Shown here: in pieces, positions 1 through 46,421 of the stretch
Layout of the letters: each line of letters opens with the position of its first letter
How positions within the stretch are numbered: the first letter of the stretch is position 1
Assembly (NCBI GenBank): GCA_021163425.1
Contig: JAGGWS010000036.1
Location: 1 to 46,421 of the forward strand
Source of the DNA: Candidatus Omnitrophota bacterium
GTDB lineage: Bacteria; Omnitrophota; Gorgyraeia; Duberdicusellales; Duberdicusellaceae
Length of the DNA: 46,421 nt
Direction: 5' to 3'
The notes under the pieces: generated by a model
What the model was told of the DNA's origin: nothing
The model's input: the letters and a program-made list of their open reading frames with translations, nothing else
Database searches by the model: none
Made by a program: the position numbers and the translations under genes

Positions 1-2
1 CA

Positions 3-107
3 GATGGGATATTTAGAATTCTGTTTAATACAAAATGGAGATGGCCCTGGAGAAAGAAAAAGCAAAATAACGAAAAACAGCTCTTCCTCTTTCCCTTACT
101 AACTTAA
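3..107 (+). CDS. C-terminal end of an unidentified protein (partial)
   Basis: An open frame enters from the window edge and stops with TAA at 105-107, giving 34 residues. The tail is Trp- and Lys-rich (WRWPWRKKK) followed by a hydrophobic end (LFLFPLLT). I do not recognise it. A second frame (from base 1, stop near 114) is also open, so the frame choice is uncertain. It sits directly upstream of a promoter and is probably the last gene of the preceding operon. Confidence 0.35.
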   Translation, partial: DGIFRILFNTKWRWPWRKKKQNNEKQLFLFPLLT

Positions 108-138
108 AAATTTTGGGGAAACTCCAGGTAAAATATTA

Positions 139-166
139 TTGACATCAATTTTAGAATGTGTTAATT
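139..166 (+). promoter_or_regulatory. Sigma-70-type promoter of the TPR gene
   Basis: Consensus -35 TTGACA (139-144), 16-nt spacer, weak -10 TTAATT (161-166). The ATG follows 10 nt after the -10 box, so the transcript would start at or almost at the start codon. The only purine-rich stretch (AAAGAG) abuts the ATG, too close for a Shine-Dalgarno. Confidence 0.5.
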
Positions 167-176
167 TGATAAAGAG

Positions 177-998
177 ATGAAGAGATGGTTTATGCTGAGT
201 CTTTTTTCTCTGACTTTCTTCTGGGGAGAAGCTGTTAGTTCTTCTCCAGTTAAAGAGCAGGCTAAGGTTTATCGAGAAGAAGGTTACAAACTTCAGAGTC
301 AGGGGAATTTAGAGGGAGCTTTAAGCTTTTATCTTAAAGCTATTCAAATAGACCCAAGTTTTAAAGAAGCTTATAATGATTTAGGGATAGTCTATGAGGG
401 TTTAGGAGATTTAGATAGAGCAGAAGCGATGTATTTAAAAGCTTTAGAAATAGACCCCCATTATTCAGCTCCTTATGCTAATTTAGGTTTTTTATACGAG
501 AAGAAAAATCAACCCCGCAAGGCAATTTTTTATTGGAAGAAAAGGTATAAATTAGCTGAGAAAGGTGATTACTGGCGAGGTAAGGCTCGTCAGCATCTTT
601 TAAAATTGGGAGCTTTTGAAGAGATAAGAAGAGAAGAATTAGAGAAAAAAGCAGCTCAACTTTCCCAAGAGGTAATCTCTGAGAGAGAGCAAGAGCGTTT
701 AAGAAAATTGGAGGAGGCAAAACTTCATTTTGACCTGGGTTTTAAAGCTTTAACTAAGCATTCTTACCAGGAAGCTGAGAAGGAATTTGGTAAGGTATTA
801 AAACTTAACCCTCCGGATAAAGACCTTATCTCTAAAGCTGAAGAATATCATAAGACAGCTAAAGAGGAAGCTTTAAAAGAGAATATTGAAGACCGTCTTG
901 AGAATTCTTTAAACTACCTTAAGGAAGGAGATTATCTTTCCCTAATCCAGGAACTGAGAAAAGCAATTAATTCAGTACCGAAAATTTTCCGGAAATAA
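177..998 (+). CDS. Secreted tetratricopeptide-repeat protein
   Basis: 273 residues. The N-terminus (MKRWFMLSLFSLTFFWGEA) looks like a signal peptide with cleavage around residues 20-23. Three TPR-like units follow at about residues 29-130, with typical signatures (AYNDLGIVYEGLGDLDRAE; APYANLGFLYEKKNQPRKA). A charged, probably coiled-coil segment (about 145-185) leads to another TPR-like pair with the motif SYQEAEKEFGKVLKLNP. Such proteins are periplasmic or membrane-associated scaffolds; no specific partner can be named. It is transcribed from its own promoter and is not overlapped by polA. The start is the first ATG and lies close to the predicted transcription start. Confidence 0.8.
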   Translation: MKRWFMLSLFSLTFFWGEAVSSSPVKEQAKVYREEGYKLQSQGNLEGALSFYLKAIQIDPSFKEAYNDLGIVYEGLGDLDRAEAMYLKALEIDPHYSAPYANLGFLYEKKNQPRKAIFYWKKRYKLAEKGDYWRGKARQHLLKLGAFEEIRREELEKKAAQLSQEVISEREQERLRKLEEAKLHFDLGFKALTKHSYQEAEKEFGKVLKLNPPDKDLISKAEEYHKTAKEEALKENIEDRLENSLNYLKEGDYLSLIQELRKAINSVPKIFRK

Positions 999-1074
999 TT
1001 CTTATTTTTGCTCTATCATTAACCCAGAAAAATTAAAGTTTTAACCGGCGTTAGATTCATTCCTGAAGCCTGAT

Positions 1075-1104
1075 TTGTAGTACATTATAAAACTATAAAA
1101 TAAT
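1075..1104 (+). promoter_or_regulatory. Possible polA promoter
   Basis: TTGTAG (1075-1080) followed by an A/T-rich run with several -10-like hexamers; AATAAT at 1099-1104 gives an 18-nt spacer and TAAAAT at 1096-1101 a 15-nt spacer. The AT-rich background makes this a weak call. Confidence 0.3.
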
Positions 1105-1136
1105 CTTTTAATCTCAAGGTGAGAGAACTAACATAG

Positions 1137-3671
1137 ATGTATGGGCAGAGATTTTTTTCAGAGAATACCGTTTACCTTATAGATGGTTCAAGTTTTTCTT
1201 ATCGAGCTTTTTTTGCTATAAAAGGCTTGAGCACCTCTCAGGGTTTTCCCACTGGGGCTATCTTTGGGTTTTTGAATACCTTAAGGAGGATTCTTAAAGA
1301 ATTTAATCCCCTATATTTAGCTGTATGCTTTGATGTTTCTCGTAAGACTTTTCGCCAGGAGAAATTTAAAGATTACAAAATTAGTAGAACTCCAGTGCCC
1401 GACAGTTTTAAAATTCAAATCCCCTGGATAAAAAAAGTAATAAGAGCCTTTTCTCTGCCGGTAGTAGAGTTAGAGGGTTTTGAAGCTGATGATTTAATTG
1501 CCAGTTTAGCCCAAAAAGCAAAAGATAAAGGTTTTAAGTGTGTAATATTTAGTTCAGATAAAGATATCTTTCAGGTTATAGAAGATAAATTAATTATGGT
1601 ATATAATCTCCATAAAAATATTCTTTATGATGAAGATAAAGTTAAAGAAAGTTTAGGGATAGCTCCTAAGTTTATTCCTGATTTTTTGGCTCTCTGCGGA
1701 GATTCTATAGACGATATCCCGGGAGTAAAAGGGATAGGTCCTAAAAATGCCAGTTTTCTCATTAGAAGCTTTGAAACTATTGAGAATCTTCTAAGGAATA
1801 TAGATTCTCTTCCTAAAGAATCTTTAAAGAGAGCAATTTTAAATTCTCAAAAAGCTATGCTTTTGAGTAAAGATTTAGCTTTATTGAGGAGAGATGTGCC
1901 TCTAAATTTGGATATTAAAGACCTTAAAGTAGGAAAACCTGACTATCTTCAACTTCAGAGTCTATGTCGAGAATTGGAATTCAAATCTTTACTTGAAGAA
2001 TTCTCAATAGAGTCTCCCCACAAGAGAGAAGAGGTAATTTTAAAAGAACTCACTACCGGAGTTATCCTTAAAATAAAAGAGAACAAGAAGTTAATATTTT
2101 ATTTAGGAGAAGATTCGCTCTTTATTTATTATTCAGGAGAAGTTTATCTCCTCAGAGAAATAGATAGAATTAAAGAAATTTTTGAAAATCCTCAAATAGA
2201 GAAGGTCTCCTTTGACTTAAAAAGAGTTGTTTTGAAACTGACTTCTTTTAATATAGAGGTTAAGCCTCCTTATTTTGATGTGATGGTCGCTGGATATCTT
2301 CTTAAGTCTTATTTGCAGGAATTGAGTTTAGAAAATCTTATCTGGGAATTTTTAAGAAAGAATCTTTTTCAAACAAGAGAAGCCCAAAGAGTCCAATTTA
2401 TAGCTCAACTTTATTCTTTGTTTAAAGAAAGACTTAAAGAGGAATCTTTACAAAGCCTCTTTTCCGACATCGAGATGCCTCTTATTGAGGTTTTAGCCTG
2501 GATGGAGAGCCATCCTTTAAAAATTAACTTAGATTATCTTAAAGAAATATCCACTTCTTTTAAGGGAAGACAATCTTTTTTAGAAAAAGAAATTTACAGT
2601 TTAGCTAATATAAAATTTAATCTCAATTCTCCTAAACAGCTTGCTGATGTCCTTTTTAATAGACTTTCTTTAAGACCCGTTAAGAAGACAAAGACTGGTT
2701 TTTCCACAAATGAAGACTCTTTAAATAAATTGAGGAAGGAACATCCTATAGTGGAAAAGATTTTAGAATATAGAAAGCTTGCTAAACTTCTTTCTACTTA
2801 TATAGAACCCTTCATAAATCAAATAGAACAGAAAGGGAGGCTCTATCCTCAATTCAGTCAGGTAGGCACTGCTACCGGGAGGTTAGTTTCTTTTTCTCCT
2901 AATCTTCAGAATATCCCCATTAAAGGAGAAGGGGCAAAAAAGATAAGAGGAGCCTTTGTTTCTTCCTTTAAAGAAGGGTTAATTTTGAGCGCAGACTATT
3001 CCCAGATAGAATTAAGAGTTTTAGCTCATATTTCCCGGGATTCCCAGCTTATTCAAGCTTTCCATAGAGATGAGGATATTCATAGATTTACTGCTTCTTT
3101 ACTTTTTTCTAAGCCTCCTGAGGAGATTTCTTCTCAGGAAAGAGAGTTTGCCAAGAGGATTAACTTTGGGATAGTTTACGGAATGAGCCCTTATGGATTA
3201 TCTAAAGAATTAGGAGTTTCTTCAGAGGAAGCCCAGATATTTATTTCTGAGTATTTTTTGCGTTATCCTAAGGTTGAAGAGTACATTAAGAAGGTAATTG
3301 AAGAGGCTAAAACTTACAAGTATGTTAAGACTCTTTTTGGTCGAAGAAGGTATTTAGAAAATATAGATAGCCCTAATACTTCTCTCCAGGAATATGCTTT
3401 TCGTCAGGCAGTGAATTCACCTATCCAGGGCACAGCTGCTGACATTATAAAATTAGCAATGATAAAAATTTTTAGAGAATTTAGAGAAAGGCAGATTAAG
3501 TCTTATCTATTAATCCAGATTCACGATGAGCTTGTTTTTGATGTTCAAAAACAAGAATTAGATTTAGTTTCTTCTTTAGTAAGGAAGATAATGGAGGAGG
3601 TAGTTATTTTAGATGTGCCTTTAAAGGTAAATATTCACTGGGGCCAGAGCTGGTTAGAAGCTACTAAGTAA
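1137..3671 (+). CDS. polA: DNA polymerase I
   Basis: 844 residues. The N-terminal 5'-3' exonuclease/FEN domain (about 1-290) has the YLIDGSSFSYRAFFAI start, FEADDLIASLA, SSDKDIFQ and the helix-hairpin-helix GVKGIGPKNA. The C-terminal family A polymerase domain shows motif A DYSQIELR (Asp620), motif B RINFGIVYG and motif C HDEL (Asp797), so polymerase activity is expected. The middle region resembles a 3'-5' exonuclease fold (VSFDLKRV, PYFDVMVAGYLL), but the usual first DxE metal-binding motif is not seen, so proofreading is probably lost, as in Taq polymerase. An AAGGTGAG stretch lies 13 nt before the ATG, a somewhat long spacing. The protein acts in Okazaki-fragment processing and repair. 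glgA follows after 25 bp. Confidence 0.96.
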   Translation: MYGQRFFSENTVYLIDGSSFSYRAFFAIKGLSTSQGFPTGAIFGFLNTLRRILKEFNPLYLAVCFDVSRKTFRQEKFKDYKISRTPVPDSFKIQIPWIKKVIRAFSLPVVELEGFEADDLIASLAQKAKDKGFKCVIFSSDKDIFQVIEDKLIMVYNLHKNILYDEDKVKESLGIAPKFIPDFLALCGDSIDDIPGVKGIGPKNASFLIRSFETIENLLRNIDSLPKESLKRAILNSQKAMLLSKDLALLRRDVPLNLDIKDLKVGKPDYLQLQSLCRELEFKSLLEEFSIESPHKREEVILKELTTGVILKIKENKKLIFYLGEDSLFIYYSGEVYLLREIDRIKEIFENPQIEKVSFDLKRVVLKLTSFNIEVKPPYFDVMVAGYLLKSYLQELSLENLIWEFLRKNLFQTREAQRVQFIAQLYSLFKERLKEESLQSLFSDIEMPLIEVLAWMESHPLKINLDYLKEISTSFKGRQSFLEKEIYSLANIKFNLNSPKQLADVLFNRLSLRPVKKTKTGFSTNEDSLNKLRKEHPIVEKILEYRKLAKLLSTYIEPFINQIEQKGRLYPQFSQVGTATGRLVSFSPNLQNIPIKGEGAKKIRGAFVSSFKEGLILSADYSQIELRVLAHISRDSQLIQAFHRDEDIHRFTASLLFSKPPEEISSQEREFAKRINFGIVYGMSPYGLSKELGVSSEEAQIFISEYFLRYPKVEEYIKKVIEEAKTYKYVKTLFGRRRYLENIDSPNTSLQEYAFRQAVNSPIQGTAADIIKLAMIKIFREFRERQIKSYLLIQIHDELVFDVQKQELDLVSSLVRKIMEEVVILDVPLKVNIHWGQSWLEATK

Positions 3672-3696
3672 AAGCAAGGATAAGGAGGTCTTAAGG

Positions 3697-5088
3697 ATGA
3701 AAGTAGTTATTTTTTCTTCTGAAGTTTTTCCCTTTGCCAAGACCGGAGGGTTAGCCGATGTAACCGGAGCTTTACCTCTGGGTTTAGAAGAAGCAGGCTT
3801 AGAAGTGAAAGTATTTATGCCTCTCTATAAAAATATAAAGCCTGAAGTTGTTAATGAGGAATTTGGTGTTTCTAAAATTGGTAAGAATATAGAGGTAATA
3901 TTTATAAGAAACGATAATTATTATCTGCGAGATTATCTTTACAATACACCTTCCGGAGATTATCCTGATAATTTAGAAAGGTTTAGTTTTTTCTGTAGAA
4001 AATCTTTAGAGGTTCTTAAAAAGGTAGAATTTCAACCTCAAATTTTACATTGTAATGACTGGCAGACTGCTCTTATCCCTTTATATTTGGAAGTCTTAAA
4101 GAATAACGAGCCCTTTTTTAGAAATTCCAAGACTCTCCTTACTATCCATAACCTGGCTTATCAGGGAATATTCCCTTTAGATAAATTTAAACTTCTCAAC
4201 CTTCCTCAGGATTATCAGGAGGTTTTAGAGATTTATTCTCAACTTAACTTTCTTAAGGCAGGCATTGTTAAAGCTAACTGGATAAATACAGTAAGCCCTA
4301 CTTATAGCCAGGAGATTCAGACCAGGGAATACGGGTGTGGTTTAGAAGATGTTTTGAGAGAAAATAGTTTTAAACTTTCCGGTATTTTAAATGCTATAGA
4401 TTATAATGTCTGGGAGCCTTCTAAAGATAACTATATTTACTTTAAATATGGTCCTGAGAGTTTAGAGAAGAAGATAGAGAATAAGTTATCTTTTCAGAAA
4501 GATTTTTCTCTTAAAGTAGATAAAGAAGTTTTCTTATTGGGTGTGGTTTGCCGGCTGGCTGAGCAAAAGGGTATAGATATTCTCTCTGAAGCTCTCCCTG
4601 AGCTTCTCTCTAATTACCAAGTAGTAATTTTGGGCACAGGCGAAGAGAGATACCATCAAAAGCTTTCTTCTTTAGCTGAGAATTTTCCTCAAAATTTCTC
4701 TCTCCATCTTAAATTTGATGAGAGTTTAGCCCATAAAATTTATGCTAGTGTAGATGCTTTTCTTATACCTTCAAGATTTGAACCTTGTGGTCTTTCTCAA
4801 ATGATAAGTTTTAGATATGCTACGATACCCATTGTACGGGCAATAGGAGGACTTAAGGATACAGTGATTGATTATTCTCAGGATAAAGAAAAGGGCTGTG
4901 GCTTTGTTTTTTATGAATATGGTGCTTCTTCTTTAATTGAGGCAACAGATAAAGCTTTTAAGCTATTTTCTCAGGATAGGAAATCCTGGGAGAATATTCA
5001 GAAGAGAATTTCCCGATTAGATTTTTCTTGGTCTAAGACAGCCAGAGATTATCTTAATCTCTACAATTCAATTGTAGCCCCAGATTAA
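3697..5088 (+). CDS. glgA: Glycogen synthase (ADP-glucose type)
   Basis: 463 residues, GT5 family, GT-B fold. The N-terminal ADP-glucose-binding loop FAKTGGLADVTGALP (Lys15) is present. The HCNDWQTAL and LTIHNLAYQGIFP motifs lie in the N-lobe. The C-lobe has LAEQKGIDIL and the catalytic region SRFEPCGLSQMISFRY. It elongates alpha-1,4-glucan from ADP-glucose. A strong AAGGAGG lies upstream of the ATG. No other glycogen gene (glgB, glgC, glgP) is in the window. coaE starts one base after its stop, implying co-transcription. Confidence 0.95.
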   Translation: MKVVIFSSEVFPFAKTGGLADVTGALPLGLEEAGLEVKVFMPLYKNIKPEVVNEEFGVSKIGKNIEVIFIRNDNYYLRDYLYNTPSGDYPDNLERFSFFCRKSLEVLKKVEFQPQILHCNDWQTALIPLYLEVLKNNEPFFRNSKTLLTIHNLAYQGIFPLDKFKLLNLPQDYQEVLEIYSQLNFLKAGIVKANWINTVSPTYSQEIQTREYGCGLEDVLRENSFKLSGILNAIDYNVWEPSKDNYIYFKYGPESLEKKIENKLSFQKDFSLKVDKEVFLLGVVCRLAEQKGIDILSEALPELLSNYQVVILGTGEERYHQKLSSLAENFPQNFSLHLKFDESLAHKIYASVDAFLIPSRFEPCGLSQMISFRYATIPIVRAIGGLKDTVIDYSQDKEKGCGFVFYEYGASSLIEATDKAFKLFSQDRKSWENIQKRISRLDFSWSKTARDYLNLYNSIVAPD

Positions 5089-5089
5089 A

Positions 5090-5686
5090 ATGCTTTTGAT
5101 AGGGTTAACCGGCGGGTTTTTAACCGGTAAGAGTAGTTTAGCTAAGTTTTTGAAAAAGAAAGGGTTAAAAGTTTTAGACGTAGATAGATTATACAACAAT
5201 CTTTTAAAAAAGAGCCATTTAAAGAAAAAGCTAATAAAAATATTTGGAGAAAATATTTTAAATAAGACCAAGATTTCTAAGAAAAAACTCCGGAAGAAAA
5301 TCCTCACTAACCCTGCTCTTTTAAAAGAATTAGAAAGGTTAACGCATCCTCTTATTATAAAAGAAATGCATAAAGCAATTAAAACCTTTAAGAAAAAAAC
5401 TGAGGTTTTGATAGTAGAGGTTCCTCTTCTTTATGAGAAAGGTTTAGAAAAATTCTTTGATAAGGTTGTTGTGGTCAGTTCTGCTAAAAGGGCTCAATTT
5501 CAGAGAGCAAAAAGTTTAGGCTATTCAGATAGAGAGACAAACTTTTTTATTAAGAATCAGCTCCCTTTGAAGGTTAAGGAAAAGAAAGCTGATTGGGTGA
5601 TTAGTAATTCAGGTAGTTTAAAGGATTTAAAAGAAAGAGCTGATTTTTTGGCAAAAGAGATTTCTAAGGTCCAGAAGTTTAATTAG
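5090..5686 (+). CDS. coaE: Dephospho-CoA kinase
   Basis: 198 residues, normal for the family. P-loop GLTGGFLTGKS is at the N-terminus, followed by the DVDRLYN acceptor-site motif, LERLTHPLII and the VEVPLLYEKG lid region. It phosphorylates the ribose 3'-OH of dephospho-CoA in the last CoA step. It is very Lys-rich, consistent with the AT bias. It abuts glgA. The pantothenate kinase coaX, the first step of the same pathway, lies at 24208-24960 in the same window. Confidence 0.92.
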   Translation: MLLIGLTGGFLTGKSSLAKFLKKKGLKVLDVDRLYNNLLKKSHLKKKLIKIFGENILNKTKISKKKLRKKILTNPALLKELERLTHPLIIKEMHKAIKTFKKKTEVLIVEVPLLYEKGLEKFFDKVVVVSSAKRAQFQRAKSLGYSDRETNFFIKNQLPLKVKEKKADWVISNSGSLKDLKERADFLAKEISKVQKFN

Positions 5687-5732
5687 GAAATTTATTTAGA
5701 ATTTAAAATTTTTTAACCAGGAGGAAGGTAAA

Positions 5733-6980
5733 ATGGATATCGGAACCTTAAAGGAGATGAAGATTTCTGAACTTAATAAGGTGGCTAAAGAGCTTGCTAT
5801 TAACGGGGTAAGTGGTCTTAGGAAACAAGATTTGATATTTAAGATACTGCAAGCTCAGGCAGAAAAGGAAGGTTTAATGTTTGGCTCAGGGGTTTTGGAG
5901 GTTTTATCTGAAGGTTTTGGCTTTTTAAGGTCCCCTAATTATAATTATCTTCCTTCTCCTGATGATATTTATGTTTCACCTTCTCAAATAAGGAAATTTT
6001 CCCTTAAGACTGGAGACACTGTAAGTGGTCAGATAAGGCCACCCAAGGAGAACGAGAAGTATTTTGCTCTCTTGAAAGTAGAAGCAGTTAATTTTGAAGA
6101 CCCTGAAGAAGCTAAAGAAAGGGTTCTCTTTGATAATTTAACTCCTATATATCCTAAGGAGAGGTTTATCTTAGAGACTAAGCCTGAAGAGGTATCTACC
6201 CGGATTTTAGACCTGCTCGTTCCTATTGGTAAAGGTCAACGTGGTCTTATAGTTGCTCCTCCTTATAGTGGGAAAACCGTTCTTCTTCAGAAAGTAGCTA
6301 ATTCCATTATGGCTAACCATCCCGACGTTATTCTTATAGTGCTTCTTATCGATGAACGGCCTGAAGAAGTTACTGAAATGAAGAGGATAGTGAAGGGTGA
6401 AGTCATAAGTTCTACCTTTGATGAGCCTGCAGATAGACATATTCAGGTAGCTGAAATGGTTTTGGAGAAAGCAAAAAGGCTGGTGGAACATAAAAGAGAT
6501 GTAGTTATTCTCTTGGATAGTATTACCCGGTTAGCTCGAGCCTACAATCTGGTAGAACCTCATTCAGGAAGAATTCTTTCTGGAGGTATAGACTCCAATG
6601 CTTTACATAAACCGAAGAGGTTTTTTGGGGCAGCCCGAGCAGTTGAAGAAGGAGGCTCTTTAACTATAATTGCTACAGCTTTAATAGATACCGGTTCCCG
6701 AATGGATGATGTAATATTTGAGGAATTTAAAGGCACAGGAAATATGGAGATAACTTTAGACAGAAATATCTTTCAGAGAAGAATTTACCCTTCAGTGGAT
6801 ATTAAACGTTCAAATACTCGGAGAGAAGAGCTCTTGCTTCATCCTGATGAATTGAGGAGAATCTGGATTTTAAGAAAAGTTTTAAATGATTTAAATTCTA
6901 TAGAAGCAATAGAACTTTTGATTGAGAAGATGTCTAAGACTAAGTCCAATGCTGAATTCTTGCTTTCAATGAATCAGTAA
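5733..6980 (+). CDS. rho: Transcription termination factor Rho
   Basis: 415 residues, normal size. The N-terminal Rho-N helical segment ([20 protein letters not shown]) is followed by the cold-shock-like RNA-binding domain ([22 protein letters not shown]). The RecA-type ATPase has Walker A APPYSGKT (Lys181; most homologues have APPKAGKT), the [10 protein letters not shown] segment, Walker [17 protein letters not shown], and the Q-loop and R-loop regions ([27 protein letters not shown]). A strong AGGAGGAAGG precedes the ATG. It probably ends the coaE-rho transcription unit; only a 4-bp weak hairpin follows. Confidence 0.96.
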
Positions 6981-7097
6981 TTAAGAGACGCTCTCCTTTT
7001 CTAACATTTCTGTTTTAAATAAAAATGTTTTAAAGATTTGAATATTTTTAACTCCTTGCCAGATAGCTGGGGAAATGGGGATTCAGTAGCTAAATAC

Positions 7098-7125
7098 TTG
7101 CGAGTTTTTTAATCTATGGTAAAAT
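7098..7125 (+). promoter_or_regulatory. Promoter of the intron-containing tRNA-Arg gene
   Basis: -35 TTGCGA (7098-7103), 16-nt spacer, extended -10 TGG-TAAAAT (7117-7125). Predicted start is near 7132, about a dozen bases before the mature tRNA 5' end at 7144. Confidence 0.6.
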
Positions 7126-7178
7126 TTTTATGCTGTTAAGCGTGCGCCCGTAGCTCAACAGGATAGAGCATCTGCCTT

Positions 7179-7843
7179 CAAAGAGGAGCCTCTATGCGGA
7201 AATGAACGCATAGAGTGGATGTGGCTGTATGCAAGGAAGTCCTCCTTTTTCTTAAGGAAAAGGATGGATCACTTGCAGGAAACCTTTATATCCAAGGGCG
7301 GAGGCAAAATTTAAAAGGAAAGGAGGTGAGAGTGCATCATACAAAGGTCAAAGCGGATATAGGGTTTGCAAATGTTATCTCTGATTTAGTAGAAAAAGGA
7401 TATGTGCCTTGTATTCCCATTTCTGAGCACCAACATTACGACTTACTAGCGGTGTTAAAAGATGGGGAGGTTGTAAAGATTCAAGTAAAATATGCGCATC
7501 TCAAAAAGAATGGTACTATTGAGGTGAAGTTCAGAACAAGTTGGGTAGATAAGAAAGGAACTCACACTCGACGCTATAAAAAGGAGGATTTCGATTACTA
7601 CGCTATCTATTGCCCTGAGAAAGAGAAGGTACTGTATGTACCCAATGCTCCTAATTGCCCAAAAGCTATCCGCTTTGACAAACCTAGCAACAATCAGAGT
7701 AAGTACATAAAATGGGCCTCCGCTTACTTTGATATAAAGGGATCCTCAGAGACTATACGCCGCAGGCCTGAGATGGCTAAGACATAGTCCAGACCACAAT
7801 CCCGATATGTTTGTCGGGAGCCGAAGAAATTCGGAGTGGTAAG
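7179..7843 (+). mobile_element. Group I self-splicing intron in the tRNA-Arg anticodon loop
   Basis: 665 nt, inserted after U7178 and ending in G7843, as group I introns require. P1: exon CCUU (7175-7178) with GAGG (7183-7186), with a U.G pair at the splice site. P2: 7190-7198/7207-7215, 9 bp. P3: GUGGC 7221-7225/GCCGC 7759-7763. P4: UGCAAG 7230-7235/CUUGCA 7272-7277. P5: hairpin 7244-7263. P6: 7283-7292/7731-7740, 10 bp. P6a: 7298-7305/7716-7723, 8 bp, with the endonuclease gene in its loop. P7: GACUAU 7751-7756/AUAGUC 7784-7789, within CAGAGACUAUACG and AAGACAUAGUCC, the classic R and S elements. P8: 7766-7768/7775-7777. P9: 7801-7805/7814-7818. P9.1: 7821-7825/7830-7834 with a GAAA tetraloop. 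The tRNA position suggests subgroup IC3. Confidence 0.93.
7332..7787 (+). CDS. Intron-encoded PD-(D/E)XK homing endonuclease (I-Ssp6803I-like)
   Basis: I start at GTG 7332, five bases after a perfect AGGAGG (7321-7326), giving 151 residues. The frame is open back to 7215, but those 39 codons are the ribozyme P3-P6 core. The sequence begins VHHTKVKADIGFANVI and has HYDLLAV...KIQVK, placing Asp37, Gln51 and Lys53 as the nuclease triad. Then come a FRTSWVDKKGTHTRRYKKEDFDYYAIYC segment and Tyr/Pro-rich strands. This matches the group I intron-associated PD-(D/E)XK family whose type is I-Ssp6803I from the Synechocystis tRNA-fMet intron, about 150 residues. The expected role is to cleave intronless tRNA-Arg alleles and drive homing. 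The stop codon lies inside P7', so the last ~24 codons double as P6a', P6', P7, P3' and P8. Confidence 0.88.
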   Translation: MHHTKVKADIGFANVISDLVEKGYVPCIPISEHQHYDLLAVLKDGEVVKIQVKYAHLKKNGTIEVKFRTSWVDKKGTHTRRYKKEDFDYYAIYCPEKEKVLYVPNAPNCPKAIRFDKPSNNQSKYIKWASAYFDIKGSSETIRRRPEMAKT

Positions 7844-8013
7844 CTAAGCAGAGGGTTGCAGGTTCGAGTCCTGCCGGGCGCGCTAATTCCATCTTTTTCC
7901 TAATCCTTCTTGCATTCTTTCCCTTATTTTAAAAGGATAAGAAGACATATTTTCTTAATCAGGAAAATTCATTACTATTCTTTGGAGAGTTTTCTAAAAT
8001 TTTCTTCTTTAAA

Positions 8014-8042
8014 TTGACAGGGGCATTTTTTTATGTTAATTT
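8014..8042 (+). promoter_or_regulatory. Probable proC promoter
   Basis: Consensus TTGACA (8014-8019), 17-nt spacer and TAATTT (8037-8042). Lies between the tRNA 3' end and proC. The -10 is weak. Confidence 0.45.
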
Positions 8043-8066
8043 AATCCCTAAAAATAATAAGAGAAA

Positions 8067-8864
8067 ATGGTGGGAATAATCGGTTGTGGAAATATGGGTA
8101 GAGCTTTACTGGGAGGTTTGCTCTCTAATTACAGAAAAGAAAGAGTATTAGTATACGATAAAGACAGGAGTAAGCTTTCTAAATTAAAAAAAGATTCTTT
8201 GTTAAGGAAGGCTAAGAATCTGGAGGAGGTAGTAAACAAATCTTCTACCATCATAATTGCTGTTAAACCTCAAGATATAAGAGAAGTTTTAGAAGGAATA
8301 AGGGGATTTTACCGCAATCAACTTATAATTTCTATAGCTGCGGGGATAACTACTTCTTTCATTGAGAAAGCTATCGGCAAAAAGACCAGAGTAATAAGGG
8401 TAATGCCTAATTTACCAGCTAAGGTAAAAAGAAGTGTAACCGGGCTCTCTAAAGGTAGATATGCGAGTTTAGCTGATTTAAAAAAAGCAAAAAGAATCTT
8501 TAAGAGTATAGGAAGTTGTCTAGTATTAAAAGAGAAGTATATAAATCCCCTTACTGCTATTTCTGGAAGTGGTCCTGGCTATATTTTCTATTTTCTCTAC
8601 TGCCTGGAAGATTCTGCACTAAGTTTAGGTTTTTCTAAAGAGGAAGCTCATTTTTTAGTTTTTAATACTTTTAAAGGTGCAGGAGAACTCATTTCTGAGA
8701 AAGATGATTTCTTAGAGTTGGTAGAAAAGGTGGCTTCTCGCCGAGGAACTACTGAAAAAGCTCTTTTGTATTTTAAAAAGAAGAATTTTAAAAGAATAGT
8801 TAAAGAAGCTATAGAAAAGGCTAATAAGAGAGCAGAAGAGTTGAGTAAACGCATCACGACTTAA
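8067..8864 (+). CDS. proC: Pyrroline-5-carboxylate reductase
   Basis: 265 residues, typical length. The N-terminal Rossmann motif is GIIGCGNMGRALLGG. IIIAVKPQDIREVL and RVMPNLPAKV follow in the NAD(P)-binding domain. The C-terminal dimerisation and substrate domain contains AISGSGPGYIFYFLYCLEDSALSLGF and VASRRGTTEKAL, equivalent to the family's TSPGGTT signature, with RR in place of PG. It catalyses the final step of proline synthesis with NAD(P)H. No strong Shine-Dalgarno precedes the ATG. It is the first gene after the tRNA, and mtnP follows after a 61-bp gap. Confidence 0.93.
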   Translation: MVGIIGCGNMGRALLGGLLSNYRKERVLVYDKDRSKLSKLKKDSLLRKAKNLEEVVNKSSTIIIAVKPQDIREVLEGIRGFYRNQLIISIAAGITTSFIEKAIGKKTRVIRVMPNLPAKVKRSVTGLSKGRYASLADLKKAKRIFKSIGSCLVLKEKYINPLTAISGSGPGYIFYFLYCLEDSALSLGFSKEEAHFLVFNTFKGAGELISEKDDFLELVEKVASRRGTTEKALLYFKKKNFKRIVKEAIEKANKRAEELSKRITT

Positions 8865-8925
8865 CCCCTTTCCTTGAAAGAGGATGGTACGGGGTAAATA
8901 GTTAAAGCTAAAAAAGGGAGGATTG

Positions 8926-9786
8926 ATGGGTAAGATAGGTATTATTGGAGGAAGCGGGCTCTACGATATGGAAGGCTTAGAAGATAGGAGGTGGGTAAAA
9001 GTTAATACTCCTTTCGGTAAGCCTTCAGATAAGTTTTTACTGGCTAAGTTAGAAGGTAGAGAAATAGTTTTTCTTCCCCGGCATAGTCGTGGCCATAAGA
9101 TTTTGCCTTCAGGGATAAATTACCGGGCTAATATCTATGGAATGAAGCTTTTGGGTGTAGAAAGGATTATTTCAGTCTCTGCTTGTGGCTCTTTAAAAGA
9201 AGAAATAAAGCCCTTAGATTTTGTTATCCCTACTCAATTTGTAGACAGGACAAATCAAGCCAGAAAATATACTTTTTTTGACCAGGGTATAGTCGTGCAT
9301 ATAAGTTTTTCTAAACCTGCCTGTCCAGAGCTGTCTCAACTCTTATATGATACAGTAAAAGGACAGGGTTTTAGAGTTCATTTTGAGGCTACTTACTTAA
9401 ATATGGAGGGACCTCAGTTTTCTACTTTAGCTGAGTCTAATCTTTACAGGAGTTGGGGTATAGATATAATTGGTATGACTAATATGGCTGAAGCAAGGTT
9501 AGCCCGGGAGGCTGAGATTTGTTATACTACCTTAGCTGCGGTTACTGATTACGATTGCTGGCATCCCTCTCATGATGAAGTTAATGCTGAGTTGGTAATA
9601 AAGAATTTATTAAAGAATGTAGAGAATGCTAAGAAAATTTTGCGAGCTTTTATTCCCAAGATTTCTTCAGAAAGAAAATGTCTTTGTAGAGACGCCTTAA
9701 AAAATTCTATAGTTACGCCTAAAAGGGTTATTCCCTACCGGATAAGAAAAAAACTTTCTCTTTTAATAAAAGACAGATTATCCTAA
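8926..9786 (+). CDS. mtnP: S-methyl-5'-thioadenosine phosphorylase
   Basis: 286 residues from the ATG at 8926, placed 4 nt after GGGAGG; a TTG three bases earlier is less likely. The GIIGGSGLYDM start, LPRHSRGHKILPSGINYRANI phosphate/ribose region, NMEGPQFSTLAES and GMTNMAEARLAREAEICYTTLAAVTDYDCW are characteristic. The TDYDCW segment indicates the methylthioadenosine subgroup rather than purine nucleoside phosphorylase. It cleaves MTA to adenine and methylthioribose-1-phosphate. No other methionine-salvage gene is nearby. ileS begins 5 bp after its stop, so the two are probably co-transcribed. Confidence 0.9.
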   Translation: MGKIGIIGGSGLYDMEGLEDRRWVKVNTPFGKPSDKFLLAKLEGREIVFLPRHSRGHKILPSGINYRANIYGMKLLGVERIISVSACGSLKEEIKPLDFVIPTQFVDRTNQARKYTFFDQGIVVHISFSKPACPELSQLLYDTVKGQGFRVHFEATYLNMEGPQFSTLAESNLYRSWGIDIIGMTNMAEARLAREAEICYTTLAAVTDYDCWHPSHDEVNAELVIKNLLKNVENAKKILRAFIPKISSERKCLCRDALKNSIVTPKRVIPYRIRKKLSLLIKDRLS

Positions 9787-9791
9787 AAGAT

Positions 9792-12518
9792 ATGGATTAT
9801 TCTAAAACTTTAAATCTTCCTAAAACTTCTTTTCCAATGAAGGCGAATCTGCGTTCTTTAGAGCCTGAGATTTTGGACTTCTGGCAGAATAAAGAAATTT
9901 ACCAGAAGATAAATTCTCCTGAGAGGGGTCCTAAGTATATTCTCCATGATGGACCTCCTTATGCTAATGGCAAGATTCATATAGGTCATGCTTTAAATAA
10001 GATTCTTAAGGATATTGTTATAAAATATAAGGCTTTGCGCGGTTATAGTACTCCTTTTATACCTGGTTGGGATTGTCATGGTTTACCTGTAGAGATAAAG
10101 CTTCTGGAAGAATTGAAGGAGAAGAAAGATAAAGTTAATCAGATAGAGTTTAGAAAGAAAGCTAAAGACTTTGCTCTAAAATATGTAGATATTCAGAGGA
10201 AAGATTTTATAAGATTGGGTGTCTTTGCTGATTGGGAGAATCCTTATCTTACTTTAGACCCAGAATACGAAGCAAAAGTCCTCCAGCTTTTAGCCGACTT
10301 AGTAAAAGGTGGTTATCTCTACAGGGGCCTTAAGCCGGTTAATTGGTGTTTAGAATGTGCTACCGCCTTAGCTGAAGCAGAAGTAGAGTATAAAGATAAG
10401 GTTTCTGATTCTATTTATGTGAAGTTTAAATTAAGAGATGATCTCCTTGAAGGAGAAGATGTTTACATTGTAGTCTGGACTACTACTCCCTGGACACTTA
10501 TTTCTAATACTGCTTTAGCTTTACATCCAGATTTAGATTATCTTTTAGTTAAGAGTCCTCAGGGAAACTTTATCTTTTTAGAGAGTTTAGCTGATAATTT
10601 AAAAACTAAAATTTTTAAAGGGGGTTTTCAGGTAATAAGAAGGATTAAAGGAAAAGAATTAGAGAAAAAACGAGCTCTTCATCCTTTCTTAGAAAGAGAT
10701 TCTTTAATAATCTTAGCAGATTTCGTTTCTTCGGAAGAAGGTTCTGGCTGTGTCCACATAGCTCCCGGACACGGAGAAGAAGATTTTCAAGTAGGAAAAC
10801 TCTACAATCTTCCTGTTATTATGCCTGTAGATGAAAGAGGATATTTTCAGGATTGCGGAGATTATTCTGGTTTAAGGGTTACAGAAATTAATTCTATCTT
10901 AATTGAAAAGATGAGAGAATTAGGCACGCTTCTTTTAGCTGAAAAGATAACTCATTCTTATCCCCACTGTTGGCGTTGTAAAAGTCCTTTGATTTTTAGA
11001 GCAACTGAACAGTGGTTTTTAAGTCTTGAGGCTAAAAATCTAAGAGAGAGAGTTCTTAAGGTGATAGAAGAAGTAAACTGGGTTCCTCCTCAAGGAAAAG
11101 AAAGAATTTCTTCGATGGTTTCCTTGAGGCCTGACTGGTGTCTTTCTCGACAGAGATTATGGGGAGTGCCTGTTCCTGCTTTAAGGTGTAAAGATTGTGG
11201 AAGGGTGATTCTTGAGGAAGCAATAATTAGAAAGTTTTCTAAGATTGTAGAAGAAAGAGGGAGTGATGCCTGGTTTGAGGTAGAGGTAGAAGAGATTACT
11301 GACCCCACCTTTAATTGTAAGTGTGGTTCGAGGAATTTTGAAAAAGAGAAAGATATTTTAGATGTCTGGTTTGAGTCAGGAGCAAGTTTTTATGCAGTGG
11401 TAAAAGAATCTAAGTTATTAAATTTTCCTTCAGACCTTTATTTAGAAGGTTCAGACCAGCATCGGGGCTGGTTTCAGGTTTCCTTAATTCCTTCAGTAGC
11501 TTTAGAAGATAAGGCTCCTTTTAGAAGAGTGCTTACTCATGGGTTTGTGGTGGATTTAGAAGCCAGAAAGATGTCTAAGTCTTTAGGAAATATTATTTCT
11601 CCTCAACAAATCATAGAAAAGTATGGAGCAGAAATATTAAGGATGTGGACGGTTTTCAGTGATTATACCCGGGATGTAAGTTTATCTGAGGAGATACTCT
11701 CTCAAATAGTAGAAGCTTATCGCAAGATTAGAAATACTTTGAGGTTTATATTGGCTAATCTCTATGATTTTAATTTTAGAGAAGATTTACTCAGCTACTC
11801 AAAACTTTTAGAGGTAGATAGACTTTTTCTTTCTCTAACCGCTAATCTTCTTTCTGACGTAGAAGCTTTTTACGATAGTTTCCTTTTTTATAAAGTCTAT
11901 CAGAAGATTTATGAATTTTGTAATATCACTCTCAGCTCTTTTTATCTTGACATTTTGAAAGATAGACTATATACTTTTCAGCCTGCTTCTTTAGAGAGAC
12001 GTTCAGCGCAGACTAGCCTTTATTACATCTTTAATTTCTTGGTTAAGGCAATAGCCCCTATTTTGAGTTTTACCTCTGAGGAAGCTTATGCTTATTTTCA
12101 GGAGCAAAATAAAAAAGAATCAGTCTTTCTTTCTATCTGGCCTGATTATCAGGAGTTTAAGGAACCGGAGTTAGAATCAAATTTTGAGAAGATATTCAAA
12201 TTAAGAGAAGAAATTCTTAAGGCTTTAGAAGAAAAGAGAGGTAAAGGCTTAATTGGTAGTTCTTTGGAAGCAGAAGTTAAGATAATTACAACTTCCGAAA
12301 ATTTTGATTTTTTGAAGGAAAGAGAAGACCTTTTACGGGAATTTTTTATAGTCTCTAAGGTAGAAGTAGAAAAAGGAGAATCTTTTTCTCTAAAAGTAGA
12401 GAGAGCTAAAGGAAAAAAGTGTTTACGCTGCTGGAATTGGCGAGAAGATGTAGGTAAAGATAAGAACTTTGAGGAAGTTTGTTTAAGGTGTGCGTCTGTT
12501 TTAAGAACGCAAAGATAA
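9792..12518 (+). CDS. ileS: Isoleucyl-tRNA synthetase
   Basis: 908 residues, class I synthetase. HIGH motif H63-I-G-H66 follows the IleRS-specific DGPPYANGK. The CP1 editing domain contains VWTTTPWTL and the GCVHIAPGHGEEDF segment. KMSKSLGN lies near residue 593. The C-terminal zinc finger (CLRCWNWREDVG...CLRC) is of the bacterial type. It charges tRNA-Ile and edits valine. Gene order ileS-traR-lspA-rluD is a widespread conserved block in bacteria. No strong Shine-Dalgarno is visible, consistent with coupling to mtnP. Confidence 0.97.
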   Translation: MDYSKTLNLPKTSFPMKANLRSLEPEILDFWQNKEIYQKINSPERGPKYILHDGPPYANGKIHIGHALNKILKDIVIKYKALRGYSTPFIPGWDCHGLPVEIKLLEELKEKKDKVNQIEFRKKAKDFALKYVDIQRKDFIRLGVFADWENPYLTLDPEYEAKVLQLLADLVKGGYLYRGLKPVNWCLECATALAEAEVEYKDKVSDSIYVKFKLRDDLLEGEDVYIVVWTTTPWTLISNTALALHPDLDYLLVKSPQGNFIFLESLADNLKTKIFKGGFQVIRRIKGKELEKKRALHPFLERDSLIILADFVSSEEGSGCVHIAPGHGEEDFQVGKLYNLPVIMPVDERGYFQDCGDYSGLRVTEINSILIEKMRELGTLLLAEKITHSYPHCWRCKSPLIFRATEQWFLSLEAKNLRERVLKVIEEVNWVPPQGKERISSMVSLRPDWCLSRQRLWGVPVPALRCKDCGRVILEEAIIRKFSKIVEERGSDAWFEVEVEEITDPTFNCKCGSRNFEKEKDILDVWFESGASFYAVVKESKLLNFPSDLYLEGSDQHRGWFQVSLIPSVALEDKAPFRRVLTHGFVVDLEARKMSKSLGNIISPQQIIEKYGAEILRMWTVFSDYTRDVSLSEEILSQIVEAYRKIRNTLRFILANLYDFNFREDLLSYSKLLEVDRLFLSLTANLLSDVEAFYDSFLFYKVYQKIYEFCNITLSSFYLDILKDRLYTFQPASLERRSAQTSLYYIFNFLVKAIAPILSFTSEEAYAYFQEQNKKESVFLSIWPDYQEFKEPELESNFEKIFKLREEILKALEEKRGKGLIGSSLEAEVKIITTSENFDFLKEREDLLREFFIVSKVEVEKGESFSLKVERAKGKKCLRCWNWREDVGKDKNFEEVCLRCASVLRTQR

Positions 12519-12538
12519 GATAATTTTAAGGAGGAAGT

Positions 12539-12928
12539 ATGAGAAATAAGCTCTTAAAGAAAGAACTGAAAATTTATAAAGAGAAACTTCTTAAATTAAG
12601 AGATGAGGTCTCCGAAGAGATTAAGAACCTCTCTGAAGATGTGTTAATGAAGACCCAGGCCGAAGCTTCAGGAGATATATCTTCACATTCTTTTCACTTA
12701 GCTGATGCAGCTTCAGGGAATTTCGAGAGAGATTTTTCCTTAGGGCTTGCTTCTAATGAGACTCAGATTCTAAGAGAAATAGATTTAGCCTTAAGAAAAA
12801 TAGAAGATGGTAGCTATGGGATTTGTGAAAGTTGTGGTAAGCCTATTCCTAAGAGAAGATTGGATGTTCTTCCCTATGTAAGATTTTGTACTAAATGTCA
12901 GGAAAATATTGAAAAGCAGAGTTCTTAA
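12539..12928 (+). CDS. DksA/TraR-type zinc-finger regulator
   Basis: 129 residues. An N-terminal coiled-coil-forming helix (KELKIYKEKLLKLRDEVSEEIKNL) is followed by the C-terminal four-cysteine zinc finger CESCGKP...RFCTKCQ. Family members bind the RNA polymerase secondary channel. In this genomic position (between ileS and lspA) the homologues are usually annotated TraR/DksA family. The coiled-coil tip shows DAASGNFERD rather than the DxxDxA motif of E. coli DksA, so ppGpp synergy cannot be assumed. A strong AAGGAGG precedes the ATG. The stop lies inside lspA (20-bp overlap). Confidence 0.85.
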   Translation: MRNKLLKKELKIYKEKLLKLRDEVSEEIKNLSEDVLMKTQAEASGDISSHSFHLADAASGNFERDFSLGLASNETQILREIDLALRKIEDGSYGICESCGKPIPKRRLDVLPYVRFCTKCQENIEKQSS

Positions 12929-13385
12929 TCTTTTCTTAACTCTCTTCTTTTCCTTACTATTTTTTTCTGCAGATTTTTTTCTTAAAAAATACATTCAGGC
13001 TAATTTTCTTCTCAATAAACCTTATCCTTTAGTTGGAAACGTAGTGGTTTTAAGGCTGGTTTACAACCAGGGGGCAGCTTTTGGTATTTTGCAGGGTAAA
13101 ACTTTTTTTCTCATTTTTACAGGGATTATTTTTTTAATATTCTTTTTAGCCTGGATAACTCGAGCAGAGCTTTCCTGGAAAGAGTTAGGGTTTTTAGGAA
13201 TGATTTTAGGAGGAGCCTTATCTAACCTTTATGACCGGATATTTTTAGGAGCGGTAGTTGATTATATAGATTTAAGATTTTGGCCAATTTTTAATCTTTC
13301 CGATACTTTCATAACTTTAGGCTGTTTATTTCTTTTAATTGGCTATTTTAAACAGATTAAATGCAAAAAAAGAGTTTTAGAGTAG
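12909..13385 (+). CDS. lspA: Lipoprotein signal peptidase (signal peptidase II)
   Basis: 158 residues with a probable TTG start; no better start lies before the first membrane segment. Four hydrophobic segments are visible, at about 7-24, 66-83, 95-112 and 130-148. The conserved NQGAAFGIL is present. The catalytic aspartates are Asp118 in GAVVDYIDL and Asp132 in FNLSDTF. GGALSNLYDR is the usual GGxxGNxxDR with Ser in place of Gly. It removes signal peptides from diacylglyceryl-prolipoproteins in the inner membrane. A likely substrate is the lipoprotein at 15706. It overlaps both neighbours, indicating translational coupling. Confidence 0.92.
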   Translation: MKSRVLNLFLTLFFSLLFFSADFFLKKYIQANFLLNKPYPLVGNVVVLRLVYNQGAAFGILQGKTFFLIFTGIIFLIFFLAWITRAELSWKELGFLGMILGGALSNLYDRIFLGAVVDYIDLRFWPIFNLSDTFITLGCLFLLIGYFKQIKCKKRVLE

Positions 13386-14245
13386 AAGAGGAAAATTCTG
13401 GTCTGCGTTTAGATAAATATCTCTCTCAAAAACTTAAAATTTTTTCCCGCAGCTCCTTCAAATACTTAATAAGAGAAGGGAAAGTAAAGGTAAACAGTTT
13501 ACCTCAAAAGCCTTCTTACCTTCTTAAAGAGGGAGATTTAGTGGAAGTAGTTTTAGAAGAAAGGGAATTTAAAGATATTTCTTTAATAAGGTTAGATATC
13601 CCCATAATCTATCACGATGAAGATGTAATTGTAATAAATAAACCTTCAGGAGTAATAGTTCATCCGGTAAAGAGAGGACAACCTTCAGTAGTAGGAGATT
13701 TACTTTCTCGGCAGATTAAATTAGCTAATATTTCTTCTCAACGACCAGGAGTGGTCCATCGTTTAGATAAAGCTACTTCAGGGTTAATGGTTTTAGCCAA
13801 AAATAATCTATCTTTTTTTGATTTAGTCTCTCAGTTTAGAGAAAGAAAGATAGTCAAAGAGTATTTTGCTCTGGTAGAAGGTATATTTCTTGAGAAAGAA
13901 GGGGAAATAGACCTTCCTTTAAAAAGGACAAAATATAAACCCCGGATGAAAGTAGGTTTTATAGAAGCTAAAAAATCTTTAACTTTTTATAAAGTTTTAA
14001 AAGAAAAGAAAGACTTCAGTTTACTTCTCCTTAAACCCCATACTGGCAGAATGCACCAGTTGAGAGTTCATCTCTCTTTTTTGGGACATCCTATAATTGG
14101 AGACGAAAAATATGGAGGAAGAAAGGAAGAGCTTCTTTTTCTTTATTCCTGCAGATTAGGGTTTTATCATCCTCAAAATAAAGAGTTTAAAGAATTTACT
14201 TTACCCCTTCCTTTAGAATTTAAAGAATATTTAGAAAAAGAATAG
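13361..14245 (+). CDS. rluD: RluD-type 23S rRNA pseudouridine synthase
   Basis: 294 residues. The N-terminal S4 RNA-binding domain (about 8-70; LRLDKYLSQKL, KYLIREGKVKVN) is followed by the RluA-family catalytic domain. Motif I is HRLDKATSGLMVLAK with the catalytic Asp. PHTGRMHQLRVHLSFLGHPIIGDEKYG is the second conserved motif. By family the target is helix 69 uridines of 23S rRNA (1911/1915/1917), but RluC-like specificity cannot be excluded. It overlaps lspA by 25 bp. It is the last gene of the ileS operon; aroA has its own promoter. Confidence 0.88.
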   Translation: MQKKSFRVEEENSGLRLDKYLSQKLKIFSRSSFKYLIREGKVKVNSLPQKPSYLLKEGDLVEVVLEEREFKDISLIRLDIPIIYHDEDVIVINKPSGVIVHPVKRGQPSVVGDLLSRQIKLANISSQRPGVVHRLDKATSGLMVLAKNNLSFFDLVSQFRERKIVKEYFALVEGIFLEKEGEIDLPLKRTKYKPRMKVGFIEAKKSLTFYKVLKEKKDFSLLLLKPHTGRMHQLRVHLSFLGHPIIGDEKYGGRKEELLFLYSCRLGFYHPQNKEFKEFTLPLPLEFKEYLEKE

Positions 14246-14324
14246 TTTCAGGGTTAAGTACAAAATTTGCAGGGAAATTTTAATTTTATTAGGAGATAGT
14301 AGGCATAAAAGGAGGTAGAAAGGC

Positions 14325-14352
14325 TTGAATAATAATTTTTCTACTGTATAAT
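14325..14352 (+). promoter_or_regulatory. aroA promoter, probably leaderless
   Basis: TTGAAT (14325-14330), 16-nt spacer, perfect TATAAT (14347-14352). The aroA ATG begins 10 nt after the box with no Shine-Dalgarno in between (TATTTTGAA). The AGGAGG at 14310 lies upstream of the promoter and cannot serve aroA. Confidence 0.7.
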
Positions 14353-14361
14353 TATTTTGAA

Positions 14362-15681
14362 ATGTTTAAAATAAGACCTTTAAAGAAGATAAGAGCTTCC
14401 CTGGAAATTGGAGGAGATAAATCTATTTCTCACCGGGCTATAATCTTATCCTCAATTTCTCAGGGAAAGACTGAGATAAGGAATTTCCTTCATTCTGAAG
14501 ATACTCTCACTACTCTCCAGGCTTTCCAGAATTTAGGTGTAAATATAAAATACAATAAATTTCAGAAAAAAGTTTCTGTAGAAAGTAAAGGTAAATACTT
14601 AAATTCAGAAAATATAACCTTACAGATGAAAAATTCTGGCACAACCATAAGGCTTATCTCAGGAGTGCTTTCAGCTCAAAAGTTCTCTTCTACTTTACAG
14701 GCTTATTCTTCTTTAAAGAGAAGACCTATGCTGAGAATTACTCAGCCTTTACGCCAGATGGGAGCAGATATAAAAGGAAGAAAAAAAGAGATTGAGGAAT
14801 ATCCTCCTTTAAAGATAAACCCGGTAGATTTTCTTAAAGGAATAGAGTATAGACTGTCTATGCCCAGTGCTCAGGTAAAATCTTGTCTGCTTTTAGCTGG
14901 TTTATTTGCTCAAGGAAAGACTTCTATTGTTGAACCTTACCGATCTCGTGACCATACTGAAAGAATGCTCAAAATTTTTGGAGCTAAGATAAGGGCCAAT
15001 AGAAGGTTAATTTTTATAGAAGATTCCCAACTTCAAGGACCTTCAGAAATATTTATACCTTCAGATTTTTCTTCAGCTTCTTTTTTTATCGCCTTAGCTA
15101 CTCTTACTAAAGGAGCAAGGCTTTTGCTTAAGAAGGTATCTATAAATCCTACCCGTTTAGGTTTTTTAAAGGTATTGAGAAGAATGGGGGCAAAGATTAG
15201 ATTTATAAATATAAATAAGAATTATTTTGAACCTTATGCTGATATCTTAGTAGAATATTGCCAGCTTAGAGGAACCAAGATTAAAGAAAGAGAAGTTCCT
15301 CTGATGATAGATGAGCTTCCTCTTTTATTCGTCTTAGCCTGTCTGGCTAAAGGTAAAACTCAAATTTTAGGTTTAAAAGAGTTGAAAGTGAAAGAAACTG
15401 ATCGAATTAAATCTATGGAATACAATTTAAAGAAAATGGGAGCAAAATTCTCAGTTAAAGAATATCTTAATCCTCAGAAAGAAAAAGATTGGAGGGTAGA
15501 AATAGAGGGTCCTGCAAAATTTAAAGATTCCTCTATTAAGAGCTTTTCTGATCACCGCACCGCGATGAGTTTAATAATAGGAAGACTTTCTTTAGGTAGA
15601 GAAGCAGTTATTGACGATATAACTTGTATTGATAAATCCTTTCCTGAATTCTTGACTACTTTGAGAAGACTTGACAAGTAA
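14362..15681 (+). CDS. aroA: 3-phosphoshikimate 1-carboxyvinyltransferase (EPSP synthase)
   Basis: 439 residues. Signatures in order: GGDKSISHRAIIL (shikimate-3-phosphate binding, Lys22), MKNSGTTIRLISGVL (the PEP/glyphosate loop, usually N-x-G-T/A-x-x-R), SLKRRPMLRITQPL, MPSAQVKSCLLLAGL, RSRDHTERML, PSDFSSASFFIALAT, DELPLLFVLACLA, KVKETDRI and FSDHRTAMS. It catalyses the sixth shikimate step. The A-to-T variant in NSGTT lies in the loop that separates class I from class II enzymes. No other aro gene is in the window. A lipoprotein gene follows after 24 bp. Confidence 0.95.
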   Translation: MFKIRPLKKIRASLEIGGDKSISHRAIILSSISQGKTEIRNFLHSEDTLTTLQAFQNLGVNIKYNKFQKKVSVESKGKYLNSENITLQMKNSGTTIRLISGVLSAQKFSSTLQAYSSLKRRPMLRITQPLRQMGADIKGRKKEIEEYPPLKINPVDFLKGIEYRLSMPSAQVKSCLLLAGLFAQGKTSIVEPYRSRDHTERMLKIFGAKIRANRRLIFIEDSQLQGPSEIFIPSDFSSASFFIALATLTKGARLLLKKVSINPTRLGFLKVLRRMGAKIRFININKNYFEPYADILVEYCQLRGTKIKEREVPLMIDELPLLFVLACLAKGKTQILGLKELKVKETDRIKSMEYNLKKMGAKFSVKEYLNPQKEKDWRVEIEGPAKFKDSSIKSFSDHRTAMSLIIGRLSLGREAVIDDITCIDKSFPEFLTTLRRLDK

Positions 15682-15705
15682 AAATTTAGTTGGTAAGGTG
15701 TATTT

Positions 15706-16128
15706 ATGAGAATTTTCTTTGTTATCCTATCCTTGTTATTTTTAGGAGGATGTCTGAGTTTAAATTTCAGTCAGCTTCAGTTAAGAGAGTTAGAGTCCCA
15801 GAGCTTTAAATACGAGGATATCCCCCTGCCTAAAGGATTTAGATTTCTTATAAAAGATTCTATTGTTACTGAGACAGGTAAAACGAGAGCAGGCACTCTT
15901 GTTTTTAAAGGTAAAGCCCTTCCTTCAGAAATTACTAATTTTTATAAGACCAATATGCCTCATTATGGCTGGAGATTGCTAAATACGATTGAAGGAAAAC
16001 AAAGTCTTATGAATTTTAAAAAGAAAGATGAAATTTGCACCATAAGATTTGAGTGGAAAGGAACAGGGGGTATTCTCACAGTCTCTTTTTCTCCTTATTT
16101 TGAATCAGATCTCCCCGAAGAAAAATAA
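15706..16128 (+). CDS. Small lipoprotein of unknown function
   Basis: 140 residues. A short signal sequence ends in the lipobox LGGC, with Cys16 as the lipidated residue and Leu17 after it. The rest is one compact domain, with IPLPKGFRFLIKDS and a segment FYKTNMPHYGWRLLNTIEG that resembles small lipoproteins in which a helix (NFYKTNMPHYGW) precedes beta strands. I do not recognise a named family with certainty. The residue after Cys is Leu, which would favour outer-membrane sorting under E. coli rules (inference only). It lies between aroA and a beta-barrel protein gene, and is probably co-expressed with both. Confidence 0.75.
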   Translation: MRIFFVILSLLFLGGCLSLNFSQLQLRELESQSFKYEDIPLPKGFRFLIKDSIVTETGKTRAGTLVFKGKALPSEITNFYKTNMPHYGWRLLNTIEGKQSLMNFKKKDEICTIRFEWKGTGGILTVSFSPYFESDLPEEK

Positions 16129-16151
16129 ACTCATTTTAACTAGGAGGAGAG

Positions 16152-16844
16152 GTGCTGAGAAGGATATTAATAAGTTTTATCTTTTTTATCGGCTTATCTT
16201 CTTTTACTTTTTCAGCACCTTGTTATGGGACTAAGATGCCTAAGAAAGGAGAGTGGTTTTGGGGGTTAGAAGTAAATAGTGTAATTAAGAGGAATTTAGA
16301 AGGGAGAGCAGGAAAATTTAGGAGCTCTCAGGTTTTTTTAACTGGCAGTTTTGGAGTATTAGATTGGCTCTGTTTTGATGGGAAATTAGGGTACGGTTTT
16401 GTGAAGTATCACCCTTTAGATTTTGAAGAGATTGATTATAAAGAAAGTTTTGCTGGAGCTTATGGGTTCAGGATAAAAATATATGATAGTCCTTTTAATG
16501 ATTTTAAAGCTGTGTTTGGGTTTCAGCATATAAGCGTGCATCCTCATCATAAAATAATAAGTGGTATAAAGAGAAGGGTGATTTTTGACGATTGGCAATT
16601 ATCTTTTATTGTTTCTTACAGTAAGCTGGATAAGTTCACTCCTTATTTGGGGATTAAAGTTTCGCGGGGCGACCTTATCGAATGGCATAATGGTGAAAGA
16701 AATAGGATGAAGTCTGAAGATAGTCAAATCTTGGGAGTAGGAGGAGGTTTTGATTTTTATTTCAGTCAACGTTGTTGGCTGAATATAGAGGCAAGGTTTC
16801 TGGACGAGAAAGCAGGTTCAGTAAGGTTAACCTATGCTTTTTGA
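16152..16844 (+). CDS. Predicted outer-membrane beta-barrel protein
   Basis: 230 residues from GTG 16152, chosen because AGGAGG lies at 16142-16147. A signal peptide (LISFIFFIGLSSFTFSAPC) is followed by alternating amphipathic strands rich in Gly and aromatic residues (FWGLEVNSVI, LCFDGKLGYGFVKY, GAYGFRIKIY, ILGVGGGFDFYF). The C-terminal strand ends VRLTYAF with a terminal Phe, the usual BAM-recognition signature. About 8-10 strands fit the length, so a small OmpA/OmpW-like barrel is likely. No specific family was recognised. Its presence supports a diderm envelope. Its stop overlaps the ATG of the FAD oxidase. Confidence 0.7.
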   Translation: MLRRILISFIFFIGLSSFTFSAPCYGTKMPKKGEWFWGLEVNSVIKRNLEGRAGKFRSSQVFLTGSFGVLDWLCFDGKLGYGFVKYHPLDFEEIDYKESFAGAYGFRIKIYDSPFNDFKAVFGFQHISVHPHHKIISGIKRRVIFDDWQLSFIVSYSKLDKFTPYLGIKVSRGDLIEWHNGERNRMKSEDSQILGVGGGFDFYFSQRCWLNIEARFLDEKAGSVRLTYAF

Positions 16845-18316
16845 TGATAGTAAAAGAAAAAAAACAAGATTTCTTAAGTTATTTAGAAGATACTTCTAAT
16901 TTGAAGGGAAAAGCCAGAGTCTTGTTTATCCCTGAAGAGGAGAAAGAAGTTTCTTCCATACTTTCTCAGGCTTCTCGACAGAGACTGCCGGTTACTTTTT
17001 CAGGAGCAGGTACAGGCACTACCGGCGGAAGAGTTCCTTTAGAAGGAGCAATACTTTCTTTAGAAAGGTTAAATAAGATTATAGATATTGACCCTAAAAA
17101 GAAAATAGCCAGAGTTCAAGCAGGAATAACTCTGGAATCTTTAGAGAAAGAAGTAAATAAATACTCCCTTTCTTTTAGGGCTTTACCTACAGAACCTTTA
17201 GCTTTTTTAGGAGGGGTTATTTCTACTTCTGCTTCGGGAGTGAGAGGTTTTAAATATTCTTCAGTAAGAAAGTATGTGCGAAGAATAAAAGTAGTTTTAA
17301 GCAATGGAGAGATAGTGGAAATCCCCCGGGGTAAATTTTTTGCTAACAGGAGAAGATTTGATTTTACTCTGGGAAAGTTAAAATTTAAATTTAATCTACC
17401 TACCTATACTTCTCCTCAAATAAAGTCTTCAGCAGGCTATTATCTAAGAGATAATATGGATTTAATAGACTTATTTATTGGCCAGGAAGGAACTTTAGGC
17501 TGTATATTAGAGGCAGAGCTTTCTTTGCAGGAAATAGTGCCTGATTATTTTGATTGCCTGGTTTTTTTTGATAGAGAAGAATCTGCTTTAAACTTTGTAG
17601 AGGAGGTAAAAGCTCTTAAAAAGAGAGGTTCTTTTTATCCCTGTGCTTTAGAATATTTTGATAGAAACTCTTTAGATTTTCTTAGAGAAGATTATCCTTC
17701 TATCCCTTCAGGAAATTGCGGAGTGTATTTAGAGCAGGAAATAAGTTCTTCCCGAGAAAAATCTAAAGTTTTAGACTATTGGTGTTCTCTTATAGAAAAT
17801 TACTCTTCTTTAGATAAGTGCTGGTTTGCTGAGGATAAAAAAAATAAAGAGAAGCTCTTAGGATTTCGTCATAAGCTTCCTCAAAAGATTAATGAGTTTT
17901 TGAGAAGGCATCACCAGAAAAAAAGTGCTACTGATATTGCTGTACCTTCCCAGCATTTTAGAGAAATGTATAACTTCTATGAAGAGAAAGCAAAAACTTC
18001 CCAGATAAACTATGTGAATTTTGGCCACATTGGAGAAAATCACCTCCATTTTAATTTCCTTCCTAAAAATTCTGAAGAGTCTTTTAAAGCCAAAGGTTAT
18101 ATTTGGGAATTTATTCGGAAAGCTCTATCTTTAGGGGGCACAGTTTCGGCTGAGCACGGCATTGGTAAGATAAAAAAACCCTATCTGGAAATAATGTATG
18201 GCAAAACTCACTTAAAAGAAATGGCTCTTCTTAAAAAAGTTTTTGACCCTTCCTGTATCTTAGGCTTGGATAATATCTTTTCCCGGAAGCTTCTCTTTGA
18301 AAATAAAAACAGCTAA
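16844..18316 (+). CDS. GlcD-type FAD-binding oxidase
   Basis: 490 residues from ATG 16844, which overlaps the upstream stop as TGATG. A longer in-frame start inside the barrel gene is rejected. The PCMH-type FAD domain shows TFSGAGTGTTGGRVP, LAFLGGVISTSASGVRGFKYSS and FIGQEGTLGCILEAEL. The C-terminal FAD-oxidase domain has NFGHIGENHLHFNFLP and SAEHGIGKIKKPYLE. The family oxidises 2-hydroxy acids such as lactate, glycolate or 2-hydroxyglutarate; the substrate cannot be told from the sequence. No Fe-S partner subunit (GlcF/LutA) is adjacent. It is translationally coupled to an outer-membrane barrel, an unexpected pairing. Confidence 0.85.
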   Translation: MIVKEKKQDFLSYLEDTSNLKGKARVLFIPEEEKEVSSILSQASRQRLPVTFSGAGTGTTGGRVPLEGAILSLERLNKIIDIDPKKKIARVQAGITLESLEKEVNKYSLSFRALPTEPLAFLGGVISTSASGVRGFKYSSVRKYVRRIKVVLSNGEIVEIPRGKFFANRRRFDFTLGKLKFKFNLPTYTSPQIKSSAGYYLRDNMDLIDLFIGQEGTLGCILEAELSLQEIVPDYFDCLVFFDREESALNFVEEVKALKKRGSFYPCALEYFDRNSLDFLREDYPSIPSGNCGVYLEQEISSSREKSKVLDYWCSLIENYSSLDKCWFAEDKKNKEKLLGFRHKLPQKINEFLRRHHQKKSATDIAVPSQHFREMYNFYEEKAKTSQINYVNFGHIGENHLHFNFLPKNSEESFKAKGYIWEFIRKALSLGGTVSAEHGIGKIKKPYLEIMYGKTHLKEMALLKKVFDPSCILGLDNIFSRKLLFENKNS

Positions 18317-18340
18317 TTGAACGCTTCCTGTAAGCCTTTC

Positions 18341-18369
18341 TTGACAGAGAAAGAGTTATATTGTAAAGT
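18341..18369 (+). promoter_or_regulatory. valS promoter, probably leaderless
   Basis: Consensus TTGACA (18341-18346), 17-nt spacer, TAAAGT (18364-18369) preceded by TG. The valS ATG at 18377 lies 7 nt after the box, about where transcription should start, and no Shine-Dalgarno is present. Confidence 0.55.
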
Positions 18370-18376
18370 AATCAAT

Positions 18377-21064
18377 ATGCAGACGAGATACAATCCTGCC
18401 GATACTGAAGAAAAATGGTATAAATTCTGGGAGGAAAAAGGGTTTTTTAATGCTAGAAAAAATCCTGCTAAAAAGCCTTTCTCTATAGTTATCCCTCCTC
18501 CTAATGTTACTGGTATTTTACATATGGGTCACGCCTTAAATAATACTATCCAGGATGTGCTTATAAGATTTAAACGAATGCGGGGTTATGAAAGTTTGTG
18601 GATGCCGGGTACAGACCATGCCGGCATAGCTACTCAAAATGTAGTAGAGAGACAATTAGCTAAGGAAGGTTTGAAAAAGGAAGATATAGGAAGAGAGAAA
18701 TTCTTGGAAAGGCTCTGGGTTTGGAAAGAAGAGTATGGTTCTACTATTATAAACCAGTTAAAAAAATTAGGAGTAAGCTGTGATTGGCAGAGATTAAGAT
18801 TTACTCTGGATGAGAGATATTCTTTAGCAGTTAAGCAAGCTTTTATAAGGCTCTTTAATAAAGGTTTAATCTATAAGGGTAATTATATAATAAATTGGTG
18901 TCCGCGTTGTAAGACCGCCTTAGCTGATGAGGAGGCTCCTTACAAAGAGATAGATGGATGGCTTTATTATATCCGGTATCCTTTAAAGAAAACCCCGGGT
19001 TCTAAATCTTCAGTTCCTGATTATATTACTGTAGCAACTACTCGACCGGAGACTATGCTGGGAGATACAGCTTTAGCTGTAAATCCTGAAGATGTCCGTT
19101 ATAAATTTTTAAAAGATTGTCAGGTTATTCTTCCTCTCGTAGGAAGAGTCCTTAAAGTTATTGAAGATGAATTAGTAGAGCCAGAATTTGGCACAGGGGT
19201 AGTTAAAGTTACTCCTGCTCATGATAAGAACGATTTTTTAATTGCTAAAAAGCATAATTTAGAGTTCATTAACATAATGAATGAGGATGCTACTATAAAT
19301 GAGCAGGGTTTAGAATTTAAGGGTTTAGACAGATTTGGAGCTCGGGAAGCTATCTTAAAAAGGTTAGAAGAAGAAGGTTTATTGGAGAAGAAAGAGCCTT
19401 ACAGGATAAGTGCTGGCCACTGTTATCGCTGTAATACTATGATTGAGCCCAGGCTTTCAGCTCAGTGGTTTGTAAGGATGAAGCCTTTAGCTAAACAGGC
19501 TATAAGAGCAGTAGAAGAGGGAAAGATTGAATTTTATCCTGGGCGCTGGAAGAAGGTTTATCTTAACTGGATGGAGAATATCCAGGACTGGTGTATTTCT
19601 CGGCAAATCTGGTGGGGACACCGAATGCCAGTTTATTATTGCCGGGAGTGTAGAGAAAGGCATAAAGTTTCAGAATCAGATTATAACGCAGGTATTATTG
19701 TTTCTGAGCATCAGCCTTCTAAGTGTGGAGTGTGTGGGTCGTCAGATATTTATCAGGAGGAAGATGTTTTAGATACTTGGTTTTCTTCCTGGTTATGGCC
19801 TTTTGCTACTTTTGGCTGGCCATTTGAATCTCAAACTCCTGATTCTGAAATTGAGAAGAAAGAAGAGTTTGAGTATTTTTATCCTACGGATGTCCTAGTT
19901 ACTGCTTCTGAAATTCTCTTTTTCTGGGTAGCCCGGATGATAATGGCTGGATTAGAATTTGTTGGTGAAATACCTTTTAAGAGAGTCTTGATTCATGGAA
20001 CAGTTCGGGATATAAGAGGCAAAAAAATGTCTAAATCTTTAGGTAATGTTATTGACCCTTTGGAGATTATAAATGAACTGGGAGCAGATAGTTTGAGGTT
20101 TTCTTTGATGTTACAGGCAGGTTCAGGTCAGGACATTTATTTATCTAAGGAGAAATTCTTAGTAGGTAGAAATTTTGCCAATAAGATTTGGAATGCTAGC
20201 CGGTATATTTTAGAGAGGGTAAAAGGTAAAGAAAAAGAGTATCCGGCAGAACTTAATTTGGAAGGAAAGATTTTAACTTTAGCTGATAAATGGATTTTAT
20301 ATGAGTATAATAGGTTAGTAGAGAGTTGTACCTCTTTTTTAGAAGAATTAAGGATTTATGATTATACCCAGGCTGTATATGAATTTTTCTGGCATAAATT
20401 TTGTGATTGGTATTTGGAAATATCTAAAAAGGAATCTGGTGAAATTAAGGGTTTTCTCTTAGTCTTTATTTTAGATAAGTGTTTGAGATTGCTTCATCCT
20501 CTTATGCCTTTTATAACTGAAGATATCTGGCAAAGACTAAATATTAAGAAAGAAACTCCAACTTTAATGAAGGCAAGCTGGCCTGAAACTTTGGAATTAA
20601 CTATCGATAAGAGAGAGATTAAGAATTTTCTGAGTTTGAAAGAATTGGTTATTTCTTTAAGAGCTTTTAAAAAAGATTTAGGTATTAAAGAAAGAGTAAG
20701 TTTTTTAGTTGAACCCAGGAACGATTCTTTATCTAAGATATTGGAAGAAAATCTACAGTGGGTCAGCTTTCTTTCCCGAATAGAAGTCTGCAGGGAGGGA
20801 AGTTATCCTGAAGTTGTTTCTACGGCTACTATTGATTATGATATTTTTGTGGACAAATCTTTAGTAAAAGATTTAGAACTTCACCAGAAGAGAATAGAAG
20901 CTAAGATTAAGGAATTAGCTGAGTTTATGCAGAGAGAAGAAGTTAAACTTTCTAACTCTTCTTTTCTTCAGCAAGCCTCTCGGGAAGTTGTAGAGAAGAC
21001 TAAACAAAGGCTTAAAGAGGTTTCAAAAGAGGTTGAAAGGCTTAAAAGGATTAAATGGTTGTGA
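18377..21064 (+). CDS. valS: Valyl-tRNA synthetase
   Basis: 895 residues from ATG 18377 (MQTRYNPADTEEKWYKFW). An in-frame TTG 20 codons earlier would place the promoter inside the gene and is rejected. The ValRS-specific IPPPNVTGILHMGHALNN carries the HIGH motif at residues 49-52. The CP1 editing domain has TTRPETMLGDTAL and GTGVVKVTPAHDKNDF. KMSKSLGNVIDP lies near residue 550. The C-terminal arm (SLVKDLELHQKRIEAKIKELAEFM) is the family coiled coil. It charges tRNA-Val and edits threonine. nadC overlaps its 3' end by 10 bp. Confidence 0.97.
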   Translation: MQTRYNPADTEEKWYKFWEEKGFFNARKNPAKKPFSIVIPPPNVTGILHMGHALNNTIQDVLIRFKRMRGYESLWMPGTDHAGIATQNVVERQLAKEGLKKEDIGREKFLERLWVWKEEYGSTIINQLKKLGVSCDWQRLRFTLDERYSLAVKQAFIRLFNKGLIYKGNYIINWCPRCKTALADEEAPYKEIDGWLYYIRYPLKKTPGSKSSVPDYITVATTRPETMLGDTALAVNPEDVRYKFLKDCQVILPLVGRVLKVIEDELVEPEFGTGVVKVTPAHDKNDFLIAKKHNLEFINIMNEDATINEQGLEFKGLDRFGAREAILKRLEEEGLLEKKEPYRISAGHCYRCNTMIEPRLSAQWFVRMKPLAKQAIRAVEEGKIEFYPGRWKKVYLNWMENIQDWCISRQIWWGHRMPVYYCRECRERHKVSESDYNAGIIVSEHQPSKCGVCGSSDIYQEEDVLDTWFSSWLWPFATFGWPFESQTPDSEIEKKEEFEYFYPTDVLVTASEILFFWVARMIMAGLEFVGEIPFKRVLIHGTVRDIRGKKMSKSLGNVIDPLEIINELGADSLRFSLMLQAGSGQDIYLSKEKFLVGRNFANKIWNASRYILERVKGKEKEYPAELNLEGKILTLADKWILYEYNRLVESCTSFLEELRIYDYTQAVYEFFWHKFCDWYLEISKKESGEIKGFLLVFILDKCLRLLHPLMPFITEDIWQRLNIKKETPTLMKASWPETLELTIDKREIKNFLSLKELVISLRAFKKDLGIKERVSFLVEPRNDSLSKILEENLQWVSFLSRIEVCREGSYPEVVSTATIDYDIFVDKSLVKDLELHQKRIEAKIKELAEFMQREEVKLSNSSFLQQASREVVEKTKQRLKEVSKEVERLKRIKWL

Positions 21065-21927
21065 GAAGAGTAAAAGAGATTATTCAGAGAGCCTTGGAAG
21101 AAGATATAGGTAAAGAAGACATTACTACCCTTTATACTATCCCTTCTTTTCTTAGGGTGAAAGCAAAGTTAATAGCCAAAGAAGGTCTTATTCTCTGCGG
21201 GATAGATATTTTTAGGCAGGTATTTAAAGCTTTAGATAGGAATATCAAGTTTAAGTCTCTTAAAAAAGATGGCTCTAAGGTGAAGAAAGGAGAAGTTTTG
21301 GCTGTTTTGGAGGGTAAGGCTTCAGCTATTCTTAAAGGAGAAAGAACTGCTTTAAATTTTCTTTCTCACTTATCAGGGATAGCTTCAGAGACTCACAGGT
21401 TTTTGAATAAGGTTAAGAAATATAAAGTGAAAATTTTAGATACTCGCAAGACCATTCCTGGTTTAAGAAGTTTAGAAAAATATGCGGTAAGAGTAGGGGG
21501 TGGTTTAAATCACCGTCAGGGTCTCTGGGATGGGATAATTATTAAAGAAAATCATCTTTTGAGCTTGGGGATAAAGGGAAGGAATAAATTCGATTTTCTG
21601 AAGTTAGCTGGTTTAATCAAAAATATTAAGAAGGCTGTCGGCAAAAAAGTAGAAGTAGAGGTAGAAAATCTTAGAGAATTTAAGTACGTATGTGAGTGCA
21701 GACCGGATATAATCCTTTTGGATAATTTCTCTCCTCAACAGGTTAAAAGGGCAGTTTTATTTAGAAATGAATATTTTCCTGAAATTAAATTAGAAGTTTC
21801 TGGCGGGATAGATGAGTCTAATATTATAAAGTTTGCTAGGTTTCAAGTAGATTTTATCTCTTTAGGAGTTCTTACCCATTCTTCTCCGGCTAAAGATATT
21901 TCCTTAGAAGTGATAGCTTTCCGATAG
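21055..21927 (+). CDS. nadC: Nicotinate-nucleotide pyrophosphorylase (quinolinate phosphoribosyltransferase)
   Basis: 290 residues. LKGERTALNFLSHLSGIAS, LDTRKTIPGLRSLEKYAV, VGGGLNHRQGLWDGIIIKENHL and EVEVENLREF are the family's quinolinate- and PRPP-binding signatures. LEVSGGIDESNI forms the C-terminal phosphate site. It converts quinolinate and PRPP to nicotinate mononucleotide in de novo NAD synthesis; nadA and nadB are not in the window. The start overlaps the end of valS, so it is probably translated by coupling. A 304-bp intergenic region follows. Confidence 0.94.
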   Translation: MVVRRVKEIIQRALEEDIGKEDITTLYTIPSFLRVKAKLIAKEGLILCGIDIFRQVFKALDRNIKFKSLKKDGSKVKKGEVLAVLEGKASAILKGERTALNFLSHLSGIASETHRFLNKVKKYKVKILDTRKTIPGLRSLEKYAVRVGGGLNHRQGLWDGIIIKENHLLSLGIKGRNKFDFLKLAGLIKNIKKAVGKKVEVEVENLREFKYVCECRPDIILLDNFSPQQVKRAVLFRNEYFPEIKLEVSGGIDESNIIKFARFQVDFISLGVLTHSSPAKDISLEVIAFR

Positions 21928-21967
21928 AAAAGCAATACTTATAAATAATGTAAAAGCAAGGTTAAAA

Positions 21968-21984
21968 AATTTTCAATTTTCAAT
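21968..21984 (+). repeat. Dispersed low-complexity 17-mer, copy 1
   Basis: AATTTTCAATTTTCAAT, identical to 27152-27168. Both copies are intergenic, each followed shortly by ATGAATGAAT- or GAATAAA-like sequence. It contains a tandem duplication of TTTTCAA. Confidence 0.6.
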
Positions 21985-22205
21985 ATTTAATGAATGAATC
22001 TTTAATTAGAAGAAAGAATGTTTAAGATTTAACAATATAGAATTTTAGCTGGAAAGAAGAATAAACCTCTAATAAGAAACTTAGTCTGAAAATCAAATGT
22101 TAAACAATTTTAATTGCTATCGCAATAAATTTTGTTATATTTTTCTTTTTAAGTATAAGGTTAGGACAAAAGAAAGGGCAGGGAGATAATATTTTTTTAC
22201 TTAGT

Positions 22206-22211
22206 TATAAT
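22206..22211 (+). promoter_or_regulatory. -10 box of uvrB
   Basis: Perfect TATAAT 20 nt before the uvrB ATG. No clear -35 is seen at 16-18 nt upstream. GAGGAG (22212-22217) lies 14 nt before the ATG, long for a Shine-Dalgarno. Confidence 0.4.
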
Positions 22212-22231
22212 GAGGAGCTGAAAATATTTAG

Positions 22232-24211
22232 ATGGAGAACAAGTTCCAATTAGTTACAGATTTAAAACCCAGGGGAGATCAACCTCAGGCTATAAAAAAA
22301 TTAGTAGAAGGGATAAAGAAAGGCCAGAGATTTCAGACCCTCTTGGGAGTTACGGGTTCAGGTAAAACTTTTACTTTAGCTTCTGTTATTGAAAAGGTCA
22401 ACAAGCCTGTTCTGGTAATTTCTCATAATAAGACCTTAGCTGCTCAGCTCTATTCTGAATTTAAAGAATTTTTCCCCCGTAATGCTGTAGAGTATTTTGT
22501 GAGTTATTATGACTATTATCAACCTGAAGCTTATATTCCTGCTACTGATACTTATATAGAAAAAGATGCTTCTATAAACGAAAGGTTAGACAGACTGAGG
22601 CTTTCAACCACCAGTTCTCTAATGAGTAGAAGGGATGTTATAGTGGTAGCTTCGGTTTCTTGTATTTACAACTTAGGTTCTCCTCAGGATTATCAGGAGT
22701 TAATTTTGTTTTTAGAAAAAGGCCAGGTTTTGGAGCAAAAAGCACTCTATAGAAGATTAGTTACTCTTCAATATGAGCGCAATGATTTTGAATTTAAGAG
22801 AGGGGCTTTTCGGGTAAGAGGAGATGTAGTAGATATTTATCCTACCTATAAAAAGACGGCTTTCAGAATAGAGTTTTTTTCTGATACTATTGAAAATATT
22901 TTTGAGATAGACCCTCTTAAAGGAGTAAAAAGTTCTTCTTTAGAAAAATTGAGTCTTTATCCTGCCAAGCATTTTTTAGTCTCTCCAGATAAGATAGAAA
23001 AGGCTTTAATTACTATTAAATGGGAGTTAGAAGACAGGCTTAGATTTTTCCAAAAGCAGGGGAAACTTTTAGAAGCAGAGCGTCTTAAGAGGAGAACCCT
23101 TTATGATATGGAGATGCTTAGAGAATGCGGGTATTGTCATGGTATTGAGAATTATTCCCGCCATCTTTCTCAAAGAGAACCGGGCTTGAGGCCTTACTGC
23201 CTTTTAGATTATTTTCCCCGGGATTATCTGGTAATAATTGACGAGTCTCATGTTACTATTCCCCAGTTAAGAGGTATGTATAATCAGGATAAGTCGCGCA
23301 AAGAAACTTTGGTAGAATTTGGGTTTAGGCTTCCTTCTTGTTTAGATAACCGGCCTTTAAAATTTGGAGAATTTTTAAGCCTTTTAAATCAAGTAATATT
23401 TGTTTCGGCGACTCCTTCAGAGTTTGAAATAGAAATTTCTGGAGGGAAGGTAGTAGAACAGATAATAAGGCCAACAGGTTTATTAGACCCGGAGATAGAA
23501 GTGAGGCCCACCAGGAATCAGGTTGACGATTTAATAAAAGAGATTAAACTTAGAGCTAAAAAGTCTCAACGGGTTTTAGTTACTACTCTTACTAAAAGAA
23601 TGGCTGAAGATTTAACTCTTTATCTTAGAGACGAGGGGTTAAAGGTGCAATACCTTCATTCAGAAATAGATACCATAGAAAGGGCAAAAATCCTTCGGAG
23701 TCTTAGAGAGAAAGAGTTTGATTGTTTAGTGGGGATTAATCTTTTGAGAGAAGGTTTAGATTTACCGGAGGTTTCTTTAGTAGTTATCTTAGATGCCGAC
23801 AAAGAAGGTTTCTTGAGATCAGAGACCTCTTTAATTCAGGTTGCCGGAAGAGCAGCCAGAAATATAGAAGGAAAGGTAATTATGTATGCTGATAATATAA
23901 CTGCTTCAATGAAAAAGGCTATAGAGGAAAGTCAGAGAAGGAGGAAGATTCAGCAAGATTATAACGAAAGACATAATATAACTCCCCAGACTATTAAGAA
24001 GGAGATAAAAGAAGGTATTGAGGTTTATTCTCAGGCAGAGAAAATTGTAGAAGAAGTAACCGGCGAGAAAGAAGAAGAATTTCAACTCCGCCAACTCCTT
24101 GAGGAATTAAGAAAGCAGATGCTTATTGAAGCAAGAAATTTGAGATTTGAGAGGGCAGCTTTTTTAAGAGATAAGATAAAAGACTTGGAAAAACACCTTA
24201 ATAAGAGATGA
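22232..24211 (+). CDS. uvrB: UvrABC excision nuclease subunit B
   Basis: 659 residues, normal length. Walker A is GVTGSGKT (39-46, Lys45). The beta-hairpin that clamps DNA is [14 protein letters not shown] (about 88-101). DExH box [17 protein letters not shown] and helicase motifs [20 protein letters not shown] and QVAGRAARN follow. The C-terminal UVR domain ([27 protein letters not shown]) binds UvrC. UvrA and UvrC genes are absent here. The ATG of coaX overlaps the stop (ATGA). Confidence 0.97.
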
Positions 24212-24960
24212 GCTGGTTTTTAATTGATATAGGTAATACTAATTTGAATTTAGGCATAGTTAAAAAAGGTAAGTTAAAGTTAGAGGAAAGATTTACGCCC
24301 CCAGCATTTTTCAGGAGATTACCTTCTTTAATTAAAAAATATAACCCCCAGAAAGCTCTTATCTGTTCAGTTGTTCCTGCTTTTTCTCTTAAATTAAGGA
24401 AGATTTTGAAAAGAAAAGGGTTAAAAGTTTTAGAGTGTGGAAAAGAAGTAAATATCCCCATAAAAAATCTTTATAAGAAACCAGAAGAAGTTGGCCAGGA
24501 CAGGCTTTTAAGTGTCTATACTGCTAATTCTCTTTATAAAGATGTAGGCTGTGTGATAGACCTAGGCACAGCTTTAACAATTGATATTATCTCTAAACGA
24601 GGGGGATATTTAGGAGGGTTTATTTTTCCCGGGATAAGACTTTCTTTAAAAAGCTTACTTTCTGAGTGTGCTCTCTTGCCGAAAAAACTAAAGTTAGATT
24701 TTAAGAGAAGTTTTTCTTATGGTCAGAGTACAGCTGAATGCATTTCTTCAGGGATAATTTTAGGTTACGCTTTTTTAATTTCTAAATTTATAGAATACCT
24801 TAAGAAAAAGAGAAGGGCTGATTTTAAGGTAGTAGTTACTGGAGGAGATGCTCTTCTTTTAAGGAAGATAGTAGAAGGAGTGGATTATTTTGAGCCGAAA
24901 CTTCTAATAAAAGGACTTAATATTTTAAGGAAAAAGATAGAAAGAGAGAGAAATATTTAG
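24208..24960 (+). CDS. coaX: Type III pantothenate kinase
   Basis: 250 residues. The phosphate-binding motif [11 protein letters not shown] (Asp7) is near the N-terminus. [12 protein letters not shown] is the pantothenate-site motif, usually G-x-D-R, and [14 protein letters not shown] carries the second Asp. [20 protein letters not shown] and [10 protein letters not shown] complete the ASKHA fold. It phosphorylates pantothenate, needs a monovalent cation, and is not feedback-inhibited by CoA in characterised members. It overlaps uvrB by 4 bp. Confidence 0.93.
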
Positions 24961-25021
24961 AAAATTCTTCAAATATATCCAAATTCTCTTAAAAACGCTA
25001 AAAATCTCTCAAAAATAACTC

Positions 25022-25049
25022 TTGATTTTTATATTTTTTTAAGTAAAAT
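25022..25049 (+). promoter_or_regulatory. groESL promoter
   Basis: TTGATT (25022-25027), 16-nt spacer, TAAAAT (25044-25049). The CIRCE operator begins two bases later, covering the expected transcription start. Confidence 0.65.
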
Positions 25050-25051
25050 AA

Positions 25052-25078
25052 TTAGCACTCTAAACCCGAGACTGCTAA
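25052..25078 (+). promoter_or_regulatory. CIRCE operator (HrcA-binding site)
   Basis: TTAGCACTC, 9-nt spacer, GACTGCTAA. This is the canonical CIRCE inverted repeat with one mismatch (GACTGCTAA for GAGTGCTAA) in the right arm. It implies HrcA repression of groESL, relieved on heat shock; hrcA is not in the window. Confidence 0.92.
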
Positions 25079-25124
25079 GATTGGATTAGAAAAGCTTAAC
25101 CGGTAAGATAAAGGAGGTGAGAGT

Positions 25125-25415
25125 ATGAAGATTCAACCTTTGGGAGACAGAGTAGTAGTTAAACCTCTAGAAGCAGAAGAAAAGACCAAGGGAGGTATAG
25201 TTATTCCTGATACTGCTAAAGAGAAGCCTCAGGAAGGAGAGGTAGTTGCTGTAGGGCCGGGGAAAAGAGAAGGAGATAAAGCTGTTCCTTTAGAGGTTAA
25301 AGTAGGTGACAGAGTCTTATACGGGAAGTATTCAGGCACAGAAATAAGGGATGACGAAGGCCAGGAATATTTAATTTTAAGAGAAGAAGATATATTAGCT
25401 AAGGTAGAAAAGTAA
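25125..25415 (+). CDS. groES: Co-chaperonin GroES (Hsp10)
   Basis: 96 residues, normal. [19 protein letters not shown] begins the fold. The mobile loop [17 protein letters not shown] binds the GroEL apical domain. [15 protein letters not shown] and the C-terminal [11 protein letters not shown] match the family. A very strong AAAGGAGGTGAGAGT precedes the ATG. It is the first gene of the CIRCE-controlled operon, with groEL 27 bp downstream. Confidence 0.98.
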
Positions 25416-27068
<1,653 letters not shown>

Positions 27069-27098
27069 TACAACTTAAGGACTAAAAGCTTAAGATTA

Positions 27099-27135
27099 AA
27101 AAGCCCCCTCGGAAAAAGAGGGGGCTTTTATTTTA
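27099..27135 (+). terminator. Rho-independent terminator of groESL
   Basis: 12-bp perfect stem (27099-27110 with 27118-27129, core GCCCCCTC/GAGGGGGC), 7-nt loop, T-rich tail. It is the only textbook intrinsic terminator I see in the window. Confidence 0.93.
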
Positions 27136-27151
27136 AGATTTGGGCTACGTA

Positions 27152-27168
27152 AATTTTCAATTTTCAAT
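27152..27168 (+). repeat. Dispersed low-complexity 17-mer, copy 2
   Basis: Identical to 21968-21984. Lies between the groEL terminator and the mnmG promoter. Confidence 0.6.
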
Positions 27169-27210
27169 GAATAAACCTTATACTTGATACATACTTTTGA
27201 AGAGTTTCTC

Positions 27211-27238
27211 TTGAGGAATAAAAATTCTGTAGTAGAAT
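27211..27238 (+). promoter_or_regulatory. mnmG promoter, probably leaderless
   Basis: TTGAGG (27211-27216), 16-nt spacer, TAGAAT (27233-27238). The ATG lies 8 nt after the -10. AAGG (27242-27245) is only one base from the ATG, too close to act as a Shine-Dalgarno. Confidence 0.5.
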
Positions 27239-27246
27239 TTTAAGGT

Positions 27247-29118
27247 ATGAAGAATTATGAAGTTATAGTAGTAGGGGCAGGTCATGCCGGAATTGAGGCT
27301 TCTTATATTTCTGCTAAATTGGGGTGTTCAGTTTTATTACTCACCTTAAATATTGACAATATCGGGAAACTTTCCTGTAATCCTGCAATAGGAGGGGTAG
27401 CTAAATCTCATTTAGTAAGGGAAGTAGATGTTTTAGGGGGGTTAATTGGAAAGATTACTGATGAGTGTGCTGTAAGTTACCGCATTCTCAATAAGAGTAA
27501 AGGTAAAGCTGTCTGGGCAACTCGAGCTCAGGTAGATAGGTTTTTGTATCCTCAAATAGCCCGGAGATTTCTGGAAGAGGGGAAGAATATAAGGATACTT
27601 CAGGCAAAAGTTAGGAGAATCCTGGTGAGAAAGAAAAAGATTTTAGGAGTAGAGACAAATTTTGGAGAAGTTTTTTATGGTCAGAGTGTAATTATCTGTG
27701 CGGGAACCTTTCTTAAGAGTTTGCTCCACATAGGCTTAGAAAGTTTCCCTGGCGGAAGGTTATACGAAGAATCCAGCGATGAGCTTTTTGCCAGTATAAA
27801 AGAATTAGGTTTTAAAACTAAACACTTTAAGACCGGCACCTGTGCCCGCTTAGATAAGAGGACTATTGATTTTTCTAAGATGACAGAACAATTACCCGAT
27901 TCTGAGGCTGAGCCTTTTTCTTTTCATAGCCAGAAACTTCTCTCTTCTCAATTAAGCTGTTTTATAACTTATACTAATCCTAAAACTCACCGGATAATCT
28001 TAAAGAATTTAAACTATTCTCCTTTATATACTGGAAAGATAAAAGCAAAGGGAGTAAGGTATTGTCCTTCTTTAGAAGATAAGGTAGTGAAGTTTTCTAA
28101 TAGAGAGAGACATCAAATTTTTATTGAACCTGAAGGTAGAGATTCTTTAGAAGTCTATCCTAATGGAATTTCTACATCTTTACCTTTTTCAGTTCAGGTA
28201 GAGTTTATAAGGAGTATAGAAGGTTTGGAGAAAGCTCAAATTCTAAGGCCAGGTTATGGTATTGAACACGGTTTAATTGATTCTACTCAACTTTTCCCTA
28301 CTTTGGAATCAAAACTTTATGAAGGACTTTACTTTGCCGGACAGGTAAATGGGACTACTGGCTACGAGGAAGCCTCTGCTCAGGGCTTAATTGCAGGAAT
28401 AAACGCCAGTTTAAAAGTTAAGAAAAAGAAACCTTTTATTTTATCCCGAGATTCTGCTTTTATTGGAGTTTTAATTGATGATTTAACTACCAGAGGCACT
28501 GATGAGCCTTACCGGATGTTTACTTCTCGTTGTGAATATAGGCTTTTATTAAGAGAAGATAATGCTTTATTCCGGCTTTATAGGAAAGCTTATGAGCTGG
28601 GAACTTTAGAGAAAGGTGATTATCAACTTATAGAGGATAAGATTTCCCGGATTAAAAGAGAAAGAGAAAGGCTTAAGAGTAAGAAAATTTTTCCTTCTTC
28701 CCAGGTGAATAGAGTTACTTCTAAGTTAGGCACGTCTTCTTTAAAAAAATCTATAACTTTTTTTGAGTTCCTTAAAAGACCGGAAGTTTCTTACCGGGAT
28801 TTAGAAAAGCTGGGTTTAGATTTACAGCTTAAAGATAAAAAAGAGATTGATCAGGTAGAAATAGAGGTGAAGTATGAAGGGTTTATAAATAGAGAGTTGA
28901 AAAAACTTAAAGAGCTTAAGAATTTAGAGAAAGTTAAAATACCCTCTGATTTAAATCTTAAAGAGATTTCCGGGCTCAGTCGGGAAGTGATAGAAAAACT
29001 TGAGAAATTTAAGCCTTCTAATCTTAAAGAAGCTTACCAGATTCCTGGAATCAGTATCTCAGCTGTCTTCATCCTTTTAGGTTATCTAAAAACTTTCTCC
29101 CAAAAAAGAAACCAATAA
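27247..29118 (+). CDS. mnmG: tRNA U34 carboxymethylaminomethyl synthesis enzyme MnmG (GidA)
   Basis: 623 residues. The FAD-binding motif GAGHAGIEAS is at about 8-17. LSCNPAIGGVAKSHLVREVDVLGG and FAGQVNGTTGYEEASAQGLIAGINAS are diagnostic of the family. DDLTTRGTDEPYRMFTSRCEYRLLLREDNA and the C-terminal helical domain ending IPGISISAVFILLGYLK match MnmG. With MnmE it modifies the wobble uridine of tRNAs reading NNA/NNG codons. A plausible substrate is the UCU-anticodon tRNA-Arg of this window, whose U34 is also the intron insertion point. mnmE is not in the window. Confidence 0.96.
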   Translation: MKNYEVIVVGAGHAGIEASYISAKLGCSVLLLTLNIDNIGKLSCNPAIGGVAKSHLVREVDVLGGLIGKITDECAVSYRILNKSKGKAVWATRAQVDRFLYPQIARRFLEEGKNIRILQAKVRRILVRKKKILGVETNFGEVFYGQSVIICAGTFLKSLLHIGLESFPGGRLYEESSDELFASIKELGFKTKHFKTGTCARLDKRTIDFSKMTEQLPDSEAEPFSFHSQKLLSSQLSCFITYTNPKTHRIILKNLNYSPLYTGKIKAKGVRYCPSLEDKVVKFSNRERHQIFIEPEGRDSLEVYPNGISTSLPFSVQVEFIRSIEGLEKAQILRPGYGIEHGLIDSTQLFPTLESKLYEGLYFAGQVNGTTGYEEASAQGLIAGINASLKVKKKKPFILSRDSAFIGVLIDDLTTRGTDEPYRMFTSRCEYRLLLREDNALFRLYRKAYELGTLEKGDYQLIEDKISRIKRERERLKSKKIFPSSQVNRVTSKLGTSSLKKSITFFEFLKRPEVSYRDLEKLGLDLQLKDKKEIDQVEIEVKYEGFINRELKKLKELKNLEKVKIPSDLNLKEISGLSREVIEKLEKFKPSNLKEAYQIPGISISAVFILLGYLKTFSQKRNQ

Positions 29119-29164
29119 CCAAGATACAATAACCAATGGGCTGCAACATTTTTGTTTGAAACTA

Positions 29165-29252
29165 CGTTAAAACGTGTGAACGTATAAACGTAAAAACGTG
29201 TAAACGTGTAAACGTGTGGACGTATAAACGTTAAAACGTGAGAACGTCTCCC
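29165..29252 (+). repeat. 8-bp-period tandem repeat, 11 units of CGTnnnnn
   Basis: CGT occurs every 8 bases without a slip from 29165 to 29247. The units read cgttaaaa, cgtgtgaa, cgtataaa, cgtaaaaa, cgtgtaaa, cgtgtaaa, cgtgtgga, cgtataaa, cgttaaaa, cgtgagaa and cgtctccc. It lies between mnmG and the pckG promoter. ACGT at each junction is self-complementary. The apparent minus-strand ORF across it (YTFTRF repeats) is an artefact of the period. Confidence 0.9.
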
Positions 29253-29286
29253 AAATACTTGACACATACCGATAAAAAAAAGTAGT

Positions 29287-29314
29287 TTGACTTCTTTTCA
29301 CATTTCTGTAAAAT
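29287..29314 (+). promoter_or_regulatory. pckG promoter
   Basis: TTGACT (29287-29292), 16-nt spacer, TAAAAT (29309-29314). About 30 nt of leader follow with a good GAAGGTGA Shine-Dalgarno before the ATG. Confidence 0.65.
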
Positions 29315-29353
29315 ACACTTAAGTCAGGGTCTTAGGATGTTTGAAGGTGAATT

Positions 29354-31240
29354 ATGAATAAGAAGGCTTTGCTCGATAGTCTGAGGGATAAATTAAATAC
29401 TCAGGAGTATGAGAAACTTTTGGTTATCTCTAACCTGAAGGCTCTAAACTATATTGTTGAAGCTTATCGGCTTTGTGAGCCCAAGGAGATTTTTATCTGC
29501 ACTGATTCTGAGGAGGATTTATCTTATATTAGAGAAATGGCTCTAAAGACAGGAGAAGAAAAGTCTTTGAATACTTCCGGGCACACCTATCATTTTGATG
29601 GGCCAAAAGATCAGGCTCGAGACAGGAAAGTTACCAAATTCTTAGTTCCTAAAGATGATTTTTTGCCTTCTTATCTTAATCAAATCGAAAGAGAAGAAGG
29701 TTTAAGAGAAATAACTGAACTCTTGCGGGGTTCAATGAGAGAAAAAACTATGATAGTTCGTTTCTTAACTTTAGGGCCAGTTAATTCAGAATTTACTATC
29801 CTCTGCATGGAGTGTACTGATTCCTGGTATGTGGCTCATTCAGTAAGTCTTCTTTACAGGCCAGGTTATAAAGCCTTTATTCAGGCTAAAAATGGAGAAG
29901 AATTTTTTTATACCTTGCATTCTGCAGGTAGATTAAACCAGGATATGGTAAGTGTAGATGTAGAGAAGAGAAGAGTTTATATTGATTACACGCAAAATAC
30001 AGTCTACAGTGTAAATACTCAATATGGAGGTAACTCCATTGGTTTTAAAAAACTTGCTCTGCGCTTGGCTATCCGAAAAGCTTGTTCTGAAGGGTGGTTA
30101 GCTGAACACTTTATGATTATTGGTGTAAATAGTGGTAGAGGAAAGATTTATTTGGCCGGAGCTTTTCCTTCAGGATGTGGAAAGACTTCTACTGCTATGC
30201 TTCCCGGCGAAAATATATTGGCCGATGATTTAGCCTATCTGCGGAATATTAGAGGAGTAGCTCGGGCAGTAAATGTAGAATGTGGAATTTTTGGTATAAT
30301 CCAGAATGTAAATCCTCAGGATGACCCTCTAATCTATAAGGTTTTAACTTCTCCAGGAGAAATCATCTTTTCTAATATCTTGGTTAGTAATGGTGAGCCT
30401 TACTGGAGCGGTATGGGGAAAGAATTACCTTCTCACGGGATAAATTACTCTGGTAAGTGGTATGTAGGCAAAGTTGATGAGGAAGGAAATTCTGTTCCTC
30501 CTTCCCACAAGAATGCTCGTTATACTGTAGCTTTAAAAGCTTTAGAAAATTGTGATGAGAATTTAGATAATCGGGAAGGCGTAGAATTAGGAGGAATTAT
30601 CTTTGGAGGAAGAGATTATCAGGGTTATGTTCCTGTGCAGGAAGGTTTTAGCTGGGTTCACGGTATAATTTCTTACGGAGCGAGTTTAGAGACAGAGGCT
30701 ACTTTTGCTGTTTTAGAAGAAGGAAAATTTGAAATAAATATAATGAGTATTCAAGATTTTATTTCTGTCTCTTTAGGAAAATACCTTAAAAACTACATTA
30801 AATTCGGTAAAAATCTCAAAAAAGTGCCCAAAGTTTTTGGAGTTAACTATTTTTTAAAAGACTTGGGCTCCGAAGAATTCCTAAATAGTAAATTAGATAA
30901 ACACGTCTGGGTGAAGTGGATGGCTAAAAGAGTTAGTAAAGAATTAAAAGCAATAAAAACACCCACGGGCTTAATCCCTAAGTATGAAGATTTGAAAATA
31001 CTCTTTAGAGAAGTATTGGGTAGAGATTATTTTCTTTCTAATTACGCCAAGCAATTTATGATTAGGGTTCCTGAAAATTTAGCCAAGATAAAGAGAGTAA
31101 GAAAATTTTATGAGGGTTTAAAAGACATTCCTGATGAGATTTTTAAGGTTTTAGCTGAGCAAGAGACACGTTTAATAGAGGCAAAAGAGAACTTTGGAGA
31201 TTATATAAATCCGGCTTGTTTTAAAGAAGAAGTTTTGTGA
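29354..31240 (+). CDS. pckG: Phosphoenolpyruvate carboxykinase (GTP)
   Basis: 628 residues. The P-loop is [10 protein letters not shown], with the active-site cysteine at 275 and Lys277. [13 protein letters not shown] carries the metal-binding Asp residues. [15 protein letters not shown] and the [31 protein letters not shown] nucleotide-binding region complete the GTP-type enzyme. The P-loop Gly before Cys (Ala in vertebrate enzymes) and the overall sequence feel closer to archaeal GTP-PEPCKs, by recollection. It interconverts oxaloacetate and PEP; with GlgA it suggests gluconeogenic carbon storage. It has its own promoter, and purC overlaps its stop (GTGA). Confidence 0.93.
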
Positions 31241-32136
31241 GGGGAGTTCTTAAGTTTACTGATTTTAAAGATTTAAAACTCCTCAAACGGGGAAAAGTAA
31301 GAGACGTCTATGATTTAGAAGATAAGCTCTTAATTGTTGCTACTGATAGAATTTCCTGTTTTGATGTAGTTTTGCCTACAGCTATCCCTTATAAAGGAGA
31401 GATTTTAACCAGACTTTCGGTATTTTGGTTTGAGTTTACTAAAGATATTATCCCCAACCACTTAATTTCTGCTGATATAAAAGATTACCCTTCTCCATTA
31501 AAAAAGTATGAACAGGTTTTAAGAGGAAGGTCTATGCTGGTTAAAAAAACTGAGCCTTTGCCTATAGAGTGCGTAGTAAGAGGATACTTGTCAGGTTCAG
31601 GCTGGAAAGAGTATAGAGAAAAGGGTTCAGTTTGTGGAGTAAAGTTGCCCGAAGGTTTGAAAGAGTCTGATAAATTACCTGAGCCAATCTTTACTCCTGC
31701 TACTAAAGAGGAGAAGGGCCACGATATAAATGTGAGTGAAAGTTATCTTAGAGAAAGATTCGGAGAAGTTCTTATCTCTAAAATAAAAGAGATAAGTTTA
31801 GCTCTCTATAGGAAAGCCAGCCTCTACAGCGAGGAAAAGGGAATAATCATTGCTGATACCAAATTTGAATTTGGATTATTGGAAGAAGAGCTTATTCTTA
31901 TAGATGAAGTCTTAACCCCAGATTCTTCTCGGTTTTGGCCAAAAGATGATTATTCTCCGGGAGGTCCTCAGCCCAGTTTTGATAAACAGTTTGTAAGAGA
32001 CTATTTAGAGACCCTTAATTGGGATAAAACCCCGCCTGTCCCTGAACTTCCTGAGAATGTAGTTAATAAAACCATTCAAAAGTACAAAGAAGCTTTATTT
32101 AGGCTTACTGGAGAAATTCTTTCGGAAAAGATTTGA
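31237..32136 (+). CDS. purC: Phosphoribosylaminoimidazole-succinocarboxamide synthase (SAICAR synthetase)
   Basis: 299 residues from GTG 31237, of the long form. [30 protein letters not shown] is the N-terminal signature. [25 protein letters not shown] and [31 protein letters not shown] are the conserved core. It joins aspartate to CAIR in purine synthesis. No other pur gene is adjacent. It overlaps pckG by 4 bp and the FmdE-like gene by 4 bp, so it sits in a mixed operon. Confidence 0.96.
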
Positions 32137-32507
32137 TAAACAAGCTTGATTATGGTAAATGGGCAGTAACTTTAGCTTTAAAAAAGGATAGAAAAGCAGT
32201 AAGGGTTTCTGTAAAGCCTGAAGTGGTAGAAGCTATGTTCTTCAGTAAATTTATGAGCGAAAGAAAGAGAGGAATTCCTCCTGCAGAAGTTAATCCTGAG
32301 CTTATTTTAGAAGGATTTAAGAAAACTATTAGCCGGCCGGATGAGGAAATTTTAGAAGTATCTAAAATTTTTACTTATAATTTTCCTCCAGCTCCTAAGC
32401 CATCTTTTAATGTTGTAAGATGCGAAATTTGTGGCGAAATGGTAGCGGAAAATAAAATGAGGATAAGAGAAGGCAAGAAAGTATGCTTGCCTTGCTCTGG
32501 TTATTAA
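32133..32507 (+). CDS. FmdE-like protein lacking the N-terminal half
   Basis: 124 residues from a TTG that overlaps the purC stop (TTGA). [22 protein letters not shown] matches the middle of FmdE-family proteins (DYGKxAFTFxxxxxGKAVRV in my memory of the family). The C-terminal zinc ribbon is [30 protein letters not shown], with four Cys in two CxxC pairs. Full FmdE proteins have an upstream half with a conserved HGHxCPG motif, which is absent here because purC occupies that space. It may be a decayed remnant or a genuine short variant. FmdE-domain proteins often neighbour molybdenum enzyme genes; none is visible here. The next two genes (TauE, TrmO) are separate in function. Confidence 0.6.
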
Positions 32508-32515
32508 GAAAAGAT

Positions 32516-33271
32516 ATGGGATTGTATGCGGCTCCAATAATATTTTTCTTCATCGCTTTTATTTTTTCAATGTTAGGAATGGGTGGTTCTCAACTCTACA
32601 TACCAATTTTATTCTGGCTGGGGATGGATTTTAAAACACAGGCTATACCCCTGGGGATGCTTCTTAATGTGGTAAATTCATCATCTGCTGCCTTTGTCTA
32701 TGCGAGGAAGAAACTGTTAGAGTGGAGAGTAGCTTTGCCTTTTGGGGTTTTCATGGTGATATCTGCTCCTTTAGGTACCTGGGTAAATATAAGTTTACCT
32801 ACCAAGCCAGTTATTTTGGTGTTTGCTCTTTTTACTGCTACAGCAGCCCTTCTTATGCTTAGTGGCTGGCAACCTAAGAGAGGGATACTTTCTTCATCGC
32901 AGAGATTAGTCTTGGGTATTGTTTCTGGGAGTATTTTGGGTTTCTTCGCCGGACTTATCGGAAGAGGCGGCGGGAGTTTCGTTGTCCCTTTACTTTATAT
33001 TGCCGGCTTAGAGCCAAAAACCGCAGCAGCAACTTCAGCAATAGTGGTGACTTTCTCAGGAACTTCAAGCTTTCTTTCCCACATTCTTACTGCGGCCAGG
33101 CCTAATTGGATGATATGGGTTCTCTGTGTGATTGCGGTGTTTCTGGGAAGCCAGTTAGGCTCTAGGCTAATGGCTAAAAGATTAAAATCAAGGGCTGTAA
33201 GGTTAATCTTTGGTTTCGTTTTGCTGGTTGTGGCTGCTATTTTAATGGTAAAGGATGTAATTTTAAAATAA
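32516..33271 (+). CDS. TauE/SafE-family membrane permease
   Basis: 251 residues from ATG 32516. An upstream in-frame ATG (32483) would overlap the FmdE-like gene by 25 bp and is possible. About eight membrane segments are visible. The two family repeats start FFIAFIFSMLGMGGSQLYIPIL (about 6-27) and GFFAGLIGRGGGSFVVPLLY (about 145-164), with the conserved GxGGG loops. Members export or import sulfonates, sulfite or other organic anions; the substrate cannot be told. Base composition here is visibly higher in G+C (near 50% in 32940-33060) than in neighbouring genes, hinting at transfer. The stop overlaps the trmO ATG (TAATG). Confidence 0.85.
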   Translation: MGLYAAPIIFFFIAFIFSMLGMGGSQLYIPILFWLGMDFKTQAIPLGMLLNVVNSSSAAFVYARKKLLEWRVALPFGVFMVISAPLGTWVNISLPTKPVILVFALFTATAALLMLSGWQPKRGILSSSQRLVLGIVSGSILGFFAGLIGRGGGSFVVPLLYIAGLEPKTAAATSAIVVTFSGTSSFLSHILTAARPNWMIWVLCVIAVFLGSQLGSRLMAKRLKSRAVRLIFGFVLLVVAAILMVKDVILK

Positions 33272-33756
33272 TGGATAAACAGATAATTTATAAACCTATT
33301 GGGGTAATTTACTCTTCTTTTAAGATGTCGAAAGGTACTCCAATCCAGCCTAAGTCAGCAAAGGGGATTAAAGGCAAGGTTGTTGTTAACGAAGAATATA
33401 AAGAAGGTCTAAAAGATTTGGAGAGCTTTTCTCATATAATTTTAATCTATCATTTCCATTTAATAAGAGGTTATTCCTTGATAGTTAAACCTTATATGGA
33501 TGACAATCTTCACGGAGTTTTTGCCACAAGAGCCCCCAAAAGGCCGAATCCTATTGGAATATCAGTGGTAAAACTACTAGATATAGAGGGTAATGTTTTA
33601 GAAGTAGAGGATGTGGATATTGTTGATGGTACACCTTTGTTAGATATAAAGCCCTACGTTCCTGATTTTGACATAAGAGAGGTAGAGAAAATTGGCTGGC
33701 TGAGGAAGGTTATAAATAGCTTACCTCAGAAGAAAGATGATGGAAGATTTTGTTGA
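33271..33756 (+). CDS. trmO: TrmO/TsaA-family tRNA methyltransferase (UPF0066)
   Basis: 161 residues. PIGVIYSSFKMSKGTPIQPK opens the beta-barrel fold. LHGVFATRAPKRPNPIGISVVKLL and DIVDGTPLLDIKPYVPDFD are the two UPF0066 signatures (SAM-binding and catalytic region). E. coli TrmO methylates N6 of t6A37 in tRNA-Thr(GGU). This version is shorter, lacking the C-terminal extension of E. coli, as in archaeal and many other homologues. Some homologues cluster with molybdenum genes and have other presumed roles, so the exact substrate is open. It is the last gene of the pckG operon. Confidence 0.8.
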   Translation: MDKQIIYKPIGVIYSSFKMSKGTPIQPKSAKGIKGKVVVNEEYKEGLKDLESFSHIILIYHFHLIRGYSLIVKPYMDDNLHGVFATRAPKRPNPIGISVVKLLDIEGNVLEVEDVDIVDGTPLLDIKPYVPDFDIREVEKIGWLRKVINSLPQKKDDGRFC

Positions 33757-33837
33757 GAGAAAAAGTTAATTTTGGGTTAAAAATTCCTTTCTTAGGATAA
33801 TCAAAAAATCCCTCCTTTCTTAATGCATATTTTATAA

Positions 33838-33966
33838 ATCGAGAAGTTGAAAGAGGCTAAGAAAGAAGAAACCTATGAAGAAAAGATACAGGAGTTAGAT
33901 GAAGAATTAGAAGACTAGGGCTACCTAGACGATATAACCGGGAGAGAAGATAAGCCTTGGATATAA
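33838..33966 (+). pseudogene. Decayed or spurious short coding remnant with in-frame TAG
   Basis: In one frame the sequence reads IEKLKEAKKEETYEEKIQ, then ELDEELED, an amber stop at 33916-33918, then GYLDDITGREDKPWI and TAA at 33964-33966. It has a protein-like, charged helical composition on both sides of the TAG. There is no ATG (only a TTG at 33847) and no Shine-Dalgarno. It looks like the 3' end of a lost gene in which a Trp, Leu or Gln codon became TAG. No family is recognised. Confidence 0.3.
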
Positions 33967-34043
33967 TAACCACTAATTCTTTCAACTTATTAACAGGAAG
34001 GTATATACAAATTAATATTGGAAATTATCTTTTAATGTGATAG

Positions 34044-34049
34044 TATAAT
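34044..34049 (+). promoter_or_regulatory. -10 box of mgtE
   Basis: Perfect TATAAT 22 nt before the mgtE ATG. The nearest -35-like element TTGGAA (34018-34023) is 20 nt away, too far for a standard promoter. Confidence 0.4.
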
Positions 34050-34071
34050 TTAAGTAATTTAGAGAGAGGCT

Positions 34072-35454
34072 ATGAATCAGGAAAAACTCGCCACACCCAT
34101 TAATCTCCTTAAGCCGGAAATTGAGAAACTAATTAAGGAGAAGGACTGGAAACAGATTAAGGAAGTTATCTCTGAACTTCATTCTTCGGATATAGCTGAG
34201 CTTTTTCAGGAGCTGGAGGTTAAATATTCTCTAATCTTGCTTAGACTTTTACCTCCTCAGAAGCAATCTGAGGTTTTTTCGGAGTTAGAAGGTGAGCTTC
34301 AAGTAGAAATTCTTAATAGTCTTACTGACCAGGATGTTAAGTCAATTATTACTGAACTTCACCCTGATGACCGTACAGAATTATTTGAGGAATTGCCTCC
34401 TCGGTTAACCCGCAAACTTTTAAACATTCTTCCTCCTGAAGAAAGAAGAGAAGCCCTCCAACTTTTAGATTATCCAGAAAATAGTGTAGGAAGGTTAATG
34501 ACTCCTGATTATGTAGCTCTTAAGAAGAGCTGGTCTGTAGAGGAAGCCATTGAACATATTCGCAAATATGGCAAAGATGCTGAAACTATTGATGTAGTCT
34601 ACGTTGTTGATGAAAGTTGGCATCTTGTTGATGAAATTCCTATCCGCAGACTTATTTTAGCTGAAAGGACTCAAACTATAAATTCTCTTATGGATTACCA
34701 CTTTATCTCTATTGCTACTAATAGCGACCAGGAAGAAGCAATTAAACTTTTTGAAAAGTATAACCTGGTAGCTTTGCCGGTTACTGATTCTGAAGGTCGC
34801 CTTTTGGGTATTGTTACTGTTGACGATATTATTGACGCTATCCGGGAAGAGCAGACTGAAGATTTTACCCGATTTTCAGCTATTAAAACCAGAGCTATTG
34901 ATTTAGAGCTATTTACCCGGATAAAAGAGATACCTTTTAAAAAGATATTTCGAGCCAGAATTAGCTGGCTTTTTTTACTTTTAATTATGGATTTAGTTAC
35001 CGGCGGTATTATTCAGGGTTTTCAGGAAACTATTGCTAAATATGTGGTTCTGGTTACTTTTCTACCGGTTTTGGTAGATACTGCAGGAAACGCCGGTTCT
35101 CAGTCAGCAACTTTAGTAATCAGGGCTTTAGCTCTGGGGACAGTAAAGTTAAAAGACTGGCTTTTTCTTTTAGGAAGAGAATTGTCGATAGCTTTAGGCT
35201 TAGGCTTAACTATGGGTCTGGGTATTTCTTTTATGGGCTTTCTCAGGGGAGGAAGTCTTCAGGTGGCTTCAGTAGTAGTTTTAGCTATGGTAATAAATGT
35301 GATAGTTGGTTGTTTGGTAGGGGTTTTACTTCCCTTTATCTTCATCCGTCTTAAAAAGGATCCGGCCACAGCCAGCACACCTCTCATTACTACCTTGGCT
35401 GATATTATGGGTACAGGGATTTATTTGGGCATTGCCTACTTGGTGTTAGGGTAG
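34072..35454 (+). CDS. mgtE: Magnesium transporter MgtE
   Basis: 460 residues. The N-terminal MgtE_N superhelical domain (about 1-135) has repeated LHSSDIAELFQEL / LHPDDRTELFEELP units. Two CBS domains follow (about 140-265; GRLMTPDYVALKKSWSVEEAI and RLLGIVTVDDIIDAIREEQTEDF). The C-terminal part holds five transmembrane helices with PVLVDTAGNAGSQSATLVIRAL, the Mg2+ pore signature. GAGAGG precedes the ATG. The CBS domains gate the channel by cytosolic Mg2+ in the characterised Thermus protein. It is apparently monocistronic. Confidence 0.95.
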   Translation: MNQEKLATPINLLKPEIEKLIKEKDWKQIKEVISELHSSDIAELFQELEVKYSLILLRLLPPQKQSEVFSELEGELQVEILNSLTDQDVKSIITELHPDDRTELFEELPPRLTRKLLNILPPEERREALQLLDYPENSVGRLMTPDYVALKKSWSVEEAIEHIRKYGKDAETIDVVYVVDESWHLVDEIPIRRLILAERTQTINSLMDYHFISIATNSDQEEAIKLFEKYNLVALPVTDSEGRLLGIVTVDDIIDAIREEQTEDFTRFSAIKTRAIDLELFTRIKEIPFKKIFRARISWLFLLLIMDLVTGGIIQGFQETIAKYVVLVTFLPVLVDTAGNAGSQSATLVIRALALGTVKLKDWLFLLGRELSIALGLGLTMGLGISFMGFLRGGSLQVASVVVLAMVINVIVGCLVGVLLPFIFIRLKKDPATASTPLITTLADIMGTGIYLGIAYLVLG

Positions 35455-35468
35455 TTTACTAAAAATTC

Positions 35469-35497
35469 TTGCAAAATATAATAATTAGTTATATTAT
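35469..35497 (+). promoter_or_regulatory. Promoter of the aminotransferase operon
   Basis: TTGCAA (35469-35474), 17-nt spacer, TATTAT (35492-35497). A CAGGAGG Shine-Dalgarno follows before the ATG at 35516. Confidence 0.55.
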
Positions 35498-35515
35498 ACC
35501 AACTCAGGAGGTTTG

Positions 35516-36706
35516 ATGTTTTCAGAAAGAGTTAGAAATATAAGTCCCTCTCTAACCTTGGCTATTTCTGCCCGGGCTAAGGCTATGAGAAAGCAAGGGT
35601 TAGATGTAGTTAGTTTATCTGCTGGTGAGCCTGATTTTGATACCCCTGCGAATATTAAAGAAAAAGCTAAACAAGCCTTAGATAAAGGTTTTACTAAGTA
35701 TACTCCTTCTTCAGGGTTAGTTGAACTTAAAGAAGCTATAATAAAAAAGTTTAGAGAAGATAATGGATTAGATTACAACCTCAATCAGATTTTAGTTTCT
35801 CCCGGAGCAAAGTATGTTATATTTGAAGTAATTTTTTCTTTAGTTAATCCGGGAGAAGAAGTAATTATTCCCTCTCCTTACTGGGTAAGTTATCCGGAGA
35901 TGGTAAGATTAGCTGCAGGAACCCCTGTATTTTTAGAGACTAAGAAAGAAGAGAATTTTAAGATAAACCCTCAAGAGCTTAATAAATTAATAACTTCCAG
36001 GACCAAGCTCTTAATTCTTAATACACCTTCTAATCCTGCCGGAATAGTCTATAGCCGGAAAGAGTTAGAAGAAATTGGTAAAGTAGTTGAGGAGAGAGGA
36101 ATTTTCTGTCTTTCTGATGAGATATACGAGAAGATTATCTTTGATAACTTAACTCACATAAGTATTGCTTCTTTGTCTTCTAAACTTAAAGAAAGGACAA
36201 TTGTAGTAAACGGACTTTCTAAAGCTTATTCTATGACTGGCTGGCGGATAGGTTATGGGGGAGGCCCTGAAGGAATAATAAGGCTTGCTTCTAATCTCCA
36301 ATCCCACACTACTTCTTGCCCTGCCTCTATTTCTCAGTATGCCGGGATTGAAGCCTTAGAAGGTTCTCAAGAAGAAGTTAAAAAAATGAGAGAAGAATTT
36401 GAGGAGAGAAGAGACTATCTTTTGCAAAGAATAAGCAAAATTAGAGGGCTTCCTTGTATTAAGCCTCAGGGGGCTTTTTATTGTTTCTTAGACATAAGTA
36501 ACTTCTTAGGTAAGAAGATTAAAGGTAAAATTATTAAAGGCTCTTTAGAGTTTGCTTCTACTTTGTTAGAAGAGGAAAAAGTAGCAGTAATCCCGGGCAA
36601 AGCCTTTGGCAGGGATGATTTTGTAAGAGTCTCTTTTGCTACTTCTTTAGAGGAGCTTAAAAAAGGTTTAGACAGAATAGAGAATTTTCTTAATAACTTA
36701 ACTTAA
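35516..36706 (+). CDS. Class I/II aminotransferase (aspartate aminotransferase-like)
   Basis: 396 residues from ATG 35516; a TTG one codon earlier is less likely. LSAGEPDFDTPANIKEKAKQAL, YTPSSGLVELKEAI, ILNTPSNPAGIVYSRKEL, LSDEIYEKIIF and the PLP lysine Lys236 in LSKAYSMTGWRIGY place it in the Igamma/AspC group of fold-type I enzymes. Arg in FVRVSFATS is the usual carboxylate-binding region. Aspartate or aromatic amino acids are likely substrates, but aspartate/prephenate specificity cannot be settled. A homocitrate-synthase-like gene follows after 11 bp, so the two may act in one 2-oxoacid/amino-acid route. Confidence 0.88.
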   Translation: MFSERVRNISPSLTLAISARAKAMRKQGLDVVSLSAGEPDFDTPANIKEKAKQALDKGFTKYTPSSGLVELKEAIIKKFREDNGLDYNLNQILVSPGAKYVIFEVIFSLVNPGEEVIIPSPYWVSYPEMVRLAAGTPVFLETKKEENFKINPQELNKLITSRTKLLILNTPSNPAGIVYSRKELEEIGKVVEERGIFCLSDEIYEKIIFDNLTHISIASLSSKLKERTIVVNGLSKAYSMTGWRIGYGGGPEGIIRLASNLQSHTTSCPASISQYAGIEALEGSQEEVKKMREEFEERRDYLLQRISKIRGLPCIKPQGAFYCFLDISNFLGKKIKGKIIKGSLEFASTLLEEEKVAVIPGKAFGRDDFVRVSFATSLEELKKGLDRIENFLNNLT

Positions 36707-36717
36707 GGAGGTAGAAG

Positions 36718-37950
36718 ATGGCTAAGATTTATATTATTGATGTTACTAACCGAGATGGGGTTCAGACTTCCCGGATATGTCTATCTAAGCTCCAGAAGAC
36801 TTTAATCAATATCTACCTTAATAAATTTGGGATTTTCCAGAGTGAGTTTGGTTTTCCTTTTACTAACCACGAGATTAACTATTTAAATGCTAACTTAGAA
36901 TTAGCTGAAGCAGGAGTTATTTCTCCTATGCGCTTGAGTGGCTGGTTGAGAGCTATCCCTCAAGATGTAGAAATTGCTTTTAAGAATATCCCTCGTTTGA
37001 AGCATTTAAATCTCTCTATCTCTACTTCTAAACAGATGATAGTTTATAAGTTTAAAAAGAAACTCGATGAAGAAGGAGTAATTAAAGTTATGCAGTCGGC
37101 AGTTAAGTTAGCCAGAGAAAAAGGAGCAGAAAGCATTGGAGTAAATGCTGAGGATGCCTCCCGTACTGATTTAAATTACTTAATAGAGTTCTCCTTAGCT
37201 GCAAAATCAGCCGGTGCAGATAGGATAAGGTATTGTGACACTTTAGGTTATGATTCTCCCTTTTCTATCTATGAGCGGGTTAAGAAATTAGCTGAAAAAA
37301 TTAAAATGCCCATAGAACTTCATTGCCATAATGATTTAGGTATGGCTGTGGCTAATTCTTTGGCTGGGGCAAAAGCAGTGGTAGATTCAGGGTTTGATGC
37401 CTATATTAATACCTGTATAAATGGGATTGGCGAACGGGCAGGTAACGCTGATCTGGTGTCAGTAGTTCTGGCAATTAAATATTCCCAGGATATAGAAAAT
37501 AGATATAAGTTAGATGAAAGAATTAAGTTAAAATGGGCCTGGAAAGTGTGTAAGTATGCTTCTTATGCTCTGGGGATCCCTATACCTATAAATCAACCAG
37601 GAATTGGTGCTAATGCCTTTGCTCATGAATCAGGTATCCACGCTGACGGAGCTTTAAAGAACAGGAGGAATTACGAACTCTACGACTTTGAAGAATTAGG
37701 AAGAGGTGAGCCTGAGGTTATTGAAACAGGAAGGCAGATTACTGTAGGGGAATATTCAGGGATAAAAGGTTTTAGAAATGTCTATGAAAGATTAGCTATA
37801 AAATTTAAAGATGAAAAAGAGGCTGAAAAAGTTTTAGAACTTGTCCGCTATGCTAATGTTCATAATCAGAAGCCTCTGGTTGAAGAAGAACTAAGATTTA
37901 TTGCTGAGTATCCCCAGATAGCTCAAAAAATATTTACTATGACTCCTTAA
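36718..37950 (+). CDS. Homocitrate/isopropylmalate synthase-family enzyme, possible Re-citrate synthase
   Basis: 410 residues. The TIM-barrel starts IIDVTNRDGVQTSR (Arg12-Asp13; the family norm is DTTLRDGEQ). ELHCHNDLGMA carries the metal-binding His202 and His204. INGIGERAGNADL and a C-terminal helical subdomain with FAHESGIHADGALKN complete the homocitrate synthase-like architecture. It lacks a LeuA-type allosteric domain. Family members condense acetyl-CoA with a 2-oxoacid. The VTNRDGVQTSR variant recalls the anaerobe proteins shown to be Re-citrate synthases (Clostridium kluyveri, Dehalococcoides), but that is from memory. A strong AAGGAGG precedes the ATG. It is probably co-transcribed with the aminotransferase. 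Confidence 0.82.
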   Translation: MAKIYIIDVTNRDGVQTSRICLSKLQKTLINIYLNKFGIFQSEFGFPFTNHEINYLNANLELAEAGVISPMRLSGWLRAIPQDVEIAFKNIPRLKHLNLSISTSKQMIVYKFKKKLDEEGVIKVMQSAVKLAREKGAESIGVNAEDASRTDLNYLIEFSLAAKSAGADRIRYCDTLGYDSPFSIYERVKKLAEKIKMPIELHCHNDLGMAVANSLAGAKAVVDSGFDAYINTCINGIGERAGNADLVSVVLAIKYSQDIENRYKLDERIKLKWAWKVCKYASYALGIPIPINQPGIGANAFAHESGIHADGALKNRRNYELYDFEELGRGEPEVIETGRQITVGEYSGIKGFRNVYERLAIKFKDEKEAEKVLELVRYANVHNQKPLVEEELRFIAEYPQIAQKIFTMTP

Positions 37951-38002
37951 TAAGAAACTTCTTCTTTCCAAAATATTTATTGAGTTCTTAATTTTTGAGT
38001 AG

Positions 38003-38713
38003 ATGGATATTAAGGGTAATGAAATCATCTTTGAGGATGACTTTCTATTGGTAATAAATAAAAAACCCGGTCTTTTAGTTATCCCTACTCCTAAAAAGGA
38101 GAAGTATACCCTTCTTTCTTTAGTGAATGAGTATCTTCAACCAAAGAGAGAAAGAGCTTACCCTTGCCACAGATTAGACCGCCCTACTTCTGGACTCATT
38201 ATCTTTGCTAAAAGTATAGAGAATCAGAGGAAAGTTATGGCTCAATTTAGAGAAGGTAAAGTAGAAAAGAGATATCTAGGGATAGTTCAGGGCAGATTTA
38301 GAAAAAAGCACCTTCTTTTAAAAGGCTATATAAAACCTCAAAAGAAAAGCTTAAAGTATGCAGTTAGCCAGATTAACTGTATTAAGAGTTTTAAAGATTT
38401 TTCTATTTTAGAGATAAGACCTCTAACCGGAAGAACTAATCAAATAAGGATTCAATTAGCAGGAATTAGCCACCCTCTAATTGGCGAAAGGAAGTATACT
38501 CTGGCTAAGAATTGGCCCATAAAATTTAAAAGGGTTTGTTTACATGCTTATTATCTTAAGTTTAGACATCCTTATAGTAAAGAGATTTTAAGCCTGATTT
38601 GTGAACTTCCTCCTGATATAAAGAAGTTTTTTGAGGAGAAAAAATTGAGAGTTGTGTTTAAACAAAGAAAGAGTTTATTAAACTCAGTTGAAGATAAAGG
38701 ATTTATGATATAA
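38003..38713 (+). CDS. RluA-family pseudouridine synthase without S4 domain
   Basis: 236 residues. The catalytic motif is CHRLDRPTSGLIIFAKS with the nucleophilic Asp. LEIRPLTGRTNQIRIQLAGISHPLIGERKY is the second conserved block. Unlike the copy at 13361 it starts directly with the catalytic domain (FEDDFLLVINKKPGLLVIP). Members without S4 include RluA/TruC and many uncharacterised proteins, so the target (23S rRNA or tRNA) is unknown. No Shine-Dalgarno is visible. A promoter for the next operon lies inside its 3' end. Confidence 0.85.
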   Translation: MDIKGNEIIFEDDFLLVINKKPGLLVIPTPKKEKYTLLSLVNEYLQPKRERAYPCHRLDRPTSGLIIFAKSIENQRKVMAQFREGKVEKRYLGIVQGRFRKKHLLLKGYIKPQKKSLKYAVSQINCIKSFKDFSILEIRPLTGRTNQIRIQLAGISHPLIGERKYTLAKNWPIKFKRVCLHAYYLKFRHPYSKEILSLICELPPDIKKFFEEKKLRVVFKQRKSLLNSVEDKGFMI

Positions 38714-38714
38714 T
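38688..38714 (+). promoter_or_regulatory. Promoter of the metallopeptidase/ATP-grasp operon
   Basis: TTGAAG (38688-38693), 15-nt spacer, extended -10 TGA-TATAAT (38706-38714). It overlaps the end of the pseudouridine synthase gene. A perfect AGGAGG lies before the GTG at 38755. Confidence 0.5.
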
Positions 38715-38754
38715 ACTATGGTTTATCAGAAGCTTTAAAAGAAGGAGGTTTAAG

Positions 38755-38940
38755 GTGTTAGCAGGTTTTTTGCTGGTATTAGCAGGGGTTTTAATAGCAA
38801 TATTTCCCCAACTTTTATCTTTAATAGTTGCTTTATTTCTTATCGGAGCAGGCTTAAATATAATTTTTATAAGTTATTATTACAAAAAGGTTTCTCGGCA
38901 TTTTGATAATCCTTTTATAGATTTTATTTTCAGGTTTTGA
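38755..38940 (+). CDS. Small two-helix membrane protein (DUF3096-like)
   Basis: 61 residues from GTG 38755, 6 nt after AGGAGG. Two hydrophobic helices (about 2-20 and 22-42; LLVLAGVLIAIFPQLLSLIVALFLIGAGLN) are followed by a short basic and aromatic tail. The pattern of a Gly-rich helix, FPQLL turn and IVAxFLIxxG matches small DUF3096-type membrane peptides, whose function is unknown. Its stop overlaps the ATG of the metallopeptidase gene by one base, so it is translationally coupled to it. Confidence 0.65.
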   Translation: MLAGFLLVLAGVLIAIFPQLLSLIVALFLIGAGLNIIFISYYYKKVSRHFDNPFIDFIFRF

Positions 38941-39947
38941 TGAGAAAGGAAGTAGATTTATCTCAAATTTCTGAGGAAGAACTTTTAGAGCTGAGACTTT
39001 GTGATTTGCCTTTAAAGATAGAAGGAACCTGGTTAGAAGATTGTGTAAATCAGCTTTATCAGGAGTTAGAAAGGAAAGGGATAAAATTTAAGCCTCCCTG
39101 CTATTTAGCCGATGAATGGCTTACTCCTGATAATGAGCCGGTAATAGGTATTGCTTTTTTCTTAGCCCATCCCCGGCTGATAAGATTAGAAAAAAAGATG
39201 ATGTTAGAAGCTGAAGGAGAAACTAAGCCTTGGTGTATGAGACTTTTAAGACACGAGTCCGGCCATGCTTTAAATTATGCTTACAAACTCTACCGGAAAA
39301 AGAAATGGCAGAAGATTTTTGGAAAATTTTCTAAAGAGTATACTGATACTTATAGGTTCAGGCCTTACAGCCGGAATTTTGTAAGACATTTAGAGGATTA
39401 TTATGCTCAATACCATCCTGATGAGGATTTTGCTGAAACTTTTGCGGTCTGGCTTTCTCCGGCGATTGACTGGAGGTCTCAATATAAAGGCTGGGGTGCT
39501 TTGAAGAAGTTAGAGTATGTGGATGAAGTTATAAGTCAGATAAAAGATAAAGAGCCCTTAGTTAAGAGAGGAAAGAAATACTGGAGTATCGGCAGGTTAA
39601 AGATAAAATTAAAGAATTATTACCGGAGAAAAAGAAAATCCTGGGCTGAATATTTTCCTGATTTTCATGACGCTAATCTAAAAAGAATATTTTTAACTGA
39701 TTCTCAAGGTCAGCCTGCTTTTGAAATCATAAAGAAGTATAAAAAGGAGATATTAAACAATGTCTCGATGTGGACAGGGGAGAAGAAATATATAGCCGGA
39801 GAACTCTTAGATAATTTGATTGAACGCACCAAAGCTTTAAAACTCAAAGCTTCTGCAGACGAAACAATAGCCATTTTAAAGATTTCTACTTATATAACCA
39901 CTTTAATTATGAATTATAGATATACCGGCAAGTTTCAGAAGCAATAG
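38940..39947 (+). CDS. Predicted zinc metallopeptidase (HExGH type), function unknown
   Basis: 335 residues from ATG 38940. The zinc-binding motif is H105-E-S-G-H109, in LLRHESGHALNYAY. A downstream EDFAETFAVWLSP gives the likely third ligand Glu166, the layout of gluzincin-like putative zinc-binding metallopeptidases. No signal peptide or membrane helix is visible, so it is cytoplasmic unless attached to the adjacent membrane peptide. A Lys/Arg-rich middle (about 205-240) and a helical C-terminus follow. It is sandwiched between a coupled membrane peptide and an ATP-grasp ligase 4 bp downstream. The context suggests peptide or protein processing; the substrate is unknown. Confidence 0.75.
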   Translation: MRKEVDLSQISEEELLELRLCDLPLKIEGTWLEDCVNQLYQELERKGIKFKPPCYLADEWLTPDNEPVIGIAFFLAHPRLIRLEKKMMLEAEGETKPWCMRLLRHESGHALNYAYKLYRKKKWQKIFGKFSKEYTDTYRFRPYSRNFVRHLEDYYAQYHPDEDFAETFAVWLSPAIDWRSQYKGWGALKKLEYVDEVISQIKDKEPLVKRGKKYWSIGRLKIKLKNYYRRKRKSWAEYFPDFHDANLKRIFLTDSQGQPAFEIIKKYKKEILNNVSMWTGEKKYIAGELLDNLIERTKALKLKASADETIAILKISTYITTLIMNYRYTGKFQKQ

Positions 39948-39951
39948 AGCA

Positions 39952-40968
39952 ATGAAGAAGCCCAAAATACTTTTAGTTTTTGACACCCCTTATTTTATTG
40001 AGCGGGGTTATGATTTTAAAAAAGAATTTGAGGACCCTGGCTGGATGGTAGAACAAGAAGTTTATACTGCTCTTAAAGCTTCCGGCTATCCAGTAAGTCT
40101 TTTGGGGATTTATAACGATATAAGTATTCTTTTAGAAGAGATAAAGGAAAATCCTCCTGATATCATCTTTAACCTGGTAGAAGTTTTTAATCAGAAGTCT
40201 TTTTTGGATAAGAATGTAGCTTCTCTATTTGAAATGGTAGGTATCCCTTATACTGGAGCAAATCCTGAGGCTTTGTTTATTTGTAATAACAAAGCTTTAA
40301 CTAAGGAGATTTTAAGTTTTCATAGAATTAAGGTTCCTAATTTCTACACTTTTTACAAGGGGAGAAAAGTCTGGCTCCCTAAAAAGTTAAAACTCCCTTT
40401 GATTGTTAAGCCTCTTTGTGAAGAAGCTTCTCGAGGGATATCTTTAGCCTCGGTGGTAGATAGCGAGGAGGCTTTAATAGATAGAGTTAGGTTTATTCAT
40501 CAAAACTTCGATATCCCAGCTATAGCTGAAGAGTATATTGAAGGTAGAGAAATTTATGTAAGTATTCTCGGTAATAAAAAAATTAAAGTGCTTCCCTTTA
40601 GAGAAATGAAGTTTGGAGAGTTTCCTCAGGATGAACCCCGGATTGCTACTTATAAGGCTAAATGGGATTATGATTATCGGGAAAAGTGGGGGATAAAAAA
40701 TGTTTTTGCAGGGAGATTGCCTGAGGGAGTAGATAAAAAGATTGCTGATATCTGTAAACGGGCTTACCGTGCTTTATGTATGGATTCTTACGCTCGTTTT
40801 GATATTCGCTTTACAAGTAATTCAGAAGTTTATATAATAGAAGCAAATGCCAATCCTTCTTTGGCTAAGAATGATGAGGTAGTTCAATCAGCAGAGAAAG
40901 CAGGGATAAGCTATTTAAAACTTTTAGAGAGGATAATTGCTTTAGGTTTAGAAAGAAAAATTATTTAA
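39952..40968 (+). CDS. ATP-grasp ligase related to D-alanine-D-alanine ligase
   Basis: 338 residues. The N-terminal domain is Ddl-like (PDIIFNLVEVF, GIPYTGANPEALFICNNKALTKEIL). The ATP-grasp part has PLIVKPLCEEASRGISLASVV (the glycine-loop region), IAEEYIEGREIYVSIL and YARFDIRF...VYIIEANANPSLA with the metal-binding Glu-Asn pair. It differs from true Ddl in the substrate loop (DEPRIATYKAKWDYDYREKWG), and the usual Ddl partners (mur genes) are absent. The likely reaction is ATP-dependent amide-bond formation between carboxylate and amine; the substrate is unknown. It follows the metallopeptidase by 4 bp. Confidence 0.82.
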   Translation: MKKPKILLVFDTPYFIERGYDFKKEFEDPGWMVEQEVYTALKASGYPVSLLGIYNDISILLEEIKENPPDIIFNLVEVFNQKSFLDKNVASLFEMVGIPYTGANPEALFICNNKALTKEILSFHRIKVPNFYTFYKGRKVWLPKKLKLPLIVKPLCEEASRGISLASVVDSEEALIDRVRFIHQNFDIPAIAEEYIEGREIYVSILGNKKIKVLPFREMKFGEFPQDEPRIATYKAKWDYDYREKWGIKNVFAGRLPEGVDKKIADICKRAYRALCMDSYARFDIRFTSNSEVYIIEANANPSLAKNDEVVQSAEKAGISYLKLLERIIALGLERKII

Positions 40969-40970
40969 GT

Positions 40971-41246
40971 CTTCTTTATCTATTCTGTAAACTTCTCTTC
41001 TCTAACAAAAAAGATGAGGCAGTTAAAGAGTTTTCAGCTACTCACCTTTATTGTCCTAATTGCAAAGCTTCTATGCCGGTGAGAGAAGTTTTACTTTTAG
41101 TCTTGCCTGATGGTAATCTCTATGATTATCGATGCTTAGTCTGTGGAGATTCTCTGGGGATGAAGAAGGATAAGAAGAATATAAGGATTGATACTATTAA
41201 AGAAAGGAGGAGGCAAGATGACTTCAGAAGGCATAACCCTTATTAA
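40971..41246 (+). CDS. Zinc-ribbon ORF with no visible start codon
   Basis: An open frame runs from inside the ATP-grasp gene (from 40878) to TAA 41244-41246, overlapping moxR by 29 bp. It encodes KKDEAVKEFSATHLYCPNCK, then PVREVLLLVLPDGNLYDYRCLVCG: two CxxC pairs 25 residues apart, a convincing zinc ribbon. No ATG, GTG or TTG lies before the first CxxC. The first in-frame ATG (41073) would delete it. So the gene has a non-canonical start, is broken at the 5' end (the A6 run at 41007-41012 is a possible frameshift site), or contains a sequence error. The listed start only marks the first codons after the upstream stop. Confidence 0.55.
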   Translation, partial: LLYLFCKLLFSNKKDEAVKEFSATHLYCPNCKASMPVREVLLLVLPDGNLYDYRCLVCGDSLGMKKDKKNIRIDTIKERRRQDDFRRHNPY

Positions 41247-42213
41247 CGAGAAAGTAAAAAGAGAAAGCTCTTTTATTAGTGCTTTAAAGGGAGAAATTTC
41301 TAAAATAATTGTAGGCCAGGAGTACTTAATAGATAGGTTGTTAATAGGGCTTTTGGCGAATGGTCACATTTTGATTGAGGGTGTGCCAGGCTTGGCTAAA
41401 ACTCTTTCAGTAAGAGTTTTAGCTTCAGCTATCCAGACTAAGTTTCAGCGGATTCAGTTTACTCCCGATTTACTTCCTGCAGATTTAATCGGGACTTTAA
41501 TCTATAATCCTAAAGAGGTTAAATTCTCAGTAAAGAAAGGTCCTATCTTTGCTAACATAATCTTAGCTGATGAGATAAACCGAGCTCCGGCTAAAGTGCA
41601 AAGTGCTCTTTTAGAAGCTATGCAGGAAAGGCAGGTTACTATTGGAGAGGAAACTTTTAAATTAGATGAGCCTTTCTTAGTCTTAGCTACTCAGAACCCT
41701 ATAGAGCAAGAAGGAACTTATCCTTTACCCGAAGCTCAACTTGACCGATTTATGTTGAAGGTAAATATAACTTATCCTTCCTGGGAAGAAGAGCGTAAAA
41801 TCTTAAAAAGAATGAGTTTTACTGATAAAGAAATTAACCCCTGCCCAGTTATATCTCCTGAGGATATTCTTAAGGTGAGGAAAGTTGTAGATGAAGTTTA
41901 TATGGATGAGCGAATTGAGGAGTATATTTTAAATATAGTTTTTTCTACCCGTCAACCAGCCAGGTATAAGTTAGAAGATTTAACCCCCCTTATTCAATAT
42001 GGAGCTTCTCCCCGAGCTACTATTTATCTTACTTTAGCGGCTAAAGCCTACGCCTTTATTCAAGGCAGAGGTTATGTGGCTCCTCAAGACGTAAAGTCAG
42101 TAGCCCCCGATATCTTAAGACACAGGATAATTGTAAGTTATGAGGCTGAAGCTGAAGGTAAAACCTCTGAGGATATAATTAAAAGAATATTTGAAGAGAT
42201 AGAAGTTCCTTAA
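41218..42213 (+). CDS. MoxR-family AAA+ ATPase
   Basis: 331 residues from ATG 41218, placed after AAAGGAGGAGG. An in-frame TTG ten codons earlier simply runs through the Shine-Dalgarno. Walker A is GVPGLAKT (55-62). Walker B and the MoxR signature are ILADEINRAPAKVQSALLEAMQERQVTI, followed by sensor 1 LATQNPIEQEGTYPLPEAQLDRFML. The C-terminal lid has ASPRATIYLTLAAKAYA. MoxR proteins act as chaperone-like ATPases with VWA-domain partners, which are the next genes. It is the first of a five-gene operon and may begin co-transcribed with the upstream cassette. Confidence 0.94.
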   Translation: MTSEGITLINEKVKRESSFISALKGEISKIIVGQEYLIDRLLIGLLANGHILIEGVPGLAKTLSVRVLASAIQTKFQRIQFTPDLLPADLIGTLIYNPKEVKFSVKKGPIFANIILADEINRAPAKVQSALLEAMQERQVTIGEETFKLDEPFLVLATQNPIEQEGTYPLPEAQLDRFMLKVNITYPSWEEERKILKRMSFTDKEINPCPVISPEDILKVRKVVDEVYMDERIEEYILNIVFSTRQPARYKLEDLTPLIQYGASPRATIYLTLAAKAYAFIQGRGYVAPQDVKSVAPDILRHRIIVSYEAEAEGKTSEDIIKRIFEEIEVP

Positions 42214-42218
42214 TAGGG

Positions 42219-43091
42219 ATGATTCCTAAAGAAGTATTAACCCAGATAAGGTATATCCAGATTATTGCCTGTCGTTTAGTTAACGAAGTATTTGCTGGAG
42301 AATACCAGAGTGTATTTAAAGGTAGAGGTATGGAATTTGAGGAGGTTAGGGAGTACCAGCCCGGAGATGATATTCGTTCTATTGACTGGAATGTCACTGC
42401 TCGTATGAATACTCCTTATGTAAAAAAGTTTATAGAAGAAAGAGAGCTTACAGTTATGATTCTTTTAGATGTTTCGGGTTCTTTTTATTTTTCTTCAGTA
42501 AACAAATTAAAGAGAAGAATCTCTGCTGAGGTAGCTTCAATTCTGGCTTTTTCAGCTATGAGAAATAAAGATAAAGTGGGGTTAGTCCTTTTTACTGACC
42601 AAATAGAAAAGTTTCTTCCTCCTAAGAAAGGTCTAAATTACGGTTTAAGAATAATTAGGGAAGCTTTGTATTTTCAACCTTCTTCTCAGAGAACAGATAT
42701 ATCCAGGGCTTTAGATTTTCTTAACAAGGTTTGTAAGAGAAAAGCCGTAGTTTTTATTATTTCTGATTTTTACAGTGAAGATTTTGAGCATACTTTATCT
42801 CTTACTAACAAACATCACGATTTGATTGCAATTACTATTACTGACCCTAAAGAGTTAGAACTACCCAGTTTAGGTATGGTAAGTTTTTTTGATCCTGAGG
42901 CAGGAGAAGAGATAACAGTAGATACTTCTCCTGAGGTGAGGAAGGTATTTAAGAAAAGGGCTTTAAGTTTTTTTGAGAAAAGAGATAAGCTTTTTGAGCG
43001 GTTAGGTATTGATAATATTTCTCTACGTACAGATATTCCTTATAAAGATAGTTTAGTGGCTTTTTTTACTAAAAGGAGGTTGAGGAAGTGA
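42219..43091 (+). CDS. DUF58 (VWA-related) protein
   Basis: 290 residues. The DUF58 core VFKGRGMEFEEVREYQPGDDIRSIDWNVTARM is followed by a VWA-like fold with MIDAS motif LLDVSGSF (DxSxS), GLVLFTDQIEKFLPPKKG and AVVFIISDFYSED. No membrane helix is visible, so it is cytosolic. DUF58 proteins pair with MoxR ATPases in operons of envelope or metabolic enzyme maturation. It starts 5 bp after moxR. Confidence 0.92.
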   Translation: MIPKEVLTQIRYIQIIACRLVNEVFAGEYQSVFKGRGMEFEEVREYQPGDDIRSIDWNVTARMNTPYVKKFIEERELTVMILLDVSGSFYFSSVNKLKRRISAEVASILAFSAMRNKDKVGLVLFTDQIEKFLPPKKGLNYGLRIIREALYFQPSSQRTDISRALDFLNKVCKRKAVVFIISDFYSEDFEHTLSLTNKHHDLIAITITDPKELELPSLGMVSFFDPEAGEEITVDTSPEVRKVFKKRALSFFEKRDKLFERLGIDNISLRTDIPYKDSLVAFFTKRRLRK

Positions 43092-43129
43092 AGCTAGTAG
43101 AGAAAAATCTTCTATTATAGCTAGTAGAG
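43092..43129 (+). repeat. Short direct repeat between DUF58 and BatD-like genes
   Basis: AGCTAGTAGAG occurs at 43092-43102 and 43119-43129, separated by 16 bp. The second copy runs into a GAGGAGA that may serve as Shine-Dalgarno for the next ATG (43141). Confidence 0.5.
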
Positions 43130-43140
43130 GAGATAAGAAG

Positions 43141-44070
43141 ATGAATCCAAGGGCGATTCTTAAATTACTGGGAGTATTTATATTCTTCTGGGGTTGGGAG
43201 GGGGTTGGTTTTCCTCAAGCTGACATAAAGGTAGAAACTAAGTTAGATAAGAATAAAGTTAGTATTGGAGAAAAGGTTGGTTATACTTTGAAAATTACTG
43301 CTAATAAAGGTATAGAAGTCAAACTTCCTGAGTTTGGTGAGGGGTTAGAAAATTTTGCCATAGAGGATTTTGGTCAGAAGAAAAGGAGGTTTTTTAGAAG
43401 AGTAATATATGAGGTATGGTATAAACTTAGTAGTTACCAGAGTGGTTCTTATACTATACCTTCAGTCAAAATTTTCTATAAGAGGAAAAAAGACAAAGAA
43501 TACAAGACTATTTCTTCTAAACCTTTAAAAATAGAAGTTAAAAGCCTTCTTGCTGAGGGTAAACCCTTCAAAATTAAAGATATCTATGGACCCTTACCTT
43601 ATCCTTTTAATTGGTGTTTAGCTTTATTTATTTTAACTATAGTTTTGGGAAGTATAGGGTGTGGGATATATTTTTTCTTCGGGAAGAGAAAACCCTCTTT
43701 TGAAGTTAAAATCCCACCTCATCAGCAAGCTTACAAAAAGTTAGAACTTCTTAAAAGTAAAGATTACTTAGAAAGGGGGGATTTTAAAAGTTTCTATGTA
43801 GAATTATCTAATATCTTAAGAGATTATATAGAAGAACGTTTCCAGATAAAAGCTTTAGAGATGACTACTGAAGAGTTTTTTTCTTTCTTAAGGGAAGCTA
43901 ATTATTTTTCTCCTGAGCAAAAAAATATTCTAAAAGAATTTTTTTCTTTTTCCGACTTAGTTAAATTTGCCAGATTTTCTCCTTTAAAAGAGGAAGTTCA
44001 AAAAAGCCTTTCTTCAGTAGAGAATTTTATTGACCAGACTAAACAACAGATTGACGATGATAATCAATAG
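43141..44070 (+). CDS. BatD/DUF4381-like membrane protein
   Basis: 309 residues. A signal peptide-like N-terminus (ILKLLGVFIFFWGWEGVGFP) leads to an extracytoplasmic beta-sandwich (about 25-140; VSIGEKVGYTLKITANKGIEV, YKLSSYQSGSYTIPSVKIFY) like BatD's oxygen-tolerance domain. One membrane helix lies at about 160-182. The cytoplasmic tail (about 190-300; AYKKLELLKSKDYLERGDFKSFYVELSNILRDYIEERF) resembles DUF4381. So one protein combines the roles of BatD and a DUF4381 subunit. It overlaps the next VWA gene by 14 bp. Confidence 0.82.
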   Translation: MNPRAILKLLGVFIFFWGWEGVGFPQADIKVETKLDKNKVSIGEKVGYTLKITANKGIEVKLPEFGEGLENFAIEDFGQKKRRFFRRVIYEVWYKLSSYQSGSYTIPSVKIFYKRKKDKEYKTISSKPLKIEVKSLLAEGKPFKIKDIYGPLPYPFNWCLALFILTIVLGSIGCGIYFFFGKRKPSFEVKIPPHQQAYKKLELLKSKDYLERGDFKSFYVELSNILRDYIEERFQIKALEMTTEEFFSFLREANYFSPEQKNILKEFFSFSDLVKFARFSPLKEEVQKSLSSVENFIDQTKQQIDDDNQ

Positions 44071-45052
44071 TCCTTTATTTATATTTCTTTGTGCTTTCTT
44101 AGTAATAGCTGGGTTTTTTCTTTTTAAAAGAAGAAGATCCCCTTCTTTAATCTTTTCTAATAAGAACTTGTTTGAGGGCATTAAACCTTCTTTTAAAGTA
44201 ATTTTGACCAGGAATATTTTTCTGTTGAGGTTGTTCTCTTTATTCTTTGTTATTCTGGCTTTGATGAGGCCTCAGCTCCCCTTAAAAGAGACAAAAATAA
44301 CCACTGAAGGTATAGATATAGTTTTGGCTATAGATGTTTCGGGAAGTATGCTGGCTAAAGATTTTAAGGTTGGTCAAAAAACTGTAGATAGGTTAACTGC
44401 AGTTAAAAAGGTAGTAGAAGAATTTATAAAAAAGAGAACTAATGATAGGATAGGTTTAGTTGCTTTTGCCGGAAGAGCATACGTGGTTAGCCCTCTTACT
44501 TTAGATAAAGGTTGGCTTTTAGAGAATTTAGAAAGGTTAAAAGTGGGAACGATTGAAGATGGCACAGCCATTGGAATGGGGATAGTTGCTTCTTTAAATA
44601 GATTGAAGAATTCTCCTTCTAAGAGTAAAGTTATAATTTTGTTGAGTGATGGAAGAAATAATGCCGGAGAGATCCCTCCTTCCTTAGCCTCAGAGATGGC
44701 CCATTCTTTAGGAGTAAGAATATATACTGTTGGTGCAGGTTCTAAGGGATTAGCCCCTTATCCTTTTAAGGATTTTTTTGGGAATATAGTGTATAAGCCT
44801 ATAAAGATAGAGATTGATGAAGAGACTTTAAAAAAGGTTGCTCAGGATACAGGAGGTCTATACTTTAGAGCTGAAGATTTTGAATCTTTAAGAAAGACTT
44901 ATCAAGAGATTGATAAAATGGAGAAGACTCCTTTTAAAGAAAGGGGATATGCAAAATATAAAGAATTATCCCCTAATTTTTTAAAGATAGCTTTTATTCT
45001 TTTATTAGGAGAATTAATTTTAAAAAACACTTTTTTAAGAAGACTCCCTTAA
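44057..45052 (+). CDS. VWA-domain membrane protein (BatA/BatB-like), first copy
   Basis: 331 residues from ATG 44057, inside the end of the BatD-like gene; a TTG nine codons earlier is less likely. Membrane helices at the N-terminus (about 2-22 and 52-75) flank a basic loop. The VWA domain begins IDIVLAIDVSGSM (full MIDAS DxSxS), with GLVAFAGRAYVVSPLTLD and a threonine loop (EDGTAIGMGI). SKVIILLSDGRNNAGEIPP carries the distal Asp. A C-terminal helix (IAFILLLGELIL) re-enters the membrane. By family it is a component of a Bat complex with the MoxR ATPase. Three bases separate it from the second copy. Confidence 0.9.
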   Translation: MIINSPLFIFLCAFLVIAGFFLFKRRRSPSLIFSNKNLFEGIKPSFKVILTRNIFLLRLFSLFFVILALMRPQLPLKETKITTEGIDIVLAIDVSGSMLAKDFKVGQKTVDRLTAVKKVVEEFIKKRTNDRIGLVAFAGRAYVVSPLTLDKGWLLENLERLKVGTIEDGTAIGMGIVASLNRLKNSPSKSKVIILLSDGRNNAGEIPPSLASEMAHSLGVRIYTVGAGSKGLAPYPFKDFFGNIVYKPIKIEIDEETLKKVAQDTGGLYFRAEDFESLRKTYQEIDKMEKTPFKERGYAKYKELSPNFLKIAFILLLGELILKNTFLRRLP

Positions 45053-45055
45053 AAA

Positions 45056-46048
45056 ATGAAGTTTGCTAATACAGAGGCATTAAATCTTTTCTGGCTAATT
45101 TTCCTAATAGGCTTTTTCCTTATCTGGGCCAAAAAAAGGAGAAAGTTTCTCTTAGAAAAATATTTTCAGAAAGATTTACTGAATAGTTTGGAGTTAGTTG
45201 ATTTTAAACTAAGAACTGTTAAACAGATTTTATTTCTCTTAGGTTTAGCTTTAATAGTAGTTTCTTTAGCCCGACCGCAGTGGGGATTTAAATGGCAGAG
45301 AGTAGAAGCAAAAGGGTTAGATATAGTTATAGCTTTAGACGCTTCTAAAAGTATGTTAGCCCAGGATTTAAAACCTACCCGTTTAGAAAGAGCTAAGTTA
45401 GCTATAGAAGAATTTGTCAAAAATCTTAAAGGAGATAGAGTAGGTTTAGTAGTTTTTACTTCAACAGCTTTCCTCCAGTCTCCTTTAACTTTAGATTACG
45501 GAGGATTCTTGCTTTCTTTAAAAAAGGTTAATACCAATATTCTTCCGGTAGGAGGCACTTCTTTATCTGGGGCTATAAGAGAGAGCTTAAAGGCTTTAAA
45601 AGAAAGTCCTAAAAAATCTCGGGTAATAATCTTAATTACTGATGGAGAAGATCACGAAGGTGAAGTAGTATCAGCAGCTGAACAAGCCAGAAAAGAGTCT
45701 ACAAAGATTTTTTGTATCGGCGTAGGTTCTCCTGAAGGTGAACTTATCTTGGTTAAGAATGAAGAAGGTAAACGCATATTTTTAAAAGATAGAGAAGGTA
45801 AGGTGGTAAAAACTAGATTGAACGAAGAACTCCTTCAAAAAGTAGCTCTTATTACTGAAGGAGCTTATGTAAGAAGCACTCCTTCTCAGTTTGGATTAGG
45901 CTTGCTTTATAATAAAAAAATAGCTAAAATACAGAAACGCTTACTTAAAAGTAAAATGATAAAGAAATATGAGGAGAGATATCAAATATTTCTCAGTTTA
46001 TCCTTTTTCTTGCTTTTAGCTGAGCTTTTTATTTCAGAAAGAAGATGA
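45056..46048 (+). CDS. VWA-domain membrane protein (BatA/BatB-like), second copy
   Basis: 330 residues, paralogous to its upstream neighbour with the same layout. Two N-terminal helices (about 10-24 and 57-71) precede the VWA domain with MIDAS IVIALDASKSM. Gly is replaced by Lys in D-A-S-K-S, but the three MIDAS side chains are kept. GLVVFTSTAFLQSPLTLDYGG, GGTSLSGAI and SRVIILITDGEDHEGEV follow, and a C-terminal helix (FLSLSFFLLLAELFI) ends it. The TPR gene starts within its stop (ATGA), indicating translational coupling. Confidence 0.9.
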   Translation: MKFANTEALNLFWLIFLIGFFLIWAKKRRKFLLEKYFQKDLLNSLELVDFKLRTVKQILFLLGLALIVVSLARPQWGFKWQRVEAKGLDIVIALDASKSMLAQDLKPTRLERAKLAIEEFVKNLKGDRVGLVVFTSTAFLQSPLTLDYGGFLLSLKKVNTNILPVGGTSLSGAIRESLKALKESPKKSRVIILITDGEDHEGEVVSAAEQARKESTKIFCIGVGSPEGELILVKNEEGKRIFLKDREGKVVKTRLNEELLQKVALITEGAYVRSTPSQFGLGLLYNKKIAKIQKRLLKSKMIKKYEERYQIFLSLSFFLLLAELFISERR

Positions 46049-46421
46049 GGTTTATATTCTTAGTAATATTGATTACTTTTTTAAATTCAGTAAGCTTTGC
46101 TTCTTTGAGTAAGGGTAATTTTTATTTTAAACAAGGAGACTACGATAAAGCTCTAAAAGAGTATAATCAGGAGAAACTAAAAAATCCTCAATCTGAGATA
46201 GTTGATTTTAATATTGGCACAGCTCTTTATAAAAAGGGTAAGTATAAAGAAGCTTTAGAGTATTTTAATAAAGCTCTTGTTACTGACGATAAATCTTTAG
46301 AGGAGAAGGCGAGTTTTAATATTGGGAACTCTTTTTATCATTTAGGAAAAATGAAAGAAAATTCTAATTTGAAAGAAGCTATAAATTTTTATAAAAAGGC
46401 TCTTTCTCATTATAAAAGAGC
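46045..46421 (+). CDS. Secreted TPR protein of the Bat operon (partial, runs off the window)
   Basis: 125 codons are visible and the frame stays open at the edge. A signal peptide (MRFIFLVILITFLNSVSFA) precedes TPR units: GNFYFKQGDYDKALKEYNQEKLKNP, DFNIGTALYKKGKYKEALEYFNKAL, and SFNIGNSFYHLGKMKENSNLKEAINFYKKAL. The FNxGTALYKKGKYxEAL pattern is the one found in the BatC/BatE TPR proteins of Bat operons. It probably sits in the periplasm and contacts the VWA proteins. The start ATG overlaps the upstream stop by 4 bp. Confidence 0.85.
   Translation, partial: MRFIFLVILITFLNSVSFASLSKGNFYFKQGDYDKALKEYNQEKLKNPQSEIVDFNIGTALYKKGKYKEALEYFNKALVTDDKSLEEKASFNIGNSFYHLGKMKENSNLKEAINFYKKALSHYKR

Follow-up and report, generated by a model that had tools for sequence, protein, structure and literature searches.

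Group I introns in the tRNA-Leu(UAA) genes of cyanobacteria and plastids are inserted after U34 and usually lack an endonuclease, and bacterial tRNA introns usually belong to subgroup IC3. In Synechocystis, a 655-nt group I intron of tRNA-fMet encodes the 150-aa endonuclease I-Ssp6803I (PMC1995217; 2OST), and in Bartonella bacilliformis the intron BbgpI interrupts tRNA-Arg(CCU) in a gene of about 308 nt (PMC7717549), a length that leaves it without an endonuclease of the size discussed below. tRNA-Arg-TCT itself is interrupted in Thiomargarita nelsonii (PMC4853749), where that paper left the structure and type of the intron undetermined; the interrupted gene spans 324 nt as calculated from its coordinates and is thus too short for such an endonuclease ORF. 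For Beggiatoa (BOGUAY), a putative group I intron in tRNA-Arg-TCT is attributed to MacGregor et al. 2013, as cited in the same paper (PMC4853749).

We analyzed a 46,421-nt stretch (termed the window) from Candidatus Omnitrophota, contained as contig C20 in a 1.19-Mb metagenome-assembled genome (MAG) of 78 contigs and 93.6% completeness. A split tRNA gene lies between rho (5733–6980) and proC (8067–8864). Joining 7144–7178 to 7844–7882 yielded a tRNA-Arg(tct) with every stem paired in ARAGORN, the acceptor stem ending at 7881, followed by the discriminator G at 7882 without an encoded CCA. The unjoined window gave no tRNA call with ARAGORN; with introns allowed, the program proposed a tRNA-SeC, which we regard as a false call. 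The original prediction is confirmed on several points: U34 is followed by a group I intron that is complete, the joined tRNA folds perfectly, a standard scanner misses the gene, and the junctions lie at 7178/7179 and 7843/7844. The features of the locus are the following.

7144–7178, + strand: 5' exon of tRNA-Arg(UCU), ending at U34 (ARAGORN on joined exons; the CTT boundary is common to relatives)
7176–7179, + strand: P1 5' strand, C32 U33 U34 plus intron base 1 (U34.G in 58 of 58 relatives)
7179–7843, + strand: group I intron, 665 nt, terminal G (covariance model from other phyla; covariation)
7184–7188, + strand: internal guide sequence AGGAG (P1 paired in 99.6% and P10 in 94% of cells, 58 relatives)
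7190–7215, + strand: P2 hairpin, 7190–7197 with 7208–7215 (8 of 8 pairs changed on both sides)
7221–7225, + strand: P3 5' strand, partner 7759–7763 (4 of 5 pairs changed on both sides)
7230–7277, + strand: P4/P5 stem and loop, 7230–7235 with 7272–7277 (5 of 6 pairs changed on both sides)
7283–7291, + strand: P6 5' strand, partner 7732–7740 across the endonuclease ORF (9 bp in the window)
7321–7326, + strand: candidate ribosome-binding site AGGAGG of the endonuclease ORF, 5 nt before GTG (sequence)
7332–7787, + strand: predicted PD-(D/E)XK homing endonuclease ORF, 151 aa, GTG start, TAG stop inside the P7 3' strand (PF11645, fold, pN/pS)
7732–7740, + strand: P6 3' strand, within the endonuclease ORF (complementarity)
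7751–7756, + strand: P7 5' strand, partner 7784–7789 (98% paired)
7759–7763, + strand: P3 3' strand (covariation)
7765–7778, + strand: P8 hairpin, 7765–7768 with 7775–7778 (2 of 3 tested pairs changed on both sides)
7784–7789, + strand: P7 3' strand (pairing, compensated variant)
7793–7840, + strand: P9 region, closing stem 7793–7797/7836–7840 (pairing in the window)
7800–7805/7814–7819 and 7821–7825/7830–7834, + strand: P9-region hairpins (pairing in the window; both in the consensus structure of model R1, see below)
7844–7882, + strand: 3' exon of tRNA-Arg(UCU), starting at C35 (ARAGORN on joined exons)

Compared with the described systems, the locus shares host tRNA and anticodon with the Beggiatoaceae introns, themselves putative group I, and the insertion position with the tRNA-Leu(UAA) introns, which reside in a different tRNA. 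It resembles the I-Ssp6803I intron in being a group I intron of a tRNA gene and in encoding a PD-(D/E)XK endonuclease that shares the fold, but the tRNA and the site are others and the endonuclease sequences are only distantly similar. With the alphaproteobacterial tRNA-Arg(CCU) introns it has in common the arginine tRNA, the group I type and a tRNA hidden from scanners, but these have a CCU anticodon; the window genome contains a separate, intact tRNA-Arg(CCU). The proposal that the UCU host and insertion site may form an unrecorded combination did not survive, since interruption of tRNA-Arg-TCT has been described in Thiomargarita and Beggiatoa (PMC4853749) and recurs in Omnitrophota. In the open-access literature, no paper describing a tRNA-Arg(UCU) intron with a PD-(D/E)XK endonuclease was found.

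The Rfam group I model RF00028, put forward earlier as a check, gave no match in the window at its gathering threshold, nor did relaxing the cut-off to E = 5 yield one, and by itself it would wrongly refute the intron, because this intron family lies below the Rfam cut-off. The miss is attributable to the long ORF insert together with sequence divergence. An ORF-less relative from Cytobacillus (L197) scored 29.8 bits (E = 1.9e-4), still below that cut-off, and the gathering score is a curated threshold rather than a property of the molecule. Two weak Rfam matches in the window, HPnc0260 and CRISPR-DR33, fall below their own cut-offs and were taken as chance. As Rfam is silent on the insert, group I identity was tested by homology. 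For the 3' core we built a covariance model (R1) exclusively from tRNA-Arg(UCU) introns outside Omnitrophota, 22 in all and one of them on a viral contig; it matched 7734–7844 at E = 2.2e-15 as its sole match in the genome.

We assessed the helices in an alignment of 58 homologous introns with the ORFs removed, where cells count sequences and not independent events: P2 was paired in 98.9% of cells against a shuffled maximum of 78% (121 cells changed on both sides), P3 in 99.3% against 70% (107 cells), P4/P5 in 100% against 74% (109 cells) and P8 in 100% against 91% (26 cells). The mean complementarity of P6 in relatives exceeded that of all shuffled partners, and P7 was nearly invariant, with a compensated change from GACUA/UAGUC to GGCCA/UGGUC in two loci (L167, L169). 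The P5 extension, P9 and P9.1 as first registered failed across the alignment; as the P9 registers are not kept there, we claim P9 from the R1 consensus only. Of the core helices P1 to P9.1 that had been considered pairable by eye, P2, P3, P4/P5 and P8 hence stand by covariation and P6 by complementarity, whereas P1 required another register. The group I core, comprising P3-P7-P8 and P4-P6 with pseudoknotted P3 and P7, could be located with covarying helices, and on this comparative evidence the insert in tRNA-Arg(UCU) is a group I intron.

The GGAG of the guide (7185–7188) pairs with C32–U34 and the first intron base as P1, and its AG can pair with C35 U36 as P10; AGGAG being complementary to C32–U36, P1 and P10 together span the whole anticodon. 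The U34.G7186 pair was kept in 58 of 58 relatives in the register CUU+N/GGAG, and the window intron ends in G, in agreement with the predicted U.G pair and terminal G. The accompanying CCUU/GAGG register of P1 fits the window but not the family, with U34 paired in only 29 of 58 relatives. It was probably off, the conserved register being CUU+C/GGAG.

Taken together, we consider it very likely that the locus is a mobile, self-splicing group I intron with a homing endonuclease in tRNA-Arg(UCU). In the folded precursor tRNA, the anticodon loop would base-pair with the guide AGGAG; attack by an external guanosine after U34 would free this nucleotide, which would in turn attack after the terminal G and so ligate the exons to the UCU anticodon. 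At the DNA level, family knowledge suggests that the endonuclease would cleave tRNA-Arg(UCU) genes lacking the intron, at the region of the anticodon, and that repair of the cut gene would copy the intron in.

The best surviving alternative is that splicing has been lost, leaving the split gene a pseudogene whose role is filled by an intact copy missing from the MAG. With 93.6% completeness in 78 contigs a second UCU gene is possible, and it may sit in a gap. Set against this, no cloverleaf stem or core helix is disrupted, the core shows covariation among relatives, the UCU anticodon is absent from the 35 other tRNAs of the MAG, and no intact copy of the tRNA-Arg(UCU) anticodon arm was found elsewhere in it. 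AGA, moreover, is the commonest arginine codon, accounting for 382 of the 764 in the 34 window genes. An intact second UCU gene alongside a degenerate core here had been named as the finding that would overturn the intron, and neither was found; we regard a pseudogene as improbable. Under the favored reading of an active intron, the lack of a second tRNA-Arg(UCU) together with the use of AGA for half of the arginine codons implies that splicing is probably essential, provided the MAG misses no UCU copy, and a single intron explains the apparent lack of an AGA tRNA in this genome.

The original prediction did not mention the ORF at 7332–7787. Its product matches PF11645 (PDDEXK_5; E = 3.3e-29, Pfam) and, by sequence, 2OST at E = 3e-4; the predicted structure (mean pLDDT 84) matched 2OST in Foldseek with E = 4e-10 and a TM-score of 0.70. 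The catalytic D and QxK motif is present, with D37, Q51 and K53 invariant in 16 homologues. Judged by homology and modeled fold, the product is an I-Ssp6803I-family homing endonuclease of the PD-(D/E)XK type, and its ORF is intact. pN/pS was 0.18–0.26 for pairs with the window ORF and 0.18–0.31 among five ORFs, with synonymous sites near saturation, indicating purifying selection with conservation of the active-site motif; this conservation suggests a working enzyme. The ORF is inserted in P6, and its last codons overlap P6, P7, P3 and P8, with the stop in P7. We rejected the tail SSETIRRRPEMAKT as a functional extension of the endonuclease, since its codons result from translating the ribozyme core. 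The tail is not conserved as protein: L103 and L105 read the region in a different frame, and L088 and L098 lack it. It also has low confidence in the structure model.

A second alternative, that a free endonuclease cassette broke the tRNA without any ribozyme, draws on cassettes of the same endonuclease family that apparently did so on viral contigs (L203, L217, L225). The window insert, however, contains both the guide sequence and the full group I core but no replacement tRNA, so that we give this reading almost no weight. It is just as implausible that misassembly or misbinning introduced a chimera or a foreign contig: the sequence does come from a MAG, but the neighboring proC shares 89% protein identity with the gene that flanks the empty site in a genome of the same genus, and independent assemblies from other sites contain the element as well.

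The intron is real and largely ordinary, and the evolutionary series around it is unusually clear. The site, with CTT before and CTAA after the intron, is interrupted in at least 14 of the 384 Omnitrophota genomes searched, the window included; in a scan of GTDB genomes, 58 of the 80 best loci had it interrupted. The same site and the same endonuclease family were found together in at least eight phyla (Omnitrophota, Elusimicrobiota, Pseudomonadota, Ignavibacteriota, Chloroflexota, Bacteroidota, Bacillota and Acidobacteriota); in the two Ignavibacteria the 3' exon starts with CGAA. The window intron is a member of this widespread bacterial family, whose host gene is already on record and which as a whole lies below the Rfam cut-off and is unseen by tRNA scanners. 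Closer to the window, an intact tRNA-Arg(UCU) adjoins the same proC in the genome of the same genus (G001), and of three other family members two have an intact gene (G002, G004). The nearest intron found by DNA, 73% identical, belongs to another family of the same order. In the endonuclease tree, the window falls into an Omnitrophota/Elusimicrobiota clade (support 100/98); the main clade of intron-borne enzymes from other phyla (96/91) is separate. The empty sites together with this placement are consistent with horizontal spread, undated.

Relatives of the endonuclease also occur outside introns. On viral contigs, 32 of 42 loci have a free copy no more than 200 nt from an intact tRNA-Arg(UCU), and the same arrangement was found at eight bacterial loci and in the phages Herod and Sf-FR1; the scan patterns were built from an alignment containing the proteins of these two phages, so that these locus counts are no neutral census. 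At three loci (L098 of Omnitrophota, L197 of Cytobacillus and the viral L235), an ORF-less intron resides in the tRNA with the endonuclease gene after it. In the viral case, on an IMG/VR contig (2121–2421), a 229-nt ORF-less group I intron splits a tRNA-Arg(UCU) carried by the virus, and the endonuclease gene lies 118 nt past the start of the 3' exon. All phage introns known in 2014 lay in protein genes according to a review (PMC3984707), to which this locus, as read from its contig, would be an exception. The three viral cassettes mentioned above, likewise on IMG/VR contigs, comprise the endonuclease and a complete tRNA-Arg(UCU) within the anticodon loop of an Arg-like tRNA. No ribozyme core was seen in them; apparently the broken tRNA was replaced by the spare copy.

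We lean slightly toward reading these arrangements as four states of one endonuclease lineage aimed at the anticodon region of tRNA-Arg(UCU): free beside an intact tRNA, mostly in phages; free beside an ORF-less intron; inside the intron, as in the window and most bacteria; and in a cassette with a spare tRNA within a broken one. They would represent intermediates of collaborative homing, as reportedly put forward by Bonocora and Shub in 2009, in which phages would carry the gene and introns would have captured it at least twice independently. With free phage enzymes at one end and intron-borne ones at the other, all at one exact site, this natural series makes ideas on the origin of mobile introns testable.

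Several other group I introns were met in the course of the searches. A core matching R1 was present in 111 of the 384 Omnitrophota genomes, with most best matches in tRNA-fMet, whose introns, with or without endonuclease, are very common in this phylum (L053–L082, L245–L273). One tRNA-Leu(UAA)-like gene of Omnitrophota (L247, G384:C47) carries a group I intron at the same position, between CTT and AAAA. Five tRNA-Tyr(GUA)-like genes of Omnitrophota (L087, L091, L101, L107, L109) have the anticodon loop split by short group I introns, with RF00028 E-values of about 1e-21 to 1e-23 for the first three, and a free-standing PDDEXK_5 gene upstream; we know of no report of tRNA-Tyr(GUA) as a group I host. 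A contig titled Halobacteria archaeon (L157) is probably misbinned, as its endonuclease groups with Ectothiorhodospiraceae and the tRNA order is similar. A second group I-like core of the window genome lies in the 23S rRNA gene (L121, G000:C5 near 524), with the P7 motif CAGAGACTGTACGCC within the LSU match. In a genome of the same family, a 23S rRNA group I intron (L048, G003:C15; RF00028 E = 3e-18) shares an identical 22-nt P7/P3 stretch with the window intron.
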